Shown here: in pieces, positions 1 to 56,541 of the stretch
How positions within the stretch are numbered: position 1 is the stretch's first letter
Layout of the letters: each line of letters opens with the position of its first letter
Source: Pontiellaceae bacterium
Lineage (GTDB): Bacteria > Verrucomicrobiota > Kiritimatiellia > Kiritimatiellales > Pontiellaceae
Direction: 5' to 3'
DNA length: 56,541 bases
Assembly: GCA_016937945.1 (NCBI GenBank)
Contig: JAFGVP010000008.1
Span: 1-56,541 of the forward strand
Program-made: the position numbers and the translations under genes
The notes under the pieces: model-generated
What the model was told of the DNA's origin: nothing
Database searches by the model: none
The model's input: the letters and a program-made list of their open reading frames with translations, nothing else

Positions 1-175
1 CATCGTCGCGGTCTCGAAGTGCATAACAGGCCGGCCCCCAGGCAAGGATCGCCACCCCTTCGCCATCGCAGACCACCGCCTGCCGATGCACATCCCCGGT
101 CGGCTTTACCGGGCCGAGATAGTGCAAATCGCCCATTTTCCGCCCCGAGTGCACAACCATGGTTTCGATGTTCAT
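1..175 (-). CDS. N-terminal fragment of an unrecognised protein, cut by the window edge
   Basis: Reading the minus strand from the ATG at 173-175 gives 58 open codons that run off the left edge without a stop. The peptide begins MNIETMVVHSGRKMGD and continues with alternating hydrophobic and charged residues, without a signal peptide or membrane segment. An AAGGAG ribosome site lies about 8 bases before the ATG, which supports a real start. I do not recognise the family from this fragment, and the rest of the gene lies outside the window. It is divergent from tlyA. Confidence 0.6.
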   Translation of the reverse strand, partial: MNIETMVVHSGRKMGDLHYLGPVKPTGDVHRQAVVCDGEGVAILAWGPACYALRDRDD

Positions 176-388
176 GCGGGCACTCCTTGTTGCGGAGTCC
201 GTCTTCTTCCATTCCGGGGTGATCGTTTTCATCCAGCCTATAAGAGCGGAAGGGACGGGATTTTTTACATAAAAGTGAAGCTGCTTCTATTGGGCGACGT
301 GGGCGTAATCAGAAAATGCCCCGGGGAGTCGGACTGATCACAATCAAAATTCTTGCACCCGGGCGCCGGATCAGTAGCATGTCTGCCT

Positions 389-1120
389 ATGCCGAAAATC
401 CGATTAGATCAACTCCTCGTCCAGACCGGTCACGCCGAAAGCCGCGAACAGGCCCAGCGCCTGATCCGCGCGGGTAAGGTGCGCGTCGATGGCCAGCCAG
501 CCGCAAAACCGGGACACCAATACCGTGATGACGCCGACCTTTTTGTCAAAGAACCGGAAAAATATGTCAGCCGGGGAGGACTCAAGATTGAAGGCGCTTG
601 GAAGCAGTTTCATTTTGAACTGTCCGATTGCACCTGCCTCGATATCGGATCCTCAACCGGCGGTTTTACGGATTTCATGCTCCAGCATGGCGCCGCAAAG
701 GTGTATGCAGTGGACTGCGGAACCAACCAGCTGCACTATAAACTGCGCGAGGATCCCCGGGTAGTCGTGATGGAAAACACCAATGCGCGCTATCTGACCG
801 AAGAAAACATTCTGGAAAAGGCCGATTTCTGCAGCATTGACACCTCTTTTATTTCACTGACCAATATCCTGCCTCCGCTGAAGCATCTCCTGAAGCCCGG
901 CGGCCACATCATTTCCCTGATCAAGCCGCAGTTTGAGGCGGGCAAAGATCAGGTGGGCAAAGGCGGCGTAGTACGAGATCCGGCAGTTCATCAGGAAGTC
1001 ATCGAGAAAGTCCGGCGCTTCGGAACCGAAGAACTGGGATTTTCATGGCTCGGCCTGTGTGATTCCCCCATCAGGGGCCCCGCCGGCAATATTGAATTCC
1101 TGGCCTATTGGGAAGTCTGA
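389..1120 (+). CDS. tlyA: TlyA-family rRNA (cytidine-2'-O)-methyltransferase
   Basis: 243 residues, normal length for the TlyA/hemolysin A family, which 2'-O-methylates cytidines of 16S and/or 23S rRNA using S-adenosylmethionine. An S4 RNA-binding domain occupies about residues 3-60 (RLDQLLVQTG, then RAGKVRVDG). A Rossmann methyltransferase (FtsJ-like) domain follows, with the SAM loop DIGSSTGGFTD, the DTSFIS strand and the KPQFEAG motif that supplies a catalytic lysine. The chosen ATG gives the usual MPKIRLDQLL start. A TTG 12 codons upstream would add residues foreign to the family. No good Shine-Dalgarno is visible. Family members are often labelled haemolysin, but the rRNA methylase role is far better supported. 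The stop codon abuts the stop of the convergent gene at 1121. Confidence 0.93.
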   Translation: MPKIRLDQLLVQTGHAESREQAQRLIRAGKVRVDGQPAAKPGHQYRDDADLFVKEPEKYVSRGGLKIEGAWKQFHFELSDCTCLDIGSSTGGFTDFMLQHGAAKVYAVDCGTNQLHYKLREDPRVVVMENTNARYLTEENILEKADFCSIDTSFISLTNILPPLKHLLKPGGHIISLIKPQFEAGKDQVGKGGVVRDPAVHQEVIEKVRRFGTEELGFSWLGLCDSPIRGPAGNIEFLAYWEV

Positions 1121-1504
1121 TCACCCGACCGGGATGTTATCGTCGACAACTTCAGGAACGACAACATCCGACGGTTCATCCGGCAAGCCCGGCGACTCAA
1201 TCTCGTCCGGCACATCATTACTATCCGAAAGCAAGGCATTGGGATCAAATCCGGCAATTACATCCATGGTCGAAGGACCGGGTGCATCCGGCGCATTTTT
1301 CCGAATCCTCCATGGAGAATCCGGATGATCTCCGACCAGCTTCAGAAATGATTCCGTGGCCCAGGGAGCAATTCGTGCCACCGTAGAAGCGCGGACTTCC
1401 AGAAAGCCGCCCATAATCAGAATCTCGCATAGGATCAGCATAGCAAGCAAGGCTATGGCAATCACGGATATGGGGACAACTCTGCTGGGGATTTTCCTAC
1501 TCAT
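1121..1504 (-). CDS. Small single-pass membrane protein of unknown function
   Basis: 127 residues. A hydrophobic helix near the N-terminus (about residues 8-32, ISVIAIALLAMLILCEIL) is preceded by basic residues (MSRKIPSRVV), so it is either an uncleaved signal anchor or a signal peptide. The remainder is a soluble acidic tail rich in Pro, Asp and Val (ending VVPEVVDDNIPVG) that looks disordered. An AGGAGGTGA sequence lies more than 15 bases before the chosen ATG, which is too far to be ideal, and an in-frame stop lies between them, so the start is fairly firm. It ends exactly where tlyA ends, on the opposite strand. I recognise no domain. Confidence 0.6.
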   Translation of the reverse strand: MSRKIPSRVVPISVIAIALLAMLILCEILIMGGFLEVRASTVARIAPWATESFLKLVGDHPDSPWRIRKNAPDAPGPSTMDVIAGFDPNALLSDSNDVPDEIESPGLPDEPSDVVVPEVVDDNIPVG

Positions 1505-1622
1505 CTCGGTAACCTATCCTGTCACCTCCTGCTTGCACAGACTAAAAACCCGTTGAAACAGCAATCATTTCCCCCCTTCCGCCTTGACCGCAATACCGGC
1601 CTTAGGCATGGTTGCCGGTCTT

Positions 1623-3161
1623 ATGAAAGCAAACGACTATCACGTAACAATGGACGCCCTTGTAAGCCTCTGCAAGCGGCGTGGTTTTATCTTCCAAACC
1701 TCCGAAATCTACGGCGGAATCAACGGCTTCTGGGACTACGGTCCGCTCGGTGTTGAACTGAAGCGCAACATTAAATCCTGCTGGTGGAAATCCATGACCC
1801 AGCTGCGCGAAGACATCGTCGGTCTCGACAGCTCAATCATCATGCACCCGCGAGTATGGGAAGCCTCCGGCCACGTCGGTAACTTCAAGGACCCGATGCT
1901 TGACTGCCGCGAAACCAAGGGCCGCTATCGCGCCGACCAGATCAATGTGCTCAAGCACAAATCCGATGCCGATGCCCTCATGTTTGCATTCCACGAAGGC
2001 GCCTCCGATCCGGCCGCAAAGAAGGTCCAGAAGGTGGCCAAGGGTAATGTCGAAGATTACGAAACCGTCGCCCTTCTCGACATTCCGCTCGATCAATATG
2101 GCAAGCTGATCGGCCCGGACACCAATGAACCCGGCACCCTGACCGAACCGCGCGCCTTCAACCTGATGTTCAAAACCTACGTCGGCCCCGTTGAAGAAAG
2201 CTCCAACGTCGCCTACCTCCGCCCCGAAACCGCCCAGGGCATCTTCGCCCAGTTCGGCAATGTCTGCTCCACCGTGCGGAACAAGGTTCCTTTCGGGATC
2301 GCGCAGATCGGTAAAGCGTTCCGTAACGAAATCAACCCGCGGAACTACACCTTCCGCTCGCGTGAGTTCGAGCAGATGGAACTCGAATATTTCATCAAGC
2401 CCGGTACCGATGCCGAACAGCACGAATACTGGGTTACCGAACGCCTGAACTGGTATGAAAAGGTCGGTCTTCCGGAAGGCCGCATGCACCGCGACATCCA
2501 TGAAGACGATGCACTGGCCCATTATGCCAGCGCCTGCACCGACATCTTGTATGACTTCCCCTTCGGAACGCAGGAACTTGAAGGGATCGCGGCCCGCGGA
2601 AACTTTGACCTTACCCAGCACCAGAACACCAGCGGCAAGAAGCTGGAATACCGTGATCCGGAAACCAACGAAACCTTTATTCCGCACGTCATCGAACCGT
2701 CCGCCGGCGTCGACCGCATCGCCCTCGCCCTGCTTTGCGAAGCCTATCGCGAAGAGTGGATTCCCAAGGGTGAAGGCGAAGTGCTTACCGCCGAAGTCGG
2801 CGCCAAGCGTGCGCCGGAAGGTTACGAAGCCCGTACCGTCATGCGCTTCGCTCCGTGCATTGCACCTTACAAAGTGGCCGTTCTTCCGCTGGTTAAAAAC
2901 AATGAGGAACTGGTGGCCAAAGCCCGCGGTCTCTTCGATCAGTTGACCCGGCGCTGGAAGTGTTTCTACGACCAGACCGGCGCCATCGGACGTCGTTACC
3001 GCCGTCAGGACGAAATCGGCACCCCGCTCTGCGTTACCGTCGACTTCGAGACCATCGAGAAAGACAACTGCGTCACCGTCCGTGACCGCGACAGCATGGA
3101 GCAGGTCCGCATGCCGATCGACGAGCTGGAAACCTACATCTCCAACATCGTCGACTTCTAA
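1623..3161 (+). CDS. glyQS: Glycyl-tRNA synthetase, single-chain (alpha2) type
   Basis: About 512 residues. It charges tRNA-Gly with glycine in the cytoplasm. This is the class II, single-polypeptide enzyme shared by eukaryotes, archaea and some bacteria, not the two-subunit GlyQ/GlyS of E. coli. Signatures are the N-terminal LCKRRGFIFQTSEIYGG, WDYGPLGVELK, class II motif 2 (FRNEINPRNYTFRSREFEQ) and motif 3 (PSAGVDRIALALL), followed by an anticodon-binding domain from about residue 400. The start is uncertain: ATGs at 1608, 1623 and 1650 are all in frame and none has a clear Shine-Dalgarno. I chose 1623 because family members carry only a few residues before the LCKRRGF block. A rho-independent terminator follows. 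Confidence 0.95.
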   Translation: MKANDYHVTMDALVSLCKRRGFIFQTSEIYGGINGFWDYGPLGVELKRNIKSCWWKSMTQLREDIVGLDSSIIMHPRVWEASGHVGNFKDPMLDCRETKGRYRADQINVLKHKSDADALMFAFHEGASDPAAKKVQKVAKGNVEDYETVALLDIPLDQYGKLIGPDTNEPGTLTEPRAFNLMFKTYVGPVEESSNVAYLRPETAQGIFAQFGNVCSTVRNKVPFGIAQIGKAFRNEINPRNYTFRSREFEQMELEYFIKPGTDAEQHEYWVTERLNWYEKVGLPEGRMHRDIHEDDALAHYASACTDILYDFPFGTQELEGIAARGNFDLTQHQNTSGKKLEYRDPETNETFIPHVIEPSAGVDRIALALLCEAYREEWIPKGEGEVLTAEVGAKRAPEGYEARTVMRFAPCIAPYKVAVLPLVKNNEELVAKARGLFDQLTRRWKCFYDQTGAIGRRYRRQDEIGTPLCVTVDFETIEKDNCVTVRDRDSMEQVRMPIDELETYISNIVDF

Positions 3162-3185
3162 AGGCAGGCACCCCTGCCCACTCTA

Positions 3186-3212
3186 AGCCCGCCATACCGG
3201 CGGGCTTTTTTA
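3186..3212 (+). terminator. Rho-independent terminator after glyQS
   Basis: An 8-bp perfect stem (AGCCCGCC / GGCGGGCT) with a five-base loop is followed by a T-run (TTTTTTATT). It lies 24 bases after the glyQS stop and ends that transcription unit. Confidence 0.85.
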
Positions 3213-3325
3213 TTATGTATGGAAAGGTTCGATATCCATGACCGCTTGACGCGGAGGCACCGAACCACCAACAATGTGGTTTCTTATGAATTGAACGTCA
3301 TGATTGATGAGAAGGAAGTAAACGC

Positions 3326-3931
3326 ATGGAACTTGACTTTGACACGCCCGAACTTGCCGACCGGGTCTATCCCATTCTGGCCAGCCTGGTAACCCCTCGC
3401 CCCATTGCCCTCGTATCAACGATCGATTCCGAAGGACGGGTGAATGCCGCCCCCTTCAGCTTTTTCAATCTTTTCGGGGCAAAACCGCCTATCTGCGCAT
3501 TTGCTCCGGGAAACCGTGATGATGGGACGCCGAAGGATACCGCCCTGAATATTCAGGCAAACAGCGAATTTGTCATCAATCTTGTTGATGAAGCGCTGGC
3601 GGAAGGAATGAACCGTTGCGCCGCATCGCTGCCGTTTGGGGAAAGCGAACTCAAATGCGCCGGACTCACCACAACCGCATCCACGACCATCAAACCGCCT
3701 TGCATTGCCGAAGCACCCGTGAGTCTGGAATGCAAAACATGGGACATTCTTGAAATCGGGCACAACCGGATGGTTATCGGACTGATCCAGCGGGTTCACC
3801 TGCGGGACGAACTGTACGACGCGGAAAAACAGCGTGTTCTATCTGAAAAAATCATGATGGTCGGTCGGATGGCTTCGCCGCATTGGTATTGCCGAACCCG
3901 GGACCGATTTGAGCTGATCCGACCGGAATAA
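3326..3931 (+). CDS. Flavin reductase-like (FMN-binding split-barrel) protein
   Basis: 201 residues with the fold of the flavin reductase-like family: an N-terminal strand segment LVTPRPIALVSTID, then NAAPFSFFNLFGAKPPICAF, the typical FMN-contacting region, and a C-terminal dimerisation part. Members bind FMN or FAD and usually reduce flavin with NAD(P)H or act as small flavoprotein oxidoreductases. The substrate cannot be told from sequence. There is no signal peptide, so it is cytoplasmic. AGGAAG lies about 8 bases before the ATG. It is a single-gene unit between the glyQS terminator and a transposase remnant. Confidence 0.85.
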   Translation: MELDFDTPELADRVYPILASLVTPRPIALVSTIDSEGRVNAAPFSFFNLFGAKPPICAFAPGNRDDGTPKDTALNIQANSEFVINLVDEALAEGMNRCAASLPFGESELKCAGLTTTASTTIKPPCIAEAPVSLECKTWDILEIGHNRMVIGLIQRVHLRDELYDAEKQRVLSEKIMMVGRMASPHWYCRTRDRFELIRPE

Positions 3932-3980
3932 GTCCGGCGCCAATTCTGTGAAATCGCAAAAAAAGGTTCTACGTAGATTT

Positions 3981-4475
3981 TTATGGTGAGAGCTCCAGTT
4001 TTCCACAGAAGAACAGAATGCTCACCCGATAGTTCTCAAAGTTCCTGAACCCGCGTGCGTTGGCCTTGACCGCCTGGATCTTGGAGTTGAGTCCTTCGGA
4101 CGCAGCGTTGGTAATATAACACTCAAAATAGGTCAGGAGGTTTTCGAGGTGCTTTTTGAGCATCCGGGCAACCTTCCGGACTTCCGGCAGTTTCGTATCA
4201 AATACTTCCCTGTACCAACGCTCGAAAAAGCTCCGGCCGAATTCGGCATCACGACGTATCCAGAAGTGTCGGAACAGCTCCTTGATGCACCAGGCCTTGG
4301 CCTCGCCAAGTTCGGCTTTCGCCAGGGACTCAACCTGTTCGAGCGCCTCGTCGCCCAGGTGCTCCATGCCTTTGAGCCATGCGTATTTGGTGCCCTTGAG
4401 CCGGTCGTCCTTCTGGTCGGGTCAGCCTGCGGTGCTCCTTTCGCCGCATCTTGTCGATGCCACTCCGCAGACCAT
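3981..4475 (-). pseudogene. ISL3-type transposase remnant, truncated and frameshifted
   Basis: The minus strand encodes the C-terminal third of an ISL3-like DDE transposase: DDRLKGTKYAWLKG, then ELFRHFW, LKKHLENLLTYFE, and the hallmark ITNAASEGLNSKIQAVKANARGF containing the last acidic catalytic residue. Going upstream in the same frame there is a TGA near 4423. The expected preceding motif (GIDKMRRKEHRRLT) is present but in another reading frame, which marks a frameshift near 4410-4425. The N-terminal two thirds, including the zinc-finger and first catalytic Asp, are missing. I saw no convincing terminal inverted repeats. Bases 4476-4663 hold nothing I can assign. Confidence 0.82.
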
Positions 4476-4663
4476 CTCCCGCTGTCCTTCGTCGAGCGCC
4501 TTAAGGATAAGCTGGTCAACGCATTTTATCTGTTCATGGCGGAACCGGTTCATTGATACCTTGCTTCGAATTACACGGCAAAGAGATAAATTCACAACAG
4601 CAGTGGTCTTCCCCTTTGAGGCGAGTACCACACCGTTACTCTCCGTTTCACAACATTTAGCTC

Positions 4664-6442
4664 TCAAGGATGCCTCAGTCGGAAATAGATCGAGCTACCG
4701 GAAACCGGAACCGTAACCTGATAGTTTGCACCTTGGCTGCTTACGGCTTCTTCAACCGGCGTCCAATTGGTTGTTATCAGGGAGGAGTTCTGAATCAGCT
4801 CGTAACCGCTGAAATTGGTGGGCCATGCCAACACAAAACCGGATGGAAGCGTATCGGACACCGAGATAAAAGGAACCTCGATAAAGCTAGCCATCAGCGA
4901 TCGATTGAGAAGATTCGTAAATGTGTAGCTGCTGGATGTGCTCACTAATTTACCGTTATCCGACCAACCTGTGAATGCATAGCCTATGGAAGGAGTTGCC
5001 ATGACCGTGACGGCAGCACCGTTTGTGTATACGTTGTCGCCATCCACTTCGCCACTTCCGGCAGGCTCGACCGTCGAAACAACTGAAGAGTGCGGCGGCA
5101 GATCCTCGCCAATATCGGCGATAGAAAGGAAGTATTTCTGAACAACCTCGGTTTTATTGGAAATAGCCACCTGAACCTGAAAGTCAAATACACCGGCCTC
5201 GGCAGGGGTTCCGGAAAGAATCCCGGTCTCCCGATCAAACGCGAGACCATTTGGCAGCGCGCCGGACAGCTCGGCCACAAAGTTAGTGGTGGCCGACAGG
5301 ATAAGATTGCGCGCCGGATAGTCGGCGCCAACCCTTCCATCCTGCAAATGATCAATCAGTCCGATAGGTTCATCCACATCGAAAGCTGACATCTGTGCAC
5401 CGAAAAAGTCGCCAACCACAATTTCGAGCGACAGATCAACCTCTACACCGTTAATGGTCTTTATGCCGACACCATGAATTCCATCTCCCGCTACTTTGTC
5501 GGCCATGGCCTCTCCGCTTTCCTCATCGATCGGCCCCTCATATTTATAGAATTCATAGCGGCGCGTAACCACCTCGTCGCCTCCATTCAAATCCTCGGGG
5601 GCGCCTTGCAGTTCTCCGTTTGCACCACCGCCAGCCGAGTTGTAATCCACCTGCATTAACTGCCACTCGACTTCTACCTCGTCGGGCTCGCCATTACGCC
5701 AATTTCGGTCGGACGGGTCATCGGGGTCATCGGAAACCAAATCACGCAACTTTACCGGTTCGGGATTGTGCGTGGTGGTGCAGATCTCCTTAACCCAACA
5801 AGGGGTTCCAAACTCAAGAGGATCAGGTTCCGGTGGCGGCGGGGGTTTGATTGCGGCCTGAACCTGTGCCGGGAAACCTCCGGCCGGAGGAATGTAGGTG
5901 AACGTCGGGGTCGCAATATACACCGGTGCGCCGCGTTCCAGTCCATGCACTCCATTATCAACCAGCCAGAAATACTGTACTGCCGTCGGCGTACGGCGAT
6001 ATCCAACCCCGAAATGCTCTCCTCCAAAATTGATGTTTGGATTGGTGAACTGGTGCCCCTGCGTGGGTGGAATGCTGTTTGTGGGCACTGCCGTATAGGC
6101 CGACCACCCGGCTCCGGGGGTCCAGGTGGCCGCATAACGAACAATCACATTGGTGTGCAGTGTTCCCGAGCTGTTAACTTCGATCTCGGATATCTCCGGT
6201 GTGCCGTAATGGTTCCAGCTGTAGCAGCTCGCGATATCCGTGCAATGAACATCCTCCAGCTCGATTTCAAAACCATGGGTTTCCACTTCGGTGTCGTTCA
6301 CACAGTCAAAGTTGTGAATGCTGCCATACGCTTGGCTGGCGTTGCAGGTGCGAGGCACCAAGGCCGCCATCGCGATGGAACCGTATATGAGTAACCACTG
6401 ACGCATCTCCACGCCCCTCTGATATTTAAATATTTTTTTCAT
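4664..6442 (-). CDS. Large secreted protein with Ig-like and InlB-type repeat domains
   Basis: 592 residues. It opens with a signal peptide (MKKIFKYQRGV..., hydrophobic core about residues 15-30, likely cleavage after NA in RTCNAS). The N-terminal half is of unknown type and Cys-containing. Around residue 200 a proline linker (KPPPPPEPDP) precedes a second unknown region. A putative Ig domain of the He_PIG kind follows (GLAFDRETGILSGTP), then a divergent InlB-like repeat (VEPAGSGEVDG... YAFTGWSDNG... SLMASF). The C-terminal module ends SGSSIYFRLRHP, a style common in PVC secreted proteins. GGAG six bases before the ATG at 6442 decides the start; a second ATG 12 codons inside also has a purine-rich leader. 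It is exported, probably to the surface or medium. Function is unknown; adhesion or polymer binding is a guess. Confidence 0.75.
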   Translation of the reverse strand: MKKIFKYQRGVEMRQWLLIYGSIAMAALVPRTCNASQAYGSIHNFDCVNDTEVETHGFEIELEDVHCTDIASCYSWNHYGTPEISEIEVNSSGTLHTNVIVRYAATWTPGAGWSAYTAVPTNSIPPTQGHQFTNPNINFGGEHFGVGYRRTPTAVQYFWLVDNGVHGLERGAPVYIATPTFTYIPPAGGFPAQVQAAIKPPPPPEPDPLEFGTPCWVKEICTTTHNPEPVKLRDLVSDDPDDPSDRNWRNGEPDEVEVEWQLMQVDYNSAGGGANGELQGAPEDLNGGDEVVTRRYEFYKYEGPIDEESGEAMADKVAGDGIHGVGIKTINGVEVDLSLEIVVGDFFGAQMSAFDVDEPIGLIDHLQDGRVGADYPARNLILSATTNFVAELSGALPNGLAFDRETGILSGTPAEAGVFDFQVQVAISNKTEVVQKYFLSIADIGEDLPPHSSVVSTVEPAGSGEVDGDNVYTNGAAVTVMATPSIGYAFTGWSDNGKLVSTSSSYTFTNLLNRSLMASFIEVPFISVSDTLPSGFVLAWPTNFSGYELIQNSSLITTNWTPVEEAVSSQGANYQVTVPVSGSSIYFRLRHP

Positions 6443-6645
6443 GCGAAGCTCCGTTTCCTTTTTAGGAGGATAGATGTCGCCTGTTCGCAAGCCGATACAA
6501 TCAGCCTTACGATTCCGTCAGAGTTCAAAACGAAAGAACTCCGAAATCCTTAATCGGGCATTATCAAGGAACCCTAATTTGCGTTGATCCAGCGACAGCA
6601 CATCCAAGATGCTTGAATGCGAGTCGATATAATCGCGGACTACCA

Positions 6646-6675
6646 TTGAGGCGAATGGGCTATCCGATATATATT
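6646..6675 (+). promoter_or_regulatory. Possible sigma-70-type promoter for the acyltransferase gene
   Basis: TTGAGG at 6646-6651 and TATATT at 6670-6675 are separated by 18 bases, and an alternative TATATA at 6668 gives 16. The predicted start of transcription lies 10-25 bases before the ATGs at 6694-6706. No other gene start is nearby on this strand. Confidence 0.4.
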
Positions 6676-6693
6676 CCAGCAAATCGGATCTGA

Positions 6694-8001
6694 ATGATGG
6701 GCATAATGACTTACAGAAGAAAGACGTGGTATCGCATCGACAGTGCGGCCAAGATTTTTCCGGCGATTGTCACCAATCGATCGACCACGGTTTTTCGCCT
6801 GTCCGCCACCCTGAAGGATACCGTAGCGCCGGACCGGCTCCAGCAGGCACTGGACCAGAGCATCGAGCGCTTTCCCGGCTTCAAGGTCAGGTTGAGAGCG
6901 GGCCTTTTCTGGAACTATTTCCAGGAAGTGCGGCACACCCCGCTGATCCAGGAAGAAAGATATGCTCCGTGCCGCCCCATGCACATGGGCAGTGACCGAC
7001 GGTTTCTGTTTAGGGTCCTCTATTATCAAAAACGCATCGCCCTCGAATGCGCCCACGTGTTGACCGACGGTACGGGCGCGCAGGAATTCCTGTTGCTGTT
7101 GCTTCAAAAGTATCTGCAGGTGGAAACCCCGTTCACGTCGTTGATTGCGCCGGACGAACCATCTTCTTCCGAAGAGTGGGAGGATGGATACCTTAAATAT
7201 TACAAGCCGGACATTCCCCCGCCACGACGATCCCTAGGGGCCTACCACCTGCCCAAGCCCCTCACGTCCGACAACGGCCGTATCATTACGGCCCGGCTGT
7301 CGTGCACGGCCTTGAAGAACCTCGCAAAAGAAAACGGCGTAACCATTACAGAGTATCTTGTCGCCACATGGCTCGCATCGCTGCAGGACCTGCATGAGAG
7401 CAACCCGCGTCGCTCCCGCCTGCTGCCGCTCCGCGTGATGGTCCCGGTAAACCTTCGCGCCATGTATCCGTCGAAAACTTTGCGGAACTTTTTTCTTACC
7501 GTGCTACCGGGAATCGACCTGCGATTGGGAGAGTTTACCTTTCGCGAAATCCTCGACACGGTACACCATTACATGCAGGTGGAGGTCAATGAAAAATATA
7601 TCAACCAACAGATCCGCCAGATGGTGGATGTCGGCACCCTGCCCCTGATAAAATGGCTGCCCCTGATGGTGAAAGCTCCTTTTAACAGGATTATCTACCG
7701 ATATATTGCGACCCGGAAACATTCCGGCGTCATGACCAATCTGGGGCTGGTCCGGCTACCGGAGGAAGCCCGTGATGCCATTGAACGATTTGATTTTATT
7801 CCGAACCCAAATCCGATCACCAAAGCGAATGTCGGCATCATCAGTTACGGGGAATGGACCACGATTACTGTGGGAACACAGGCACTCTACAAAGATGTGG
7901 AACGTCTCTTCTTTACCCGTTTGCGCAAGGTCGGACTCGCCGTGCGAATTGAAACCAATGAGAAGGAGCAGCCGTGGCATACTGTTCAAAATGTGGCGTA
8001 G
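6694..8001 (+). CDS. Condensation-domain-like acyltransferase
   Basis: 435 residues of the chloramphenicol-acetyltransferase/condensation-domain superfamily, resembling alcohol acetyltransferase and wax-ester-synthase-like proteins. The first half carries the catalytic HxxxDG motif as AHVLTDGTG (His121, Asp125). The second half shows typical dimer-lobe segments (VMVPVNLRAMYPSKTLRNFF and, near the C-terminus, SYGEWTTITVG). Such enzymes move an acyl group from CoA or a carrier protein to an alcohol or amine; the substrate is unknown. There is no signal peptide or membrane helix. Several ATGs (6694, 6697, 6706) are possible starts and none has a strong Shine-Dalgarno. Its last 28 bases overlap the following zinc-ribbon membrane protein gene, so the two are translationally coupled. 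Confidence 0.75.
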   Translation: MMGIMTYRRKTWYRIDSAAKIFPAIVTNRSTTVFRLSATLKDTVAPDRLQQALDQSIERFPGFKVRLRAGLFWNYFQEVRHTPLIQEERYAPCRPMHMGSDRRFLFRVLYYQKRIALECAHVLTDGTGAQEFLLLLLQKYLQVETPFTSLIAPDEPSSSEEWEDGYLKYYKPDIPPPRRSLGAYHLPKPLTSDNGRIITARLSCTALKNLAKENGVTITEYLVATWLASLQDLHESNPRRSRLLPLRVMVPVNLRAMYPSKTLRNFFLTVLPGIDLRLGEFTFREILDTVHHYMQVEVNEKYINQQIRQMVDVGTLPLIKWLPLMVKAPFNRIIYRYIATRKHSGVMTNLGLVRLPEEARDAIERFDFIPNPNPITKANVGIISYGEWTTITVGTQALYKDVERLFFTRLRKVGLAVRIETNEKEQPWHTVQNVA

Positions 8002-8672
8002 AGGTTGATCTCGAACGGGCTACCTGCCCCCTCTGTAACGTACCGATACACCGGTATGAGGAAGAGACCGAATTATCACCGCTGTGGCCGATTCAGCGGG
8101 AGCTACCGGCGATCAAAAAACGGACCAAACGATTCATTGCCCTGTTGCCGGCATTGATCATCCTGCTCGTTGCATTCCTCGTCATCCTGATTGTTGCTCC
8201 GCGAATGGAGGGGTCCCAGCTGTGGAGCCGATATGCCCTGACAACTTTGGGCGCGCTGTTTTCTGTTTGCACGGGCATCATTGTCCTGGGTGACACCAAG
8301 ATTATAACTCTGGGATGGATTACAGCTTCCGTCCTCGCCATGCTGTGGTTCTTTGACGGCTTTGATGAAGGGGTCTGGTTCACGCCCGTCGGGTTGCCCA
8401 TAACGCTGATCATTGCCCTCTATGGCAAGCTGTCCCTGATTGCTGCCGAACTGTGGGGGAAACGCTATGGCATACAGGCCATGGTTCAGGCCCTGTTCAT
8501 CACCCTGCTCTGTCTTTCCCTGGACGGAATTATCAGCGCGTATCGCGATACCGGCGCTCTTTCCTGGTCACTGATAGCCGCCGCCCCGCTGATGGTATTG
8601 TTTGCAGTCGCCGCCCTGTGCAGTCTTGTGCTGAACCGGTTTATCGACTTTGAAAAGTTTCTCCACCGATAA
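7974..8672 (+). CDS. Zinc-ribbon multi-pass membrane protein, DUF6320-like
   Basis: 232 residues. The N-terminus is a small zinc ribbon (CSKCGVEVDLERATCPLC, two CxxC pairs), then a basic stretch (KKRTKR), then about six transmembrane helices from residue 55 to the end. I recognise this layout as the DUF6320 type, which from memory is found beside condensation-type acyltransferases, as here. Translation starts at GTG 7974, with AAGGAG six bases upstream, inside the 3' end of the acyltransferase gene. That makes a coupled pair in which this protein may hold the acyltransferase or its lipid substrate at the inner membrane. The biochemical role is unknown. Confidence 0.72.
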   Translation: MAYCSKCGVEVDLERATCPLCNVPIHRYEEETELSPLWPIQRELPAIKKRTKRFIALLPALIILLVAFLVILIVAPRMEGSQLWSRYALTTLGALFSVCTGIIVLGDTKIITLGWITASVLAMLWFFDGFDEGVWFTPVGLPITLIIALYGKLSLIAAELWGKRYGIQAMVQALFITLLCLSLDGIISAYRDTGALSWSLIAAAPLMVLFAVAALCSLVLNRFIDFEKFLHR

Positions 8673-8737
8673 TTAGCGCCGGCGATTGCATCGGACGGGT
8701 TCTGCTCAAGTCAGGACGAGACAGGTAAGCCAGAGGG

Positions 8738-9622
8738 CTACCACGTAACGGCGTTCAACAGAGGAAGAACGTCATCGGTGTCTTTCTCTTCGGTGGCATC
8801 AAACAGGTCCGCCAATGCCGCATTGGATTGGCCGTCTTTCCAGGCAGCAAACCGTTCCATCGTAATGCCGGCGGATTCCAGAGATCGCCCGACCGGATTT
8901 TCGGCCAGACGAAAGTCTGCTTCGTGAATGGATCGCTCGATCATGCCTTCAAGGGGTCCGGCGCTTCCGTGCACGAAATTATCACGGCCGGGAAAATCGA
9001 CGCGGTAGTCGGCATACAGCTGACCACGGAAGCTGTCCGTCGCCGCTTTGGCTGCATTGGTGGCTCCCAGTATTTCCTTGCGGAAGCGCAGCCACGACAC
9101 CTGCGCCGGATCAAATTCAACGACATAATAATCCATGCGCGTATCGGGATGATAAAAGTTGGCTTCCATCGCCGGATAAAAGGCGTTGATGCAGTAGCAC
9201 TCGAGCGGTTCCAGCCATGCCATCAGCAGTCCCGTCTGGATTTTTCCGACATCGGCGCCATCCCATAAATCAAACAGCTGATGTGCGTCGATGCCTCGAC
9301 TGGTCAGCAATTCCGGATTGCCCATGATGCGGCCGGCGGCCATTTCGTCATCCCAGACCGAACCGAAACGCTCCTTGAAACGCTCTTTTCCGTCCGAAGA
9401 AATGTCAATCTCTCCATAGGATGCCTTGCTGTACATCTGGTAGTGACGGCGAATGATTTGACAGGCTTTCAGTTCCGGCCCCGTTACGGTGCGACATTGA
9501 ACAAAATCAAACCCATGAACCGGAAAGAATGCCCGGGCCCGTTCAGCTAGAAGATCGGCACTCAGTCCCAGATTAAGGTGATGTACCGGCTTTGTGAACA
9601 CTACGGCCTGATTGATTGTCAT
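8738..9622 (-). CDS. Divergent nucleoside-diphosphate-kinase-like protein with a large insertion
   Basis: 294 residues, about twice the length of ordinary NDK (about 140-150). The ends match the NDK fold. The N-terminus has QAVVFTKP, corresponding to the first strand and Lys of NDK. From about residue 177 it reads WLRFRKEILGATNAAKAA, then SFRGQLYADY and NFVHGSAGPLEGMIER. These align with NDK's R..MG.TNP..A, IRGDF and N.VHGSDS.E.A blocks, so His218 matches the phosphorylated catalytic His. Between them lie about 110 extra residues (roughly 65-175) with no recognisable domain, plus a C-terminal extension. It is cytoplasmic. It sits 9 bases upstream of nothing but follows the rhomboid-like gene (stop at 9632) closely, so the two are probably co-transcribed. 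Activity is plausible but unproven. Confidence 0.62.
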   Translation of the reverse strand: MTINQAVVFTKPVHHLNLGLSADLLAERARAFFPVHGFDFVQCRTVTGPELKACQIIRRHYQMYSKASYGEIDISSDGKERFKERFGSVWDDEMAAGRIMGNPELLTSRGIDAHQLFDLWDGADVGKIQTGLLMAWLEPLECYCINAFYPAMEANFYHPDTRMDYYVVEFDPAQVSWLRFRKEILGATNAAKAATDSFRGQLYADYRVDFPGRDNFVHGSAGPLEGMIERSIHEADFRLAENPVGRSLESAGITMERFAAWKDGQSNAALADLFDATEEKDTDDVLPLLNAVTW

Positions 9623-9631
9623 GACGCCTCC

Positions 9632-10441
9632 TTATTCGTGCTTATGGGTCTCGATATGATTCTCGCAATAACACTTTCCACAGGTTGAGCAGTAACGGAA
9701 ATGCATGGATGGATCGCTCTGGTCCGTCACGCCGCACACTTCGCACTGATGGCGGGCCTGGCTCTCGCGCACGGCCGTTTTCATCTGATACGTCTTGCGC
9801 CGACGCGCGGCATTCATTCCAAGAACCACATCCTTGCCGAAGAAAATCGCATAGTTCAGGAATGCGGCAACCACGCCGAGTTTGTCGCCGATCAGTTGCG
9901 GATGCCCGCCGGACGGCTGCAGCAGGATCAGCATATAATAAGCGCAGGTGATCCATCCCAGCCACTTGACCTTCACGGGAATCACGAAAAAGAGACGAAA
10001 CTCAAAGTTCGGAAAGAGCGTGGCAAACGCCAGAAATACACAACCGAGGAAAAACTCGTTCCCGATGAACGCCGCCGGATTAATGAAGGCCATAACAACG
10101 GTCAACAGATAGCCGAACAGGATAAACAGGTTGAAACGAAAGGTTCCCCACTGATGTTCCAGACTCGACCCAATGAGAAAAAAGACAACGAATGAGATCA
10201 GAAGCCAGAGCGCAAACATGCTGCTGCTAAGATTGACCGAAGGCACCATCAGAAACGAAAGCAGCCGCCACCACTGGCCGACATGCAGAACAACGCCGCC
10301 ATTGAGAATAAAATCACGTTCCTCGGCATAGCCGCCCAGCAACAGGAATGCGCCGACAGCCTGAATAATAATGAGGTAGACAGCAAGGTTGGGTATAGCA
10401 AACGCCCCGAACCGTTTTTCAAGCAAAGAAATCCATTTCAT
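9632..10441 (-). CDS. Rhomboid-like membrane protein lacking catalytic residues, with C-terminal zinc-binding tail
   Basis: 269 residues. About six transmembrane helices (residues 15-205) are arranged like a rhomboid protease, with the L1-loop WR motif preserved in GQWWRLLSFL. The catalytic GxSG serine motif is replaced (FFLGCVFLAFATLF), and the last-helix histidine region reads IGDKLGVVAAF, so the Ser-His dyad is absent. The cytoplasmic tail is basic and ends in a cysteine/histidine cluster (CEVCG, CSTCGKCYCENH, then HKHE) that should bind one or two zinc ions. This predicts a non-proteolytic rhomboid pseudoprotease. No clear Shine-Dalgarno precedes the ATG. It is downstream of the DNRLRE-like gene and 9 bases upstream of the NDK-like gene. 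Confidence 0.68.
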   Translation of the reverse strand: MKWISLLEKRFGAFAIPNLAVYLIIIQAVGAFLLLGGYAEERDFILNGGVVLHVGQWWRLLSFLMVPSVNLSSSMFALWLLISFVVFFLIGSSLEHQWGTFRFNLFILFGYLLTVVMAFINPAAFIGNEFFLGCVFLAFATLFPNFEFRLFFVIPVKVKWLGWITCAYYMLILLQPSGGHPQLIGDKLGVVAAFLNYAIFFGKDVVLGMNAARRRKTYQMKTAVRESQARHQCEVCGVTDQSDPSMHFRYCSTCGKCYCENHIETHKHE

Positions 10442-10495
10442 GGGAAGAGACGGTAGACAAATCAGACGTTGGTTAAAAGAGAGGAATCACTGCAA

Positions 10496-11203
10496 TTATG
10501 GACGGACCGGATTGCCGGCCTTTTTTCCCGGCGATTCGACCGTCAACACGAGGACCGGACCGGCGCCGGACTCCTTTGACGCGATGACATAGTAGCCGTT
10601 CCCGCTCGTTCCCCACAGCCCCAGCGTAACAACCGGCATTTTTGATGTCCGTATCTTTTCGAGCCAGTCCACCGTGGAGAGCTTCAGCAGAACCTGCCCG
10701 CCGGCCTTCCATTCGGTGACGGACTGCCGGGCCACCGGAGAGAGCCATAATGAGGAATCATCCAGTCCACGAGCATCCCGCCCCATGGCGGTTTGCCATG
10801 GAACATCAGGAAAACTGCAACAGGAAAAGGTTACCTCGCCCTGCAGGGCATTCCGGCCCTGCGATCCGCGGCTGCCGGCGCCCTCCTTCCAGGTGGAGTT
10901 AACCGGCGTGGAAACCATGGGAACCGCCTGAAACGACATGGCGCGCGGATTGTCATTCTGCATATTCAGGCGGAGCTCGGCAAAAAGAATGCGATTGGTG
11001 ACGGAAGAGAGATCAAATCCGATAAGGGTTCGTACGACGGGAGAATGAGCCATGTACAGATCGGCGCTGGCGCCGCTGTTCTGATTGCGCTCATTGGAGC
11101 GACCGAACGTATCTTTGGCCACCTTGATCTCCAGCGTTTCAGCCGGAGAGACCATGGCAGCAGCGAGCAGAATCAACAGCGAATACAAAATGGATGTTTT
11201 CAC
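10496..11203 (-). CDS. Secreted DNRLRE-like carbohydrate-module protein
   Basis: 235 residues, opening with a signal peptide (MKTSILYSLLILLAAAMVSPAE). The mature protein resembles the DNRLRE (disaggregatase-related) beta-sandwich: an opening KDTFGRSNERNQNSG segment, TLIGFDLSSVTNRILFAELRL, a W..G substitution region, then VTEWKAGGQVLLKL and a closing strand. Such modules occur in secreted polysaccharide-active or surface proteins. No catalytic domain is attached here. The start is a GTG at 11203 with AGAGG five bases before it. It could be the first gene of a unit with the rhomboid-like and NDK-like genes. Confidence 0.6.
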   Translation of the reverse strand: MKTSILYSLLILLAAAMVSPAETLEIKVAKDTFGRSNERNQNSGASADLYMAHSPVVRTLIGFDLSSVTNRILFAELRLNMQNDNPRAMSFQAVPMVSTPVNSTWKEGAGSRGSQGRNALQGEVTFSCCSFPDVPWQTAMGRDARGLDDSSLWLSPVARQSVTEWKAGGQVLLKLSTVDWLEKIRTSKMPVVTLGLWGTSGNGYYVIASKESGAGPVLVLTVESPGKKAGNPVRP

Positions 11204-11292
11204 GGGAACCTCTCTTTTCCTTTGGCGGAATAGTAACAGGGTGCAGGATCAACGCAAGCCATGTCCTTCAACCATCTGGCAAGGCAGTTCCA

Positions 11293-11321
11293 TTGACGAA
11301 CCCCCGCAACCTTTCTAGAAT
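11293..11321 (+). promoter_or_regulatory. Strong sigma-70-type promoter of gdhA
   Basis: TTGACG at 11293-11298 and TAGAAT at 11316-11321 are separated by exactly 17 bases, each five of six to consensus. Transcription would start near 11328, just ahead of the GGAGG at 11334. This rules out the upstream in-frame starts and fixes the ATG at 11344. Confidence 0.72.
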
Positions 11322-11343
11322 GACCCCGGATCTGGAGGTACAT

Positions 11344-12645
11344 ATGACGAAACGGCCGAAACTGTTTAAGGATGCCTTGCGGCGCCTCGAAAATGCATTG
11401 AAACATACGGACCTGAGTGAAGAGATTGCCTTGCGCATCGGCACCCCGAAATCCTGCCTGGAGGTCTCGGTTCCGGTCCGGCGCGATGACGGCTCGCTTG
11501 ACTTTTTTACAGGCTATCGCGTCCGGCACGACGACACCCGCGGCCCGACTAAAGGCGGACTGCGCTATCATCCATCCGTCAGCCGGGACGAGGTCCAATC
11601 GCTCGCATTCTGGATGACCTTCAAGTGCGCCGTTGTCGGCATCCCGTTCGGCGGAGCAAAAGGCGGAATTTCAGTGGATGCCAAGTCGCTCAGCCCCATG
11701 GAGCTCGAACGGCTCAGCCGCGGATATATCCGACTGATCGCCGACTTTATCGGTCCAGACGTCGATATTCCCGCGCCGGACATGTATACCAACGAACGCA
11801 TCATGGGCTGGATGATGGATGAATATTCAACGATCCGCCGGCAGAACTGCCCCGCTGTCATTACCGGAAAGCCGGTCAGCATGGGCGGCAGCGTTGGACG
11901 ATCCGACGCCACCGGCCGCGGCGCCTTCTATTGCATCAGGGAGCTGGCCGGAAAACATGGAATGAATCCGTCGGACACCCGAGTCGCGATTCAGGGATTC
12001 GGAAATGCCGGACAGAGTGTGGCGCGCCTGCTCCATAAAGACGGCTACCGGATTGTTGCCGTCAGCGATTCGCAGGGCGCCGTCTATTCCCCCGATGGAT
12101 TCGATGTGCCCAGCCTGATCCGCATCAAAGAGGAAACCCGCCATGTTCAGGCCGTTTATTGCGACAGCGCACTTTGCCACGCCATCGATGCCACAACGAT
12201 GAGTAACGAGGAATTGCTGGAGCTGGATATCGACTTGCTGATTCCTGCCGCCATGGAAAATCAGATCACCGCAGAAAATGCCCCGCGTATTAAGGCCAAA
12301 CGGATTGTGGAGGTGGCAAACGGCCCGATTACTTCAGAAGCGGATGAGATTCTATTTGAGCGAGGCATTGAGGTGCTGCCAGACATTCTGGCCAATGCCG
12401 GCGGCGTAACGGTCAGCTATTTTGAGTGGCTCCAGAACCGCTCCGGCCTTTACTGGGAACTGCAGGAGGTCCACCGGAAGCTGCAGGCCATCATGGCTAG
12501 GGAATTTTCAAACGTGTACGAGCTGGCCCGGGAAATCAATACCGACCTCCGGACCGCCGCCTATGTTCATGCCGTCCGGCGCATCGGTGAAACCATGGAA
12601 GCCAAAGGAACGAGCGCCTATTTTTCCCATCCAAAGGAGCACTGA
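11344..12645 (+). CDS. gdhA: Glutamate dehydrogenase (Glu/Leu/Phe/Val dehydrogenase family)
   Basis: 433 residues, normal for the hexameric enzyme that interconverts glutamate with 2-oxoglutarate and ammonia using NAD(P)(H). The catalytic domain shows KGGLRYHPSVSRDEVQ, WMTFKCAVVGIPFGGAKGGI with the active-site lysines, and IPAPDMYTN. The nucleotide-binding domain begins with TGRGAFYCIRE and the Rossmann loop QGFGNAGQSVA. The start is set by GGAGG five bases before this ATG and by the promoter immediately upstream. Cofactor preference cannot be assigned safely. No terminator is visible before the HAD gene, 59 bases downstream on the same strand. Confidence 0.93.
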   Translation: MTKRPKLFKDALRRLENALKHTDLSEEIALRIGTPKSCLEVSVPVRRDDGSLDFFTGYRVRHDDTRGPTKGGLRYHPSVSRDEVQSLAFWMTFKCAVVGIPFGGAKGGISVDAKSLSPMELERLSRGYIRLIADFIGPDVDIPAPDMYTNERIMGWMMDEYSTIRRQNCPAVITGKPVSMGGSVGRSDATGRGAFYCIRELAGKHGMNPSDTRVAIQGFGNAGQSVARLLHKDGYRIVAVSDSQGAVYSPDGFDVPSLIRIKEETRHVQAVYCDSALCHAIDATTMSNEELLELDIDLLIPAAMENQITAENAPRIKAKRIVEVANGPITSEADEILFERGIEVLPDILANAGGVTVSYFEWLQNRSGLYWELQEVHRKLQAIMAREFSNVYELAREINTDLRTAAYVHAVRRIGETMEAKGTSAYFSHPKEH

Positions 12646-12704
12646 TTCCATTTCTTTCCCGATCGGACCTTGGCAAGTCCCTCGCATTCCCGAATGATAC
12701 AGCC

Positions 12705-13595
12705 ATGAAACCGCTTGAAGATATTGTAACCGAACGATGTTCTCTGCTGGAACCGATTGCGACCGGTGTAAATCCTGAGCTTTCAAAACTGCCCGGAATC
12801 CGCGCCATTCTGTTTGATGTCTATGGAACCCTGCTGATTTCCGGCTCAGGCGATGTCGGAACGGCCACCGCAACCGATACGGCAGAGGCCCTGACGCAGG
12901 CGCTGGGAGATGCCCACTTTCAAGGTGATCTGGCTCAGGCTGGCGAACGGGGCAAATGCATTCTGAAGGCTGAAGTGCAGGAATGGCACCATGCCAGCCG
13001 CACGGCAGGAATTGAGCATCCGGAAGTCGACATCGCCGCGATCTGGAAACGGGTGGTCCGGCGCCTGCGCAGCGAACACCTTCTGGAACCGGCATCGATT
13101 GATATCGAACCGATTCGCCAGCTTGGAATGGAATATGAGTGCCGGGTCAACCCCACCTGGCCGATGCCCGGCTGTCGGGGAACCACTCAGGCATTGAAGA
13201 ATCGCGGATATGTACTGGGAATTGTCTCCAACGCCCAGTTTTACACCCCCCTGCTCTTCTCCGCCTTTTTCGGGCAGACCGTTGAAAAGCTCGGGTTTGA
13301 TCCCGACTGCTGCATCTGGTCCTTTAAAGAGCTGGAAGGCAAACCGTCCGACCAACTGTTCCCGAAGGCCGGCGCCGCCCTGCTGAAAAACCATGGTATC
13401 GCCTTATCCGAAACCCTTTATGTCGGAAATGATATGCTGAACGATATATATACCGCGAAAAAAGCCGGCTGCAGAACCGCTCTCTTTGCCGGAGACCGCC
13501 GCTCCCTGCGCATGAGGGATCAGGATGAACGATGCATGAATCTCAGACCGGACGCCGTAATCACGGAACTCAAACAGATTCTTGAGATCGTCTAA
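12705..13595 (+). CDS. HAD-superfamily hydrolase
   Basis: 296 residues. Haloacid-dehalogenase-type phosphatase with motif I as LFDVYGTLL (nucleophile Asp38), a helical cap insertion (about residues 50-150), motif II in GIVSNAQ, a lysine in the GKPSDQLF segment and motif IV as YVGNDMLNDIYTAKKAG. The second motif-I Asp is replaced by Tyr, as in dehalogenase-like members, so substrate class is open: it may be a phosphatase or another C-group hydrolase. No signal peptide. Its stop overlaps the stop of the convergent PHP gene in a shared CTAA. Confidence 0.82.
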   Translation: MKPLEDIVTERCSLLEPIATGVNPELSKLPGIRAILFDVYGTLLISGSGDVGTATATDTAEALTQALGDAHFQGDLAQAGERGKCILKAEVQEWHHASRTAGIEHPEVDIAAIWKRVVRRLRSEHLLEPASIDIEPIRQLGMEYECRVNPTWPMPGCRGTTQALKNRGYVLGIVSNAQFYTPLLFSAFFGQTVEKLGFDPDCCIWSFKELEGKPSDQLFPKAGAALLKNHGIALSETLYVGNDMLNDIYTAKKAGCRTALFAGDRRSLRMRDQDERCMNLRPDAVITELKQILEIV

Positions 13596-14443
13596 GACTG
13601 GACCAACAGCTGCTTGGCTGCTTTCAGGTTTTCCAGCGCTTCATCAGGAACCCGAAGCTGACCAAAACCGGACCCCAGTTTGAGATCCGGTGAATTATCT
13701 CCGTGATAGTCGGTTCCCCCGGTACAGATCAGGTCAAAATCTTTTGCCCATCCGCAGAACTTCTCGATGTTCTCGGGCTTGTGTTCCGCATAGTAGGCCT
13801 CGATTCCGCCAAGACCACACGCTTTCAATCCCTTGACCACCCCCTTCAGCTGATCATCGGGAAGGTGAATCGTGGCCGGATGCGCCAAAACAGAAATTCC
13901 GCCGGCAGCATGAATCAGCTCAATGCACTCACGCGCCGTATACCGGTAACGCTCGACATAAGCCGGCCGGCCTTTGCCCAGCAAAAGATCAAATGCCGCC
14001 TTGCGTGATTTAACATGCCCCCGCTCCACCAAAGCCTCGGCAAAGTGGGGGCGCCCCACGACATCACACCCCGCATGCTTTTCCACATCACTCCACATCA
14101 GCACATAGCCGAGCTTGTTGAGCTTTTTCAGGATTTCAGTATTCCGCTCATCGCGGCCGGCACGGACTGTCTCGATCTTTTCGAGAAGCGCTCGACAGGT
14201 ATGATCCACGAAATAGCCAAGCACATGCATGGTTCCCCTCTCGCATTCCGCGCTGAGCTCAATGCCCGGAACAGCCTCAACAACCGATCCCGAAGCAGCA
14301 TCAAGCAGGGGCTCAATTCCCCCGACGGTATCATGATCGGTCAGCGCAAGAGCCGTAAGCCCACGCTTTTCCGCCTTTTTAACCAGTTCGGCAGGCGTAT
14401 CGGTGCCATCAGAATAAACAGAATGTACGTGCAGGTCGATCAC
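13592..14443 (-). CDS. PHP-domain phosphoesterase (YciV/RNase AM type)
   Basis: 283 residues. A trinuclear-metal PHP domain shows its metal ligands in order: DLHVHSVYSDGT, ALTDHDTVGG, a glutamate in PGIELS, GRPHFAEAL, VLAHPATIH and GGTDYHGDN. This matches YciV-like enzymes, which degrade short RNA or 3',5'-bisphosphonucleotides. The start is the GTG at 14443, giving VIDLHVHS at the very N-terminus as in homologues, with GGAGG seven bases upstream. Longer ATG starts would put the ribosome site inside the gene. It is cytoplasmic. A promoter is visible at 14472-14500, and the gene is divergent from transketolase. Confidence 0.88.
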   Translation of the reverse strand: MIDLHVHSVYSDGTDTPAELVKKAEKRGLTALALTDHDTVGGIEPLLDAASGSVVEAVPGIELSAECERGTMHVLGYFVDHTCRALLEKIETVRAGRDERNTEILKKLNKLGYVLMWSDVEKHAGCDVVGRPHFAEALVERGHVKSRKAAFDLLLGKGRPAYVERYRYTARECIELIHAAGGISVLAHPATIHLPDDQLKGVVKGLKACGLGGIEAYYAEHKPENIEKFCGWAKDFDLICTGGTDYHGDNSPDLKLGSGFGQLRVPDEALENLKAAKQLLVQS

Positions 14444-14471
14444 ACAAAAGCCTCCAAGCAATATCCTCATT

Positions 14472-14500
14472 ACTATAGAGATGAGAATCCCGTTCGCCAA
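14472..14500 (-). promoter_or_regulatory. Promoter of the PHP phosphoesterase gene
   Basis: On the minus strand TTGGCG (14495-14500) and TATAGT (14472-14477) are separated by 17 bases. The predicted transcript starts about 22 bases before the GTG at 14443. Confidence 0.55.
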
Positions 14501-14615
14501 ACATCTATTATGCAAATCCAACCTTTCCCGGAAAATGGCTTGTATTGCGGGGGCCGGGAATTATCTTTGGTCCCTCATTTACATATTACCTATTGTTAAA
14601 AAAGGAGAAACACCT

Positions 14616-16601
14616 ATGAATATGAGTCTCGTAGCCAATACGATTCGCGGACTCGCGATGGATGGCGTACAGGCTGCCAACTCCGGACATCCGGGTATGC
14701 CGATGGGCATGGCTGACGTTGCAGCAGTACTTTGGACCAAATACCTTAAGCATAATCCGGAAAATCCGAACTGGGTTGACCGCGACCGCTTTATTCTCTC
14801 CGCCGGCCATGGTTCCATGCTGATCTACAGCCTTCTCCACCTCTCCGGATACGATCTTCCGATCGAAGAACTCCAGAAGTTCCGTCAATGGGGCTCCAAG
14901 ACGGCCGGACACCCGGAATTCGGTCACACCATCGGGGTTGAAACCACCACCGGCCCGCTGGGTCAGGGTTGTGCCAACGGCGTCGGCATGACGATAGCCG
15001 AAAAAATGCTCTCCGTTCGCTATAACAGCGACGCCCACAAGATTGTCGATCACTATACCTACGTAATCGCATCCGAAGGTGAATTTGAAGAAGGCATCTC
15101 CCACGAAGTATTCTCCCTGGCCGGCAACCACGGCCTTGGCAAGCTGATCGTATTCTACGACCAGAACTTTATCTCCATTGAAGGCGACACCCATATCACC
15201 TACACCGACAACGTGACCAAGCGTATGGAAGCCTACGGCTGGCAGGTGCAGGAAGTGGACGGACACAATCACGACGAAATCGCCACCGCAATCGAAGCCG
15301 CTCAGGCTGAAACAGAAAAGCCGTCGGTCATTATCTGCAACACCAAGATCGGCTTTGGTTCTCCGAACAAGCAGGGTTCCCACGATGTACACGGAGCCCC
15401 GCTGGGTGAAGACGAGGTGGCCGCCACCAAGAAAAATCTCGGCATGCCGGAAGACAAGTTCTTCGTCCCGCAGGAAGTCCGCGATATTTTCGCAGCCCGC
15501 GTTGAAGAAATGAAGAAGGTCGAAGCCCTCTGGAACACCGAATTCGCCAAGTTTGCCCAGGCGGAACCGGCGAAGGCACTGGAATGGGATAAAGCCCAGC
15601 AGGGCGAACTGCCGGCGGACCTCGCATCCAAGCTCGACCTGTTCGAAGCCGGATCCTCCATGGCAACCCGCTCTTCTTCTGGCAAGGTAATCAATGCTCT
15701 CGCCAAGGAAATCCCCTACCTCGTCGGCGGATCAGCCGACCTGGCCCCATCCAACAACACCTATATGGCCGGTCTCGGCGACATCGGCAAGGATGCCTTT
15801 GATGGCCGAAACTTCCACTTCGGGGTTCGCGAGCTCGGCATGGCCGCCATCATGAACGGCGTTCAGCTGCACGGCGGATTCCGGATCTTCGGCGGCACCT
15901 TCATGGTATTTGCCGATTATGTCCGTCCGGCAGCCCGCCTGGCGGCACTCATGGGACTTCCGGTAGTTTATGTATTCACCCACGACAGCTTCTGCGTCGG
16001 CGAAGACGGCCCGACCCATCAGCCGATCGAAACCATCGCCAGCCTGCGCATGATCCCGAACATGACCGTGATCCGCCCGGCAGATGCAACCGAAGTGGCC
16101 GTAGCATGGATTGCCGCCCTTGAAAACAAGTCCGGTCCGACCGCACTGGCGCTGACCCGTCAGAACCTGCCGACCATCGACCGTTCGGCATTCCCGTCTG
16201 CGGAAAACGTCAAGAAGGGTGCGTACACTCTTTGGCAGAGCGGTGAAGGCACGCCGGAACTGGTTATGATCGCCACGGGTTCGGAAGTTGAAATGACCCT
16301 TGCGGCCGCACAGAAGCTCGGCGAAGAAGGCAAGAATGTTCGCGTCGTGAGCATGCCCTCCTGGGAACTGTTCGAAAAGCAGGATGCAGAATACCAGAAC
16401 TCCGTCATCCCGAACGATGTTCCGAAGCGCATGGCGGTTGAAGCGGGAACCAGCTTCGGCTGGGAACGCTATGTCGGCCGCTGCGGTGCGCTGATCACCA
16501 AGAGCGATTTCGGTGCATCCGGCCCGTTCAAGGTGCTGCAGGAAAAGTTCGGCTTTACAGCGGACAACATCTACAGCAAGGCGGCGGAACTGCTCGGTTA
16601 A
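14616..16601 (+). CDS. tkt: Transketolase
   Basis: 661 residues, normal length. It transfers two-carbon units between sugar phosphates in the pentose phosphate pathway using thiamine diphosphate. Landmarks are ANSGHPGMPMGMADV at the N-terminus, SAGHGSMLIY, GPLGQG, FYDQNFISIEG, VGGSADLAPSN and DGPTHQPIE. The canonical GDG of the thiamine-diphosphate/Mg motif is IASEGEFEEG here (Ser153-Glu154-Gly155), an unusual Asp-to-Glu change; the downstream Asn (184) is kept. AAAGGAG eight bases before the ATG sets the start, and in-frame codons further upstream are not part of the protein. It is followed by a terminator. Confidence 0.95.
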   Translation: MNMSLVANTIRGLAMDGVQAANSGHPGMPMGMADVAAVLWTKYLKHNPENPNWVDRDRFILSAGHGSMLIYSLLHLSGYDLPIEELQKFRQWGSKTAGHPEFGHTIGVETTTGPLGQGCANGVGMTIAEKMLSVRYNSDAHKIVDHYTYVIASEGEFEEGISHEVFSLAGNHGLGKLIVFYDQNFISIEGDTHITYTDNVTKRMEAYGWQVQEVDGHNHDEIATAIEAAQAETEKPSVIICNTKIGFGSPNKQGSHDVHGAPLGEDEVAATKKNLGMPEDKFFVPQEVRDIFAARVEEMKKVEALWNTEFAKFAQAEPAKALEWDKAQQGELPADLASKLDLFEAGSSMATRSSSGKVINALAKEIPYLVGGSADLAPSNNTYMAGLGDIGKDAFDGRNFHFGVRELGMAAIMNGVQLHGGFRIFGGTFMVFADYVRPAARLAALMGLPVVYVFTHDSFCVGEDGPTHQPIETIASLRMIPNMTVIRPADATEVAVAWIAALENKSGPTALALTRQNLPTIDRSAFPSAENVKKGAYTLWQSGEGTPELVMIATGSEVEMTLAAAQKLGEEGKNVRVVSMPSWELFEKQDAEYQNSVIPNDVPKRMAVEAGTSFGWERYVGRCGALITKSDFGASGPFKVLQEKFGFTADNIYSKAAELLG

Positions 16602-16627
16602 TCCCGAAAACGCTCCAAGCTGACGAA

Positions 16628-16656
16628 AACGCTCCGGTTTGTCCGGGGCGTTTTTC
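16628..16656 (+). terminator. Rho-independent terminator after tkt
   Basis: A ten-base stem (AACGCTCCGG / CCGGGGCGTT, one G-T pair) with a TTTGT loop is followed by five T residues. It lies 26 bases after the transketolase stop. Confidence 0.8.
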
Positions 16657-16664
16657 ATTTGGGG

Positions 16665-16693
16665 TTGCGCAGGCCGTGCCTGATTCGTACACT
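16665..16693 (+). promoter_or_regulatory. Possible promoter of purC
   Basis: TTGCGC (16665-16670) and TACACT (16688-16693) have 17-base spacing and lie just after the tkt terminator, about 37 bases before the purC ATG. Each hexamer is four of six to consensus. Confidence 0.42.
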
Positions 16694-16729
16694 CCGCCGC
16701 ATTCAGGAACTTAACACACAGGAGATAAA

Positions 16730-17620
16730 ATGAGTGCAGCCACGAAAATCGAGCTTCCAGGCATCGAAAAGTTTAAATCCGGCAAGGTGCGCGAGGTGTA
16801 CGATCTCGGCGACCAATACCTCTTTATTGCATCCGACCGTATCTCGGCATTTGACTGCGTCATGCCCAACGGCATTCCCAACAAGGGACAGGTGCTGAAC
16901 ATGATTTCCAAGTTCTGGTTCGACCGCACCGGCGATGTCGTCAAGAACCACATGATCTCCACTGATGTAAATGATTTCCCGGCAGAGCTGAAAGAACATG
17001 CCGAACTGCTGAAAGGACGTTCCATGCTGGTAAAAAAAGCGGAACTTCTTCCGGTGGAATGTATCGTTCGCGGCTACCTGATCGGATCCGGATGGAAGGA
17101 ATACCAGAAATCCGGCACCATCGGCGGCATGCCGTTACGTCCCGGCTATGAAATGGCAGGAAAACTGGATGAGCCGATCTTCACGCCGTCCACCAAGGCC
17201 GACGAAGGCCACGATGAAAACATCTCCATCGACCAGATGAAGGAAATCGTTGGCGAAGACCTTGGACAGAAACTGATCGAAGTCAGCCTGAACCTCTATA
17301 AAACAGCCGCCGACTATGCTTTGACGAAGGGGATCATTATTGCAGACACCAAGTTTGAATTCGGCATGATGGGTGACGAGTTGATCCTGATCGATGAAGT
17401 GCTGACGCCCGACAGTTCGCGCTTCTGGCCGGCCGACACCTATAAACCGGGGTCCTCTCCCTTCTCGTTCGACAAGCAGTTTGTACGCGACTATCTCGAA
17501 ACTCTCGACTGGGACAAAACGCCGCCGGCGCCGGAACTGCCGGAAGAGGTTGTCATGAAGACCCGCGAGAAATATCTGGAAGCCTACAAGCTTCTTACCG
17601 GCACTGAACTGGCATCTTAA
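16730..17620 (+). CDS. purC: Phosphoribosylaminoimidazole-succinocarboxamide (SAICAR) synthase
   Basis: 296 residues, the longer eukaryote-like form of PurC. It joins aspartate to CAIR with ATP in de novo purine synthesis. Diagnostic segments are KFKSGKVREVYDLGD, ASDRISAFDCVMPNGIPNKG, CIVRGYLIGSGWKEY, FTPSTKA..GHDENIS, GIIIADTKFEFG and IDEVLTPDSSRFWPAD. CAGGAG seven bases before the ATG supports the start. It is a single-gene unit between the tkt terminator and a strong hairpin. No other pur genes are in the window. Confidence 0.95.
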   Translation: MSAATKIELPGIEKFKSGKVREVYDLGDQYLFIASDRISAFDCVMPNGIPNKGQVLNMISKFWFDRTGDVVKNHMISTDVNDFPAELKEHAELLKGRSMLVKKAELLPVECIVRGYLIGSGWKEYQKSGTIGGMPLRPGYEMAGKLDEPIFTPSTKADEGHDENISIDQMKEIVGEDLGQKLIEVSLNLYKTAADYALTKGIIIADTKFEFGMMGDELILIDEVLTPDSSRFWPADTYKPGSSPFSFDKQFVRDYLETLDWDKTPPAPELPEEVVMKTREKYLEAYKLLTGTELAS

Positions 17621-17622
17621 TG

Positions 17623-17682
17623 GCCACAAAGGGCACAAGAATCACTGTCGGGTTTCTTGTGCCTTTTTCTGTTTTTTGTGGC
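17623..17682 (+). terminator. Nested hairpin terminator after purC
   Basis: An inner 10-bp stem (GGCACAAGAA at 17632-17641, TTCTTGTGCC at 17654-17663) is followed by TTTTT. An outer stem (GCCACAAA near 17623, TTTTGTGGC ending near 17682) can enclose it. The outer arm stops only five bases before the xerD ATG, so the hairpin may also limit read-through translation of xerD. Confidence 0.75.
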
Positions 17683-17687
17683 TAAGC

Positions 17688-18575
17688 ATGAATGCATTTC
17701 TCGAAAGCTTCCTGGATCACATCTCGCTGGAACGCGGGCTGAGCATCAACACGCGCAAGGCGTACGCGGACGATATCGGACAGTTTCTGGGTTGGCTCGA
17801 ACAAAAAGGTGCCACATCGCTGAACCAGGTCAGCCGGAAACAGATCCTCGACCACCTGATGGCAATGAAAGCCAAGGGCATGTCGACCAATTCCATCTCC
17901 CGCCATCTCGTCTCGATCAAAGTATTTTTCCGTTTCCTGCAGCAGGAAGATCTGCTCGATCGGAATGTTACCGACACCATGGATTCTCCCAAGCTGTGGA
18001 AAATCCTGCCGGACACCCTTTCGGAAAAAGAGGTCGACCTGCTGCTGCGGGCGCCGGACATGCGAAAACCGCTGGGCGTGCGCGACCGCGCCATTCTTGA
18101 AATGTTCTATGCCTCCGGCCTGCGCGTCTCGGAACTGGCCGGACTGAAACTTGCCGACCTGCACATTGACGACGGCTATATCCGCGTCATCGGTAAAGGC
18201 CGCAAGGAACGCGTCATTCCTGTAGCGAGCAATTCAGCCGACATTCTGGTTCGCTATCTCGAAGAGGTCCGCCCCCTGATCTGCGAGAATCCGCACGTTC
18301 CGAATGTATTTGTATCCCGCAATAAAACCTCGCTCTGCCGGCAACGCCTGTGGCAGATCATCAAGCAATACACCAAAGAGGCTGGCATCATGAAAAACGT
18401 AACACCGCACACGCTGCGTCATTCGTTTGCCAGTCATCTGTTGCAGAACGGCGCTCCGTTGCGTGTGATCCAGGAAATGCTTGGCCATGCCGATATTGCG
18501 ACCACCCAGATATACACCCATGTAAATCCCGAACGCCTGAAATCGATCCACCAGCAGTTTCATCCCCGGGCATAA
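17688..18575 (+). CDS. xerD: Site-specific tyrosine recombinase XerD
   Basis: 295 residues. Resolves chromosome dimers at dif together with XerC and is a full-length Xer, not a phage integrase. The N-terminal SAM-like core-binding domain (residues 1-95) shows YADDIGQFLGWL and SRHLVSIKVFFRFL. The catalytic domain has Arg146 (ASGLRVSELAGL), Lys170 (GKGRKERVIP), His241 and Arg244 (TPHTLRHSFASHLL), His267 (LGHADIATTQ) and the nucleophile Tyr276 (YTHV). All are intact. The ATG at 17688 gives the normal short N-terminus. No dif site was recognised nearby. Confidence 0.93.
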   Translation: MNAFLESFLDHISLERGLSINTRKAYADDIGQFLGWLEQKGATSLNQVSRKQILDHLMAMKAKGMSTNSISRHLVSIKVFFRFLQQEDLLDRNVTDTMDSPKLWKILPDTLSEKEVDLLLRAPDMRKPLGVRDRAILEMFYASGLRVSELAGLKLADLHIDDGYIRVIGKGRKERVIPVASNSADILVRYLEEVRPLICENPHVPNVFVSRNKTSLCRQRLWQIIKQYTKEAGIMKNVTPHTLRHSFASHLLQNGAPLRVIQEMLGHADIATTQIYTHVNPERLKSIHQQFHPRA

Positions 18576-18644
18576 AGGTTGCCCCGACCTCATGCTCCAA
18601 AACTCTTTTCCAAGCTTTCATTCCCAGAACAAATCACTATTCTG

Positions 18645-18679
18645 AACGATCATTGAAATATTTGTTTGGCGTGATCGTT
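18645..18679. repeat. Perfect inverted repeat upstream of gspF
   Basis: AACGATCA at 18645-18652 and TGATCGTT at 18672-18679 are perfect 8-base inverted copies separated by 19 bases. They end 10 bases before the gspF ATG. There is no T-run, so it is not a terminator. It could be an operator for a dimeric regulator or a leader hairpin covering the ribosome site. Confidence 0.5.
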
Positions 18680-18689
18680 TAACACTCAC

Positions 18690-19934
18690 ATGGCTCATTT
18701 TAAATACATAGGACGGACCCGTCAGGGCGAACGAACCGAGGGCGTGGTTGAGGCCGGAGATCGCGCCGGCGCGGCGCGACAAATTGAACTGCTCGGACAT
18801 GTGCCGATCTCCATTACGGAAACGACCAAGACGGTCATGCAGAGTGATGGGAAAAAGAAGCGGTTCAACTTTGAACTCGGTTTCCAGCGTAAAGCCCGCA
18901 TGAAACTGCAGGATCTGCTTCTGTTTTCCCGGGAGCTCTCAGACCTCGTTGCTTCCGGCATGACGATCGGACGTGCACTGCACACGCTCGCGGCCCGAAA
19001 GGATACCAGCGCTGTCGGTCGCATAACGACCACCCTGCGCGACGAGATTGTTCAGGGAACCTCGCTCTCCGATGCCCTTGAGCTTTTTCCGGAAACCTTT
19101 TCCTCACTGTACGTCAATCTGGTTCGCGCCGGAGAAGCCAGCGGCCACCTTCCGGATGCACTCGAAAACGTCTGTCTTCATTATGAACGCGTGCATGAAG
19201 CCCGAGGCAAGGTAATCGGCGCACTCGTTTATCCGATTATCGTATTGGTGATCGGCAGTCTGGCTGTACTGGGTATGATGATTTTCATTGTCCCACAGTT
19301 TGTCGAAAACTTTAATAGCATGGGAGCCACGCTGCCGAAACCGACGGCTGCACTTATGGCAACAAGCAGTTTCCTAATGAAATATGGTGTTTTCGTGTTA
19401 ATTGCCCTAATCGGCCTGATCATTGTGTTCCGACGATGGAGCCGATCCGAATCAGGAAAGGTAATATGGCATCGCACCCAGCTACGAATCCCGCTTATGG
19501 GCAAACTGATTGCAACCAATGCGTACGCCCACTTTGCGAGAACGTTCGGTACACTGCTGCAAAACGGCGTATCCATTCTGCCGGCTATGGGCATTGTGCA
19601 GAAAACGATTCAGAATGTGACCATTGCAAATGAAATCGGTAAGGCCCGGGAACGGGTGACCGATGGAGCCACCATTTCCAAGCCGCTGGCGCAGAGCAAG
19701 GTGTTCCCCCGCCTTCTTACCGATATGATGGCCGTCGGCGAGGAAACCGGCGATATGGCCGGCGCCCTCAAGCATATTACCCGGCGCTACGACGCAGAAT
19801 TGGACAAACAGGTACGCACATTTACCACGGTGCTAGAACCATTAATGATCCTTTTGGTGGCGGCATTTGTTGGAGGCATTGCAATTTGCCTACTGTTACC
19901 CATTTTAGAACTTACATCACATCTCAATATTTAG
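18690..19934 (+). CDS. gspF: Type II secretion/type IV pilus inner-membrane platform protein GspF
   Basis: 414 residues, full length for GspF/PilC. It begins MAHFKYIGRTRQGERTEG as the family does. Two T2SSF helical domains follow (about residues 75-195 and 278-400), each ending in hydrophobic helices (YPIIVLVIGSLAVLGMMIFIVP, and EPLMILLVAAFVGGIAICLLLPIL). Repeated LLLFSRELSDLVASGM and HFARTFGTLLQNGV segments mark the two halves. It forms the membrane platform on which the assembly ATPase drives pseudopilin polymerisation. It starts a gspF-gspG-gspH run. The ATPase (GspE) and secretin (GspD) are not in the window. Confidence 0.92.
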   Translation: MAHFKYIGRTRQGERTEGVVEAGDRAGAARQIELLGHVPISITETTKTVMQSDGKKKRFNFELGFQRKARMKLQDLLLFSRELSDLVASGMTIGRALHTLAARKDTSAVGRITTTLRDEIVQGTSLSDALELFPETFSSLYVNLVRAGEASGHLPDALENVCLHYERVHEARGKVIGALVYPIIVLVIGSLAVLGMMIFIVPQFVENFNSMGATLPKPTAALMATSSFLMKYGVFVLIALIGLIIVFRRWSRSESGKVIWHRTQLRIPLMGKLIATNAYAHFARTFGTLLQNGVSILPAMGIVQKTIQNVTIANEIGKARERVTDGATISKPLAQSKVFPRLLTDMMAVGEETGDMAGALKHITRRYDAELDKQVRTFTTVLEPLMILLVAAFVGGIAICLLLPILELTSHLNI

Positions 19935-19960
19935 AACCCATACAAGCGAAGGAGATATCC

Positions 19961-20386
19961 ATGAAACACAACCGCCGGAAAAAATATGCAGCCAAGTCGG
20001 GTTTTACCCTGATTGAAATTATTTTGGTAATCGTCATCGTCGGCATGCTCGCGGCAATCGCACTAAAGGGTATTGACCCAGCACAACACACCGAAAGGGC
20101 TCGAGTTGTAACTGCAACGACAGACATATCCATGCTATCCTCAGCCTTAGAATTATATGAAATGAATAATGCAAACTATCCAGAAAGCTTAGAAGGACTC
20201 CTAGATAACTCAAAGCAAGGCTTCCCGTTTCTCCGTCAGCAGGTTATCCCCAAAGATCCATGGGGAAATCAGTATACGTATACAGTCCCCGGATCTCATA
20301 ACACCTACTCCTTCGACATTTCCTGCACATCGTCAAAGACGGGAAAGACTTACAATAACTGGGGCAAAGAAGAATCAAACGAATAA
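19961..20386 (+). CDS. gspG: Major pseudopilin GspG-like
   Basis: 141 residues. A short basic leader ends at the prepilin-peptidase site (SGFTLIEIILVIVIVGML, cleavage before Phe with Glu at +5), followed by the hydrophobic assembly helix. The globular part has the GspG signature of a regular alpha stretch (SSALELYEMNNANYPES), KDPWGNQY, and a C-terminal loop that in homologues binds calcium. GAAGGAG precedes the ATG at 19961. The middle of the gene is visibly more A+T-rich than its neighbours. It is the probable main subunit of the pseudopilus. Confidence 0.88.
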   Translation: MKHNRRKKYAAKSGFTLIEIILVIVIVGMLAAIALKGIDPAQHTERARVVTATTDISMLSSALELYEMNNANYPESLEGLLDNSKQGFPFLRQQVIPKDPWGNQYTYTVPGSHNTYSFDISCTSSKTGKTYNNWGKEESNE

Positions 20387-20398
20387 TCACCCTTTTAT

Positions 20399-20995
20399 AT
20401 GAACGACCAATGCACTGAAATCAGATCAAAGTACAAAGCCGGATTTACGCTTATGGAGGTAATTCTGGTTATTGTGCTGATCACCATTATTTCAGCCATC
20501 TCAACCCCATTCTTTGCAAACTCTCTTAATGGCACCAAATTAAAAACAGCCAGCCGTTCTATTGAGCGAATGGCCAGATTTACCCGCAATATGGCCATCA
20601 TGCGCAACGAAACGCTCACACTGGCCATCGACAATGACACCATGGAACTCTTCATGGGGGCCCCGGCAAACAGCGAAACAAATACGACGGATGGCTATCT
20701 GGATCAGGAAGTCCTGAAACGGCTCGGATATGTAGATGGTACTGCGTCCGACTCACAAAACGCCGGACTGAGTAAAGAACATCATTTCTATCTCCCCGAA
20801 GGCCTCGTCGTCAACGACTTCGAAAAGGAGTGGAACGACGAGGATCATCTCTATGACAACTTTTGCCTCGTCCATTTTTATCCCAACGGCCAATGTGAGT
20901 GGTTTAAACTGGAACTGATGGATTCCCGGGACAATGCCATTCGCATGGAAATCGACCCGGTATCCGGCAAGATATGGTCGGAATACGTGCAATAG
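20399..20995 (+). CDS. gspH: Minor pseudopilin GspH-like
   Basis: 198 residues with a type IV pilin-like N-terminus (AGFTLMEVILVIVLITIISA) cleaved after Gly, and an R/K-rich following helix (KLKTASRSIERMARFTRNMAIMR) resembling GspH. The C-terminal half carries acidic loops and WFKLELMDSRDNAIRMEIDPVSGKI, a beta-sheet part. It would sit at the tip or in the shaft of the pseudopilus with GspG. The 12-base gap to gspG and the common strand indicate one transcript. GspI, GspJ and GspK are not seen here. Confidence 0.8.
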   Translation: MNDQCTEIRSKYKAGFTLMEVILVIVLITIISAISTPFFANSLNGTKLKTASRSIERMARFTRNMAIMRNETLTLAIDNDTMELFMGAPANSETNTTDGYLDQEVLKRLGYVDGTASDSQNAGLSKEHHFYLPEGLVVNDFEKEWNDEDHLYDNFCLVHFYPNGQCEWFKLELMDSRDNAIRMEIDPVSGKIWSEYVQ

Positions 20996-21066
20996 AAACG
21001 AATGGCGCACGTTGATCGGACGTTATTTAAATGGCGGAAGGAAATCGCCGCATGAACTGGTAAGTC

Positions 21067-21657
21067 ATGGATACTTCGGATATCGAGTGCATTAACAACT
21101 ATCTGGCGGGCAATGCAGATGCTCTTGCTCCGCTGGTTGAAAAATATAAGCGCCCACTCTATTCGTTCATCCTGAAAATGACCGAAGGACGCGAGGACTC
21201 GGACGAGATCTTTCAGGAAACCTGGTTTCGGGCCCTGAAGAATATTCACAAGTTCAAACACAAGAATTTCCTGAACTGGTTGTTCCGGATCGCGCACAAC
21301 CTGGTCATTGACCGGGCGCGGCGCAGCTGTCGGAACATCTCGATGCAGAGCAGTTTTGGTGGTGATGACGGTGATAATACGCTGGAGGACCATCTGGCGG
21401 CTCCGGGCATCACTCCGGCGGAGGAAGCGGGAGGAAACTCTCTGGGAATCCGCATATCGGAGGCCGTTGAAACGCTCTCACCGGAGCAGAAGGAGGTTTT
21501 TCTGCTTCGGATGTACGGGAATGTGTCATTCAAGGACATAGCAAAGATACAGAAGTGCTCGATCAATACTTGTCTGGCTCGAATGCAATATGCATTGACC
21601 AAACTGCGTTCTGTATTACAAGGAGAATATGACGAGTTGCAGGAGGCGCTGTCATGA
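21067..21657 (+). CDS. ECF-type RNA polymerase sigma factor
   Basis: 196 residues. Region 2 (about residues 20-95) has LVEKYKRPLYSFILKMT, DEIFQETWFRALKNI and FLNWLFRIAHNLVIDRARR. Region 4 (about 135-190) has LSPEQKEVFLLRMYGNVSFKDIAKI with its helix-turn-helix. The linker (about 95-135, acidic and Gly-rich) is longer than in minimal ECF factors. It redirects RNA polymerase to a specific regulon. Its last bases overlap the next gene in ATGA, pairing it with an anti-sigma factor. The Shine-Dalgarno is weak; a GGCG...CGCC hairpin with an internal AAGGAA lies at 21035-21053. Confidence 0.88.
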   Translation: MDTSDIECINNYLAGNADALAPLVEKYKRPLYSFILKMTEGREDSDEIFQETWFRALKNIHKFKHKNFLNWLFRIAHNLVIDRARRSCRNISMQSSFGGDDGDNTLEDHLAAPGITPAEEAGGNSLGIRISEAVETLSPEQKEVFLLRMYGNVSFKDIAKIQKCSINTCLARMQYALTKLRSVLQGEYDELQEALS

Positions 21658-22112
21658 AATGTAAAGAAGCTGAAATATCAATATTGCTGCAGGACTCAGG
21701 AGAACTCGGTTCTGCAAAGGCCAAAGCCCTTTCGGAGCATCTCTCCGAATGCGCTCCGTGCCGGGAATTCAAACAGGTCCTGGTAGGTGCCGCCTCGGTG
21801 TCGCTACCGGAGGAAGAGCCCCCGATCCGGGCAATTCAGGATGTCATGCGCATGGCACGCATTGAAGCGCCGGAGCGCCGGAAAAAAATATTTTTCGGAT
21901 GGAAACCGGCTCTGGCGAGCGCGTTATCCTTTGTTTTCATCATGGGCGTTATGTCCACGGGACTGCACACCGACAAGGTCGGCATGCAGCTGATGGTTAC
22001 TGAAACCCAGCTCATGGAGCCGGAAGATCAGGTGGTCACCGTGATGTATGAAGGGCTATCGGAAGACGATCTGGCTTTTCACTTCCTGATGAGCTATGAC
22101 TCCGACTCATAG
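21654..22112 (+). CDS. Zinc-finger (ZAS-type) transmembrane anti-sigma factor
   Basis: 152 residues. The cytoplasmic N-terminus has the ZAS zinc motif HLSECAPC (HxxxCxxC) with an upstream Cys3, typical of anti-sigma factors that hold an ECF sigma inactive. One membrane helix follows (PALASALSFVFIMGVMST, about residues 86-104), then a periplasmic acidic tail of about 45 residues, probably the sensing part. The start codon overlaps the sigma stop by 4 bases, so the two are co-translated. A hairpin follows before the convergent gene. Confidence 0.85.
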   Translation: MKCKEAEISILLQDSGELGSAKAKALSEHLSECAPCREFKQVLVGAASVSLPEEEPPIRAIQDVMRMARIEAPERRKKIFFGWKPALASALSFVFIMGVMSTGLHTDKVGMQLMVTETQLMEPEDQVVTVMYEGLSEDDLAFHFLMSYDSDS

Positions 22113-22130
22113 ACGTCGGATAAATTCGAC

Positions 22131-22160
22131 CAAAGGCGGCTTTCGGGCCTCTTTTTTTGT
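22131..22160 (+). terminator. Probable terminator after the sigma/anti-sigma operon
   Basis: AAAGGC and GCCTCTTT arms with a short GC-rich loop (GGCTTTCGG) are followed by a T-run (CTTTTTTTG). The stem has one bulge. It lies between two convergent genes and overlaps the stop of the downstream one. Confidence 0.5.
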
Positions 22161-24196
22161 TATGCCAGCTGACTCCGGAGCTCTTCCATAGAAGTGACCG
22201 GTGCCGCACAGGAAAATCCCTTGCAGACATAAACCGTTGGCATTCCATCAATCATCCGCTGATCCCGGCAAAAAGGCGCAATACGCGCCATACGCTCCGT
22301 TTGGTCAGGGTCCTTCAGAAGAACCGTCATTCCCGGATTTTGAACCGATCGGATATAAGCAATCAGATCAGCCGTTTCAGGATCACTGCAATCTCCGACG
22401 ACAACGACTTCGGTTGAGGTTCCCGAGGCATACATAAAGGCGGATAAAGCCTGAGCGAACGCGGTCGGCGATCTGGAAATCACTCCGGCAAACACCTTAC
22501 CGGCATCTGCTGCTTCCTGTTCAAGCTCAAAGCGACCGGTCAGTCGCGCCAGCCGAAGCAGATTGTATAGCTGAATCGAATTTCCGGAAGGCGCGGCACC
22601 GTCATACATCGCTTTCGGACGAATGATGAGATCGTCCGAAGATTCTTCCGTCATGAAGAATCCACCGCCATTCGGATCAGAAAACGACCGCCGCAAAGTT
22701 GCACAATCCCTCAACGCCGTTTCGAGATAGATCGGATTCAACGTCGCATCATAGAGCTCCAGCGCGCCGAAAACATGAAAGGCGTAATCATCAAGCTGGC
22801 CACGTACGGCCCGATTTTCTTCCCGATACCGATGCCACAGCGCGCCGTCTTCTCCCCGCATTTCCTCTTCAATAAACTGAAAAGCCCGCTCAGCGGCCTT
22901 CAGGTAGCGTTTATCGTCAAAAATCCTCCCCGCCCGGGCCAGCGCGGCAATCATCATTCCGTTCCAGTCCGTCAGGATTTTGGTATCCTTCAGCGGATGC
23001 ACCCGGTTTTCCCGAATGGAAAACAGCATCTGACGAATGGTTTCCAGCCGATCGGAGGATTCAGGATCGGGAACTTCCGAAAGATGCGGTATGTTTGCGC
23101 CGGTCTTGCGACCGGTGGCCTCATCGCGGAAATTACCATCCGGCCGGATATTCCACCATTTGGCGCAGAACCGGAATTCAGCGTCCGGCAACTCAGAAAG
23201 TTCGGACTCGGACCAGACATAAAACCGCCCCTCTTCGCCCTCTGAATCGGCATCCTCTGCGGAGTAAAATCCACCCTCAGGCGCCGTCATGTCCCGAAGC
23301 ACATAGGTCAGGACTTCTTCGGCAACCTGCCGAAACAGAATGTTTCCGGTCACGGCATAGGCCTCCGTGTAGGCCAACGAGAGCAGCGCCTGATCATAGA
23401 GCATCTTCTCGAAATGCGGCAGCAGCCACCTTACATCGGTCGAATAGCGATGAAAACCGAGGCCGACATGATCAAAGATCCCGCCCAGCCGCATGGCGGT
23501 CAACGTATGCGCCGCCGCCTCAACAGCAGCGCGACGGCCTGTCCGGAGCAGAAAAATCAGTTTGTGAGGCGTTGGAAACTTCGGCGCATCCCCGAATCCC
23601 CCTAACGTTTCGTCATACTCCTCCATGATCTGATTATACCCTTTGTCGATGATGGATGGATCCAGTTTGTCGGTAGCATCGCCGTTATTCCGGGAGGTCA
23701 GCACATCGGTGATCCGGCCGGCCGCCGAGAGAATTTCCTTACGCCGGTTCTTCCAGGCATCTGCCAGCCGCGGAATCAGTTCAACCATTCCGAGCCGCCC
23801 GAACCGAGACTCCGGAGGAATGTAGGTGGCCGCATGAAAAGGCCACCGATCCGGCGTCAGCAGGATGGTAAGCGGCCAGCCGCCCTGCCCGGTCATCATA
23901 TGACAGACCGTCATGTAGAGGTTGTCAATATCGGGCCGCTCTTCCCGATCCACCTTAATGCAGACAAACGACTCATTGAGTAGTGCAGCAATCTCTTCAT
24001 TTTCAAAGGATTCCCGCTCCATGACATGGCACCAATGACAGGTCGCATAGCCCACCGATAAAAATACGGGCTTATCTTCCCTCGCCGCCTTTTCAAAGGC
24101 CTCATCACCCCATGGAAACCAATCCACGGGATTGTACGCATGCTGCAGCAGATACGGACTCTTCTCATCAGCCAGACGATTTTTAAGTTGTTGCAT
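22160..24196 (-). CDS. Thioredoxin-domain protein of the YyaL/SPATA20 (DUF255) family
   Basis: 678 residues, normal for the family. The N-terminal thioredoxin-like domain carries [16 protein letters not shown], then [16 protein letters not shown] with the CxxC pair, and [13 protein letters not shown]. The large C-terminal part is an (alpha/alpha)6-barrel of the six-hairpin glycosidase kind ([51 protein letters not shown]). Its biochemical role is not settled in any organism. No signal peptide, so cytoplasmic. The ATG at 24196 with AAGGAC ahead of it gives the standard [19 protein letters not shown] start. It lies 126 bases downstream of the aminomutase gene on the same strand. Confidence 0.9.
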
Positions 24197-24322
24197 TGGA
24201 TGTCCTTCGCTTTGACCGATACCAATATTGTACCTTTTAAGTATTATTTCCAGCACGAAGAGCAATGAATTATTGAAATTCAAAACCCGGTATTCAGACG
24301 AAGCATTAATCGCGAACAAACG

Positions 24323-25378
24323 CTATTCAGCAGGGTCTGGATAACGATAAGCATGCCCGGTGTGGTTGGTTACAATGATTTCGTTTCCAACGCGCCGGAC
24401 CTGATCCATGGAAAGCAGCGGCACCTTGCCGCCTCCTCCGGGCGCATCAATCACATACTGAGGCACCGCAAGACCGGAAAGATTTCCATGCAGCGACCGG
24501 ATCAGTTCCACACCGCGTTCAACAGAAGTGCGGAAGTGCGCTGACCCTTTCACGGGATCGCATTGCAATAAATAATAGGGTTTTACTCCGATTTCCAACA
24601 GGCCGTAAAACAACTCACTCAGGGCTTCATAGGAATCATTTACGCCTTTAAGCAGGACCGTCTGGCTGACCATCTGAACACCATGATCGGCAAGCCGGCG
24701 GCATGCTGACGCTGTTTCCGGGGTGAGCTCTGCGGCATGCGTGAAATGCAGACTCAGCCAGATTCGATGCCGGCGCAGCACTTCGCACAGATGATCCGTA
24801 ATGCGCATGGGTAGCACGGCCGGCACCTTGGACCCGATCCGAACAGTCCTGACATGGGGAATCGAGCGGATACGTCCAAGCAGGCCATCAATTACCGAGT
24901 CGGTCAGCGTGAGCGGATCGCCACCCGAAATGAGAACATCGCGGATTTCAGGATGTGCAGCAATGTATGCAAAGCTATCTTCATATCCTGCCTGCGGCCC
25001 GGCCTTGCCCACAATGCGCGAACGTGTGCAGTATCGGCAGTAAGTCGAGCAGAAGGACGTCGCAAGAAAGAGTACCTTATCCGGATAAGTATGAATCAGG
25101 TGCTGTGAGGCCCGATGGTTTTCCTCACCCAGCGGATCCTCCAACTCTCCGGCCACAGCAAACTGCTCGTTCATAGACGGAAGCACCGTCCGGCGCAGGG
25201 CATCATTCTCCAGAAGCCCGGCATAATAAGGCGTAATTGCAAACGCCAGCGCGCCGGACCCATTCAGTGCCGCACATTCATCGTCGGACAGATCAACATA
25301 ACGGGAAAGCTCCTCCATCGTTGTGATCCGGTTTGCAATCTGCCATTTCCAGTCGGTTTTATTATCAGCTTTAGTCAT
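24323..25378 (-). CDS. kamA: KamA-family lysine 2,3-aminomutase (radical SAM, PLP)
   Basis: 351 residues. A radical SAM enzyme that, with PLP, moves the lysine amino group from C2 to C3, giving beta-lysine. The iron-sulfur motif is CSTYCRYC (Cys110, 114, 117). The lysine-binding aspartates of the family match Asp274 (LLQCDP) and Asp311, and the PLP lysine is Lys318 (DAPGGGGKVP). The pattern is closer to clostridial KAM than to EpmB, but the C-terminal zinc-binding tail of classical KAM is missing, leaving EpmB-like length. It could supply beta-lysine for EF-P modification, since efp-epmA is 4 kb away, or as a compatible solute, though no ablB acetyltransferase is here. The start (ATG 25378) is set by family length; the Shine-Dalgarno is poor. 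Confidence 0.88.
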   Translation of the reverse strand: MTKADNKTDWKWQIANRITTMEELSRYVDLSDDECAALNGSGALAFAITPYYAGLLENDALRRTVLPSMNEQFAVAGELEDPLGEENHRASQHLIHTYPDKVLFLATSFCSTYCRYCTRSRIVGKAGPQAGYEDSFAYIAAHPEIRDVLISGGDPLTLTDSVIDGLLGRIRSIPHVRTVRIGSKVPAVLPMRITDHLCEVLRRHRIWLSLHFTHAAELTPETASACRRLADHGVQMVSQTVLLKGVNDSYEALSELFYGLLEIGVKPYYLLQCDPVKGSAHFRTSVERGVELIRSLHGNLSGLAVPQYVIDAPGGGGKVPLLSMDQVRRVGNEIIVTNHTGHAYRYPDPAE

Positions 25379-25668
25379 GCCTTCACAGGATGAACACCGG
25401 GCGCTCGTTAGGAAATGAAATTGATCACAAATATCATGCACTCCCCCCTGCTTCCGTATCCTTACGAAACGGAAGCATGCAGCCCCATTTTCTCGGGAAA
25501 TACGGCGGGGGTGTAGGAATCGGAGGAGAATGAGGGTGACACAGGCATAAAAAAGCGCGGTTGCCTGCCGAACCCATCCAGAATGAATGGTAAAATCCGG
25601 ATACCAAAAGTCCAAACCCGTGTCCGGAAATGAGATAGTCTGACACTTTGGACAGGAAAAGATCCGAA

Positions 25669-25854
25669 GTGAGTACAGCAATACGGTACAGTGAGGCATT
25701 TAAGAAACAGGTGCTTGACCAGATTGCCGAGGGCAGGTTTTCATCCATTAACAACGCTCGAAAGGCTTATGAAATCAAAGGATGCGGAACCGTTGAGAAT
25801 TGGGTTAGAAAATACAGAAGGGAAGATTTACTCCCTAGCCTGATCTATTCATAA
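25669..25854 (+). pseudogene. Transposase OrfA fragment (IS3-like helix-turn-helix)
   Basis: 61 codons from a GTG: IRYSEAFKKQVLDQIAEG, then ARKAYEIKGCGTVENWVRKY. This is the N-terminal helix-turn-helix of an IS3-type OrfA, which recognises transposon ends. It stops soon after REDLLP, where intact relatives continue with a leucine zipper and OrfB. The DDE part is absent. The next bases belong to a different transposase, so the element was cut by a later insertion or deletion. Bases 25379-25668 upstream are non-coding, with no feature I can support. Confidence 0.7.
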
Positions 25855-25899
25855 ACCCTCCGAACACGGAAGGAGTCGATGGACGCGGCGTGCTTTATC

Positions 25900-26592
25900 G
25901 CAATGAGACGTCGCCCATCCTTGATCGGCTGCCCTGTACGTCTGATTCGGGCACACTTCCCCCTTTTCCCCGAATATCATCGCGCGGGGGACGCTGGGAG
26001 CATTTCCTGAAAAACTGTCCCCTGCATTACACCGGCGACCGGGGCAGCGGAGCCCTCAATGTGATGGGCTCAGTTCTTCTGAGTGTTCTATGCGGACATT
26101 GGCGCTACGTCCACATCAATGCTGTTCGCGGCGACGGCATCAACCCCGGCCTTCTGGGCATGAAGAAAACAACTACGATGAACTTAAAAATCAATGGGGC
26201 TGGGCTGGGTTCACGACCCGCAAACTTGCTCCCTGCCGGATCAGGGCTAATCTTGTTGCCTTGTTTTATAACTGGTGGAGTCTCTATCTTCGCTTTTATG
26301 ATTCAGAACTCCATCGTGAAGCAATCCGCACTCGTCCCCTGTTAATGGCCGGAGTCAGCCGACAGGTCAAAAGCGGGGTCAACGCACCGTTCGAGTCAGC
26401 ACAGTTCATGGTATGGGGTCGGAAATCATTAATGCAGTTACCTTGATAAGCAACGAGATGCATCAAATCATGTCCATTACGGAGCAATGGAGCGTCTCTC
26501 AACGCTGGAACCTGTTGCTTACCCGTTTGCTGAAACGCTGGCTGGGCGAAAAATGGCTTCCTGCAGAAGCCGAGCCCCTGCTTAGCGGCTGA
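25900..26592 (+). pseudogene. Decayed DDE transposase with internal deletion and frameshifts
   Basis: Pieces of one transposase lie in order in different frames. Frame 1 holds HYTGDRGSGALNVMG and HINAVRGDGINPGLLGMKK (about 26018-26168). Near 26171 it jumps to another frame with NYDELKNQWGWAGFT and LVALFYNWWSLYLRF, then RPLLMAGVSRQ. A third frame holds the tail QWSVSQRWNLLLTRLLKRWLGEKW, ending at TGA 26590. The catalytic core between the first two pieces, probably more than 200 residues, is deleted. The product cannot be active. Bases 26593-26816 contain nothing I can assign. Confidence 0.7.
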
Positions 26593-26816
26593 AAATCATC
26601 AACCGTTAAAGAATCTCAATCCATTAAAGCCTATGCGCCAATAGCGCACGAATCCGTGTGCCCATTGCCGTTTTTAGGATCATAATTTACCGAATTCCCG
26701 ACACCGACTCGGCTTCATCCCATCCGGTCCGCCCTTGTTTTTTCGACATTTCCCGCTCCGACACCCTTCCGCATAGGTCACGCGAGGAACATCGGCCATC
26801 TGCAGCCAGTTCAGGA

Positions 26817-28100
26817 TCACGTATCCATAGAACGAGCCCATTCGGCCAGCTGCTCGATATCCCCGGCGCCAATGATAAGCAACAGATCCCCCGGCATGAG
26901 CATCGGTCGAATGGCAGCCCACCCCGATTCGAGATCATTCAGCAGCGTCAGCTTTGTTTGCCACTGCTCAGGAAAGCGGTTCATCAGATCGACCGTCGTT
27001 CCGCCCTCTATTGGCGCCTCGGAGGCAGCATAAACCGGCAACAGCCAAAGATGATCCAGCCCGTCAAAGCTGGACGGAAAGTCCGCTCCAAGCGCCAGTG
27101 TGCGGGAGAAACGATGCGGCTGAAAAACGCCAATGAGCCGCCTTGGTTTCAGGGCTTTTGCCGTCTGGATAAGTGCAGAAACTTCGGTTGGATGGTGCGC
27201 ATAGTCCGAGATGATCCGGACTCCGTCGGAATCATAGACCGTCTCAAAACGGCGCCGGACCGATGAAAGAGTCTTCAACGATTCCATTAGCTCCGCACGT
27301 GATTTCCATTGCTCACCAACTGCAAGAGCCGCGGCGGCATTCCATTGGTTATGCTGACCGGGAAGCGAAATAGAAAAGGGTTCAGACGGAAGCGTGAACG
27401 GCCGGCAGATCGGGTTAGAGGCACAAAGCGGGCCGGCAATTGGATCGTCAGCCCGATAAAATACCCATTTGCGCGTATTCCGGATCAACTGCTCAAAACA
27501 ACCCACGAATGCGGTCTCCGATGCGTGGTGCTCCATATGGTCGTATTCGATATTGGTAACAATCGCATAATCAGGCGTATAGCCGGCCACGGTTCCGTCG
27601 GATTCATCGGCCTCAACCACCATAAGTTCCCCATCACGGGCAACCGCAGCCTCTCCATCAATCTCCCCTCCCACGCAATAACCACACCCAAGAAGCTGAG
27701 CAATTATCGAAGTCGTTGTTGTTTTTCCGTGAGTTCCACTGACCGCAATACAAGTCCGACTGCGCATCAGAGCCGGAAGCACTTCTCCGCGTCGCGACAC
27801 CGGAATCCCCATCTCAAGGGCGCGCCGGACTTCAGGATGCGAATCAGGAACCGCCGTAGAGCGGATCAGCCAGTCTGTGGACGGAGAGATATGAGTTTCA
27901 GCGTGTCCGGCGGAAATTGAAACACCGTGCGTTGAGAGCCACACCGTCTGGCGGTTTGACTGCAGGTCGCAGCCGCTGACCGTAAATCCGCGCTCTTTCA
28001 GCAGAAAAGCCACACCAGCCATTCCGATTCCGCCGATTCCTATCAGGTGTACGTGTCCGCCGTTGCCGACAAACCGTTCGGCGCGGTCAACCGCCGTCAT
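26817..28100 (-). CDS. murC: UDP-N-acetylmuramate--L-alanine ligase MurC
   Basis: 427 residues, somewhat shorter than E. coli MurC (491). It adds L-alanine to UDP-MurNAc with ATP, the first peptide step of peptidoglycan synthesis. The N-terminal domain has HLIGIGGIGMAGVAFLL, the ATP loop is SGTHGKTTTTS, and the central domain shows VEADESDGT, NIEYDHMEHH and GQHNQWNAAAA. The ligase C-domain has ISDYAHHPTEV and GVFQPHRFSR. The start at 28100 overlaps the last 14 bases of murG, so the two are translationally coupled. murB, ddl and ftsQAZ do not follow, so the usual dcw cluster is broken after murC. Confidence 0.94.
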   Translation of the reverse strand: MTAVDRAERFVGNGGHVHLIGIGGIGMAGVAFLLKERGFTVSGCDLQSNRQTVWLSTHGVSISAGHAETHISPSTDWLIRSTAVPDSHPEVRRALEMGIPVSRRGEVLPALMRSRTCIAVSGTHGKTTTTSIIAQLLGCGYCVGGEIDGEAAVARDGELMVVEADESDGTVAGYTPDYAIVTNIEYDHMEHHASETAFVGCFEQLIRNTRKWVFYRADDPIAGPLCASNPICRPFTLPSEPFSISLPGQHNQWNAAAALAVGEQWKSRAELMESLKTLSSVRRRFETVYDSDGVRIISDYAHHPTEVSALIQTAKALKPRRLIGVFQPHRFSRTLALGADFPSSFDGLDHLWLLPVYAASEAPIEGGTTVDLMNRFPEQWQTKLTLLNDLESGWAAIRPMLMPGDLLLIIGAGDIEQLAEWARSMDT

Positions 28101-29196
28101 GGTTATTCCCCGCCACCCGCTCCAGCAAGTCAGCCAACTGGTCGGCTGCATCCGTCTGAGCCCGTTTTTTCATGGCCATGGACATGCGTTCAAGACGAGC
28201 CGGCATCTGGAACACGTTGACGAGATAATCACAAAGCCACGTTGAAGTCAGATCCTCCTGAGCCACAACATCTGCGGCAGAAGAATCCTGCAGCACACGG
28301 GCATTGCTCATCTGGTGATCACGGACAGCAAACGGATATGGAATCAAAAGCGCCGGCACCGCAAATGCCGCAAGCTCAGCGCAGGTCGCCGCTCCGGACC
28401 GGCAGAGCGCCAGATCGGTTTTCAGATAGAGCCTCTCCATATCCTGAACAAAATGGTGAACATTGGCTTTAACGCCGGCAGCCTGATATATCGCATTAAC
28501 ACTCTGAACATCCTGCATACCGACAATATGCTCGACCTCGATATCAATGCCTTTTCCGGCGGCGGACACGATAGCCTGAGGGACCACTTCATTCAGCACC
28601 TGTGCCCCTCGGCTTCCGCCCATGACAAGAATACGCAACGGATCGACGGGATCCCATTCGCGCTGTACATTCATGCTGGCAAGCTGCAACGTTTTCCTCA
28701 GCGGAAGTCCCGTGGTTTCTATCTGGGGATGTTTGAGATAAAAGCGCGTCTTATCAAAGCTGACAGCAACCGTATGCGCTTTGCGGGCGAGCAGGGAAAC
28801 AGCACGTCCAGGCACCAGATTGGCTTCATGCATTACATACGGAATTTTCAGTCGATGAGCCGCCTTGACCGGACCAAACGAGGCATAGCTGCCCATGGCC
28901 AGCAGGACATCCGGCCGATTTTTCCGCATAGGAACCAGAGCTGACCGATACGCACTGAGCAATTTCTTTATGGTCAGGAAGCTGCGAAGAGAAAGCCCGA
29001 ACTGAAAACCTTCCGACGGAACAACCACGACCTTGCCGGACCACCCTTGCACAGCATCACTTTCCACATCCTTACCGGCCAGCCACAACGTAACATCATG
29101 CCCCCGATCAAGAAGCACATTAGCCGTCGCCAGTCCCGGAAAAATATGACCGCCGGTCCCCCCGCAGGCCACCCCGATTTTTAACACCTTACCCAT
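28087..29196 (-). CDS. murG: UDP-GlcNAc:lipid I N-acetylglucosaminyltransferase MurG
   Basis: 369 residues. A GT28-family membrane-associated enzyme that turns lipid I into lipid II. Signatures are GGTGGHIFPGLATANVL, the MGSYASFGPVKAAH segment, YVMHEANLVPGRA, LRILVMGGSRGAQVLNEVVP, then CRSGAATCAELAAF and ALLIPYPFAVRDHQ, where the usual A...DHQ donor-binding motif is kept. AAGGG lies seven bases before the ATG at 29196. It is followed directly by murC. Confidence 0.94.
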   Translation of the reverse strand: MGKVLKIGVACGGTGGHIFPGLATANVLLDRGHDVTLWLAGKDVESDAVQGWSGKVVVVPSEGFQFGLSLRSFLTIKKLLSAYRSALVPMRKNRPDVLLAMGSYASFGPVKAAHRLKIPYVMHEANLVPGRAVSLLARKAHTVAVSFDKTRFYLKHPQIETTGLPLRKTLQLASMNVQREWDPVDPLRILVMGGSRGAQVLNEVVPQAIVSAAGKGIDIEVEHIVGMQDVQSVNAIYQAAGVKANVHHFVQDMERLYLKTDLALCRSGAATCAELAAFAVPALLIPYPFAVRDHQMSNARVLQDSSAADVVAQEDLTSTWLCDYLVNVFQMPARLERMSMAMKKRAQTDAADQLADLLERVAGNNHDGG

Positions 29197-29260
29197 AAAC
29201 TACCCTTTTCAACGAATGAAGGTTCTAGCATGCACACTCTCGGATTTACACGCAAATTTA

Positions 29261-29288
29261 TTGATGAAAGCCAATACAGAACTATAAT
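29261..29288 (+). promoter_or_regulatory. Promoter of the 160-residue membrane protein gene
   Basis: TTGATG at 29261-29266 and a perfect TATAAT at 29283-29288 are separated by 16 bases. Transcription would begin near 29295, 23 bases before the ATG. Confidence 0.6.
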
Positions 29289-29317
29289 AGTCCCCATTAA
29301 GTAACGGAGTGTACGCC

Positions 29318-29800
29318 ATGGAAGACTTGGATCCGATTAAACTCAAAGAAGAGCTCGACAACTTTAAACGCGAGAAGGAGAAGATTCGCCAGCTGATGGG
29401 TCAGATTGGTGGAAAAGAGCAGGCCGAACGCGATAAGTGGGTGAATACCACCTTTATCGTAGCCATCGCGCTGTTGGCCGTAAACGATGTCCTTCACCAT
29501 ATTTGGCATATCCGTGTACCGATCGATACCGAGTTTTCGCTGGTTATCGCGATCCTGCTGGTCTCCATGAAAATTATCTGGATGATGCACAAATCCACAA
29601 AGGTCGAACATTTCCAGTTCTGGATCCTGAATTCCATTGAATTCCGGCTTAATGACGTGGCCAAGCAGCTTCGAAACCTCGAAAAGACCGTGATCGAATA
29701 TCACTCGGGTGAGCTCAAGGAAGAAGAACTTGAACAACCGATTGTCACTGCCATCAGCGAAATGGAATCAGTCCATCCAAAGAATTCCGGCCCGCAATAA
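29318..29800 (+). CDS. Two-helix membrane protein with coiled-coil ends, unknown function
   Basis: 160 residues. A charged N-terminal helix (LDPIKLKEELDNFKREKEKI) likely forms a coiled coil. Two transmembrane segments follow: TTFIVAIALLAVNDVLHHIW (about 45-65) and FSLVIAILLVSMKIIWMM (about 73-92). A second amphipathic coiled-coil region rich in Glu, Leu and Lys fills about 95-150. CGGAG lies eight bases before the ATG, and a good promoter is upstream. The last 47 bases overlap the convergent epmA 3' end. I recognise no family. Confidence 0.65.
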   Translation: MEDLDPIKLKEELDNFKREKEKIRQLMGQIGGKEQAERDKWVNTTFIVAIALLAVNDVLHHIWHIRVPIDTEFSLVIAILLVSMKIIWMMHKSTKVEHFQFWILNSIEFRLNDVAKQLRNLEKTVIEYHSGELKEEELEQPIVTAISEMESVHPKNSGPQ

Positions 29801-30596
29801 GCATCAACAGACGATCCACGCCCAGAGCTACGCCGCCGGAAGGCGGCATACGCCCGAGGGCATCAATAAATGCGTCATCGACTCCATAATCGGTCCGGCC
29901 CATTTCCCGTCGACGAGCCGCACAAGCCTCGAAACGGTTGAGCTGTTCAATCGGATCCGTCAGCTCTGAATAGGCGTTGGCAAGCTCGACACCATCAATA
30001 TATAACTCCCAACGTTCTGCAACCCGGGGGTCGCACTCTTTTCTGCGCGATAAAGCGGCGGCCTCCAACGGATAATCTTTCAGAACCACCGCGCCCCCCA
30101 GATCCTTCAGGGCCGGCTCTACTTTTTCCACCAGATCCAGATCAAAACGATCCTCATCATAATTGCTCACAGGATCCCAGCCGGCATACCGACCGAAGGC
30201 ATCTGCTACCGTTAAAACCGCCCAATCCACCGGCGCACCGTCCCACACATATCTGATCAATTCCCGTGTTTCCTCAAGTATATCGATGTAGTCGGCTTTC
30301 GCCTGATACCACTCAAGCATCGTATATTCAGGATTATGCAGGGCGCCGAATTCTCCCTGCCGAAAACACTTCCCGACCTCGAAAATACGCTCGCATCCGG
30401 CGGCAAGCAACTGCTTGTGAAAAATCTCGGGCGATGTACGCAAAAACCGGTCACCGCAGGGCTCCGCATCGATATAAAGCTCCATACAGGGCGTCTGCAG
30501 CCGAATCGGCGTTTCCACCTCAATATATGAGCGGTCATGAAAAAACGCCCGAATGCGTTGCATCAGGGCGTCTCTCAGCTTTAAGCTTTCCAGCAT
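29754..30596 (-). CDS. epmA: EF-P--(R)-beta-lysine ligase EpmA (PoxA/GenX)
   Basis: 280 residues, resembling only the catalytic core of class II lysyl-tRNA synthetase with no anticodon-binding domain, as in EpmA. It activates (R)-beta-lysine with ATP and attaches it to the tip lysine of EF-P. Motifs are IEVETPIRLQTPCMELYI, LRTSPEIFHKQLLAAGCERIFEVGKCFR with motif 2 arginine, GALHNPEYTMLEWYQA, WELYIDGVELANAYSELTDP and motif 3 GVALGVDRLLMLIAG. The ATG at 30596 is only four bases after the efp stop, so efp and epmA form one operon. Longer upstream starts would read through efp and are not used. Confidence 0.93.
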   Translation of the reverse strand: MLESLKLRDALMQRIRAFFHDRSYIEVETPIRLQTPCMELYIDAEPCGDRFLRTSPEIFHKQLLAAGCERIFEVGKCFRQGEFGALHNPEYTMLEWYQAKADYIDILEETRELIRYVWDGAPVDWAVLTVADAFGRYAGWDPVSNYDEDRFDLDLVEKVEPALKDLGGAVVLKDYPLEAAALSRRKECDPRVAERWELYIDGVELANAYSELTDPIEQLNRFEACAARRREMGRTDYGVDDAFIDALGRMPPSGGVALGVDRLLMLIAGRNSLDGLIPFR

Positions 30597-30600
30597 GGCA

Positions 30601-31167
30601 TCAGCCCTTGGAAACGCGGTCGGAATATTCACCACTGCGGGTGTCAATACGCACCGTATCACCTTCGTTGATGAAGATCGGAACGTTGATCTCGTAACCG
30701 TTTTCCAATTTGGCCGGCTTGGCAACATTGGTTGCCGTATCACCGCGGGCACCGGGCTCAGTCTCCGCAATGACCATCTCCACAAAGTTGGGCAACGTAA
30801 TATCGAGCGGACGGTCATTATGAAACAGGATTTCAACCTGCATATCATCTACAAGGAAAAACTTCTGCTCACCCAGCAACTCGTCGTTCAGACGGGCTTC
30901 CTCGAAAGTTTCGTTATCGGAAAAGACATATTCCGGACCATCAATATAGGAAAAGGTGTAATCGCGCGAGATCAGCGCACAGCGGTTAACCTTGTCCACG
31001 GAACGGTAGGTTTTATCAAAGGTGTTCCTGGTCACGAGGTTCTTGATCTTGCAACGATAGAGTGCCTGCCCTTTGCCCGGCTTCGAGAATTCAAAGTTGG
31101 TGATCATGCACGGATCGCCATCAATCTCGATTTTCAATCCCTTCTTCAAATCGGATGCGTTATACAT
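30601..31167 (-). CDS. efp: Elongation factor P
   Basis: 188 residues with three domains. It binds the ribosome E-site side and rescues stalling on proline runs. Domain I ends in the loop FSKPGKGQAL, with Lys32 in the position of E. coli Lys34, the residue beta-lysylated by EpmA. Arginine (the EarP type) or the Bacillus-type loop is not seen. Domain III closes with GDTVRIDTRSGEYSDRV. AAAGGA eight bases before the ATG sets the start. epmA follows in the same operon, which strongly suggests the lysine-type modification. Confidence 0.96.
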   Translation of the reverse strand: MYNASDLKKGLKIEIDGDPCMITNFEFSKPGKGQALYRCKIKNLVTRNTFDKTYRSVDKVNRCALISRDYTFSYIDGPEYVFSDNETFEEARLNDELLGEQKFFLVDDMQVEILFHNDRPLDITLPNFVEMVIAETEPGARGDTATNVAKPAKLENGYEINVPIFINEGDTVRIDTRSGEYSDRVSKG

Positions 31168-31255
31168 TTAGTTATCCTTTCGGTGTTTATACGCTTAAAA
31201 AGGCCGGGTACTATGCCCAAACTCCCCAGCCCTGCCAAGTGCGTATTTTCTGATT

Positions 31256-31284
31256 TTGGCAATTCCCTGCAGAAGTTTTTGAAT
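31256..31284 (+). promoter_or_regulatory. Weak promoter candidate for the SHD1-like protein gene
   Basis: TTGGCA (31256-31261) and TTGAAT (31279-31284) have 17-base spacing. The -10 box matches only four of six. The implied leader is about 90 bases long. This is the only candidate I see in the divergent efp gap. Confidence 0.3.
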
Positions 31285-31379
31285 GAAAATCATGGCAACG
31301 GGAACTAATATAGGTAATTCTAGGAGCGTCTATACCAAGCAGTGTATATAAGTCAGGATACACAAGGAGAGATTGAGAT

Positions 31380-32159
31380 ATGAAAAGAACACTCTTGATG
31401 CTGTTGTCGATGGCCGTGCTCATCGGATTTGTTTCCACTTCACACGCCGATAAGAAACGTGAACCGAAGAAAAGCCGGGTTAACACGATTCTTAAGCAAA
31501 TCGGTGGAGATCATTATCCCGAAGGGATGGAACTCGATGATCTCGGAGCGGTAAAAACGACCCTCGAAGATGAAACCGAAGGAAATTACCGCTGGTATTA
31601 TTGGATTTTCGTCGGTGAGTTACCGGATGACGGCGGATACCATGTGATCATTTTCGACAACAGCCCGGAGCCCAATTATCTCGGATACTATGCGACGAGT
31701 CTAAAACCTGCAGAGACCGGACTGGAATTCATCAGCTTTGAAGTCGAAGACCAGGGCGGTGCTCCGGATCCGAAGACCGATAGACTCGACCGAAAATCTA
31801 TTGAGCTCACCGCAAAAGGGCCTGTAGCGCGTCTGACGATTCCGGGGCTGGGCGACGATCCCTGTGAATTTGTACCTGCCCCGGAACCTGAAAAAGAGGA
31901 AACGGCAACAGCGGATGATTCATCGTCTTCAAGTAGCTCCAGCTCCTCCACCACGAAAGCCAAGAAGATTAAGCCGGTATACCGCACCTGGCACATTACC
32001 CTGGGCGACAAGGTAATCGAAGTGGAATCAGCCATTTACGTTTCCTACAAAAATGGCCTCGTTACCATCAAGGATGCCAAAACCGGTCGTACAGTCAGCA
32101 AGCCGCTCCGCGATTTCTCGGATGAAGACCGCAAATATCTGCAGGAACTACTGAAGTAA
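31380..32159 (+). CDS. Secreted protein with poly-Ser linker and SHD1-like C-terminal domain
   Basis: 259 residues with a signal peptide (MKRTLLMLLSMAVLIGFVSTSHA). The central part has WYYWIFVGELPDDGGYHVIIF and looks like a beta-rich domain of unknown type. A run of ten serines in an Asp/Glu/Thr-rich linker (about residues 180-192) separates it from a C-terminal domain reading YRTWHITLGDKVIEVE, ISVSYKNG-like strands and KPLRDFSDEDRKYLQEL. That domain resembles SHD1, common in planctomycete and verrucomicrobial secreted proteins. AAGGAG precedes the ATG by about ten bases. A strong terminator follows. Function unknown. Confidence 0.65.
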   Translation: MKRTLLMLLSMAVLIGFVSTSHADKKREPKKSRVNTILKQIGGDHYPEGMELDDLGAVKTTLEDETEGNYRWYYWIFVGELPDDGGYHVIIFDNSPEPNYLGYYATSLKPAETGLEFISFEVEDQGGAPDPKTDRLDRKSIELTAKGPVARLTIPGLGDDPCEFVPAPEPEKEETATADDSSSSSSSSSSTTKAKKIKPVYRTWHITLGDKVIEVESAIYVSYKNGLVTIKDAKTGRTVSKPLRDFSDEDRKYLQELLK

Positions 32160-32178
32160 TTTTCTCGAGCCCCCATCA

Positions 32179-32206
32179 AAGGCCGTCTCAAAGACGGCCT
32201 TTTCTA
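32179..32206 (+). terminator. Rho-independent terminator upstream of deoC
   Basis: A perfect 10-bp stem (AAGGCCGTCT / AGACGGCCTT) with a three-base loop is followed by TTCTATTTT. It ends the SHD1-like gene and lies just before the deoC ribosome site. Confidence 0.85.
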
Positions 32207-32223
32207 TTTTAGGAGATCTTTTC

Positions 32224-32910
32224 ATGAAAAACTATACTGCACAGGAAGTAGCCGCCACGATTGATCACGCCGTTCTTAAAGCAAACCAGACGGAAGATGC
32301 CGTACGGAATGATGCCGCGATGTGTATTAAGTTCGGCGTAGCCAGCATGTGCGTTCGCCCCTGCGATGTCCGACTGGCAGCCGGACTCCTGAAAGATTCA
32401 TCCGTCAAGGTTTCCTGCGTCCTCAGCTTTCCTCATGGGGACGACACCACCGCAGTCAAGGTTTATCAGGCACGGCAGGCCATTGAAGACGGCGTTCAGG
32501 AAATCGATATGGTGATGAATATCGGCCAGTACCTCTCAGGGAACCGGGATATCGCTCTGAACGACATCAAAGCCGTAGCAGAAATCTGCCACGCACACGG
32601 AATTTTGCTGAAGGTTATCCAGGAAAGCTGTTACCTGAATTCGGATCAGGTGGCCGATGCCTGCAGGCTCGCCCACGAGGCCGGCGCTGATTTTGTAAAA
32701 ACGTCCACCGGATTCGGTCCATCATCCGCCACGCCTGAAGTCATACAGATCATGGTCGATACGGTCGGAGGGAAGATGGGCATCAAGGCCTCCGGCGGCA
32801 TTCGCAACTGGAATCAGGCGGTTGGCTATCTGGAACAGGGCGCTACCAGACTGGGAATCGGGGCCACCCGAACAGTGCTCGAAGGCGGCATAGCCGACAG
32901 CTCCTACTAA
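32224..32910 (+). CDS. deoC: Deoxyribose-phosphate aldolase
   Basis: 228 residues, a class I TIM-barrel aldolase that splits 2-deoxyribose-5-phosphate into acetaldehyde and glyceraldehyde-3-phosphate during deoxynucleoside breakdown. The Schiff-base lysine is in ADFVKTSTGFGPSSATPE, the second lysine in MGIKASGGIRN, and the substrate Asp region in EIDMVMNIG. AGGAG is seven bases before the ATG. The stop shares CTAA with the convergent gene. No deoA, deoD or cdd is nearby. Confidence 0.94.
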   Translation: MKNYTAQEVAATIDHAVLKANQTEDAVRNDAAMCIKFGVASMCVRPCDVRLAAGLLKDSSVKVSCVLSFPHGDDTTAVKVYQARQAIEDGVQEIDMVMNIGQYLSGNRDIALNDIKAVAEICHAHGILLKVIQESCYLNSDQVADACRLAHEAGADFVKTSTGFGPSSATPEVIQIMVDTVGGKMGIKASGGIRNWNQAVGYLEQGATRLGIGATRTVLEGGIADSSY

Positions 32911-33593
32911 GAAGCTATTTTTGCAGAGACCGCCACATCGACCTCGGTCGCAGGTTTGCTGGTGAACACAAAATCAACGCGTCCGGCACCGAAAGCCCGA
33001 CTGATTGATTCAAGCGTAGACTTGGCGGATTTCTGAACCTCGGACTGAATATTGTTGATCAATTCCAGGGCCTGCTGCTCTGCATGACTCTTGGCGGCAT
33101 TGACCAACTTGTTTTTATCTTCTTCCGAGAATCCACCGCCGAGAAATCCATTCAGCAGATCCGGCAACAGCCAGGGAAACAGCTTAGCCCCCTGCTCATC
33201 ATAAAAGCGGATATCGCGTATATTCACCTCGTAGTCGCATGGGGGCATGGTTATCGAATAACCGTCCGTACCGCGCGAGCTGATTTCAAACCGAGGACTC
33301 TGGAGGTTATAGCGAAAATCGATGGCAAACTCAAAAATCATGGCCATCTTCTTATTGCTAAGCACCCAGCTCAGATACCGGCTGCCAACCTCTCCCCAGG
33401 TGTGGTCGGTTTCCGTGACGATCTCCTTTGTCAGCACCTTGTAAACCGACAGCTGACCAATCGACCGCAGTTGCTCGATACTTGAGAATACCTGAACATT
33501 TGCCGGCCTATCCTGTTTCCGAAAACGGAGCACAAACCATACAACGCCCATCAGCACAACCGCAACCACCACACCGAATAAAAAAGCATCCAT
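32907..33593 (-). CDS. DUF4230-like membrane-anchored protein
   Basis: 228 residues. One N-terminal membrane helix (FLFGVVVAVVLMGVVWFVLRF) is followed by a soluble domain of the DUF4230 kind: IEQLRSIGQLSVYKVLTKEI, KKMAMIFEFAIDFRYNL, and a C-terminal amphipathic helix with many Glu/Lys (AKSHAEQQALELINNIQ). Function of the family is unknown. GGAGG four to five bases before the ATG at 33593 favours this start; an ATG 20 codons upstream overlaps the previous gene by 8 bases and is less likely. It is probably co-transcribed with the nuclease-fold gene upstream. Confidence 0.65.
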   Translation of the reverse strand: MDAFLFGVVVAVVLMGVVWFVLRFRKQDRPANVQVFSSIEQLRSIGQLSVYKVLTKEIVTETDHTWGEVGSRYLSWVLSNKKMAMIFEFAIDFRYNLQSPRFEISSRGTDGYSITMPPCDYEVNIRDIRFYDEQGAKLFPWLLPDLLNGFLGGGFSEEDKNKLVNAAKSHAEQQALELINNIQSEVQKSAKSTLESISRAFGAGRVDFVFTSKPATEVDVAVSAKIAS

Positions 33594-33645
33594 AAATCCT
33601 CCCGGAAATCCAGAGACGACAGTATCCACGAAACACATCAACCGG

Positions 33646-34377
33646 TCACTCACTGTCTACTTCAAAATCAAGGATAAGCGGCAGGTGATCGGAGAGCTGA
33701 ACCTGCGGCATCTGAAATTCTGTGACCCGAATCTCGGGACTGTGCAGAATAAAATCGAGATGTCGCCGCGGATTTCGGCTGGGATATGACGGTTGCAGAT
33801 CTTTGTCTGCATTTTTCAACCCGCTCGCAGACATCAGCAACCGGATTTCGTCTTCCCCCATGAATGCGTTAAAATCGCCGGCAACGATATAGGGCCGATG
33901 TGTTTCCTTGATCATATTGTACAGGTGCAGAATCTGCGCCTGCCGAGCCTTATAGCTCAGCGCCAAATGAACCAGAAAGAAGGTTACTTTTTCCAGTTCC
34001 AGCTCAATAACGAGCTTTTTCATGCCCCGCTCGAAGTAGTGAAACTTTTCTCCATGAATCGTGTCTTTTGCCAAAAAAGCATTACCCTGCTTGTTATACA
34101 CGGGAATGCGCTGCCAACGGGAATTCGCGGCATATTTTGAACAGTAGGCATGGAAATGCCCCAGCTCATCAGCCATGAGTTCTACCTGGCTCTTTCGACC
34201 GGATCGATAGGAACCACTGTCAACCTCAACCAGCCCTACTACGTCAGGATTATGCGTCTTGATAAACTGCGTTATCTCATGCAGGTGAGTATGCGTCCGG
34301 CCCAGCAGTCCAAGAACAGGCAGCTTTCGTTGATTTCCGTGGGTTCCGTAACAGATGTTGTAAAGCAGGAATCTCAT
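33646..34377 (-). CDS. Endonuclease/exonuclease/phosphatase-family protein
   Basis: 243 residues of the EEP (DNase I-like) fold, with MRFLLYNICYG at the start, GLVEVDSGSY for the metal glutamate, FFLVHLALSYKARQAQ, VAGDFNAFMGEDE and the closing LSDHLPLILDFEV. Members cleave phosphodiester or phosphate-ester bonds in nucleic acids, lipids or inositides; the substrate cannot be told. It lies divergent from a cardiolipin synthase and therefore may act on lipid phosphates, but this is a guess. There is no Shine-Dalgarno. A promoter is placed so that the mRNA would begin at or within a base of the ATG. Confidence 0.82.
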   Translation of the reverse strand: MRFLLYNICYGTHGNQRKLPVLGLLGRTHTHLHEITQFIKTHNPDVVGLVEVDSGSYRSGRKSQVELMADELGHFHAYCSKYAANSRWQRIPVYNKQGNAFLAKDTIHGEKFHYFERGMKKLVIELELEKVTFFLVHLALSYKARQAQILHLYNMIKETHRPYIVAGDFNAFMGEDEIRLLMSASGLKNADKDLQPSYPSRNPRRHLDFILHSPEIRVTEFQMPQVQLSDHLPLILDFEVDSE

Positions 34378-34384
34378 ATGCATA

Positions 34385-34412
34385 AATCTAGTCACTTAAA
34401 TTGGGATGACAA
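34385..34412 (-). promoter_or_regulatory. Promoter of the EEP-family gene, possibly leaderless
   Basis: On the minus strand TTGTCA (34407-34412) and TAGATT (34385-34390) are 16 bases apart. Counting the usual seven bases puts transcription start at about 34378, next to the ATG at 34377, which has no ribosome site. Confidence 0.45.
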
Positions 34413-34468
34413 TACTTCCCGCCCACTTTTAACTATGCTTTCGCGGTTGATGCCGATAGCATAATTGC

Positions 34469-35965
34469 ATGGAAGGAAGCATCTCTGTTTATGGATTTTG
34501 GGTGATTATCAGCACCCTGCTCCACATTGTGGCGTTCACCGGGGTTTGCCTGCATGCTCTGCAACGGCGCAGGAATGCAAGCGCCACCATTCTCTGGATT
34601 TTTGTTGCATGGTCATTCCCGCTGATAGGTCCGTTGCTGTATCTGTCATTTGGCATTGATCGGGTTCCTAATAAAGGACTCCGGAAGAAGGCGGCCAATC
34701 AATTGATGATGGACCGTCGTCGGACCCACCACAAAGACGCGTCATCCTTTGTGGCATGGCATTATGGATTCAGCAGCAACTACGCTGAAATCAAAAACGA
34801 ATTCAGCCAACGATTGAACCGATCCCTGAACAGCCTTAATACCGAACACCCCCTGCTGGATGGAAATGCCATCCAGCCGCTTTGCGGCGGTGATGAAGCC
34901 TATCCCCTGATGATTGAGGCAATTCGCAGCGCGACAAAACATATTCACCTCCAGAGCTTTATTATCTACAGAGACGCAACCGGCCGTCAGTTTCTTGATG
35001 AACTGAGAAAAAAGGCGGATGAAGGCGTCGAAGTCCGACTTCTGTTTGACCGCTTTGGCTCCACCCATGCTTATCTGAGCGGCATGTTTAGAAAATACCG
35101 CAGAATTCCGAACTTTCACGTCTGCGGATGGACTCAGGCCAATCCGCTAAAACGACAGTTTCAGATCAACCTGCGCAACCACCGTAAAAACCTGATTGTC
35201 GACGGCCATATTGCCTTTTTCGGTGGAGTGAATATTTCCGGAGAAAACACCTCAGGAAATGACCGCAAAGCCATTCGCGACTATCACTTCAAGGTTGAGG
35301 GCCCTCTGGTTCATGAACTTCAGCTGTCATTTCTCCGGGACTGGTTTTTCATGACCGCAGAACCCATTGATCAGCTGCTGAATGAAATACACTTCCCGAA
35401 AATACTATCGACGGGCCATGCCCGTGCGCGCCTGATTGACAGCGGGCCATCGGATCCCCGAGGACTGGCCAGTGAGACGTTTTTCAACACCATCACTCTT
35501 GCCTGTCGACAGATCCTGATCGTGACACCCTACTTTGTTCCGACCAACGAGATTATCCAGGCACTGCGTTCTGCCGCTCATCGCGGAGTAGACGTGCGCC
35601 TTGTTCTCCCCGAAAAGAACAACCACCATTATGCCGGCATGGCATCAAAAGCCCTTTACGAGGAACTACTGACCTCCGGCGTACGAATTTACGAGCGAAA
35701 CCCGCCATTTATCCATGCAAAGGCGCTTGTTGCCGATGATTCCATTGCACTGGTTGGCACCGCGAACCTTGATGTGCGCAGCCTTGAACTTAACTATGAA
35801 ACCACCGTGCTCATCGAAGATGACAACGCGATTGGAAAACTTAAGCAGATGATCCACGAAGATATGGATGAAAGTAAAGAAATCCTGCTGAACACATGGA
35901 TTAAACGACCTGCCGGCCAGAAACTGGCAGAAAATCTATGCGCACTGATGACGCCGGTCCTCTGA
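34469..35965 (+). CDS. cls: Cardiolipin synthase (phospholipase D family)
   Basis: 498 residues, normal for ClsA-type enzymes that condense two phosphatidylglycerols (or related lipids) into cardiolipin at the inner membrane. Two N-terminal transmembrane helices (residues 8-30 and 40-62) precede the paired PLD catalytic motifs: NHRKNLIVDG with GGVNIS, and PFIHAKALVADD with VGTANLDVRS. Both HxKxxxxD motifs are intact. It starts at ATG 34469, and a weak ribosome site makes the exact start moderately certain. It is a single-gene unit. Confidence 0.92.
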   Translation: MEGSISVYGFWVIISTLLHIVAFTGVCLHALQRRRNASATILWIFVAWSFPLIGPLLYLSFGIDRVPNKGLRKKAANQLMMDRRRTHHKDASSFVAWHYGFSSNYAEIKNEFSQRLNRSLNSLNTEHPLLDGNAIQPLCGGDEAYPLMIEAIRSATKHIHLQSFIIYRDATGRQFLDELRKKADEGVEVRLLFDRFGSTHAYLSGMFRKYRRIPNFHVCGWTQANPLKRQFQINLRNHRKNLIVDGHIAFFGGVNISGENTSGNDRKAIRDYHFKVEGPLVHELQLSFLRDWFFMTAEPIDQLLNEIHFPKILSTGHARARLIDSGPSDPRGLASETFFNTITLACRQILIVTPYFVPTNEIIQALRSAAHRGVDVRLVLPEKNNHHYAGMASKALYEELLTSGVRIYERNPPFIHAKALVADDSIALVGTANLDVRSLELNYETTVLIEDDNAIGKLKQMIHEDMDESKEILLNTWIKRPAGQKLAENLCALMTPVL

Positions 35966-35987
35966 TCAAGAACAGAGAATACGGGTC

Positions 35988-36344
35988 TTATTTAAGGAGA
36001 CCTGCGTTGCCGCCGATCCACTCCTGAACCTTATACTCAGGCAAAGGTTTTGAGGGATCGCGCTTGAACTGAACAACGAGATCTTCACCCGTTCCCCGGT
36101 ATGTTTTACGATCTGGGATAACCTTTCTGCCATCCCACGCCACAAGGCGATATACACTGTTCTTACGAGACGGCCAGGAAATCGTCACCAGACCCTGATG
36201 ATTTTGCGTTGCGGTCACGTTAGGAATATAAACATATTCCGGAACAGGCTCCGTACTGGCACACCCCAAACCCATCGCGAAAAAAGAGAGCACCAGCAAC
36301 CATCCGGCGCCCTTGATCCATTGCTTATTCTTCTCTTTCATCAT
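35988..36344 (-). CDS. Small lipoprotein, possible fibronectin III-like domain
   Basis: 118 residues. A basic n-region, hydrophobic core and lipobox (FFAMGLGC, lipidated Cys at about residue 28) mark it for lipoprotein processing. The mature part reads like a single beta-sandwich (VTATQNHQGLVTISWPSRK, VYRLVAWDGRKVIP), similar to a fibronectin type III module. Its start lies inside the 3' end of the upstream gene (20-base overlap), so the two are translationally coupled. No function can be assigned. Confidence 0.65.
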   Translation of the reverse strand: MMKEKNKQWIKGAGWLLVLSFFAMGLGCASTEPVPEYVYIPNVTATQNHQGLVTISWPSRKNSVYRLVAWDGRKVIPDRKTYRGTGEDLVVQFKRDPSKPLPEYKVQEWIGGNAGLLK

Positions 36345-37179
36345 CCATCCCTATTGAGGCGGCATCGTCATCCAGCAAAACCGCGCCTTCTTCATCAGCA
36401 GCCGCTTCCCCGATAATAACAGCTTCAGGAACCGCATTGGTGAATGGATTTTCTACTGCAGCATCTATATTTTGCTCATCAGAGGGACCGGCCTCATCCT
36501 GTAAAGAGGAAGGGAGCTCCCCCGTAGGAATCAAATCATCAACCGGATCGAGCACGACGGGCTCCGGAACATCTTCCGGAGGTGCTGGGGCTCTGAGTGT
36601 GACCAGATAACGAAAATCCGACATTCCTGCCTCCCCGTTATTCCCGAGGTTATCCTTGAATTGCTTTTGGTACCACGCCACATTCAGTCCGTCTGGATTG
36701 ATGCTGCTCATTGGAATTCCATAATTCCCGGAAAACCACTTCCAATCCTTGTACTTAAAGTCATAACAGCGACCGATCAGGTGAAGCAGAGCCCGCGGCT
36801 CAACCGTACCAATCCGATACACCGTACTGCACCACTTTTCGCTTGGCACAAGAACATCCGGAATTGTTTTTCCGGAAACCTCTACCAGAACGGCCGCCGT
36901 CGGAGCCACTGGAAAAAAGGTTCCTTGCTGATACGCCTCCCCGGAAATACCGACCCATTCATTCCCATTCCAGCCCTGCAGCACGATTGCACCATTGGGA
37001 TGAACGGTATAGGTAAGCAGTAATGTCGGCAACCGGTTGCCGACATCCACCCCGATTTTAACAGGAACATCCTCTCGGGGCACCAGCAGCAGGGTGATCT
37101 CCTTCGCGGCGTCCGAAATCAACGGAGCAAACGCGCCGGATATAAAAAGAAGAACGATCAGCAATCTGAACCTTTTCAC
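36325..37179 (-). CDS. Secreted protein with acidic C-terminal tail, unknown function
   Basis: 284 residues. The start is the GTG at 37179 with GGAG six bases upstream, giving a signal peptide (VKRFRLLIVLLFISGAFA). The next about 170 residues form a folded part with several aromatic-rich strands (IVLQGWNGNEWVGIS, WCSTVYRIGTVEP, CYDFKYKDWKWFSGNYG). The last about 90 residues are Pro-, Asp-, Glu- and Ala-rich and look disordered. A longer ATG start would include a stretch of the ferritin intergenic DNA. It overlaps the lipoprotein gene and probably acts with it in the envelope. Confidence 0.6.
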   Translation of the reverse strand: MKRFRLLIVLLFISGAFAPLISDAAKEITLLLVPREDVPVKIGVDVGNRLPTLLLTYTVHPNGAIVLQGWNGNEWVGISGEAYQQGTFFPVAPTAAVLVEVSGKTIPDVLVPSEKWCSTVYRIGTVEPRALLHLIGRCYDFKYKDWKWFSGNYGIPMSSINPDGLNVAWYQKQFKDNLGNNGEAGMSDFRYLVTLRAPAPPEDVPEPVVLDPVDDLIPTGELPSSLQDEAGPSDEQNIDAAVENPFTNAVPEAVIIGEAAADEEGAVLLDDDAASIGMDDEREE

Positions 37180-37189
37180 GGGAAGCTCC

Positions 37190-37702
37190 TTATTCCGCCG
37201 CAGGGGCCGCCGAAACAGCACGACCTCCCAGTTTCTGATCAATCATCATCAGGCCGCCCTTATCGTTGCCGACCATTCGCAATGGATTGAGAACATCCTG
37301 AACATTGGCTTCTTCTTCGACCTGCTCCGTAACATACCACTGAAGAAAGGCCTGTGTGGCATAATCCCTTTCATCAACAGCGAGCCCCATCAGATTATGA
37401 ATGGATTTCGTGATGAACTGCTCATGCTCAAGTGTCTTTTCAAAAATCTCAAGCGGAGTGCCGAATTCCTTTGGCGGCTCTTCAATCATCTTAAGATCGA
37501 CTTCTCCGCCCTGATCGAGAATGTAGTCGTACATCTTGGTCACATGAAGGTTTTCTTCTTCATACTGGAGGCGCATCCAGTGCGCAAAGCCCGGAAGACC
37601 GGCCGTGCTGCAATACGCCGACATCGCCAGATAGAGATACGCTGAGTAGAATTCTTTGTTTACCTGCTCATTGAGAGCCTTCTGCATGTCCTTAGAGATC
37701 AT
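37190..37702 (-). CDS. ftnA: Non-haem ferritin
   Basis: 170 residues of the bacterial FtnA type, which assembles 24-mers that oxidise and store iron. Ferroxidase ligands are visible: Glu in NKEFYSAYLYLAM, Glu and His in YEEENLHVTKMYDYI, and the C-helix EQVEEEANVQDVL. An A+T-rich spacer with TATATAAA and AGGAAAA lies upstream. The gene sits between folD and the secreted-protein pair, all on the minus strand; transcription may be independent. Confidence 0.92.
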   Translation of the reverse strand: MISKDMQKALNEQVNKEFYSAYLYLAMSAYCSTAGLPGFAHWMRLQYEEENLHVTKMYDYILDQGGEVDLKMIEEPPKEFGTPLEIFEKTLEHEQFITKSIHNLMGLAVDERDYATQAFLQWYVTEQVEEEANVQDVLNPLRMVGNDKGGLMMIDQKLGGRAVSAAPAAE

Positions 37703-37744
37703 TTTATATTTTCCTGTTTATATATAATTAACATTAACCCCAAA

Positions 37745-38641
37745 TTATTCCGTGCAGTAGTCCCCGTTTGCACGTCGTGCCGACTCGACCGTGTTGTAGA
37801 GCAGCATCGTAATCGTCATCGGCCCTACCCCGCCCGGCACCGGTGTAATCAAAGAAGCCTTCTCTTTAACCGCATCAAAATCAACATCACCGACCAGCCG
37901 ATAGCCCCTCTCCCTCGATGCATCTTCAACCCGATTTACGCCGACATCAATTACCACGGCCCCTTCCTTTACCATGTCAGCAGTGACGGTATTCGGCCAA
38001 CCGGAGGCAGCAATGATAATGTCGGCCTGCCGAGTGTGAAAAGCCAGATCACGGGTACGGGTATGGCACAGCGTCACCGTCGCATTTGCCCCATCCTTCT
38101 TTTGAAGGAGCATATTAGCCACCGGCTTTCCGACAATATTACTTCGTCCGACCACGACTACGTGTGCCCCGGAGGTCTCAACACCGCTACGCTGAAGGAG
38201 TTGAATCACGCCATGGGGCGTGCACGGCAGAAAGGCATCTTCGCCGACCACCATTTTCCCGACATTCATCGGATGAAAACCGTCCACATCTTTGTCCGGA
38301 TCAATCGCCAGCAGGATGGCGGATTCATCAATGTGCTGAGGAAGCGGAAGCTGAACGAGAATCCCGTTAATTTTAGGATCCTTGTTCATTCGATCAACCA
38401 GGCTCAACAGCTCATCCTGTGTTGTTTCAGCCGGCAGGCGGTTATCATCCGAAAAAATACCGATTTCTCCACACGCTTTTTCCTTGGCGGAAACATAGGA
38501 CTTTGACGCCGGATCCTCACCGACCAGTATCACGCCCAGGCCGGGGACGATGTTCTTTGCCTTCAGTGCGATGACCTCTGCCTTGAGCTCCTCGCGAATC
38601 TGAGCAGCCACCTGCTTCCCATCAATAATTTTAGCACCCAT
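37745..38641 (-). CDS. folD: Methylenetetrahydrofolate dehydrogenase/cyclohydrolase FolD
   Basis: 298 residues, normal for the bifunctional enzyme that converts 5,10-methylene-THF to 10-formyl-THF through methenyl-THF with NADP. Family blocks are YVSAKEKACGEIGI with the catalytic Lys, GILVQLPLPQHID, DVDGFHPMNVG, CTPHGVIQLL, VVVVGRSNIVGKPVANMLL for the dinucleotide, and TPVPGGVGPMTITMLL. AAAGGAA is upstream of the ATG. Together with the glycine cleavage genes and folE it builds a one-carbon gene neighbourhood. Confidence 0.95.
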   Translation of the reverse strand: MGAKIIDGKQVAAQIREELKAEVIALKAKNIVPGLGVILVGEDPASKSYVSAKEKACGEIGIFSDDNRLPAETTQDELLSLVDRMNKDPKINGILVQLPLPQHIDESAILLAIDPDKDVDGFHPMNVGKMVVGEDAFLPCTPHGVIQLLQRSGVETSGAHVVVVGRSNIVGKPVANMLLQKKDGANATVTLCHTRTRDLAFHTRQADIIIAASGWPNTVTADMVKEGAVVIDVGVNRVEDASRERGYRLVGDVDFDAVKEKASLITPVPGGVGPMTITMLLYNTVESARRANGDYCTE

Positions 38642-38665
38642 TGATCAATACATTCCTTTTACATT

Positions 38666-39067
38666 CTATTTAATAAAGCGGAGGCACAGAGGATAGGTGT
38701 ATTCCCGCCCCTCACTGGCCTTGATAGCTCCGAGAATCATGCAGATAAAGCCGAATAGCACGAGAGGAACAGAGAGAAGAAACCCAATAAAAATCGTCAT
38801 CAAAAGAAGACATGCGGCAGCGTAAATCAGCAGACTGATCTGAAAATTCAGGGCCTCTTTCCCCTGACTGTCGATCAACGCCCCGTCTTCCCGTTTGAGC
38901 AGCCAAAGAATGAGGGTTGCCAAAACCCCGGCTCCGGGAAAAGGAAGTATGATCTGGGAGAATCCAGCAAGATGGCATGCCATCGCCCAGTTGCGCTCAG
39001 TACGGGAAGGCCCTGCGGACGATTCCACTACAACATCTTTCGCGTCTTTCAGCTCATTCTGATCCAT
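38666..39067 (-). CDS. DUF4870-family membrane protein
   Basis: 133 residues. After an acidic N-terminus it carries the DUF4870 (Tic20-like) pattern: NWAMACHLAGFSQIILPFPG, LILWLLKREDGALIDSQGKEALNFQISLLIYA, then two further helices and KASEGREYTYPLCLRFIK. About four transmembrane helices in all. Function is unknown. TAGGAG lies eight bases before the ATG. It is 24 bases upstream of folD on the same strand, so it may lead that transcript. Confidence 0.85.
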   Translation of the reverse strand: MDQNELKDAKDVVVESSAGPSRTERNWAMACHLAGFSQIILPFPGAGVLATLILWLLKREDGALIDSQGKEALNFQISLLIYAAACLLLMTIFIGFLLSVPLVLFGFICMILGAIKASEGREYTYPLCLRFIK

Positions 39068-39095
39068 ACATCACTCCTACTGAAAATGTGAGTGA

Positions 39096-39124
39096 AGCAT
39101 ACATCCGCACCTTGATATCAGCAA
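39096..39124 (-). promoter_or_regulatory. Possible promoter upstream of the DUF4870 gene
   Basis: Minus-strand TTGCTG (39119-39124) and TATGCT (39096-39101) have 17-base spacing, about 30 bases before the ATG. Neither hexamer is close to perfect. Confidence 0.38.
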
Positions 39125-39225
39125 ACCTCATTTCATTTTTTGAGGAAAAGATGTATCCCCCAACCAGATTGAGGCCGATCGTCATCAACCATATTGCCCT
39201 CGCAAAAAGGAGAACAGATGTGAAC

Positions 39226-39255
39226 AAAAAAGCCTCCCGATTGAGAGGCTTTTTT
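39226..39255. terminator. Bidirectional hairpin terminator after the Cys/Lys-rich protein gene
   Basis: An 11-base stem (AAAAAAGCCTC / GAGGCTTTTTT) with an eight-base loop has T-runs on both strands. It lies 21 bases beyond the stop at 39277, so it should end that minus-strand transcript. Confidence 0.82.
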
Positions 39256-39276
39256 GACGAACATGTATGAGCCGAA

Positions 39277-39564
39277 CTATTCAGCAGCAGTTTCAGCGGC
39301 TTTTTCAGCAGCTTTCTTTGCATTGCACTTTTCAGCACAGGCTTCGCATTTTTTCTCCGAAGTGCACTTTTCGCATTTTTTAGCTTCGGTCTTTTTATCG
39401 CACTTGGCCTTTTCAACCTTCTTTTCTGCAGTGCAGGCCGTGCATTCTTTCTTTTCTGCCTTTTTCTCGGCCTTCTTTGCGCTGCATCCGCAAGAATCAC
39501 ATGCCAGCGCAACAGATCCCGCCATCATTAATGCAACCGCGGCAATACCCACTATCTTCTTCAT
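39277..39564 (-). CDS. Exported Cys/Lys-rich small protein, putative metal-binding
   Basis: 95 residues. A clear signal peptide (MKKIVGIAAVALMMAGSVALA) is followed by a mature part of about 74 residues with 11 Cys and 21 Lys. Cysteines fall in pairs: CDSCGC, CTAC, CEKC and CEAC, plus singles. Between them lie KKAEKK-type repeats and an alanine-rich tail. No known fold is recognisable. The pattern suggests metal (zinc, copper) or thiol chemistry outside the cytoplasm, as in metallothionein-like proteins, but a low-complexity sequence like this can arise by repeat expansion. A CAGGAG ribosome site and a downstream terminator support a real gene with its own transcript. Confidence 0.72.
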   Translation of the reverse strand: MKKIVGIAAVALMMAGSVALACDSCGCSAKKAEKKAEKKECTACTAEKKVEKAKCDKKTEAKKCEKCTSEKKCEACAEKCNAKKAAEKAAETAAE

Positions 39565-39714
39565 ACCAATCTCCTGTTTGAATTGACCACTTCAATACAA
39601 GACCATATCGGTCAGCTTTTGTTCAGAGAATAGTTGGAAAATATTTTTTGTCACGGATTTCTTCGGCAAAATAAGCTGCGTTAACAAGGCATGCCTAAAT
39701 AATCAGACACTCGG

Positions 39715-40707
39715 TCATCCCTGAAAATGGCCAAACAGTCGATCAACAAAAGCCATGTCATCGTCATTCAGCTCAAGGGAAAGCGCACCAAGATTACAGA
39801 GCATCTGCCGATCATTTCTGAATCCAGGAATAACGCATGCAACATTCTGATGATTCAGGACATAGCGAAGGGCCACTGCAGCAAGAACCTCCGTCGATGA
39901 GCCAAATCGGGCTTTGAGTTCCACCAACTTTGGCCGTAACTCGCGCAGATACTCAGAATGAAAGCGGTTATCGGATGCACGAATGTCTCCGTCAGCAAAC
40001 TGCGGAGGATTTTCAGGGTCAAACTTATCGAGCAACAGGCCCTTTTGTAAGGGGCTGAATGCAACAAAAGACATTTTCTTTTCAGCAAGAAGTCGCCCCA
40101 CCCGGCTTTCCGGCTTAATGAAGTCCGGCCCGAGAATATTACCCCATGATTGCAAAACCGAGGGATTTACAACGGGTACCGCCCGCTCAAAGTCAGCTTC
40201 GGAATAAGCGGACTGTCCTTTTATCCGAATCTTTCCCTCTTTTACCAGCTCATCCAGCGCTTCCGCGGCACCTTCAAGCCATTCGCCGTTCGGTCCGAAG
40301 TCGCCATGATGCAGATAGTAGATATCGATATAATCGCGCTGAAGGTTTTTCAGCGACTGCTCGCACTGATGTCGGATATGCAATGGATCGTATGCATGTT
40401 CCGCAGTACCTCGAAAATGGCCGACTTTCGATGCGATAACAAAATCTTCTGATTTCAGACCCAGCTTTTTCAAGACGCGAGCCAGCATACGTTCCGCCTG
40501 GCCAAGACCGTAAACATCAGCGTTGTCAAAGTGGTTGACTCCGGAATCCACAGCACGTTTTACCGCAATAGTCACTTCAGCTTCATCAACGCCGGTCCAC
40601 CCCGTCGGTTGACCTCCCTCCGCCCAACTCGGACCCCCCATCGTCCAGCAGCCGAGACTGATTTCTGAAACCTTGATATCGGTTGTTCCCAACGGACGGT
40701 ATTTCAT
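39715..40707 (-). CDS. Aldo/keto reductase
   Basis: 330 residues, a TIM-barrel NAD(P)H-dependent oxidoreductase. The catalytic tetrad is visible: Asp and Tyr in HFDNADVYG, Lys in VIASKVG, and His in IDIYYLHHGD. The C-terminal cofactor site shows the ACVIPGFRN segment. Substrate is unknown; the sequence resembles the general AKR12/13-like group of bacterial reductases. It follows gcvPB by 35 bases on the same strand, so it may be read as the last gene of the glycine cleavage transcript. Confidence 0.9.
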   Translation of the reverse strand: MKYRPLGTTDIKVSEISLGCWTMGGPSWAEGGQPTGWTGVDEAEVTIAVKRAVDSGVNHFDNADVYGLGQAERMLARVLKKLGLKSEDFVIASKVGHFRGTAEHAYDPLHIRHQCEQSLKNLQRDYIDIYYLHHGDFGPNGEWLEGAAEALDELVKEGKIRIKGQSAYSEADFERAVPVVNPSVLQSWGNILGPDFIKPESRVGRLLAEKKMSFVAFSPLQKGLLLDKFDPENPPQFADGDIRASDNRFHSEYLRELRPKLVELKARFGSSTEVLAAVALRYVLNHQNVACVIPGFRNDRQMLCNLGALSLELNDDDMAFVDRLFGHFQG

Positions 40708-40742
40708 GCGGTCATCCTCATCATATTTTCAGGGTGTCAGGA

Positions 40743-42188
40743 TCAGTTGTAACTCAGTCGCATTTCCCGTGCAGCCTTCACCTCGTCCAGACGGCCGACG
40801 GGGGTCGTAACCGGCGCCGCATGCAGTTGATCGGCACCATTCTTTGCAATTTCAAACAGCTCTTCAACGACGCTGACGAAATGATCCAGCGTATCGCGAT
40901 CTTCTGTTTCGGTCGGCTCAACCATGAAAGCTTCCGGCACATTAAGCGGAAAATAAACCGTTGGAGGATGGATTCCACGGTCAATCATTCCCTTTGCCAG
41001 ATCCAGCGTGTGCACGCCGTACGGAGCCAGGCATTTTCCGGAAAAGACAAACTCATGCATACAACGCCCCCTGTATTCCTCACCAAAGAGCGGGCGCAGT
41101 TTTTCCTGCAGATAATTGGCATTGAGCACGGCCCGATTACTGGTCCCCAGCATTCCATCGCGACCAAGCGAAAGGATATAGGCATATGCCCGGGCAATCA
41201 CCCCGAAGTTTCCATAAAACGGCGCAATATAGCCGATGCTTTTCGGTGCATCATAATTCAAGGCATAGGTGCCGTCATTGGTCTTAACAACACGGGAAAT
41301 CGGGAGATATTCGCGCAACTTTTCAACAACACCCACCGGCCCGGAACCCGGCCCGCCACCGCCGTGCGGAGTGGCAAACGATTTGTGAAGATTGAGGTGG
41401 CAGATATCAAAACCCATGTCGCCGGGCTTGTAACGCCCCATGATCGCATTAAAGTTTGCGCCGTCATAATACATCAGGCCGTCTACCTTGTGCACGGCGT
41501 CACAGATTTCACGGATGCGCGTATTGAATACACCGAGCGTATTCGGGCAGGTCAGCATGACGCCGGCGGTTTTTTCATTCAACGCCTCAAGGAAGAGATC
41601 AAAATTCATCATCCCTTTTTCATCCGAAGGAATCGTCACCACCTTATAGCCGGCCAACTGGGCACTGGCAGGATTGGTCCCATGTGCCGAGTCGGGAATA
41701 ATAATGTGGTCTTTCTCGTTGCCCCGATCCTTGTGATACGCCGCCATGATCATCACACCGGTCAGCTCCCCGTGGGCGCCGGCCATCGGCTGCAAAGTAA
41801 ACTCATCAAGCCCGGTGGCTTCCGACAACAACCGTTCTGTATTATAAAGCACCTGAAGCGATCCCTGTGTCAGCAGGCCACCGCCGCGCAGCTGAGGCCA
41901 CAGCGGATGTACATCGGTCAACTCCGGCATATTCGCCGCCGCTTCACAGGCTTTCGGGTTATATTTCATCGTGCAGGATCCCAGCGGATAAAAATGGGTA
42001 TCCACAGAAAAATTGAGACGCGAAAGAGCGGTAAAGTGACGAACCACTTCCGCCTCCGAAACTTCCGGCAATTCCGCCGGCTTACTTCTGAGATACTTGG
42101 AAGGAATTTCTTCGGTCGGGGAAATCCGGATCGAAGACATTTGAACACCGGGACGACCGGGCGACGATTTTTCGTAAATAAGTTTCAT
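40743..42188 (-). CDS. gcvPB: Glycine dehydrogenase (decarboxylating) subunit 2, P-protein beta
   Basis: 481 residues. With GcvPA it forms the two-chain P-protein, which decarboxylates glycine with PLP and passes the aminomethyl group to lipoyl-GcvH. Typical segments are PLGSCTMKYNPK, PMAGAHGELTGVMIM, PDSAHGTNPASAQLAG and the PLP-lysine site CHLNLHKSFATPHGGGGPGSGPVGV. The stop of gcvPA is 12 bases upstream. The C-terminus is complete. A long open frame on the opposite strand is a codon-bias shadow. Confidence 0.95.
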   Translation of the reverse strand: MKLIYEKSSPGRPGVQMSSIRISPTEEIPSKYLRSKPAELPEVSEAEVVRHFTALSRLNFSVDTHFYPLGSCTMKYNPKACEAAANMPELTDVHPLWPQLRGGGLLTQGSLQVLYNTERLLSEATGLDEFTLQPMAGAHGELTGVMIMAAYHKDRGNEKDHIIIPDSAHGTNPASAQLAGYKVVTIPSDEKGMMNFDLFLEALNEKTAGVMLTCPNTLGVFNTRIREICDAVHKVDGLMYYDGANFNAIMGRYKPGDMGFDICHLNLHKSFATPHGGGGPGSGPVGVVEKLREYLPISRVVKTNDGTYALNYDAPKSIGYIAPFYGNFGVIARAYAYILSLGRDGMLGTSNRAVLNANYLQEKLRPLFGEEYRGRCMHEFVFSGKCLAPYGVHTLDLAKGMIDRGIHPPTVYFPLNVPEAFMVEPTETEDRDTLDHFVSVVEELFEIAKNGADQLHAAPVTTPVGRLDEVKAAREMRLSYN

Positions 42189-42200
42189 AGGAAAATCCTT

Positions 42201-43550
42201 TTAGACCTTCATCGCGCTTTCAAGCTTGGCAACCAGAATATCGATCTCTTCCTTCGTCCGTTTTTCCGTGAAGGCCAGCAGAAGAATATTCTCCATGCCT
42301 TCATAGTAGCGGCCGACCGGAAATCCGGCGGCAATACCCTGATCAACGAGCGCACTGACCACCTCCGCCGCATCACGGGGCAGACGGACCGCAAACTCAT
42401 TGAAAAAACGGCGATTAAAGGCCGGCTCGACACCGGGGATCTTGGTGATCTTATGCCATGCATAACTTGCGCGGTCCATGCAATCGCGCCCGACTTCCAG
42501 AAATCCTTCGCGTCCGACCAGCGACAGATAAATAATGGCCCGCAACGCACAAAGCTGCACATTCGAGCAAATATTCGATGTCGCCTTTTCCCGACGGATA
42601 TGCTGTTCGCGCGCCTGCAGAGTAAGCACATATCCGCGCCGCCCCTCGGCATCTGTGGTTTCACCGACAATGCGCCCCGGCATCTTGCGAACCAGCTTTT
42701 TTGTGGTGGCCATGAATCCAAGATAGGGCCCCCCAAAATTAAGCGAAAGACCCAGGCTTTGTCCTTCACCGGTCACAATATCAGCGCCCATGGCACCGGG
42801 TGTTTCAACATGGGAAAGAGCCTGCGGATAAACCGACATGATCGCCAGCGCCTTTATTGCATGCACCTGCTCAATCAGCTCCGAGAGATTATCCAGACAT
42901 CCGAAGAAATTCGGATTCTGAAACACGACCGCCCCGACGGTTTCATCAAGCGCCGCCTGATAGGCCGCACGGTCCGCAATGCCGCCGCCGGACAGCTTTA
43001 CTTCCTGATAATTCACCGACAGGTTCTGCGTATAGCAGCGCAGCATTTTGCGATAAATCGGACTGACGCCTTCATCAACCAGCACCTTGTTGCGTCCCGT
43101 ATGACGCAGCGCCATCATAATACCCTCAAAAAGCGCCGTTCCGCCGTCAAATAATGACGCATTGGCCACTTCCATTTCCGTAAGCCGGCAGATGGCCGTC
43201 TGATATTCAAAAGCCGCCTGCAACGTGCCCTGCGATGCCTCCGGCTGATATGGCGTATATGCCGTATAAAACTCACCGCGGCTCGACAGCGCATTCACTG
43301 CGGCCGGAATATAGTGATCGTAAAACCCAGCGCCGCAAAAATTAACAAGATTGGTTGAGTTTTTCCGGGCGATTTTACGGATATGCTGCATCATCTCCAT
43401 TTCGGAGAGACCCAGCGGAATATCCATTTCGTCTGATCGAAGATCGGCAGGAATCGCCGAAAACAGATCATCAAAATCCGCGATTCCCAGAGTTTCAAAC
43501 ATAGCGAGCTGATCCTGCTCGCTGGTTGCACAAAACGGCGTCTTTTTCAT
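42201..43550 (-). CDS. gcvPA: Glycine dehydrogenase (decarboxylating) subunit 1, P-protein alpha
   Basis: 449 residues, the N-terminal half of the P-protein in its two-subunit form. Segments include CGAGFYDHYIPAAVN, YTAYTPYQPEASQGTLQA, NASLFDGGTALFEG, GEGQSLGLSLNFGGPYLGF, and QTREQHIRREKATSN-like QAREQHIRREKATSNIC. It has no PLP lysine of its own and works as a heterotetramer with GcvPB. It starts 22 bases after the gcvT stop. Confidence 0.95.
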   Translation of the reverse strand: MKKTPFCATSEQDQLAMFETLGIADFDDLFSAIPADLRSDEMDIPLGLSEMEMMQHIRKIARKNSTNLVNFCGAGFYDHYIPAAVNALSSRGEFYTAYTPYQPEASQGTLQAAFEYQTAICRLTEMEVANASLFDGGTALFEGIMMALRHTGRNKVLVDEGVSPIYRKMLRCYTQNLSVNYQEVKLSGGGIADRAAYQAALDETVGAVVFQNPNFFGCLDNLSELIEQVHAIKALAIMSVYPQALSHVETPGAMGADIVTGEGQSLGLSLNFGGPYLGFMATTKKLVRKMPGRIVGETTDAEGRRGYVLTLQAREQHIRREKATSNICSNVQLCALRAIIYLSLVGREGFLEVGRDCMDRASYAWHKITKIPGVEPAFNRRFFNEFAVRLPRDAAEVVSALVDQGIAAGFPVGRYYEGMENILLLAFTEKRTKEEIDILVAKLESAMKV

Positions 43551-43572
43551 CTATTCACACTTTCACAATCAA

Positions 43573-44652
43573 TCATTTCCGGGCAGATCCATCCGTATAA
43601 AACGGAAGGCTGACCACCTCCGCTGGAAACTGTTTTCCACGGATTTCAACATCCAGCATGGTTCCTACGAGAGCACATTCCGGCTTTACGAATGCCATCG
43701 AAACGGCCACACCCAGACTCGGAGCCAGAGAACCGCTGCACACCGCACCGATTTCGTGCCCGGCCAGAAACACTTTATCATGTTCGCGGGCCGCCCGCTT
43801 AGAGGTCAGCTTCAGACCAACGAGCAACACGTCCGGCGCATCGAGATCAGCAACGATTCGATCCTTGCCGACAAAATCCTTTTTCAGGTCGATAAACATT
43901 CCGCGCGATGTCAAAGCCGGACTCCGCATTTCCGACAACTCGTGCCCATAAAGCGAATACCCCATTTCCAGACGGAGTGTATCGCGGGCGCCGAGTCCGG
44001 CCGGCTCAACAGAAGCATGAGAAACCAGCCGGTTCCAGAGAGATTCCACGCATTCATTCGGCAGATAAATCTCATAGCCAAACTCCCCGGTATACCCGGT
44101 CCGGCTCAGGATGAAGGAATATTCCCCTGCATCAAACTCCTGAAAACGGAAATAGCCCAGATCCGGAAGCAGACATCCAAGCACTTCCTCGAGCGCGTCC
44201 CGGGCTCCGGGTCCCTGAATATCAATTTTCGCCATCGAATCGGACAGATCCGTAAAGGTTGTTTCCGTAGAAATATTTTGCCGAATCCAGGCCGCATCCT
44301 TATCCCGGGTACCGGCATTAACGACCAGCATGTATCGGTCCTCATCCATCCGGTAGCAGGTAAGATCATCGATCGTGCCACCCTCATGGTTCAGCAAAAA
44401 ACCGTACCGAACCTGCCCAATGGCCAGTGAAGAAATACGACAGGTCAAAAGACGGTCAAGATCGGCCATAGCCGAAGAACCGGCAAGCTCGAACTCACCC
44501 ATGTGACAAATGTCAAAAACAGAGACCTTCGTACGGGTATGTTCATGCTCCTGCATGATGCCTGCATATTGGATCGGCATATCCCATCCACCGAATTCGC
44601 CCATGCGGGCGCCGACTTTCAGATGATCTGAATGAAGTGGTGTTTTTTTCAT
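43573..44652 (-). CDS. gcvT: Aminomethyltransferase, glycine cleavage T-protein
   Basis: 359 residues. It releases ammonia from the aminomethyl-lipoyl H-protein and gives 5,10-methylene-THF. Family blocks are GGWDMPIQYAGIMQEHEHTR, VSVFDICHMGEFEL, GQVRYGFLLNHEGGTIDDL, YTGEFGYEIYLP and GLGARDTLRLEMGY. The folate-binding Asp is kept. The gene order gcvT-gcvPA-gcvPB lacks gcvH, which usually sits between gcvT and gcvPA. The upstream 133-base gap, shared with the divergent kinase gene, is too short for a tandem glycine riboswitch and shows none. Confidence 0.95.
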   Translation of the reverse strand: MKKTPLHSDHLKVGARMGEFGGWDMPIQYAGIMQEHEHTRTKVSVFDICHMGEFELAGSSAMADLDRLLTCRISSLAIGQVRYGFLLNHEGGTIDDLTCYRMDEDRYMLVVNAGTRDKDAAWIRQNISTETTFTDLSDSMAKIDIQGPGARDALEEVLGCLLPDLGYFRFQEFDAGEYSFILSRTGYTGEFGYEIYLPNECVESLWNRLVSHASVEPAGLGARDTLRLEMGYSLYGHELSEMRSPALTSRGMFIDLKKDFVGKDRIVADLDAPDVLLVGLKLTSKRAAREHDKVFLAGHEIGAVCSGSLAPSLGVAVSMAFVKPECALVGTMLDVEIRGKQFPAEVVSLPFYTDGSARK

Positions 44653-44785
44653 AATTTGCGCACTTTAGGGAATCACCATAAACGCGGCAAATCCAATCTC
44701 GGTTCAATAAACAATCACTAAAATTCCCTCTGACAAGACGGCAAAATGAGTTGTGAGCAGGAATTTCTTTGGTAGTTTTAAATAG

Positions 44786-45829
44786 ATGGCCAGATTCGCA
44801 CATATCAGCTACTGTATACTATTCCTTTTCTACGCATTATTTGTCTTTATCGCCTTCCCGTTCTTTAACATTAATGCCGCGATTCCCTCTATTGTCCTGT
44901 GCGGTCTAGGTGCTTGGATTTATGGATCAAGCAAAGGACTCAGGATTGCGTTTGCCATTATAGCATACTTCTATTTTATTTTTGATTATTATGGAGACAT
45001 CCTGATGATCTATCAGGCAAAGGCATTTGGCACCTTTACGTTTACTTTTGTGGTTATTGGCATTGGATATCTGAAAGAACAGCGCGACAAAGTAAAAACA
45101 CTTTCCGCTCTGCTGGACCAAAAAGTTTCTGAAAGAACAGAAATGCTCAATCAGTTAATCAGGCAGTTGATTGATGATGATGAATATATCAGAAGGAGTC
45201 TGGGACAGGATATTCACGATGGTCTCGGACAAAATCTTACGGGACTCCTAATTTTCAGCAACATCCTGCTGGAAGAAGTTGAAAATCAAGGAATAGACTG
45301 CATTTCAGATCTCGAAAGCATTATTCATGGTGTTCAAAAAAATCTAACATTAACCCGCCGCCTGTCACGAACACTGTTTCCTTTCAAAATGATTGAAGCA
45401 GGTCTGGACTCTGCGCTGGATGAACTTTCTGCTTACTTCTCTGAAACCACAGATACCACATTCTTGATTAATCTTGACGAGTCAGAGAAAGAGCTTTCCG
45501 ACTTTAACTTAATTCATTTTTACCGAATAGTCCATGAATGCGTCCTGAACATTCTGCACCATGACCATCCGAAAGAAATCTGCATTGTATTCACCAAACA
45601 AAATGCAAAATTCATACTCAACATTACCGCTACAGATTGTGAAAACCCGGACATTACAATTGACGACACGTATATCGAATTGGTCCGTTACAGGGCTCAG
45701 TTAATGGGAGGAGAGTTAACGACGGTGCTTAAACCGGATAACTCCTTACAGATTGAATGTTCCACCTCCGCCTTAAAGAACGAACCCTCGCAACAAATGA
45801 ACCTCATTACAGGTCTAAACCATGCCTAG
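44786..45829 (+). CDS. Membrane sensor histidine kinase, phospho-acceptor intact, ATP-binding domain degenerate
   Basis: 347 residues. About four N-terminal transmembrane helices (residues 5-95) and a coiled-coil linker (KVSERTEMLNQLIRQLI) lead to a HisKA_3 dimerisation domain with the phospho-acceptor box GQDIHDGLGQNLTGL (His144). The C-terminal domain keeps an N-box-like YRIVHECVLNILHH (Glu251, Asn255). The D-x-G-x-G and G-x-G-L boxes are lost: the region reads ITATDCENPDITIDDTYIELV. It therefore looks unable to bind ATP normally. Its layout and linker match the next gene, with which it overlaps by eight bases, so the two are tandem duplicates. The gene is visibly A+T-rich compared with its surroundings. 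No response regulator is in the window. Confidence 0.8.
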   Translation: MARFAHISYCILFLFYALFVFIAFPFFNINAAIPSIVLCGLGAWIYGSSKGLRIAFAIIAYFYFIFDYYGDILMIYQAKAFGTFTFTFVVIGIGYLKEQRDKVKTLSALLDQKVSERTEMLNQLIRQLIDDDEYIRRSLGQDIHDGLGQNLTGLLIFSNILLEEVENQGIDCISDLESIIHGVQKNLTLTRRLSRTLFPFKMIEAGLDSALDELSAYFSETTDTTFLINLDESEKELSDFNLIHFYRIVHECVLNILHHDHPKEICIVFTKQNAKFILNITATDCENPDITIDDTYIELVRYRAQLMGGELTTVLKPDNSLQIECSTSALKNEPSQQMNLITGLNHA

Positions 45830-46838
45830 ACCCAATAAACATATCATCTATTACCTGATATCTTGGGCAGCATATATCTTTTTCGTTTATTGGATGTTTC
45901 CGGTATTCAATATCACCGTCATGGAGGCATCAATCGCACTGAGCATGTTTGGAGCATGGCTGTTCGGCTACTCCGGCGCGATTTTCACAACCCTTATTAC
46001 CATTCCATTTCATTACGTGATGTTGCGACATTTTTCAGATACCCCAGCCCTGTGGAATGAGGCATTCAACCCGTTTGGTATATCGTCGCAAATCTTTATT
46101 TCCTTCTTGATAGCGCTACTTAGACATACCCGTATAAAGCTTGAAAACCTTAACATTGCCCTTGAAGAAAAAGTCTCCCAAAGAACGGAAGAACTGAACC
46201 GTATCCAGAATTATGTCGTGCGAAACAATGAAAGTGCGCAGGTAATGCTGAGTCACATGCTCCTGAATGACATCGGCGCATCCCTGAAGGGACTTCAATC
46301 AGACTGCGACCGTTTTCTTAATAAACTTGTATTCAAAAGCAACTCTGTGACGCATCAAACAGCCAAACTGAACGATATGATAAGGCGAAGCACCCTCATG
46401 ATTGAGACGCTCGGATTCATGGATCATTTTTTCAAAACAGAAGGTTATGACTACACTGATGCACTGAACGATGTGATGCGGCACATGAAGGAATCGACCA
46501 AAACAGATTTTATCGTGCGAATAGAACCTGAATCAAAAAAAATCCCCTTGCATATCCAACATCAGCTTTATCGCATTACTCAGGAGGCGATAACGAATGC
46601 GGTTCGGCACGGCAAGGCATCCAAAGTTTCGATCGAACTAAGCATCAAAGACGGTCGATACGACCTATCCGTAATCAACGATGGTACACCGATGCCGCCG
46701 GACATTGAAAAAGGGCTTGGTATGCGATTGATGCAGCACCGGACCGAACAGCTCGGCGGAACGCTGAACCTGACGCAGCACACAAATGGGAATACCCTGC
46801 TTCACTGCACCATTCCGGTTCCAGAGGCATGCTCATAA
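45822..46838 (+). CDS. Membrane sensor kinase, ATPase domain intact, phospho-acceptor histidine lost
   Basis: 338 residues with the same layout as the preceding gene: about four membrane helices (residues 8-100, sharing FP-FNI and GAW-GYS blocks with it), then the linker KVSQRTEELNRIQNY. In the dimerisation box the aligned residue reads SHMLLNDIGASLKGL: Leu148 replaces the phosphorylated His and Asn149 the following Asp. The HATPase domain is complete: QEAITNAVRHGKAS (N-box Asn259), VINDGTPMPPD (Asp287-Gly288) and KGLGMRLMQHRTEQLGGTL. Such a protein could donate phosphate only in trans, most obviously to the first kinase. It starts inside the preceding stop, which implies coupled, near equimolar synthesis. 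cstA follows on the same strand. Confidence 0.8.
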   Translation: MPRPNKHIIYYLISWAAYIFFVYWMFPVFNITVMEASIALSMFGAWLFGYSGAIFTTLITIPFHYVMLRHFSDTPALWNEAFNPFGISSQIFISFLIALLRHTRIKLENLNIALEEKVSQRTEELNRIQNYVVRNNESAQVMLSHMLLNDIGASLKGLQSDCDRFLNKLVFKSNSVTHQTAKLNDMIRRSTLMIETLGFMDHFFKTEGYDYTDALNDVMRHMKESTKTDFIVRIEPESKKIPLHIQHQLYRITQEAITNAVRHGKASKVSIELSIKDGRYDLSVINDGTPMPPDIEKGLGMRLMQHRTEQLGGTLNLTQHTNGNTLLHCTIPVPEACS

Positions 46839-46895
46839 TCGACTTCCAAGCCACTTAAAAAACCGCTAGAAATGCGTCTTTATGAAGGGAGTGGA

Positions 46896-48584
46896 ATGGT
46901 GAATTCACTTTTATTGGCGACCCTGTCGGGCGTTTTATACCTAATTGCCTATCATACCTATGGACGATTTCTATCAAGAAAAATATTCCGGATCGATCGC
47001 GCTCGTAAGTGCCCCAGCGAAACCCACCATGACGGCATTGACTTTGTGGCCACGGATAAAACCGTCCTGTTTGGTCACCACTTCACGTCAATCGCCGGAA
47101 CCGGACCGATCGTGGGCCCCGCCATCGCAATTATCTGGGGATGGCTTCCTGCACTGATCTGGATTCTGATTGGATCCATTTTCATGGGTGCGGTTCACGA
47201 CTTCGGCGCCATGGTCATTTCCCTTCGAAACGAAGGGCGTACAATAGGAGATCTGGCAGGGAATATTATCGGCAAACGGGTAAAGTATCTGTTTCTTCTG
47301 ATCATCTTTTTTGCTTTATGGATCGTGGTCGCCATCTTCGGCGTCGTTATTGCATCTGTCTTCAGTTTTTATCCGGAATCCGTGGCTCCGGTCTGGGCTC
47401 AACTCCCCATTGCCGTGGGACTTGGCTACATCGTGTATAAAAAGGGACGATCACATCTCAGCTCCGGCATCATCGCGACGATGCTGCTGTATGGCATCAT
47501 GATTGCTGTGGCTCTTTTCCCGTTTAAACTGCCATCCGTCTCCACCGGTGTATGGGTTTTGATTCTGCTGATCTATGCATATATCGCCTCCACATTGCCG
47601 GTAACCGCCCTGCTCCAACCGAGGGACTACATCAATGCCTTTCAGCTGTGTGTTGCCATGCTCCTGTTGACGCTGGGCGTGATTATCAAACATCCGCCGA
47701 TGGTTGCGCCGGCCATGCAACTGGATGCTCCGGGCGCCCCGAACCTAATTCCACTGCTGTTTATCACCGTGGCATGCGGCGCAATTTCCGGGTTTCACTG
47801 TCTCGTTTCATCCGGCACTTCTTCCAAACAGTGCGATCTTGAAACCAGCGCAATGCCGATCAGCTATGGCGGCATGCTCCTTGAGGGAATGCTGGCCGTA
47901 CTGGTGATCCTAGCCTGCGGCGCAGGCATCGGGCTGGGCCTGCAAAAAGGCGATGCCCTGCTTACCGGAACTGCCGCATTCAGCGCCCAATATGAAAGCT
48001 GGCAGGCAGCCGGCGGCCTAGGGGCAAAAATTGCAGCGTTTGTATCGGGGGCAACCAACTTGATCAGCGGAACCGGAATCCCTGCTGGAGTCGCCACCAC
48101 ACTGATGGGAGTTTTCGTGGCTTCATTTGCGGCAACAACGCTGGATACGGCGACTCGGCTGCAGCGCTATGTTGTTTCAGAAATTGCCATCAGCTGCAGA
48201 CTTCCGGCGCTTGGGAAAAAGCATCCGGCAACCTTGATTGCTGTAATCAGTGCATTGCTACTCGCATTTTCAACCGGGGCCGACGGCAAAGGTGCACTCG
48301 CACTCTGGCCGCTGTTCGGAGCAGTCAACCAGCTTCTTGGCGGACTGGCCCTGTTGGTGATCACCATCTGGCTGGCCCGGAATAAGATTCCCGTCCTTTT
48401 CACAGCAATCCCGATGGTATTCATGATCGCCATGACCGGATGGGCGATGGCGCTGAATCTGGCTCAATTCATGAGAGAGAGCAACTGGATGCTGTTTTCC
48501 ATCGGCATCGTGATTACCATTCTTGAACTCTGGATGGTGGTTGAAGGAGTGATCGTGCTTGCGCGTTTGCGGCGCAAACCCTAG
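46896..48584 (+). CDS. cstA: CstA-family carbon starvation / pyruvate-type transporter
   Basis: 562 residues with about 16 transmembrane helices. Family landmarks are [77 protein letters not shown] and [19 protein letters not shown]. CstA and BtsT are peptide or pyruvate importers induced on starvation and commonly controlled by two-component systems. GGGAG before the ATG at 46896 favours this start; an ATG eight codons earlier is possible. It follows the paired kinases by 57 bases on the same strand, which suggests they control it. folE lies 25 bases downstream. Confidence 0.92.
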
Positions 48585-48609
48585 CCTCACCAAAGAAATG
48601 GAGAGAAAC

Positions 48610-49152
48610 ATGAACGAACTTTACAAAGAACTATTGTCCTGCATTGGGGAAGACCCCACTCGGGAAGGCCTCGTTGACACCCCGAAACGGGCGGCAAAGG
48701 CCATGGAATTCCTGACGCAGGGATATCGGCAAAGCCTGGACGAGGTCATTAACAACGCGATTTTCACGGTTGAAGACAATCACATGATTATCGTTAAGGA
48801 CATTGAACTATACAGCCTGTGCGAACACCACATGTTGCCTTTTTTCGGGAAGTGCCACATTGGATATATTCCGGAAGGCAAGGTTCTTGGCGTCAGCAAA
48901 CTCGCGCGAATCGTCGATTTGTTTGCCCGCCGCCTTCAGATTCAGGAGCGCCTGACAAATCAGGTAGCCGGCTCGCTCATGGAAACTATCGCGCCGGAAG
49001 GCGTCGGCGTAGTTATTGAAGCCCAGCACCTGTGTATGATGATGCGCGGAGTCGAAAAACAGAACTCCTGCATGGTCACATCCGCCATGCTCGGAAGCTT
49101 CCGGAGTGACCAGTCGACCCGCAACGAATTTCTTAAACTGATCGGCAGATAG
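48610..49152 (+). CDS. folE: GTP cyclohydrolase I
   Basis: 180 residues, the normal short form. It converts GTP to dihydroneopterin triphosphate, the first step of folate and pterin synthesis. Zinc ligands are Cys71 and His74 in [20 protein letters not shown], with Cys142 in [34 protein letters not shown] and [13 protein letters not shown] are typical. GGAGAG precedes the ATG at 48610. Upstream frames would overlap cstA. It is the last gene of the cstA-folE strand and ends at a hairpin. Confidence 0.95.
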
Positions 49153-49161
49153 GCGCCGGAT

Positions 49162-49185
49162 GCCGGGTCAAGCGCCCGGCTTATT
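49162..49185 (+). terminator. Hairpin between folE and lptD
   Basis: GCCGGG (49162-49167) and CCCGGC (49175-49180) form a 6-bp stem with loop TCAAGCG, followed by TTATT. The T-run is weak, but its place between convergent genes fits a terminator. Confidence 0.42.
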
Positions 49186-51214
49186 AAAATCCGCTTGAAA
49201 TGCTGGCGTCAGGGAAGGCCGAGATGCCGATCGAGAACATGATGCTGTGGTCGTTATCATCGTAAAAATGATATCCAAGACCATAGCGCATGCAGCACCA
49301 GTTCACATAACCGCCCACCGAAAACTCTTCGATATCCTGATCCTGATCCTCAAACCGGGCATAGCCGTAGAATGAAAACCGGCCATCAGGATAGAGATCA
49401 ACGCGCGGCGTCCATAGCGACTGATCCATGCGTCGCCAGTACAGATGCTCGAGGGAAAGCTTCAACTCGTCGCTTCTGCGATGCGAAATTCGTGTATTGT
49501 AGAATGGAACCGTTCCATTATTCCAATCAATCTCGCCATCCATATCCACCACCGTGCGGCGAGTCAGCGGCATCCGGGCATTTACAAACAGCGGACCGAA
49601 ATTATTGGAGCCACCGTCACGATCAACGAGATAGTGCGTATAAAGATCAACATCCATGAAACGGGCAACTCGTCCGGAGCGCCTCGTCTGCAACACATTC
49701 CTTAAACCGACACGCATCCGGTTTTCATCGGACAGCAGATCTGCAGCATCGAATCGATAGATACGATTCGTTTTCAGCGACGAATCTGCATACATATAAT
49801 CCATATAAGGCTCTATCTTATGCCGAAGGCCCTGACCATACCATGCTTCCTGATCCGAGAGCACCCGGGCGGCCTGCATAGAAACCTCCAGTCCGGCGCC
49901 GGCAATCCCCCGATACTCGTCCGACCGATCAACGGCGTTTTTCGAATAGTAGGTTGCCCGATAACTTCCACGCGGAATCACATTAACAAAGCCGATCCGC
50001 TGCGGCATATAGACCGTGTTAAGCGAGTCAAGCCGTACAGAATCGAATGGAATCATCGCATTCGTTGAGGAATAGACGCGTTCCAGATGCGATACGCTGT
50101 TCTGGCTTTCGAAAAAGAACGGGCTGTTCGGAATGCGCCGGCGATAGAAATCGAGAGAATATTCAACCCGGTCGGTGTTGTCATAAAAGTCATTCAGCCG
50201 ATAGTTGGCAAAAGCCTCGCTACCGAGAAATTCGTTGCCATACAACCATGACACATAGTTTTCCGGCTGGGCGTAGAGACGATACTCAGAACGGAAATAC
50301 TCCTTGGTCACCACCGGATCACTGAGATAGTTCCATTTGGTGTTCACATAATGCGTGTCGGAAAAATGCTGCAGGTTTTCAACCCGAAGCCGATAACGGT
50401 CCGAGCCGAGGTCCTTGTGGTTGAACTTGCTGTGCGGATCCTGATCCGAGAGATAAAACGCTTCTGCCAATCCCTCCGCATCGATTGAATTCCAACCGAA
50501 TCCCTGCCCCAATCCGACGCCGCGCTTCTGATACAGGTTCAGGTCCGTGTAGGATGTGAACGGATCCGACAGAGGAACGGTTGCCCGAACCAACCCATAC
50601 GCCCCCCACTCGCTGCCGAAACCACCACGGAAGGTGAAAATGCTTTTTTCCAGCGTTTGGTGCCACACGGGCATATAGAAGATCGGAACCTTCCCTGCAT
50701 AAAAAACGGCACCATGCGCAGTCAGGTGTTTTTCATCAACGAGACGCGCCTGCTTTACCTGAACCCGGTAGTGAGGATGAGCCTTGGAACAGGTGGTAAA
50801 CGTGGCCCCTTTAAGAAGATATTCATTGGTCGAAACCCGTTCTATATGATCCACACTCATAAGAACCGGATCAAAGTTCAGAGAAGACGGCCCGAAATTC
50901 CCGGTCTGCGTCAGATAGTTATAATCCAGTACAGAACCATTCCAGAGTACATCATCACGCTCAAAGTGAATGTTTCCCTCCAGATGAATGTCTCCGGTCT
51001 CTTTGTTGCCCGAAAGACGGTCTGCGGTAATCACGGCATTCTCAAACCGACCGGTCACGCCGCCACTGGCATAGATCGTATCATTGGTAAATTCAAGGCG
51101 CGGAGCCTGAATTTCAAATGGTGTCTGCGGAATTTCCCGCGGCACCACGAGGTCTGACGCACGAACCGCAGAGAGCGGAACGACCAAGGACAAAAGGAAA
51201 AGAATCTTGCGCAT
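49184..51214 (-). CDS. lptD: LPS-assembly outer-membrane protein LptD
   Basis: 676 residues, shorter than E. coli LptD (784). Signal peptide MRKILFLLSLVVPLSAVRAS. Residues 30-120 form the periplasmic OstA/LptA-like jellyroll (ITADRLSGNKETGDIHLEGNI). The rest is a beta-barrel with alternating aromatic strands. The disulfide-forming cysteines of E. coli LptD are partly conserved: Cys142 in TFTTCSKAHPHY matches Cys173, and adjacent Cys640-Cys641 in NWCCMRYGLGY match Cys724-725, while a Cys31 equivalent is absent. It inserts LPS into the outer leaflet with LptE. AAGGAG lies eight bases before the ATG. It is 11 bases from a BamD-like gene, so the pair is probably one unit. Confidence 0.9.
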   Translation of the reverse strand: MRKILFLLSLVVPLSAVRASDLVVPREIPQTPFEIQAPRLEFTNDTIYASGGVTGRFENAVITADRLSGNKETGDIHLEGNIHFERDDVLWNGSVLDYNYLTQTGNFGPSSLNFDPVLMSVDHIERVSTNEYLLKGATFTTCSKAHPHYRVQVKQARLVDEKHLTAHGAVFYAGKVPIFYMPVWHQTLEKSIFTFRGGFGSEWGAYGLVRATVPLSDPFTSYTDLNLYQKRGVGLGQGFGWNSIDAEGLAEAFYLSDQDPHSKFNHKDLGSDRYRLRVENLQHFSDTHYVNTKWNYLSDPVVTKEYFRSEYRLYAQPENYVSWLYGNEFLGSEAFANYRLNDFYDNTDRVEYSLDFYRRRIPNSPFFFESQNSVSHLERVYSSTNAMIPFDSVRLDSLNTVYMPQRIGFVNVIPRGSYRATYYSKNAVDRSDEYRGIAGAGLEVSMQAARVLSDQEAWYGQGLRHKIEPYMDYMYADSSLKTNRIYRFDAADLLSDENRMRVGLRNVLQTRRSGRVARFMDVDLYTHYLVDRDGGSNNFGPLFVNARMPLTRRTVVDMDGEIDWNNGTVPFYNTRISHRRSDELKLSLEHLYWRRMDQSLWTPRVDLYPDGRFSFYGYARFEDQDQDIEEFSVGGYVNWCCMRYGLGYHFYDDNDHSIMFSIGISAFPDASISSGF

Positions 51215-51225
51215 AACCCGGCTCC

Positions 51226-52257
51226 TTAACCGAACGGAAGAGGTTTGGAGTGCGGCACAACCGGATCGTCCTCCTCCGGTTTGTTCAGCAGTTCCTCCAG
51301 TTCAGAAATGCGCTCTTTTGCATCCGGAATACGTTCGCTCAAGGGATATTCCGAAATCACAGCCTTATCATACAAAATGGCGGCGTCCGGTTTTTTAGGC
51401 ACACGGGCATAGAATCCGGCGGTTTCAAAAAGAGCCGATGCTCGGACTTCATACAGCGAGTTCCGCAACGTAATAATATCCGGGTTGTATCGGGAATCCG
51501 GATAGGTATCCAGAAAGACCGTGCTGGCCGTCAACGTTCGGTCCAGCATTTCAGGGCTGTTCGGATATTCCTCGCGCAGCAGGTTGAGGCACTGCAGCTG
51601 ATTCCATGCGGCATCTTCGGCAAAACGGCTGTCCGGATAACGGTAGCCAAGCAGGCTATACGCGGAAATGGCCAGCTCATACTCTTTCGCATCCTGCTGA
51701 CATTGGCCGATCAGATACTGCACCTCCGGCGCACGCCCCCACTGCGGGCCATTCCGGATAATCTGCTCAAGGTATTTAACGGCATATTCCGGCGCACGGA
51801 ATCCACCGAAAAACAGGCGCATGCGCCGGCGGTTCATCACCTTCACCGCGATATTATACTGGCTTTCCAGCACGGCATCATACTCCGCCATCCGGCTGGA
51901 ATAGTTATCGATCAGGAACTGGTACGCCTGAAACGCATCATCCAGATCGCCCTGCGCCAGCAGGATATCTCCGCGAGCGCGGGCAGCCAGCGGAGCCTCC
52001 TTGCTGTTGGGCCAACGCCGGACCAGATAGAGCATGCGACGGTCTGCCTTTCGCAGACGCCCCTGATTCTGCGTCTCTCTTGCATAAGTCCACTGCTGTT
52101 CCGGCGTTTCCATCTTTCGATCAAACATTGATCGCCAGGTTCCGCGCCCCTTCTCCACCAGGACATAAGGCGACTCTTCCGCCGGAGCCGTCTGCACAAA
52201 CGCGGCCGATACAAGAACGGCAAGGAAACTCATCAGATAATATGAAGATATACGCAT
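51226..52257 (-). CDS. BamD-like TPR outer-membrane biogenesis protein without lipobox
   Basis: 343 residues. Signal peptide (MRISSYYLMSFLAVLVSAAFVQTAPAE) but no cysteine for lipidation. Tetratricopeptide-like repeats fill residues 60-330 (TYARETQNQGRLRKADRRML, RWPNSKEAPLAARARGDILLAQGDLDDAF, EYELAISAYSLLGYRYPDSRFAEDAAWNQ, DTYPDSRYNP). This is the BamD/YfiO pattern, the lipoprotein that partners BamA in barrel assembly. Missing the lipobox it would be soluble in the periplasm or held by partners; another reading is a general periplasmic TPR protein. The ATG at 52257 is chosen because it gives a clean signal peptide; no good Shine-Dalgarno is visible. Confidence 0.72.
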   Translation of the reverse strand: MRISSYYLMSFLAVLVSAAFVQTAPAEESPYVLVEKGRGTWRSMFDRKMETPEQQWTYARETQNQGRLRKADRRMLYLVRRWPNSKEAPLAARARGDILLAQGDLDDAFQAYQFLIDNYSSRMAEYDAVLESQYNIAVKVMNRRRMRLFFGGFRAPEYAVKYLEQIIRNGPQWGRAPEVQYLIGQCQQDAKEYELAISAYSLLGYRYPDSRFAEDAAWNQLQCLNLLREEYPNSPEMLDRTLTASTVFLDTYPDSRYNPDIITLRNSLYEVRASALFETAGFYARVPKKPDAAILYDKAVISEYPLSERIPDAKERISELEELLNKPEEDDPVVPHSKPLPFG

Positions 52258-52320
52258 AGTTTCTGAAATGTAGAGTACTGCGCGCCAATGGGCAACCCGC
52301 AATACTCTGCACCCTTCGGA

Positions 52321-53841
52321 TTAATAGCTCTTGGCGAAAACAACACGGCCCGAACTGGGTTCGCCGCAACAGACACAGGTTCCTTCACCGCTTTCAGCAC
52401 GATCGAAAGGAATACACCGGATCGTTACGGATAAATCATCATTGATCTTGTCTTCACATTCCGAGCTGTCGCACCAATGGCTCATGGCAAAGCCGCCATG
52501 AGCTTCAGGCCGTTCCCTGTTTTCCGGTGTAAAGAATGAAACAAATTCGTCATAGCTGTCGATGTCGCGGGTATATTCCGCGCGATAGTCCAACGCCCTC
52601 TTCAGCATGCTCTGCTGGATATCATCGAGCAGCTCCACGACACCGCTGATGAAAGCATCCTTATTCATGCCCTGCTTTTCATTGGTGTCGCGGCGCGCCA
52701 TGAATACGGCGTTGTTCGCCAGATCACGCGGCCCGATCTCTGCCCGGACCGGAATTCCCTTTTTGACCCAGCCCCAGCCTTTTTCTCCGGCGTTGATGTC
52801 GCGGTCATCAATCACAACCTCGACGTCGCGGTCGTAAAACCGCTGTTTGCGCAGTTCGGAGGCAATTTCTTTGCAGTAGTCCATGATCGCCTCGCGATCC
52901 TCTTCCTTGCGGATAATCGGAAGAATCACAACATGCTGAGGCGCCAGACGTGGCGGCATCACCATGCCGTCGTCGTCACCATGGGTCATGATCATGCCGC
53001 CGATCAGACGGGTCGAAACACCCCAGGAGGTCGTCCAGGCAAATTCATTACGCCCTTCCCGGCTCTGATACTGAATGTTCGACGCCTTCGAAAAGTTCTG
53101 CCCCAGAAAATGGCTGGTACCGGCCTGCAACGCCTTGCGATCCTGCATCATTGCTTCGATACAGAGCGTGCTGTCGGCGCCAGGGAAACGCTCTTCGGCG
53201 GTCTTTTCACCAACGAGCACCGGCATGGCCATGTATTCCTCGGCAAACTTTTTATAGAGATCGAGAATCAGGCGGGTTTCCTTCCAGGCTTCCTCGGAGG
53301 TTTCATGAACCGTATGCCCTTCCTGCCAAAGAAATTCCGCAGTACGCAGAAACAACCGGGTTCGCATTTCCCAGCGAACCACATTGGCCCACTGATTAAT
53401 CAGCAGCGGCAGATCGCGATAGCTCTGCACCCATTTGGCAAAAGTGGCACCAATGATGGTCTCGGATGTCGGACGTACCACCAGCGGCTCTTCCAGTTCC
53501 CCGGCAGGGACGAGTCTGCCATCCGGTCCGACTTCCAGACGATGATGCGTAACAACAGCGCACTCCTTGGCAAAACCTTCCACGTGCTCCGCCTCTTTTT
53601 CGAGATAGCTCTTGGGAATGAACAGCGGGAAGTAGGCATTCACGTGGCCGGTTTCCTTGAACATCTTATCCAGCCCGATCTTAATGTTTTCCCACAGCGC
53701 ATACCCCCACGGCTTGATTACCATGCAGCCGCGCACATCGCTGTTTTCCGCCAGGTCGGCGGCCCGCACCACCTGCTGATACCATTCCGGATAGTTTTCG
53801 TCTCTTGTCGGCGTGATCGCCGTCTTTTTCTGTTTAGCCAT
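52321..53841 (-). CDS. proS: Prolyl-tRNA synthetase, archaeal/eukaryotic type
   Basis: 506 residues. It charges tRNA-Pro with proline. It belongs to the shorter type without the INS editing domain between motifs 2 and 3. Segments are NYPEWYQQVVRAADLAENSDVRG, FPLFIPKSYLEKEAEHVEGF, LVVRPTSETIIGATFAKWVQ, NVVRWEMRTRLFLRTAEFLWQEGHT, and the extra C-terminal zinc-like domain (GTCVCCGEPSSGRVVFAKSY, with the family's terminal Tyr). GGAGA lies about ten bases before the ATG at 53841. A longer reading frame runs into plsC and is not used. Confidence 0.95.
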   Translation of the reverse strand: MAKQKKTAITPTRDENYPEWYQQVVRAADLAENSDVRGCMVIKPWGYALWENIKIGLDKMFKETGHVNAYFPLFIPKSYLEKEAEHVEGFAKECAVVTHHRLEVGPDGRLVPAGELEEPLVVRPTSETIIGATFAKWVQSYRDLPLLINQWANVVRWEMRTRLFLRTAEFLWQEGHTVHETSEEAWKETRLILDLYKKFAEEYMAMPVLVGEKTAEERFPGADSTLCIEAMMQDRKALQAGTSHFLGQNFSKASNIQYQSREGRNEFAWTTSWGVSTRLIGGMIMTHGDDDGMVMPPRLAPQHVVILPIIRKEEDREAIMDYCKEIASELRKQRFYDRDVEVVIDDRDINAGEKGWGWVKKGIPVRAEIGPRDLANNAVFMARRDTNEKQGMNKDAFISGVVELLDDIQQSMLKRALDYRAEYTRDIDSYDEFVSFFTPENRERPEAHGGFAMSHWCDSSECEDKINDDLSVTIRCIPFDRAESGEGTCVCCGEPSSGRVVFAKSY

Positions 53842-53858
53842 AACAACCGTTCTCCAAA

Positions 53859-54524
53859 TTAATCGGCCTTGTTCTTTAAATCCGCAATGCGCTGCATGAT
53901 CAGTGCCGCATATTTGCCATAGGCTTCCCGGCCGCTGCCGAGCGCCTGAAAATCTTCCCGGGTAATCGGCTTCCCGTAAGAGATCGTCAGCTTTTTCGGT
54001 TTGATCCACTTCGCCCCCTTGGGATACGCCTGAAATGATCCGTCAATATAGGCGGGAACCACATTGCAGCCGGACTTCTCGATAATAAAACCGATGCCGC
54101 CCTTGGCCTCCTGCAGCTCTCCGTCCTCCGTACGGGTGCCCTCAGGGAACATGGAAACCACTTTTCCCTCTTTCAGCGCCTTAATCGTCAGTTTGAGCGC
54201 CTTCATATCCCCCGTGCCCCGCGACACCGGAATACATCCGACGTGATCCATCCACCACGATCCAAACTTTGAATTCCAGAGCGTGTCGCGAGCCATGAAA
54301 TGAATCGGACGGCCGCGATAGCCGACGCCGACCACCGGCGGATCAAGAAAGCTGGCATGGTTGGATGCAATCAGTACGCCGCCGCGATCAGGAATATTCT
54401 TCGCGCCGTGAATCTTCAAGCGATGCCAGACCAGAAGAAATGCCTTAAAAACACGGGTCGAGGCCTGATAGACCCTCATATCCGCCATTACTTCATGCTT
54501 TACCGGATCAATCATATCATTCAC
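53859..54524 (-). CDS. plsC: 1-acyl-sn-glycerol-3-phosphate acyltransferase
   Basis: 221 residues. It acylates lysophosphatidic acid to phosphatidic acid at the inner membrane. The acyltransferase motifs are ASNHASFLDPPVVG (catalytic HxxxxD), GCIPVSRG, SMFPEGTRTEDG and VVPAYIDGS. The start ATG overlaps the cmk stop in ATGA, so the two are translationally coupled. aroA-cmk-plsC is a gene order seen in several bacterial phyla. No N-terminal membrane helix is obvious; attachment is probably peripheral. Confidence 0.93.
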   Translation of the reverse strand: MNDMIDPVKHEVMADMRVYQASTRVFKAFLLVWHRLKIHGAKNIPDRGGVLIASNHASFLDPPVVGVGYRGRPIHFMARDTLWNSKFGSWWMDHVGCIPVSRGTGDMKALKLTIKALKEGKVVSMFPEGTRTEDGELQEAKGGIGFIIEKSGCNVVPAYIDGSFQAYPKGAKWIKPKKLTISYGKPITREDFQALGSGREAYGKYAALIMQRIADLKNKAD

Positions 54525-55186
54525 CTCATTACCGCATCGATAACCGTACGGATCACGTCCTCTAAGGTCATCGATGTGCTATCAATTACCAGAGCTCCCG
54601 GAGCCACCACCAGCGGATCCGTTTTGCGGGTCGAATCAATCTTGTCGCGCTTCTTCAGGCTCTCCATCACCTCATGCGCCTTTTCGTCTTCGCCGGCGGA
54701 CACCAGCTCGCGGTAACGCCGCATCGCACGCTCCTCCGGATCGGCATCCAGATAGAACTTATAGGGCGAATCCGGAAAAACAACCGTCCCGATATCCCGC
54801 CCCTCCATCACCAGCGAACCGAAGTTGGCCAGCGACTGCAGGTTTTCCACAACAAACTTGCGGACTTCCGGAATGGCGGCCACATTCGCGACGGACTCTC
54901 TGACATCCTTTTCGCGCAGTTCCTGAACCGGAACATCGCCATCAATGGAAAAAACGGTCGCGCCGTCCTGCACAAAGAAATCCCAGTCGGCATCATACAT
55001 TGAATCAATGACCGCCTCCGGATCTTTGGTATCAACGCCTTTGCGGAGCGCCTGCCAGGTTACGCCGCGGTAGAGTGCACCGGAGTCCACATAGGTGAAT
55101 CCGAGCTCTTTCGCAACGCCCTTGGAAACCGTGGACTTTCCGGAGGCCGAGGGTCCGTCAATCGCAATTGTCTTCACATTATCCAT
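54521..55186 (-). CDS. cmk: (d)CMP kinase
   Basis: 221 residues. It phosphorylates CMP and dCMP with ATP. The P-loop is AIDGPSASGKSTVSKGVAKELG; VDSGALYRGVTWQAL begins the CMP site, with VMEGRDIGTVVFPDSPYKFYLDA the middle and RKTDPLVVAPGALVIDST the end. It starts directly after the aroA stop with no gap. It ends by overlapping plsC. Confidence 0.95.
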   Translation of the reverse strand: MDNVKTIAIDGPSASGKSTVSKGVAKELGFTYVDSGALYRGVTWQALRKGVDTKDPEAVIDSMYDADWDFFVQDGATVFSIDGDVPVQELREKDVRESVANVAAIPEVRKFVVENLQSLANFGSLVMEGRDIGTVVFPDSPYKFYLDADPEERAMRRYRELVSAGEDEKAHEVMESLKKRDKIDSTRKTDPLVVAPGALVIDSTSMTLEDVIRTVIDAVMR

Positions 55187-56494
55187 CTACTCAACCTTTC
55201 CACCGAGCTGTTCCATATGCTGCCAGAATTCCGGGTACGATGTATCAACACACCCCACGTTGGAAATGGTCACCGGTTTATCACTGAATGTATTCAGAAC
55301 GGCCATCGACATGGCGATGCGATGGTCTCCATGGCTGTCTATCTCGACATCCGGCGTCCGCAGTACCGTCGGACCGAAAATAACCATGCCGTCTTCTTTC
55401 TCTTCCACATCGGCACCGAACAGGCACAGATTCTTCACCACTTCGGCAATGCGGTCCGACTCCTTCACCCGCAGTTCAGCGGCATCGCGAATATCGGTCC
55501 GCCCCTCAGCCAATGCACCGGCCACCGCAATAATCGGAAGTTCATCGATCAGGTTCGGGATTTCATCGCCTTCAATCACAGTGCCTTTCAACTGCGCGCC
55601 CCGTACCGTGATATTTCCGATCGGATCGCCCAACGCCTCGGTCACCACCACCTCGATATCTGCGCCCATGCGCTTCATAACATCGAGCAGCGCGGTCCGG
55701 CGCGGATTCAGGCCGACGCCTTCGATCTTCAGTTCAGCTCCCGGACGGGCTGCCACGGCAACAATCCAGAAGGCGGCAGAGGAAAAGTCGCCGGGAACCA
55801 CAAAGTCGCGCGCCTTGAAACGCGGCCCGTCAACCCCATAACCATCGATGGAGATCTCCAGCCCGTTGATCCGGATCGGGATATCCAGCGCCTCGAACAG
55901 TTTTTCCGTGTGGTCCCGTGTCGGACGCGGCTCAATCACGGTGGTTTTTCCTTCGGCAAACAGACCGGCAAGCAAAACACAGGATTTCACCTGCGCCGAA
56001 GCCATCGGAAGCAGATAACCAATCCCTTGCAGGCGGCCGCCGCAGATCATCATCGGCAAAGTACCCTTTTCGCCGGATAGGCCGATGTGCGCGCCCATCA
56101 GTTCGAGCGGCTGACGAATCCGGCCCATCGGGCGCGATGAGAGCGAATCGTCTCCCACCATGCTGACCTCGATTCCTGCGCCGGCCACCAGACCAGCGAG
56201 CAGGCGCGTTCCCGTGCCGGAATTTCCCATATTGAGCGGCTCTTCTGGCTGCTGAAGCGTTCCGGCCACGCCGGTGATATAGAGCGCATCGTCACGAAAC
56301 TCAGCCTTCGCCCCCATCTGCTCCATGGCGGCAAGCGTACTGCGGGCATCTTCGCCGTTCAGATAGCCCGTCACTTTCGACGTGCCATCTGCCAGTGACG
56401 CCAGCATGGCTACGCGCTGGGATATGCTCTTGTCTCCGGGAACCGTAACCGTTCCCTCCAGCGCTGCAGGAAATACTTTTTTGCTGTTACTCAT
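55187..56494 (-). CDS. aroA: 3-phosphoshikimate 1-carboxyvinyltransferase (EPSP synthase)
   Basis: 435 residues, normal length. It joins shikimate-3-phosphate with phosphoenolpyruvate in the aromatic amino acid pathway. Blocks include VPGDKSISQRVAMLASLADG (His of the common KSISHR is Gln here), NMGNSGTGTRLLAGLVAG, SSRPMGRIRQPLELMGA, ADGRTDIRDAAELRVKESDRIAEV in its ALAEGRTD form, and DHRIAMSMAVL. The ATG at 56494 has no ribosome site. It overlaps a probable upstream stop in ATGA, so translation may be coupled to a gene beyond the window edge. Confidence 0.94.
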   Translation of the reverse strand: MSNSKKVFPAALEGTVTVPGDKSISQRVAMLASLADGTSKVTGYLNGEDARSTLAAMEQMGAKAEFRDDALYITGVAGTLQQPEEPLNMGNSGTGTRLLAGLVAGAGIEVSMVGDDSLSSRPMGRIRQPLELMGAHIGLSGEKGTLPMMICGGRLQGIGYLLPMASAQVKSCVLLAGLFAEGKTTVIEPRPTRDHTEKLFEALDIPIRINGLEISIDGYGVDGPRFKARDFVVPGDFSSAAFWIVAVAARPGAELKIEGVGLNPRRTALLDVMKRMGADIEVVVTEALGDPIGNITVRGAQLKGTVIEGDEIPNLIDELPIIAVAGALAEGRTDIRDAAELRVKESDRIAEVVKNLCLFGADVEEKEDGMVIFGPTVLRTPDVEIDSHGDHRIAMSMAVLNTFSDKPVTISNVGCVDTSYPEFWQHMEQLGGKVE

Positions 56495-56541
56495 TTTTTT
56501 AGAAATCTATTTAGTTTTAAAATCTCATCCCGATCATTGCG
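56491..56541 (-). CDS. Probable C-terminal end of a gene upstream of aroA
   Basis: From the right edge the minus strand is open for 16 codons (RNDRDEILKLNRFLKK) and closes with TGA inside the ATGA at the aroA start. The 4-base overlap, the absence of a Shine-Dalgarno for aroA, and the helical charged peptide suggest a real upstream gene end. In many genomes tyrA (prephenate dehydrogenase) precedes aroA, but this stub is too short to identify. Confidence 0.4.
   Translation of the reverse strand, partial: RNDRDEILKLNRFLKK

Follow-up and report, generated by a model that had tools for sequence, protein, structure and literature searches.

Two overlapping genes, A and B, in a bacterium of the same genus as Pontiella sulfatireligans are probably the two halves of one obligate HisKA_3-type sensor kinase; within this reading we infer a heterodimer, phosphorylation in trans, a response regulator and a shared B. 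The usual view of bacterial sensor kinases is that of self-sufficient homodimers. Judging from the sequences, A and B most likely function only together, as a single switch, because the relatives that carry the pair show the same complementary losses. The genes lie in a 56,541-nucleotide stretch of DNA (the window) from a Pontiellaceae genome assembly of 183 contigs (GCA_016937945.1; contig JAFGVP010000008.1, positions 1 to 56,541).

Gene A (44786..45829, forward strand) encodes 347 a.a.: a membrane sensor part, a DHp domain with an intact acceptor and an ATPase-like domain without the G1 and G2 motifs. Gene B (45822..46838, forward strand) encodes 338 a.a.: a membrane sensor part, a DHp domain without the acceptor His and an ATPase domain with N, G1 and G2 boxes. 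The two genes overlap by 8 bases (45822..45829, forward), where A ends and B starts. The acceptor box of A, GQDIHDGLGQNLTG (45203..45244, forward), includes His144 (codon 45215-45217) and the phosphatase-type Gln149, and its ATPase-like domain lies at about 45386..45778 (forward; limits taken from the model). In B, also on the forward strand, the codon of Leu148, the equivalent of A His144 by alignment, is at 46263..46265, the N-box QEAITNAVRH at 46581..46610, the G1 box Asn286-Asp-Gly (Asn replaces the Asp of control kinases) at 46677..46685 and the G2 box Gly298-Leu-Gly300 at 46713..46721. The coordinates, strand, overlap and motifs given in a preliminary description of this locus were all confirmed. 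Two neighbours lie outside the kinase: a CstA-family transporter gene downstream (46872..48584, forward, starting 33 bases past B) and a divergent gene upstream (43573..44652, reverse strand), which we take from its sequence to be gcvT (glycine-cleavage T protein). No Rfam family matches the window at gathering scores.

A and B share 23% identity over nearly their full length (BLASTP, E 5e-30), and profile–profile comparison (hhalign) gives a probability of 100 with E 7.5e-63; by these comparisons they are tandem paralogues, duplicates as the preliminary description had it. In the hhalign alignment of the window pair the acceptor-box region is ungapped and A His144 faces B Leu148, the Leu originally read at this place. 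Structure comparison agrees with the sequence alignment: the matches to DesK (7ssi) start at residue 147 of A and 151 of B, each against DesK 190, which gives the same offset of four residues. Pfam finds HisKA_3 and, below the cut-off, DivIC in window A, and HATPase families only in window B; B has the N, G1 and G2 motifs and the HATPase_c/CA-domain fold. AlphaFold monomer models (pLDDT 87.5 for A, 81.7 for B) both contain N-terminal helices, a long helix running into the DHp hairpin and an ATPase-like fold. Four membrane helices had been proposed for each protein. They are evident in the A model, but the B model has residues 34-71 as one continuous helix, and B may cross the membrane a different number of times.

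We searched 58 relatives with each protein, and counted residues in a MAFFT alignment of 26 complete A proteins, 19 complete B proteins and 16 control kinases of the genus (13 of which belong to genomes with the full pair; the rest are from G009, G013 and G023). N-terminal extensions of several long ORFs were cut back to the family start, and five fragments were omitted: three cut by contig ends (A of G023, A and B of G002), whose visible portions agree with the reciprocal pattern, and two remnants (A in G001 and in G027). The acceptor His is found in 26 of 26 A proteins, none of the 19 B proteins and 16 of 16 controls, and Gln at H+5 in 26, one and 16, respectively. As for the ATPase boxes, the N-box Asn is found in two of the 26 A proteins, the G1 Gly in 18, Gly298 in one and Gly300 in none, while all four residues are present in every B (19/19) and every control kinase (16/16). 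Pfam searches (E up to 0.01) detect HisKA_3 in all 26 A proteins and one B, HATPase_c in one A (E 0.0068) and all 19 B proteins, and both domains together in each of the eight control kinases (out of 16) that were scanned; at the same threshold none of the 26 A and 19 B proteins has a CheA-type Hpt (P1) or CheW-like P5 domain. Column entropy follows the same division: 0.99 bits in A versus 2.16 in B for the acceptor box, and 1.23 bits in B versus 2.39 in A for the G2 region. The pattern is more than chance, as every complete protein, 26 A and 19 B, shows it, and the complementary losses travel together. The claim that A keeps its acceptor box and has lost both glycine boxes holds throughout for His and Gly300, and the A of the window in part retains its N-box, with both Asn and His still present (HECVLNILHH). 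In the A nearest to that of the window (L070:7763-8776, G011), Asn instead of Asp follows the acceptor His.

Between H-12 and H+23 of B, no position has a His in more than four of the 19 proteins. The B of the window has a His three residues ahead of the acceptor position (SHMLLND), seen in one of the 19, and the B of G017 has one a residue past it. The residues of DHp helix 1 that face the regulator, assigned from the DesK–DesR structures as described (PMC5231405), are gone from B, which retains Leu at H+7 and H+17, Met/Leu at H+10 and Ser/Cys at H+14, presumed positions of the DHp core. That B has all the ATPase boxes is true of N, G1 and G2, with the caveat that the G1 Asp is Asn in 19 of 19 B proteins (Asp in all 16 controls and in 25 of 25 sequences from outside the genus). 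ATP binding by B may be weak for this reason. AgrC, however, has Asn at the same G1 place and is described as a working kinase, whose ATP affinity is said likely to depend on the energy level of the cell (PMC10482373); by analogy, one could speculate that B too might respond to the ATP level.

Between G024 and G027, two pairs of A genes have a dN/dS (rough values, with dS near 1) of 0.193 and 0.181, B has 0.088, the control kinase 0.175 and the regulator discussed below 0.082; by parts, it is 0.230 and 0.290 for the ATPase-like portion of A and 0.089 for the coil and DHp portion of B. Purifying selection acts on both genes. There is next to no probability that A and B are decaying pseudogenes whose complementarity is coincidental: motifs are missing in each and there are A remnants in G001 and G027, but the losses are identical in 26 A and 19 B proteins, the frames are open and dN/dS is well below 1 in all measured parts, so we rejected this reading on conservation and dN/dS.

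Among the 28 genomes of the genus (that of the window included, and many of them incomplete assemblies), both genes are found in 20, neither in seven and a contig-cut A in one (G023), a distribution that fits a kinase split over two proteins; the absences rest on incomplete assemblies. Neither gene was found alone with the same defects in these genomes, apart from the cut A of G023, and in G002 the two genes are on two contig ends. The carriers include the cultured type strain P. sulfatireligans F21 (L074). The order is A then B in all 19 genomes with complete sets, where B is always single and complete A copies number one in 14 genomes, two in three (G008, G016, G027) and three in two (G004, G024). 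Short remnants of additional A copies lie next to an intact pair at L080:10086-10349 (G001) and L075:9657-10115 (G027). The junction is clear only in the seven relatives whose B needed no trimming: a 4-base overlap in six (L071, L072, L077, L078, L080, L084) and a 2-base gap in L086. Among named records, matches to the A profile reach into the membrane part in 13 contigs of Pontiella, Pontiellaceae and Kiritimatiellales, P. sulfatireligans F21 included. With the B profile, searched against 288 genomes of the class, no membrane-part match from outside the genus is among the matches listed, and 24 outside-genus loci from a profile search of genome contigs carry ordinary lone kinases whose sensor parts are of other types; one is fragmented.

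Of 20 fetched stretches of relatives, 16 have the gcvT cluster beside the pair. B is followed by a member of the cstA cluster in only 11 of the 20 (two of these are short ORFs), so we rejected CstA as an obligatory partner. At the gcvT site of G010, G019 and G022, cstA directly adjoins gcvT with no A or B between them; in these genomes of 1.1-1.3 Mb (L244, L242 and L243, respectively) cstA is divergent from gcvT. At the same site there is a more distant CstA-like gene in G013 and a different ORF in G014; gcvT was not found in G009 and G015.

In the tree, B forms one clade (100/99). In the best tree A does not group as a single clade (two changes), so loss of its ATPase may have occurred repeatedly; A monophyly is not rejected (p-AU 0.237). 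The same three main genome groups are found in the A and B subtrees, with small differences within groups, which places the duplication before the pair spread through the genus. We also compared A and B distances, with one A per genome: given gcvT, their correlation is 0.792 (17 genomes; none of 5000 permutations as high), and it may partly be due to linkage and fast evolution. The corresponding values with the regulator are modest, 0.374 for A (11 of 5000 permutations) and 0.479 for B (three of 5000). Partial correlations with the control kinase, from fewer genomes, are 0.173 for A, 0.025 for B and 0.368 for the regulator; as this last value is similar, the correlation of the regulator with A and B is not specific evidence.

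We propose that an old tandem duplication was followed by reciprocal loss. A would be the phospho-acceptor and regulator-docking subunit, probably a phosphatase too, as its Gln at H+5 may dephosphorylate the regulator, and B the ATP-binding subunit, with DHp helices that would serve as dimer partner only. On a signal, the ATPase domain of B would phosphorylate His144 of A in trans, most likely inside an A:B heterodimer, and A would pass the phosphate to a response regulator encoded elsewhere. A 1:1 heterodimer as the active form is suggested by the sequences: we prefer it to interacting homodimers because A and B retain the same membrane, linker and DHp layout. It is rather unlikely that stable A2 and B2 homodimers instead meet in the membrane, where B2 would phosphorylate A2, an arrangement that would still be an obligate split kinase. 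CheA3/CheA4, reported as active only as a mixture (PMC3591291), would be its precedent; two or three A per B in five of 19 genomes with complete sets make 1:1 pairing unnecessary, and a B homodimer as well would need the presumed DHp core positions that B has kept. The common layout and presumed core look as if the helices of A and B co-pack, which counts against homodimers and is not decisive. For the heterodimer, the overlap of the genes may balance the amounts of the two proteins, as was suggested earlier; five genomes have two or three A per B.

Two further explanations do without phosphorylation of A by B. In the first, which we hold to be improbable, A is a phosphotransferase/phosphatase fed by the receiver of another kinase, and B an ATP-binding regulator of A and not a kinase. 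The model would be ChpT of Caulobacter, which like A has a kinase fold and an acceptor His and does not bind ATP (for A this is predicted); unlike A it has no membrane attachment. ChpT receives its phosphate from the CckA receiver, not from an ATPase paralogue. In the second, given a still smaller chance, neither A nor B is catalytic, and both modulate a third, complete kinase, in the manner of DivL and RetS. The same genomes do contain complete HisKA_3 kinases, and a pseudokinase–kinase partnership is described for ChrS/HrrS (PMC9491836), but the control complete paralogue was not found in seven of the 21 genomes with A/B or an A fragment (other complete kinases are possible there), and the acceptor and regulator face retained by A, like the N and G2 boxes retained by B, would be needless for modulators.

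For the split kinase that we favour, the best candidate regulator is an orphan NarL-type protein (G000:C179:4917-5573; receiver and GerE domains), unlinked to A/B. In the genome of the window all nine other HisKA_3 kinases above the Pfam cut-off adjoin a GerE regulator gene; A/B do not, nor does one match below the cut-off on C106. No linked response regulator was noticed among the conserved neighbours of A/B, which were clustered and not all named. All 20 relatives that carry A/B or an A fragment have an orthologue of the candidate (52-65%), as do two of the seven others (G009, G013); with the genome of the window counted and the kinship of genomes ignored, the co-occurrence with A/B has a Fisher p of 2e-4, against 0.10 for the control kinase in the same test. 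G013, which has the nearest orthologue (65%) and an assembled gcvT site but no A/B, counts against a strict link. Around the orthologues, no relatives of the A/B kinases were found in the fetched stretches of 20 of 23 genomes. In 13 of 20 such stretches (L220-L239) the gene ahead of the orthologue belongs to cluster c1 (in most cases some 330-350 a.a.) and is presumably permease-like. Two other orphan NarL-type regulators, L098 and L102, were rejected: their orthologues at 50% or more do not track A/B (28 genomes each, 18 in the genus). The receiver of the latter (L102:1402-2103; G000:C102), a protein whose gene, we assume, adjoins a caspase-like gene, seems to have Asn (VLVMNISL) where the phospho-Asp would usually be, and this may be a pseudo-receiver.

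Split kinases are already known; what appears new here is a probable membrane DHp kinase made from two paralogues with reciprocal catalytic losses. For CheA3/CheA4 of Rhodobacter sphaeroides it is reported, from biochemistry, that neither protein autophosphorylates alone and that the mixture does (PMC3591291). There, as predicted for A/B, acceptor and ATPase functions are on two proteins; however, CheA3/CheA4 are cytoplasmic chemotaxis (Hpt) kinases without whole domains, whereas A and B are membrane HisKA_3 paralogues, overlapping neighbours that keep all domains and have lost complementary catalytic residues. Hik36/Hik43, the split CheA of Synechocystis, is described as one kinase function on two genes (PMC7656254), but these genes are apart, of CheA type, and the result of a physical split rather than the reciprocal decay of duplicates. 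DesK, another HisKA_3 kinase, has the DHp and ATPase fold of A and B and, as described (PMC5231405), the acceptor His, adjacent Asp, Gln at H+5 and docking Leu at H+12 of A, but is a single complete protein that dimerizes with itself. ChrS/HrrS are paralogues too, one of them (ChrS) without a working ATPase domain, and native heterodimers are reported from two-hybrid assays, with no interaction seen for truncated ChrS; HrrS is complete, and the ChrS pseudokinase arose, unlike A/B, in laboratory evolution (PMC9491836). A database count gives 1,556 of 42,417 HisKA proteins without a HATPase domain (PMC3591291; PMC7656254). Among the matches listed from the open-licence PubMed Central literature we found no paper on a reciprocally decayed membrane DHp kinase pair or on A/B in Pontiella (in the sections consulted, the Pontiella agarivorans paper, PMC10880615, mentions kinases in general terms only), so the novelty claimed earlier stands for the paralogue-pair family and not for natural split kinases as such.

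A genus-wide pair in which each paralogue lacks the opposite activity amounts to a natural trans-complementation experiment. If the proposal is true, a membrane DHp kinase can turn into an obligate heteromer, nature has assigned ATP use and phosphotransfer to different named subunits, and the neutral-ratchet view of obligate complexes can be put to the test. Where a genome has two or three A genes, a single B would be the partner of several A proteins with different membrane heads. It is possible, though short of probable, that the general arrangement is one ATP-using B common to one to three interchangeable sensor-acceptor A proteins encoded in the same row; this obligate heteromeric kinase would have arisen by duplication and reciprocal decay and would gain inputs by duplicating A and changing its membrane head, with the kinase half kept uniform (as in G024). 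Two tandem A copies of G024 (L083:8814-9821 and L083:9840-10841) have diverged membrane parts (dN 0.77, dS 2.8) and near-identical coil and DHp parts (dN 0.03, dS 0.13); their overall dN/dS (A2/A3) of 0.393 is not comparable with the values above, as the parts differ in history. This looks like gene conversion or head swapping, with the kinase half held uniform.
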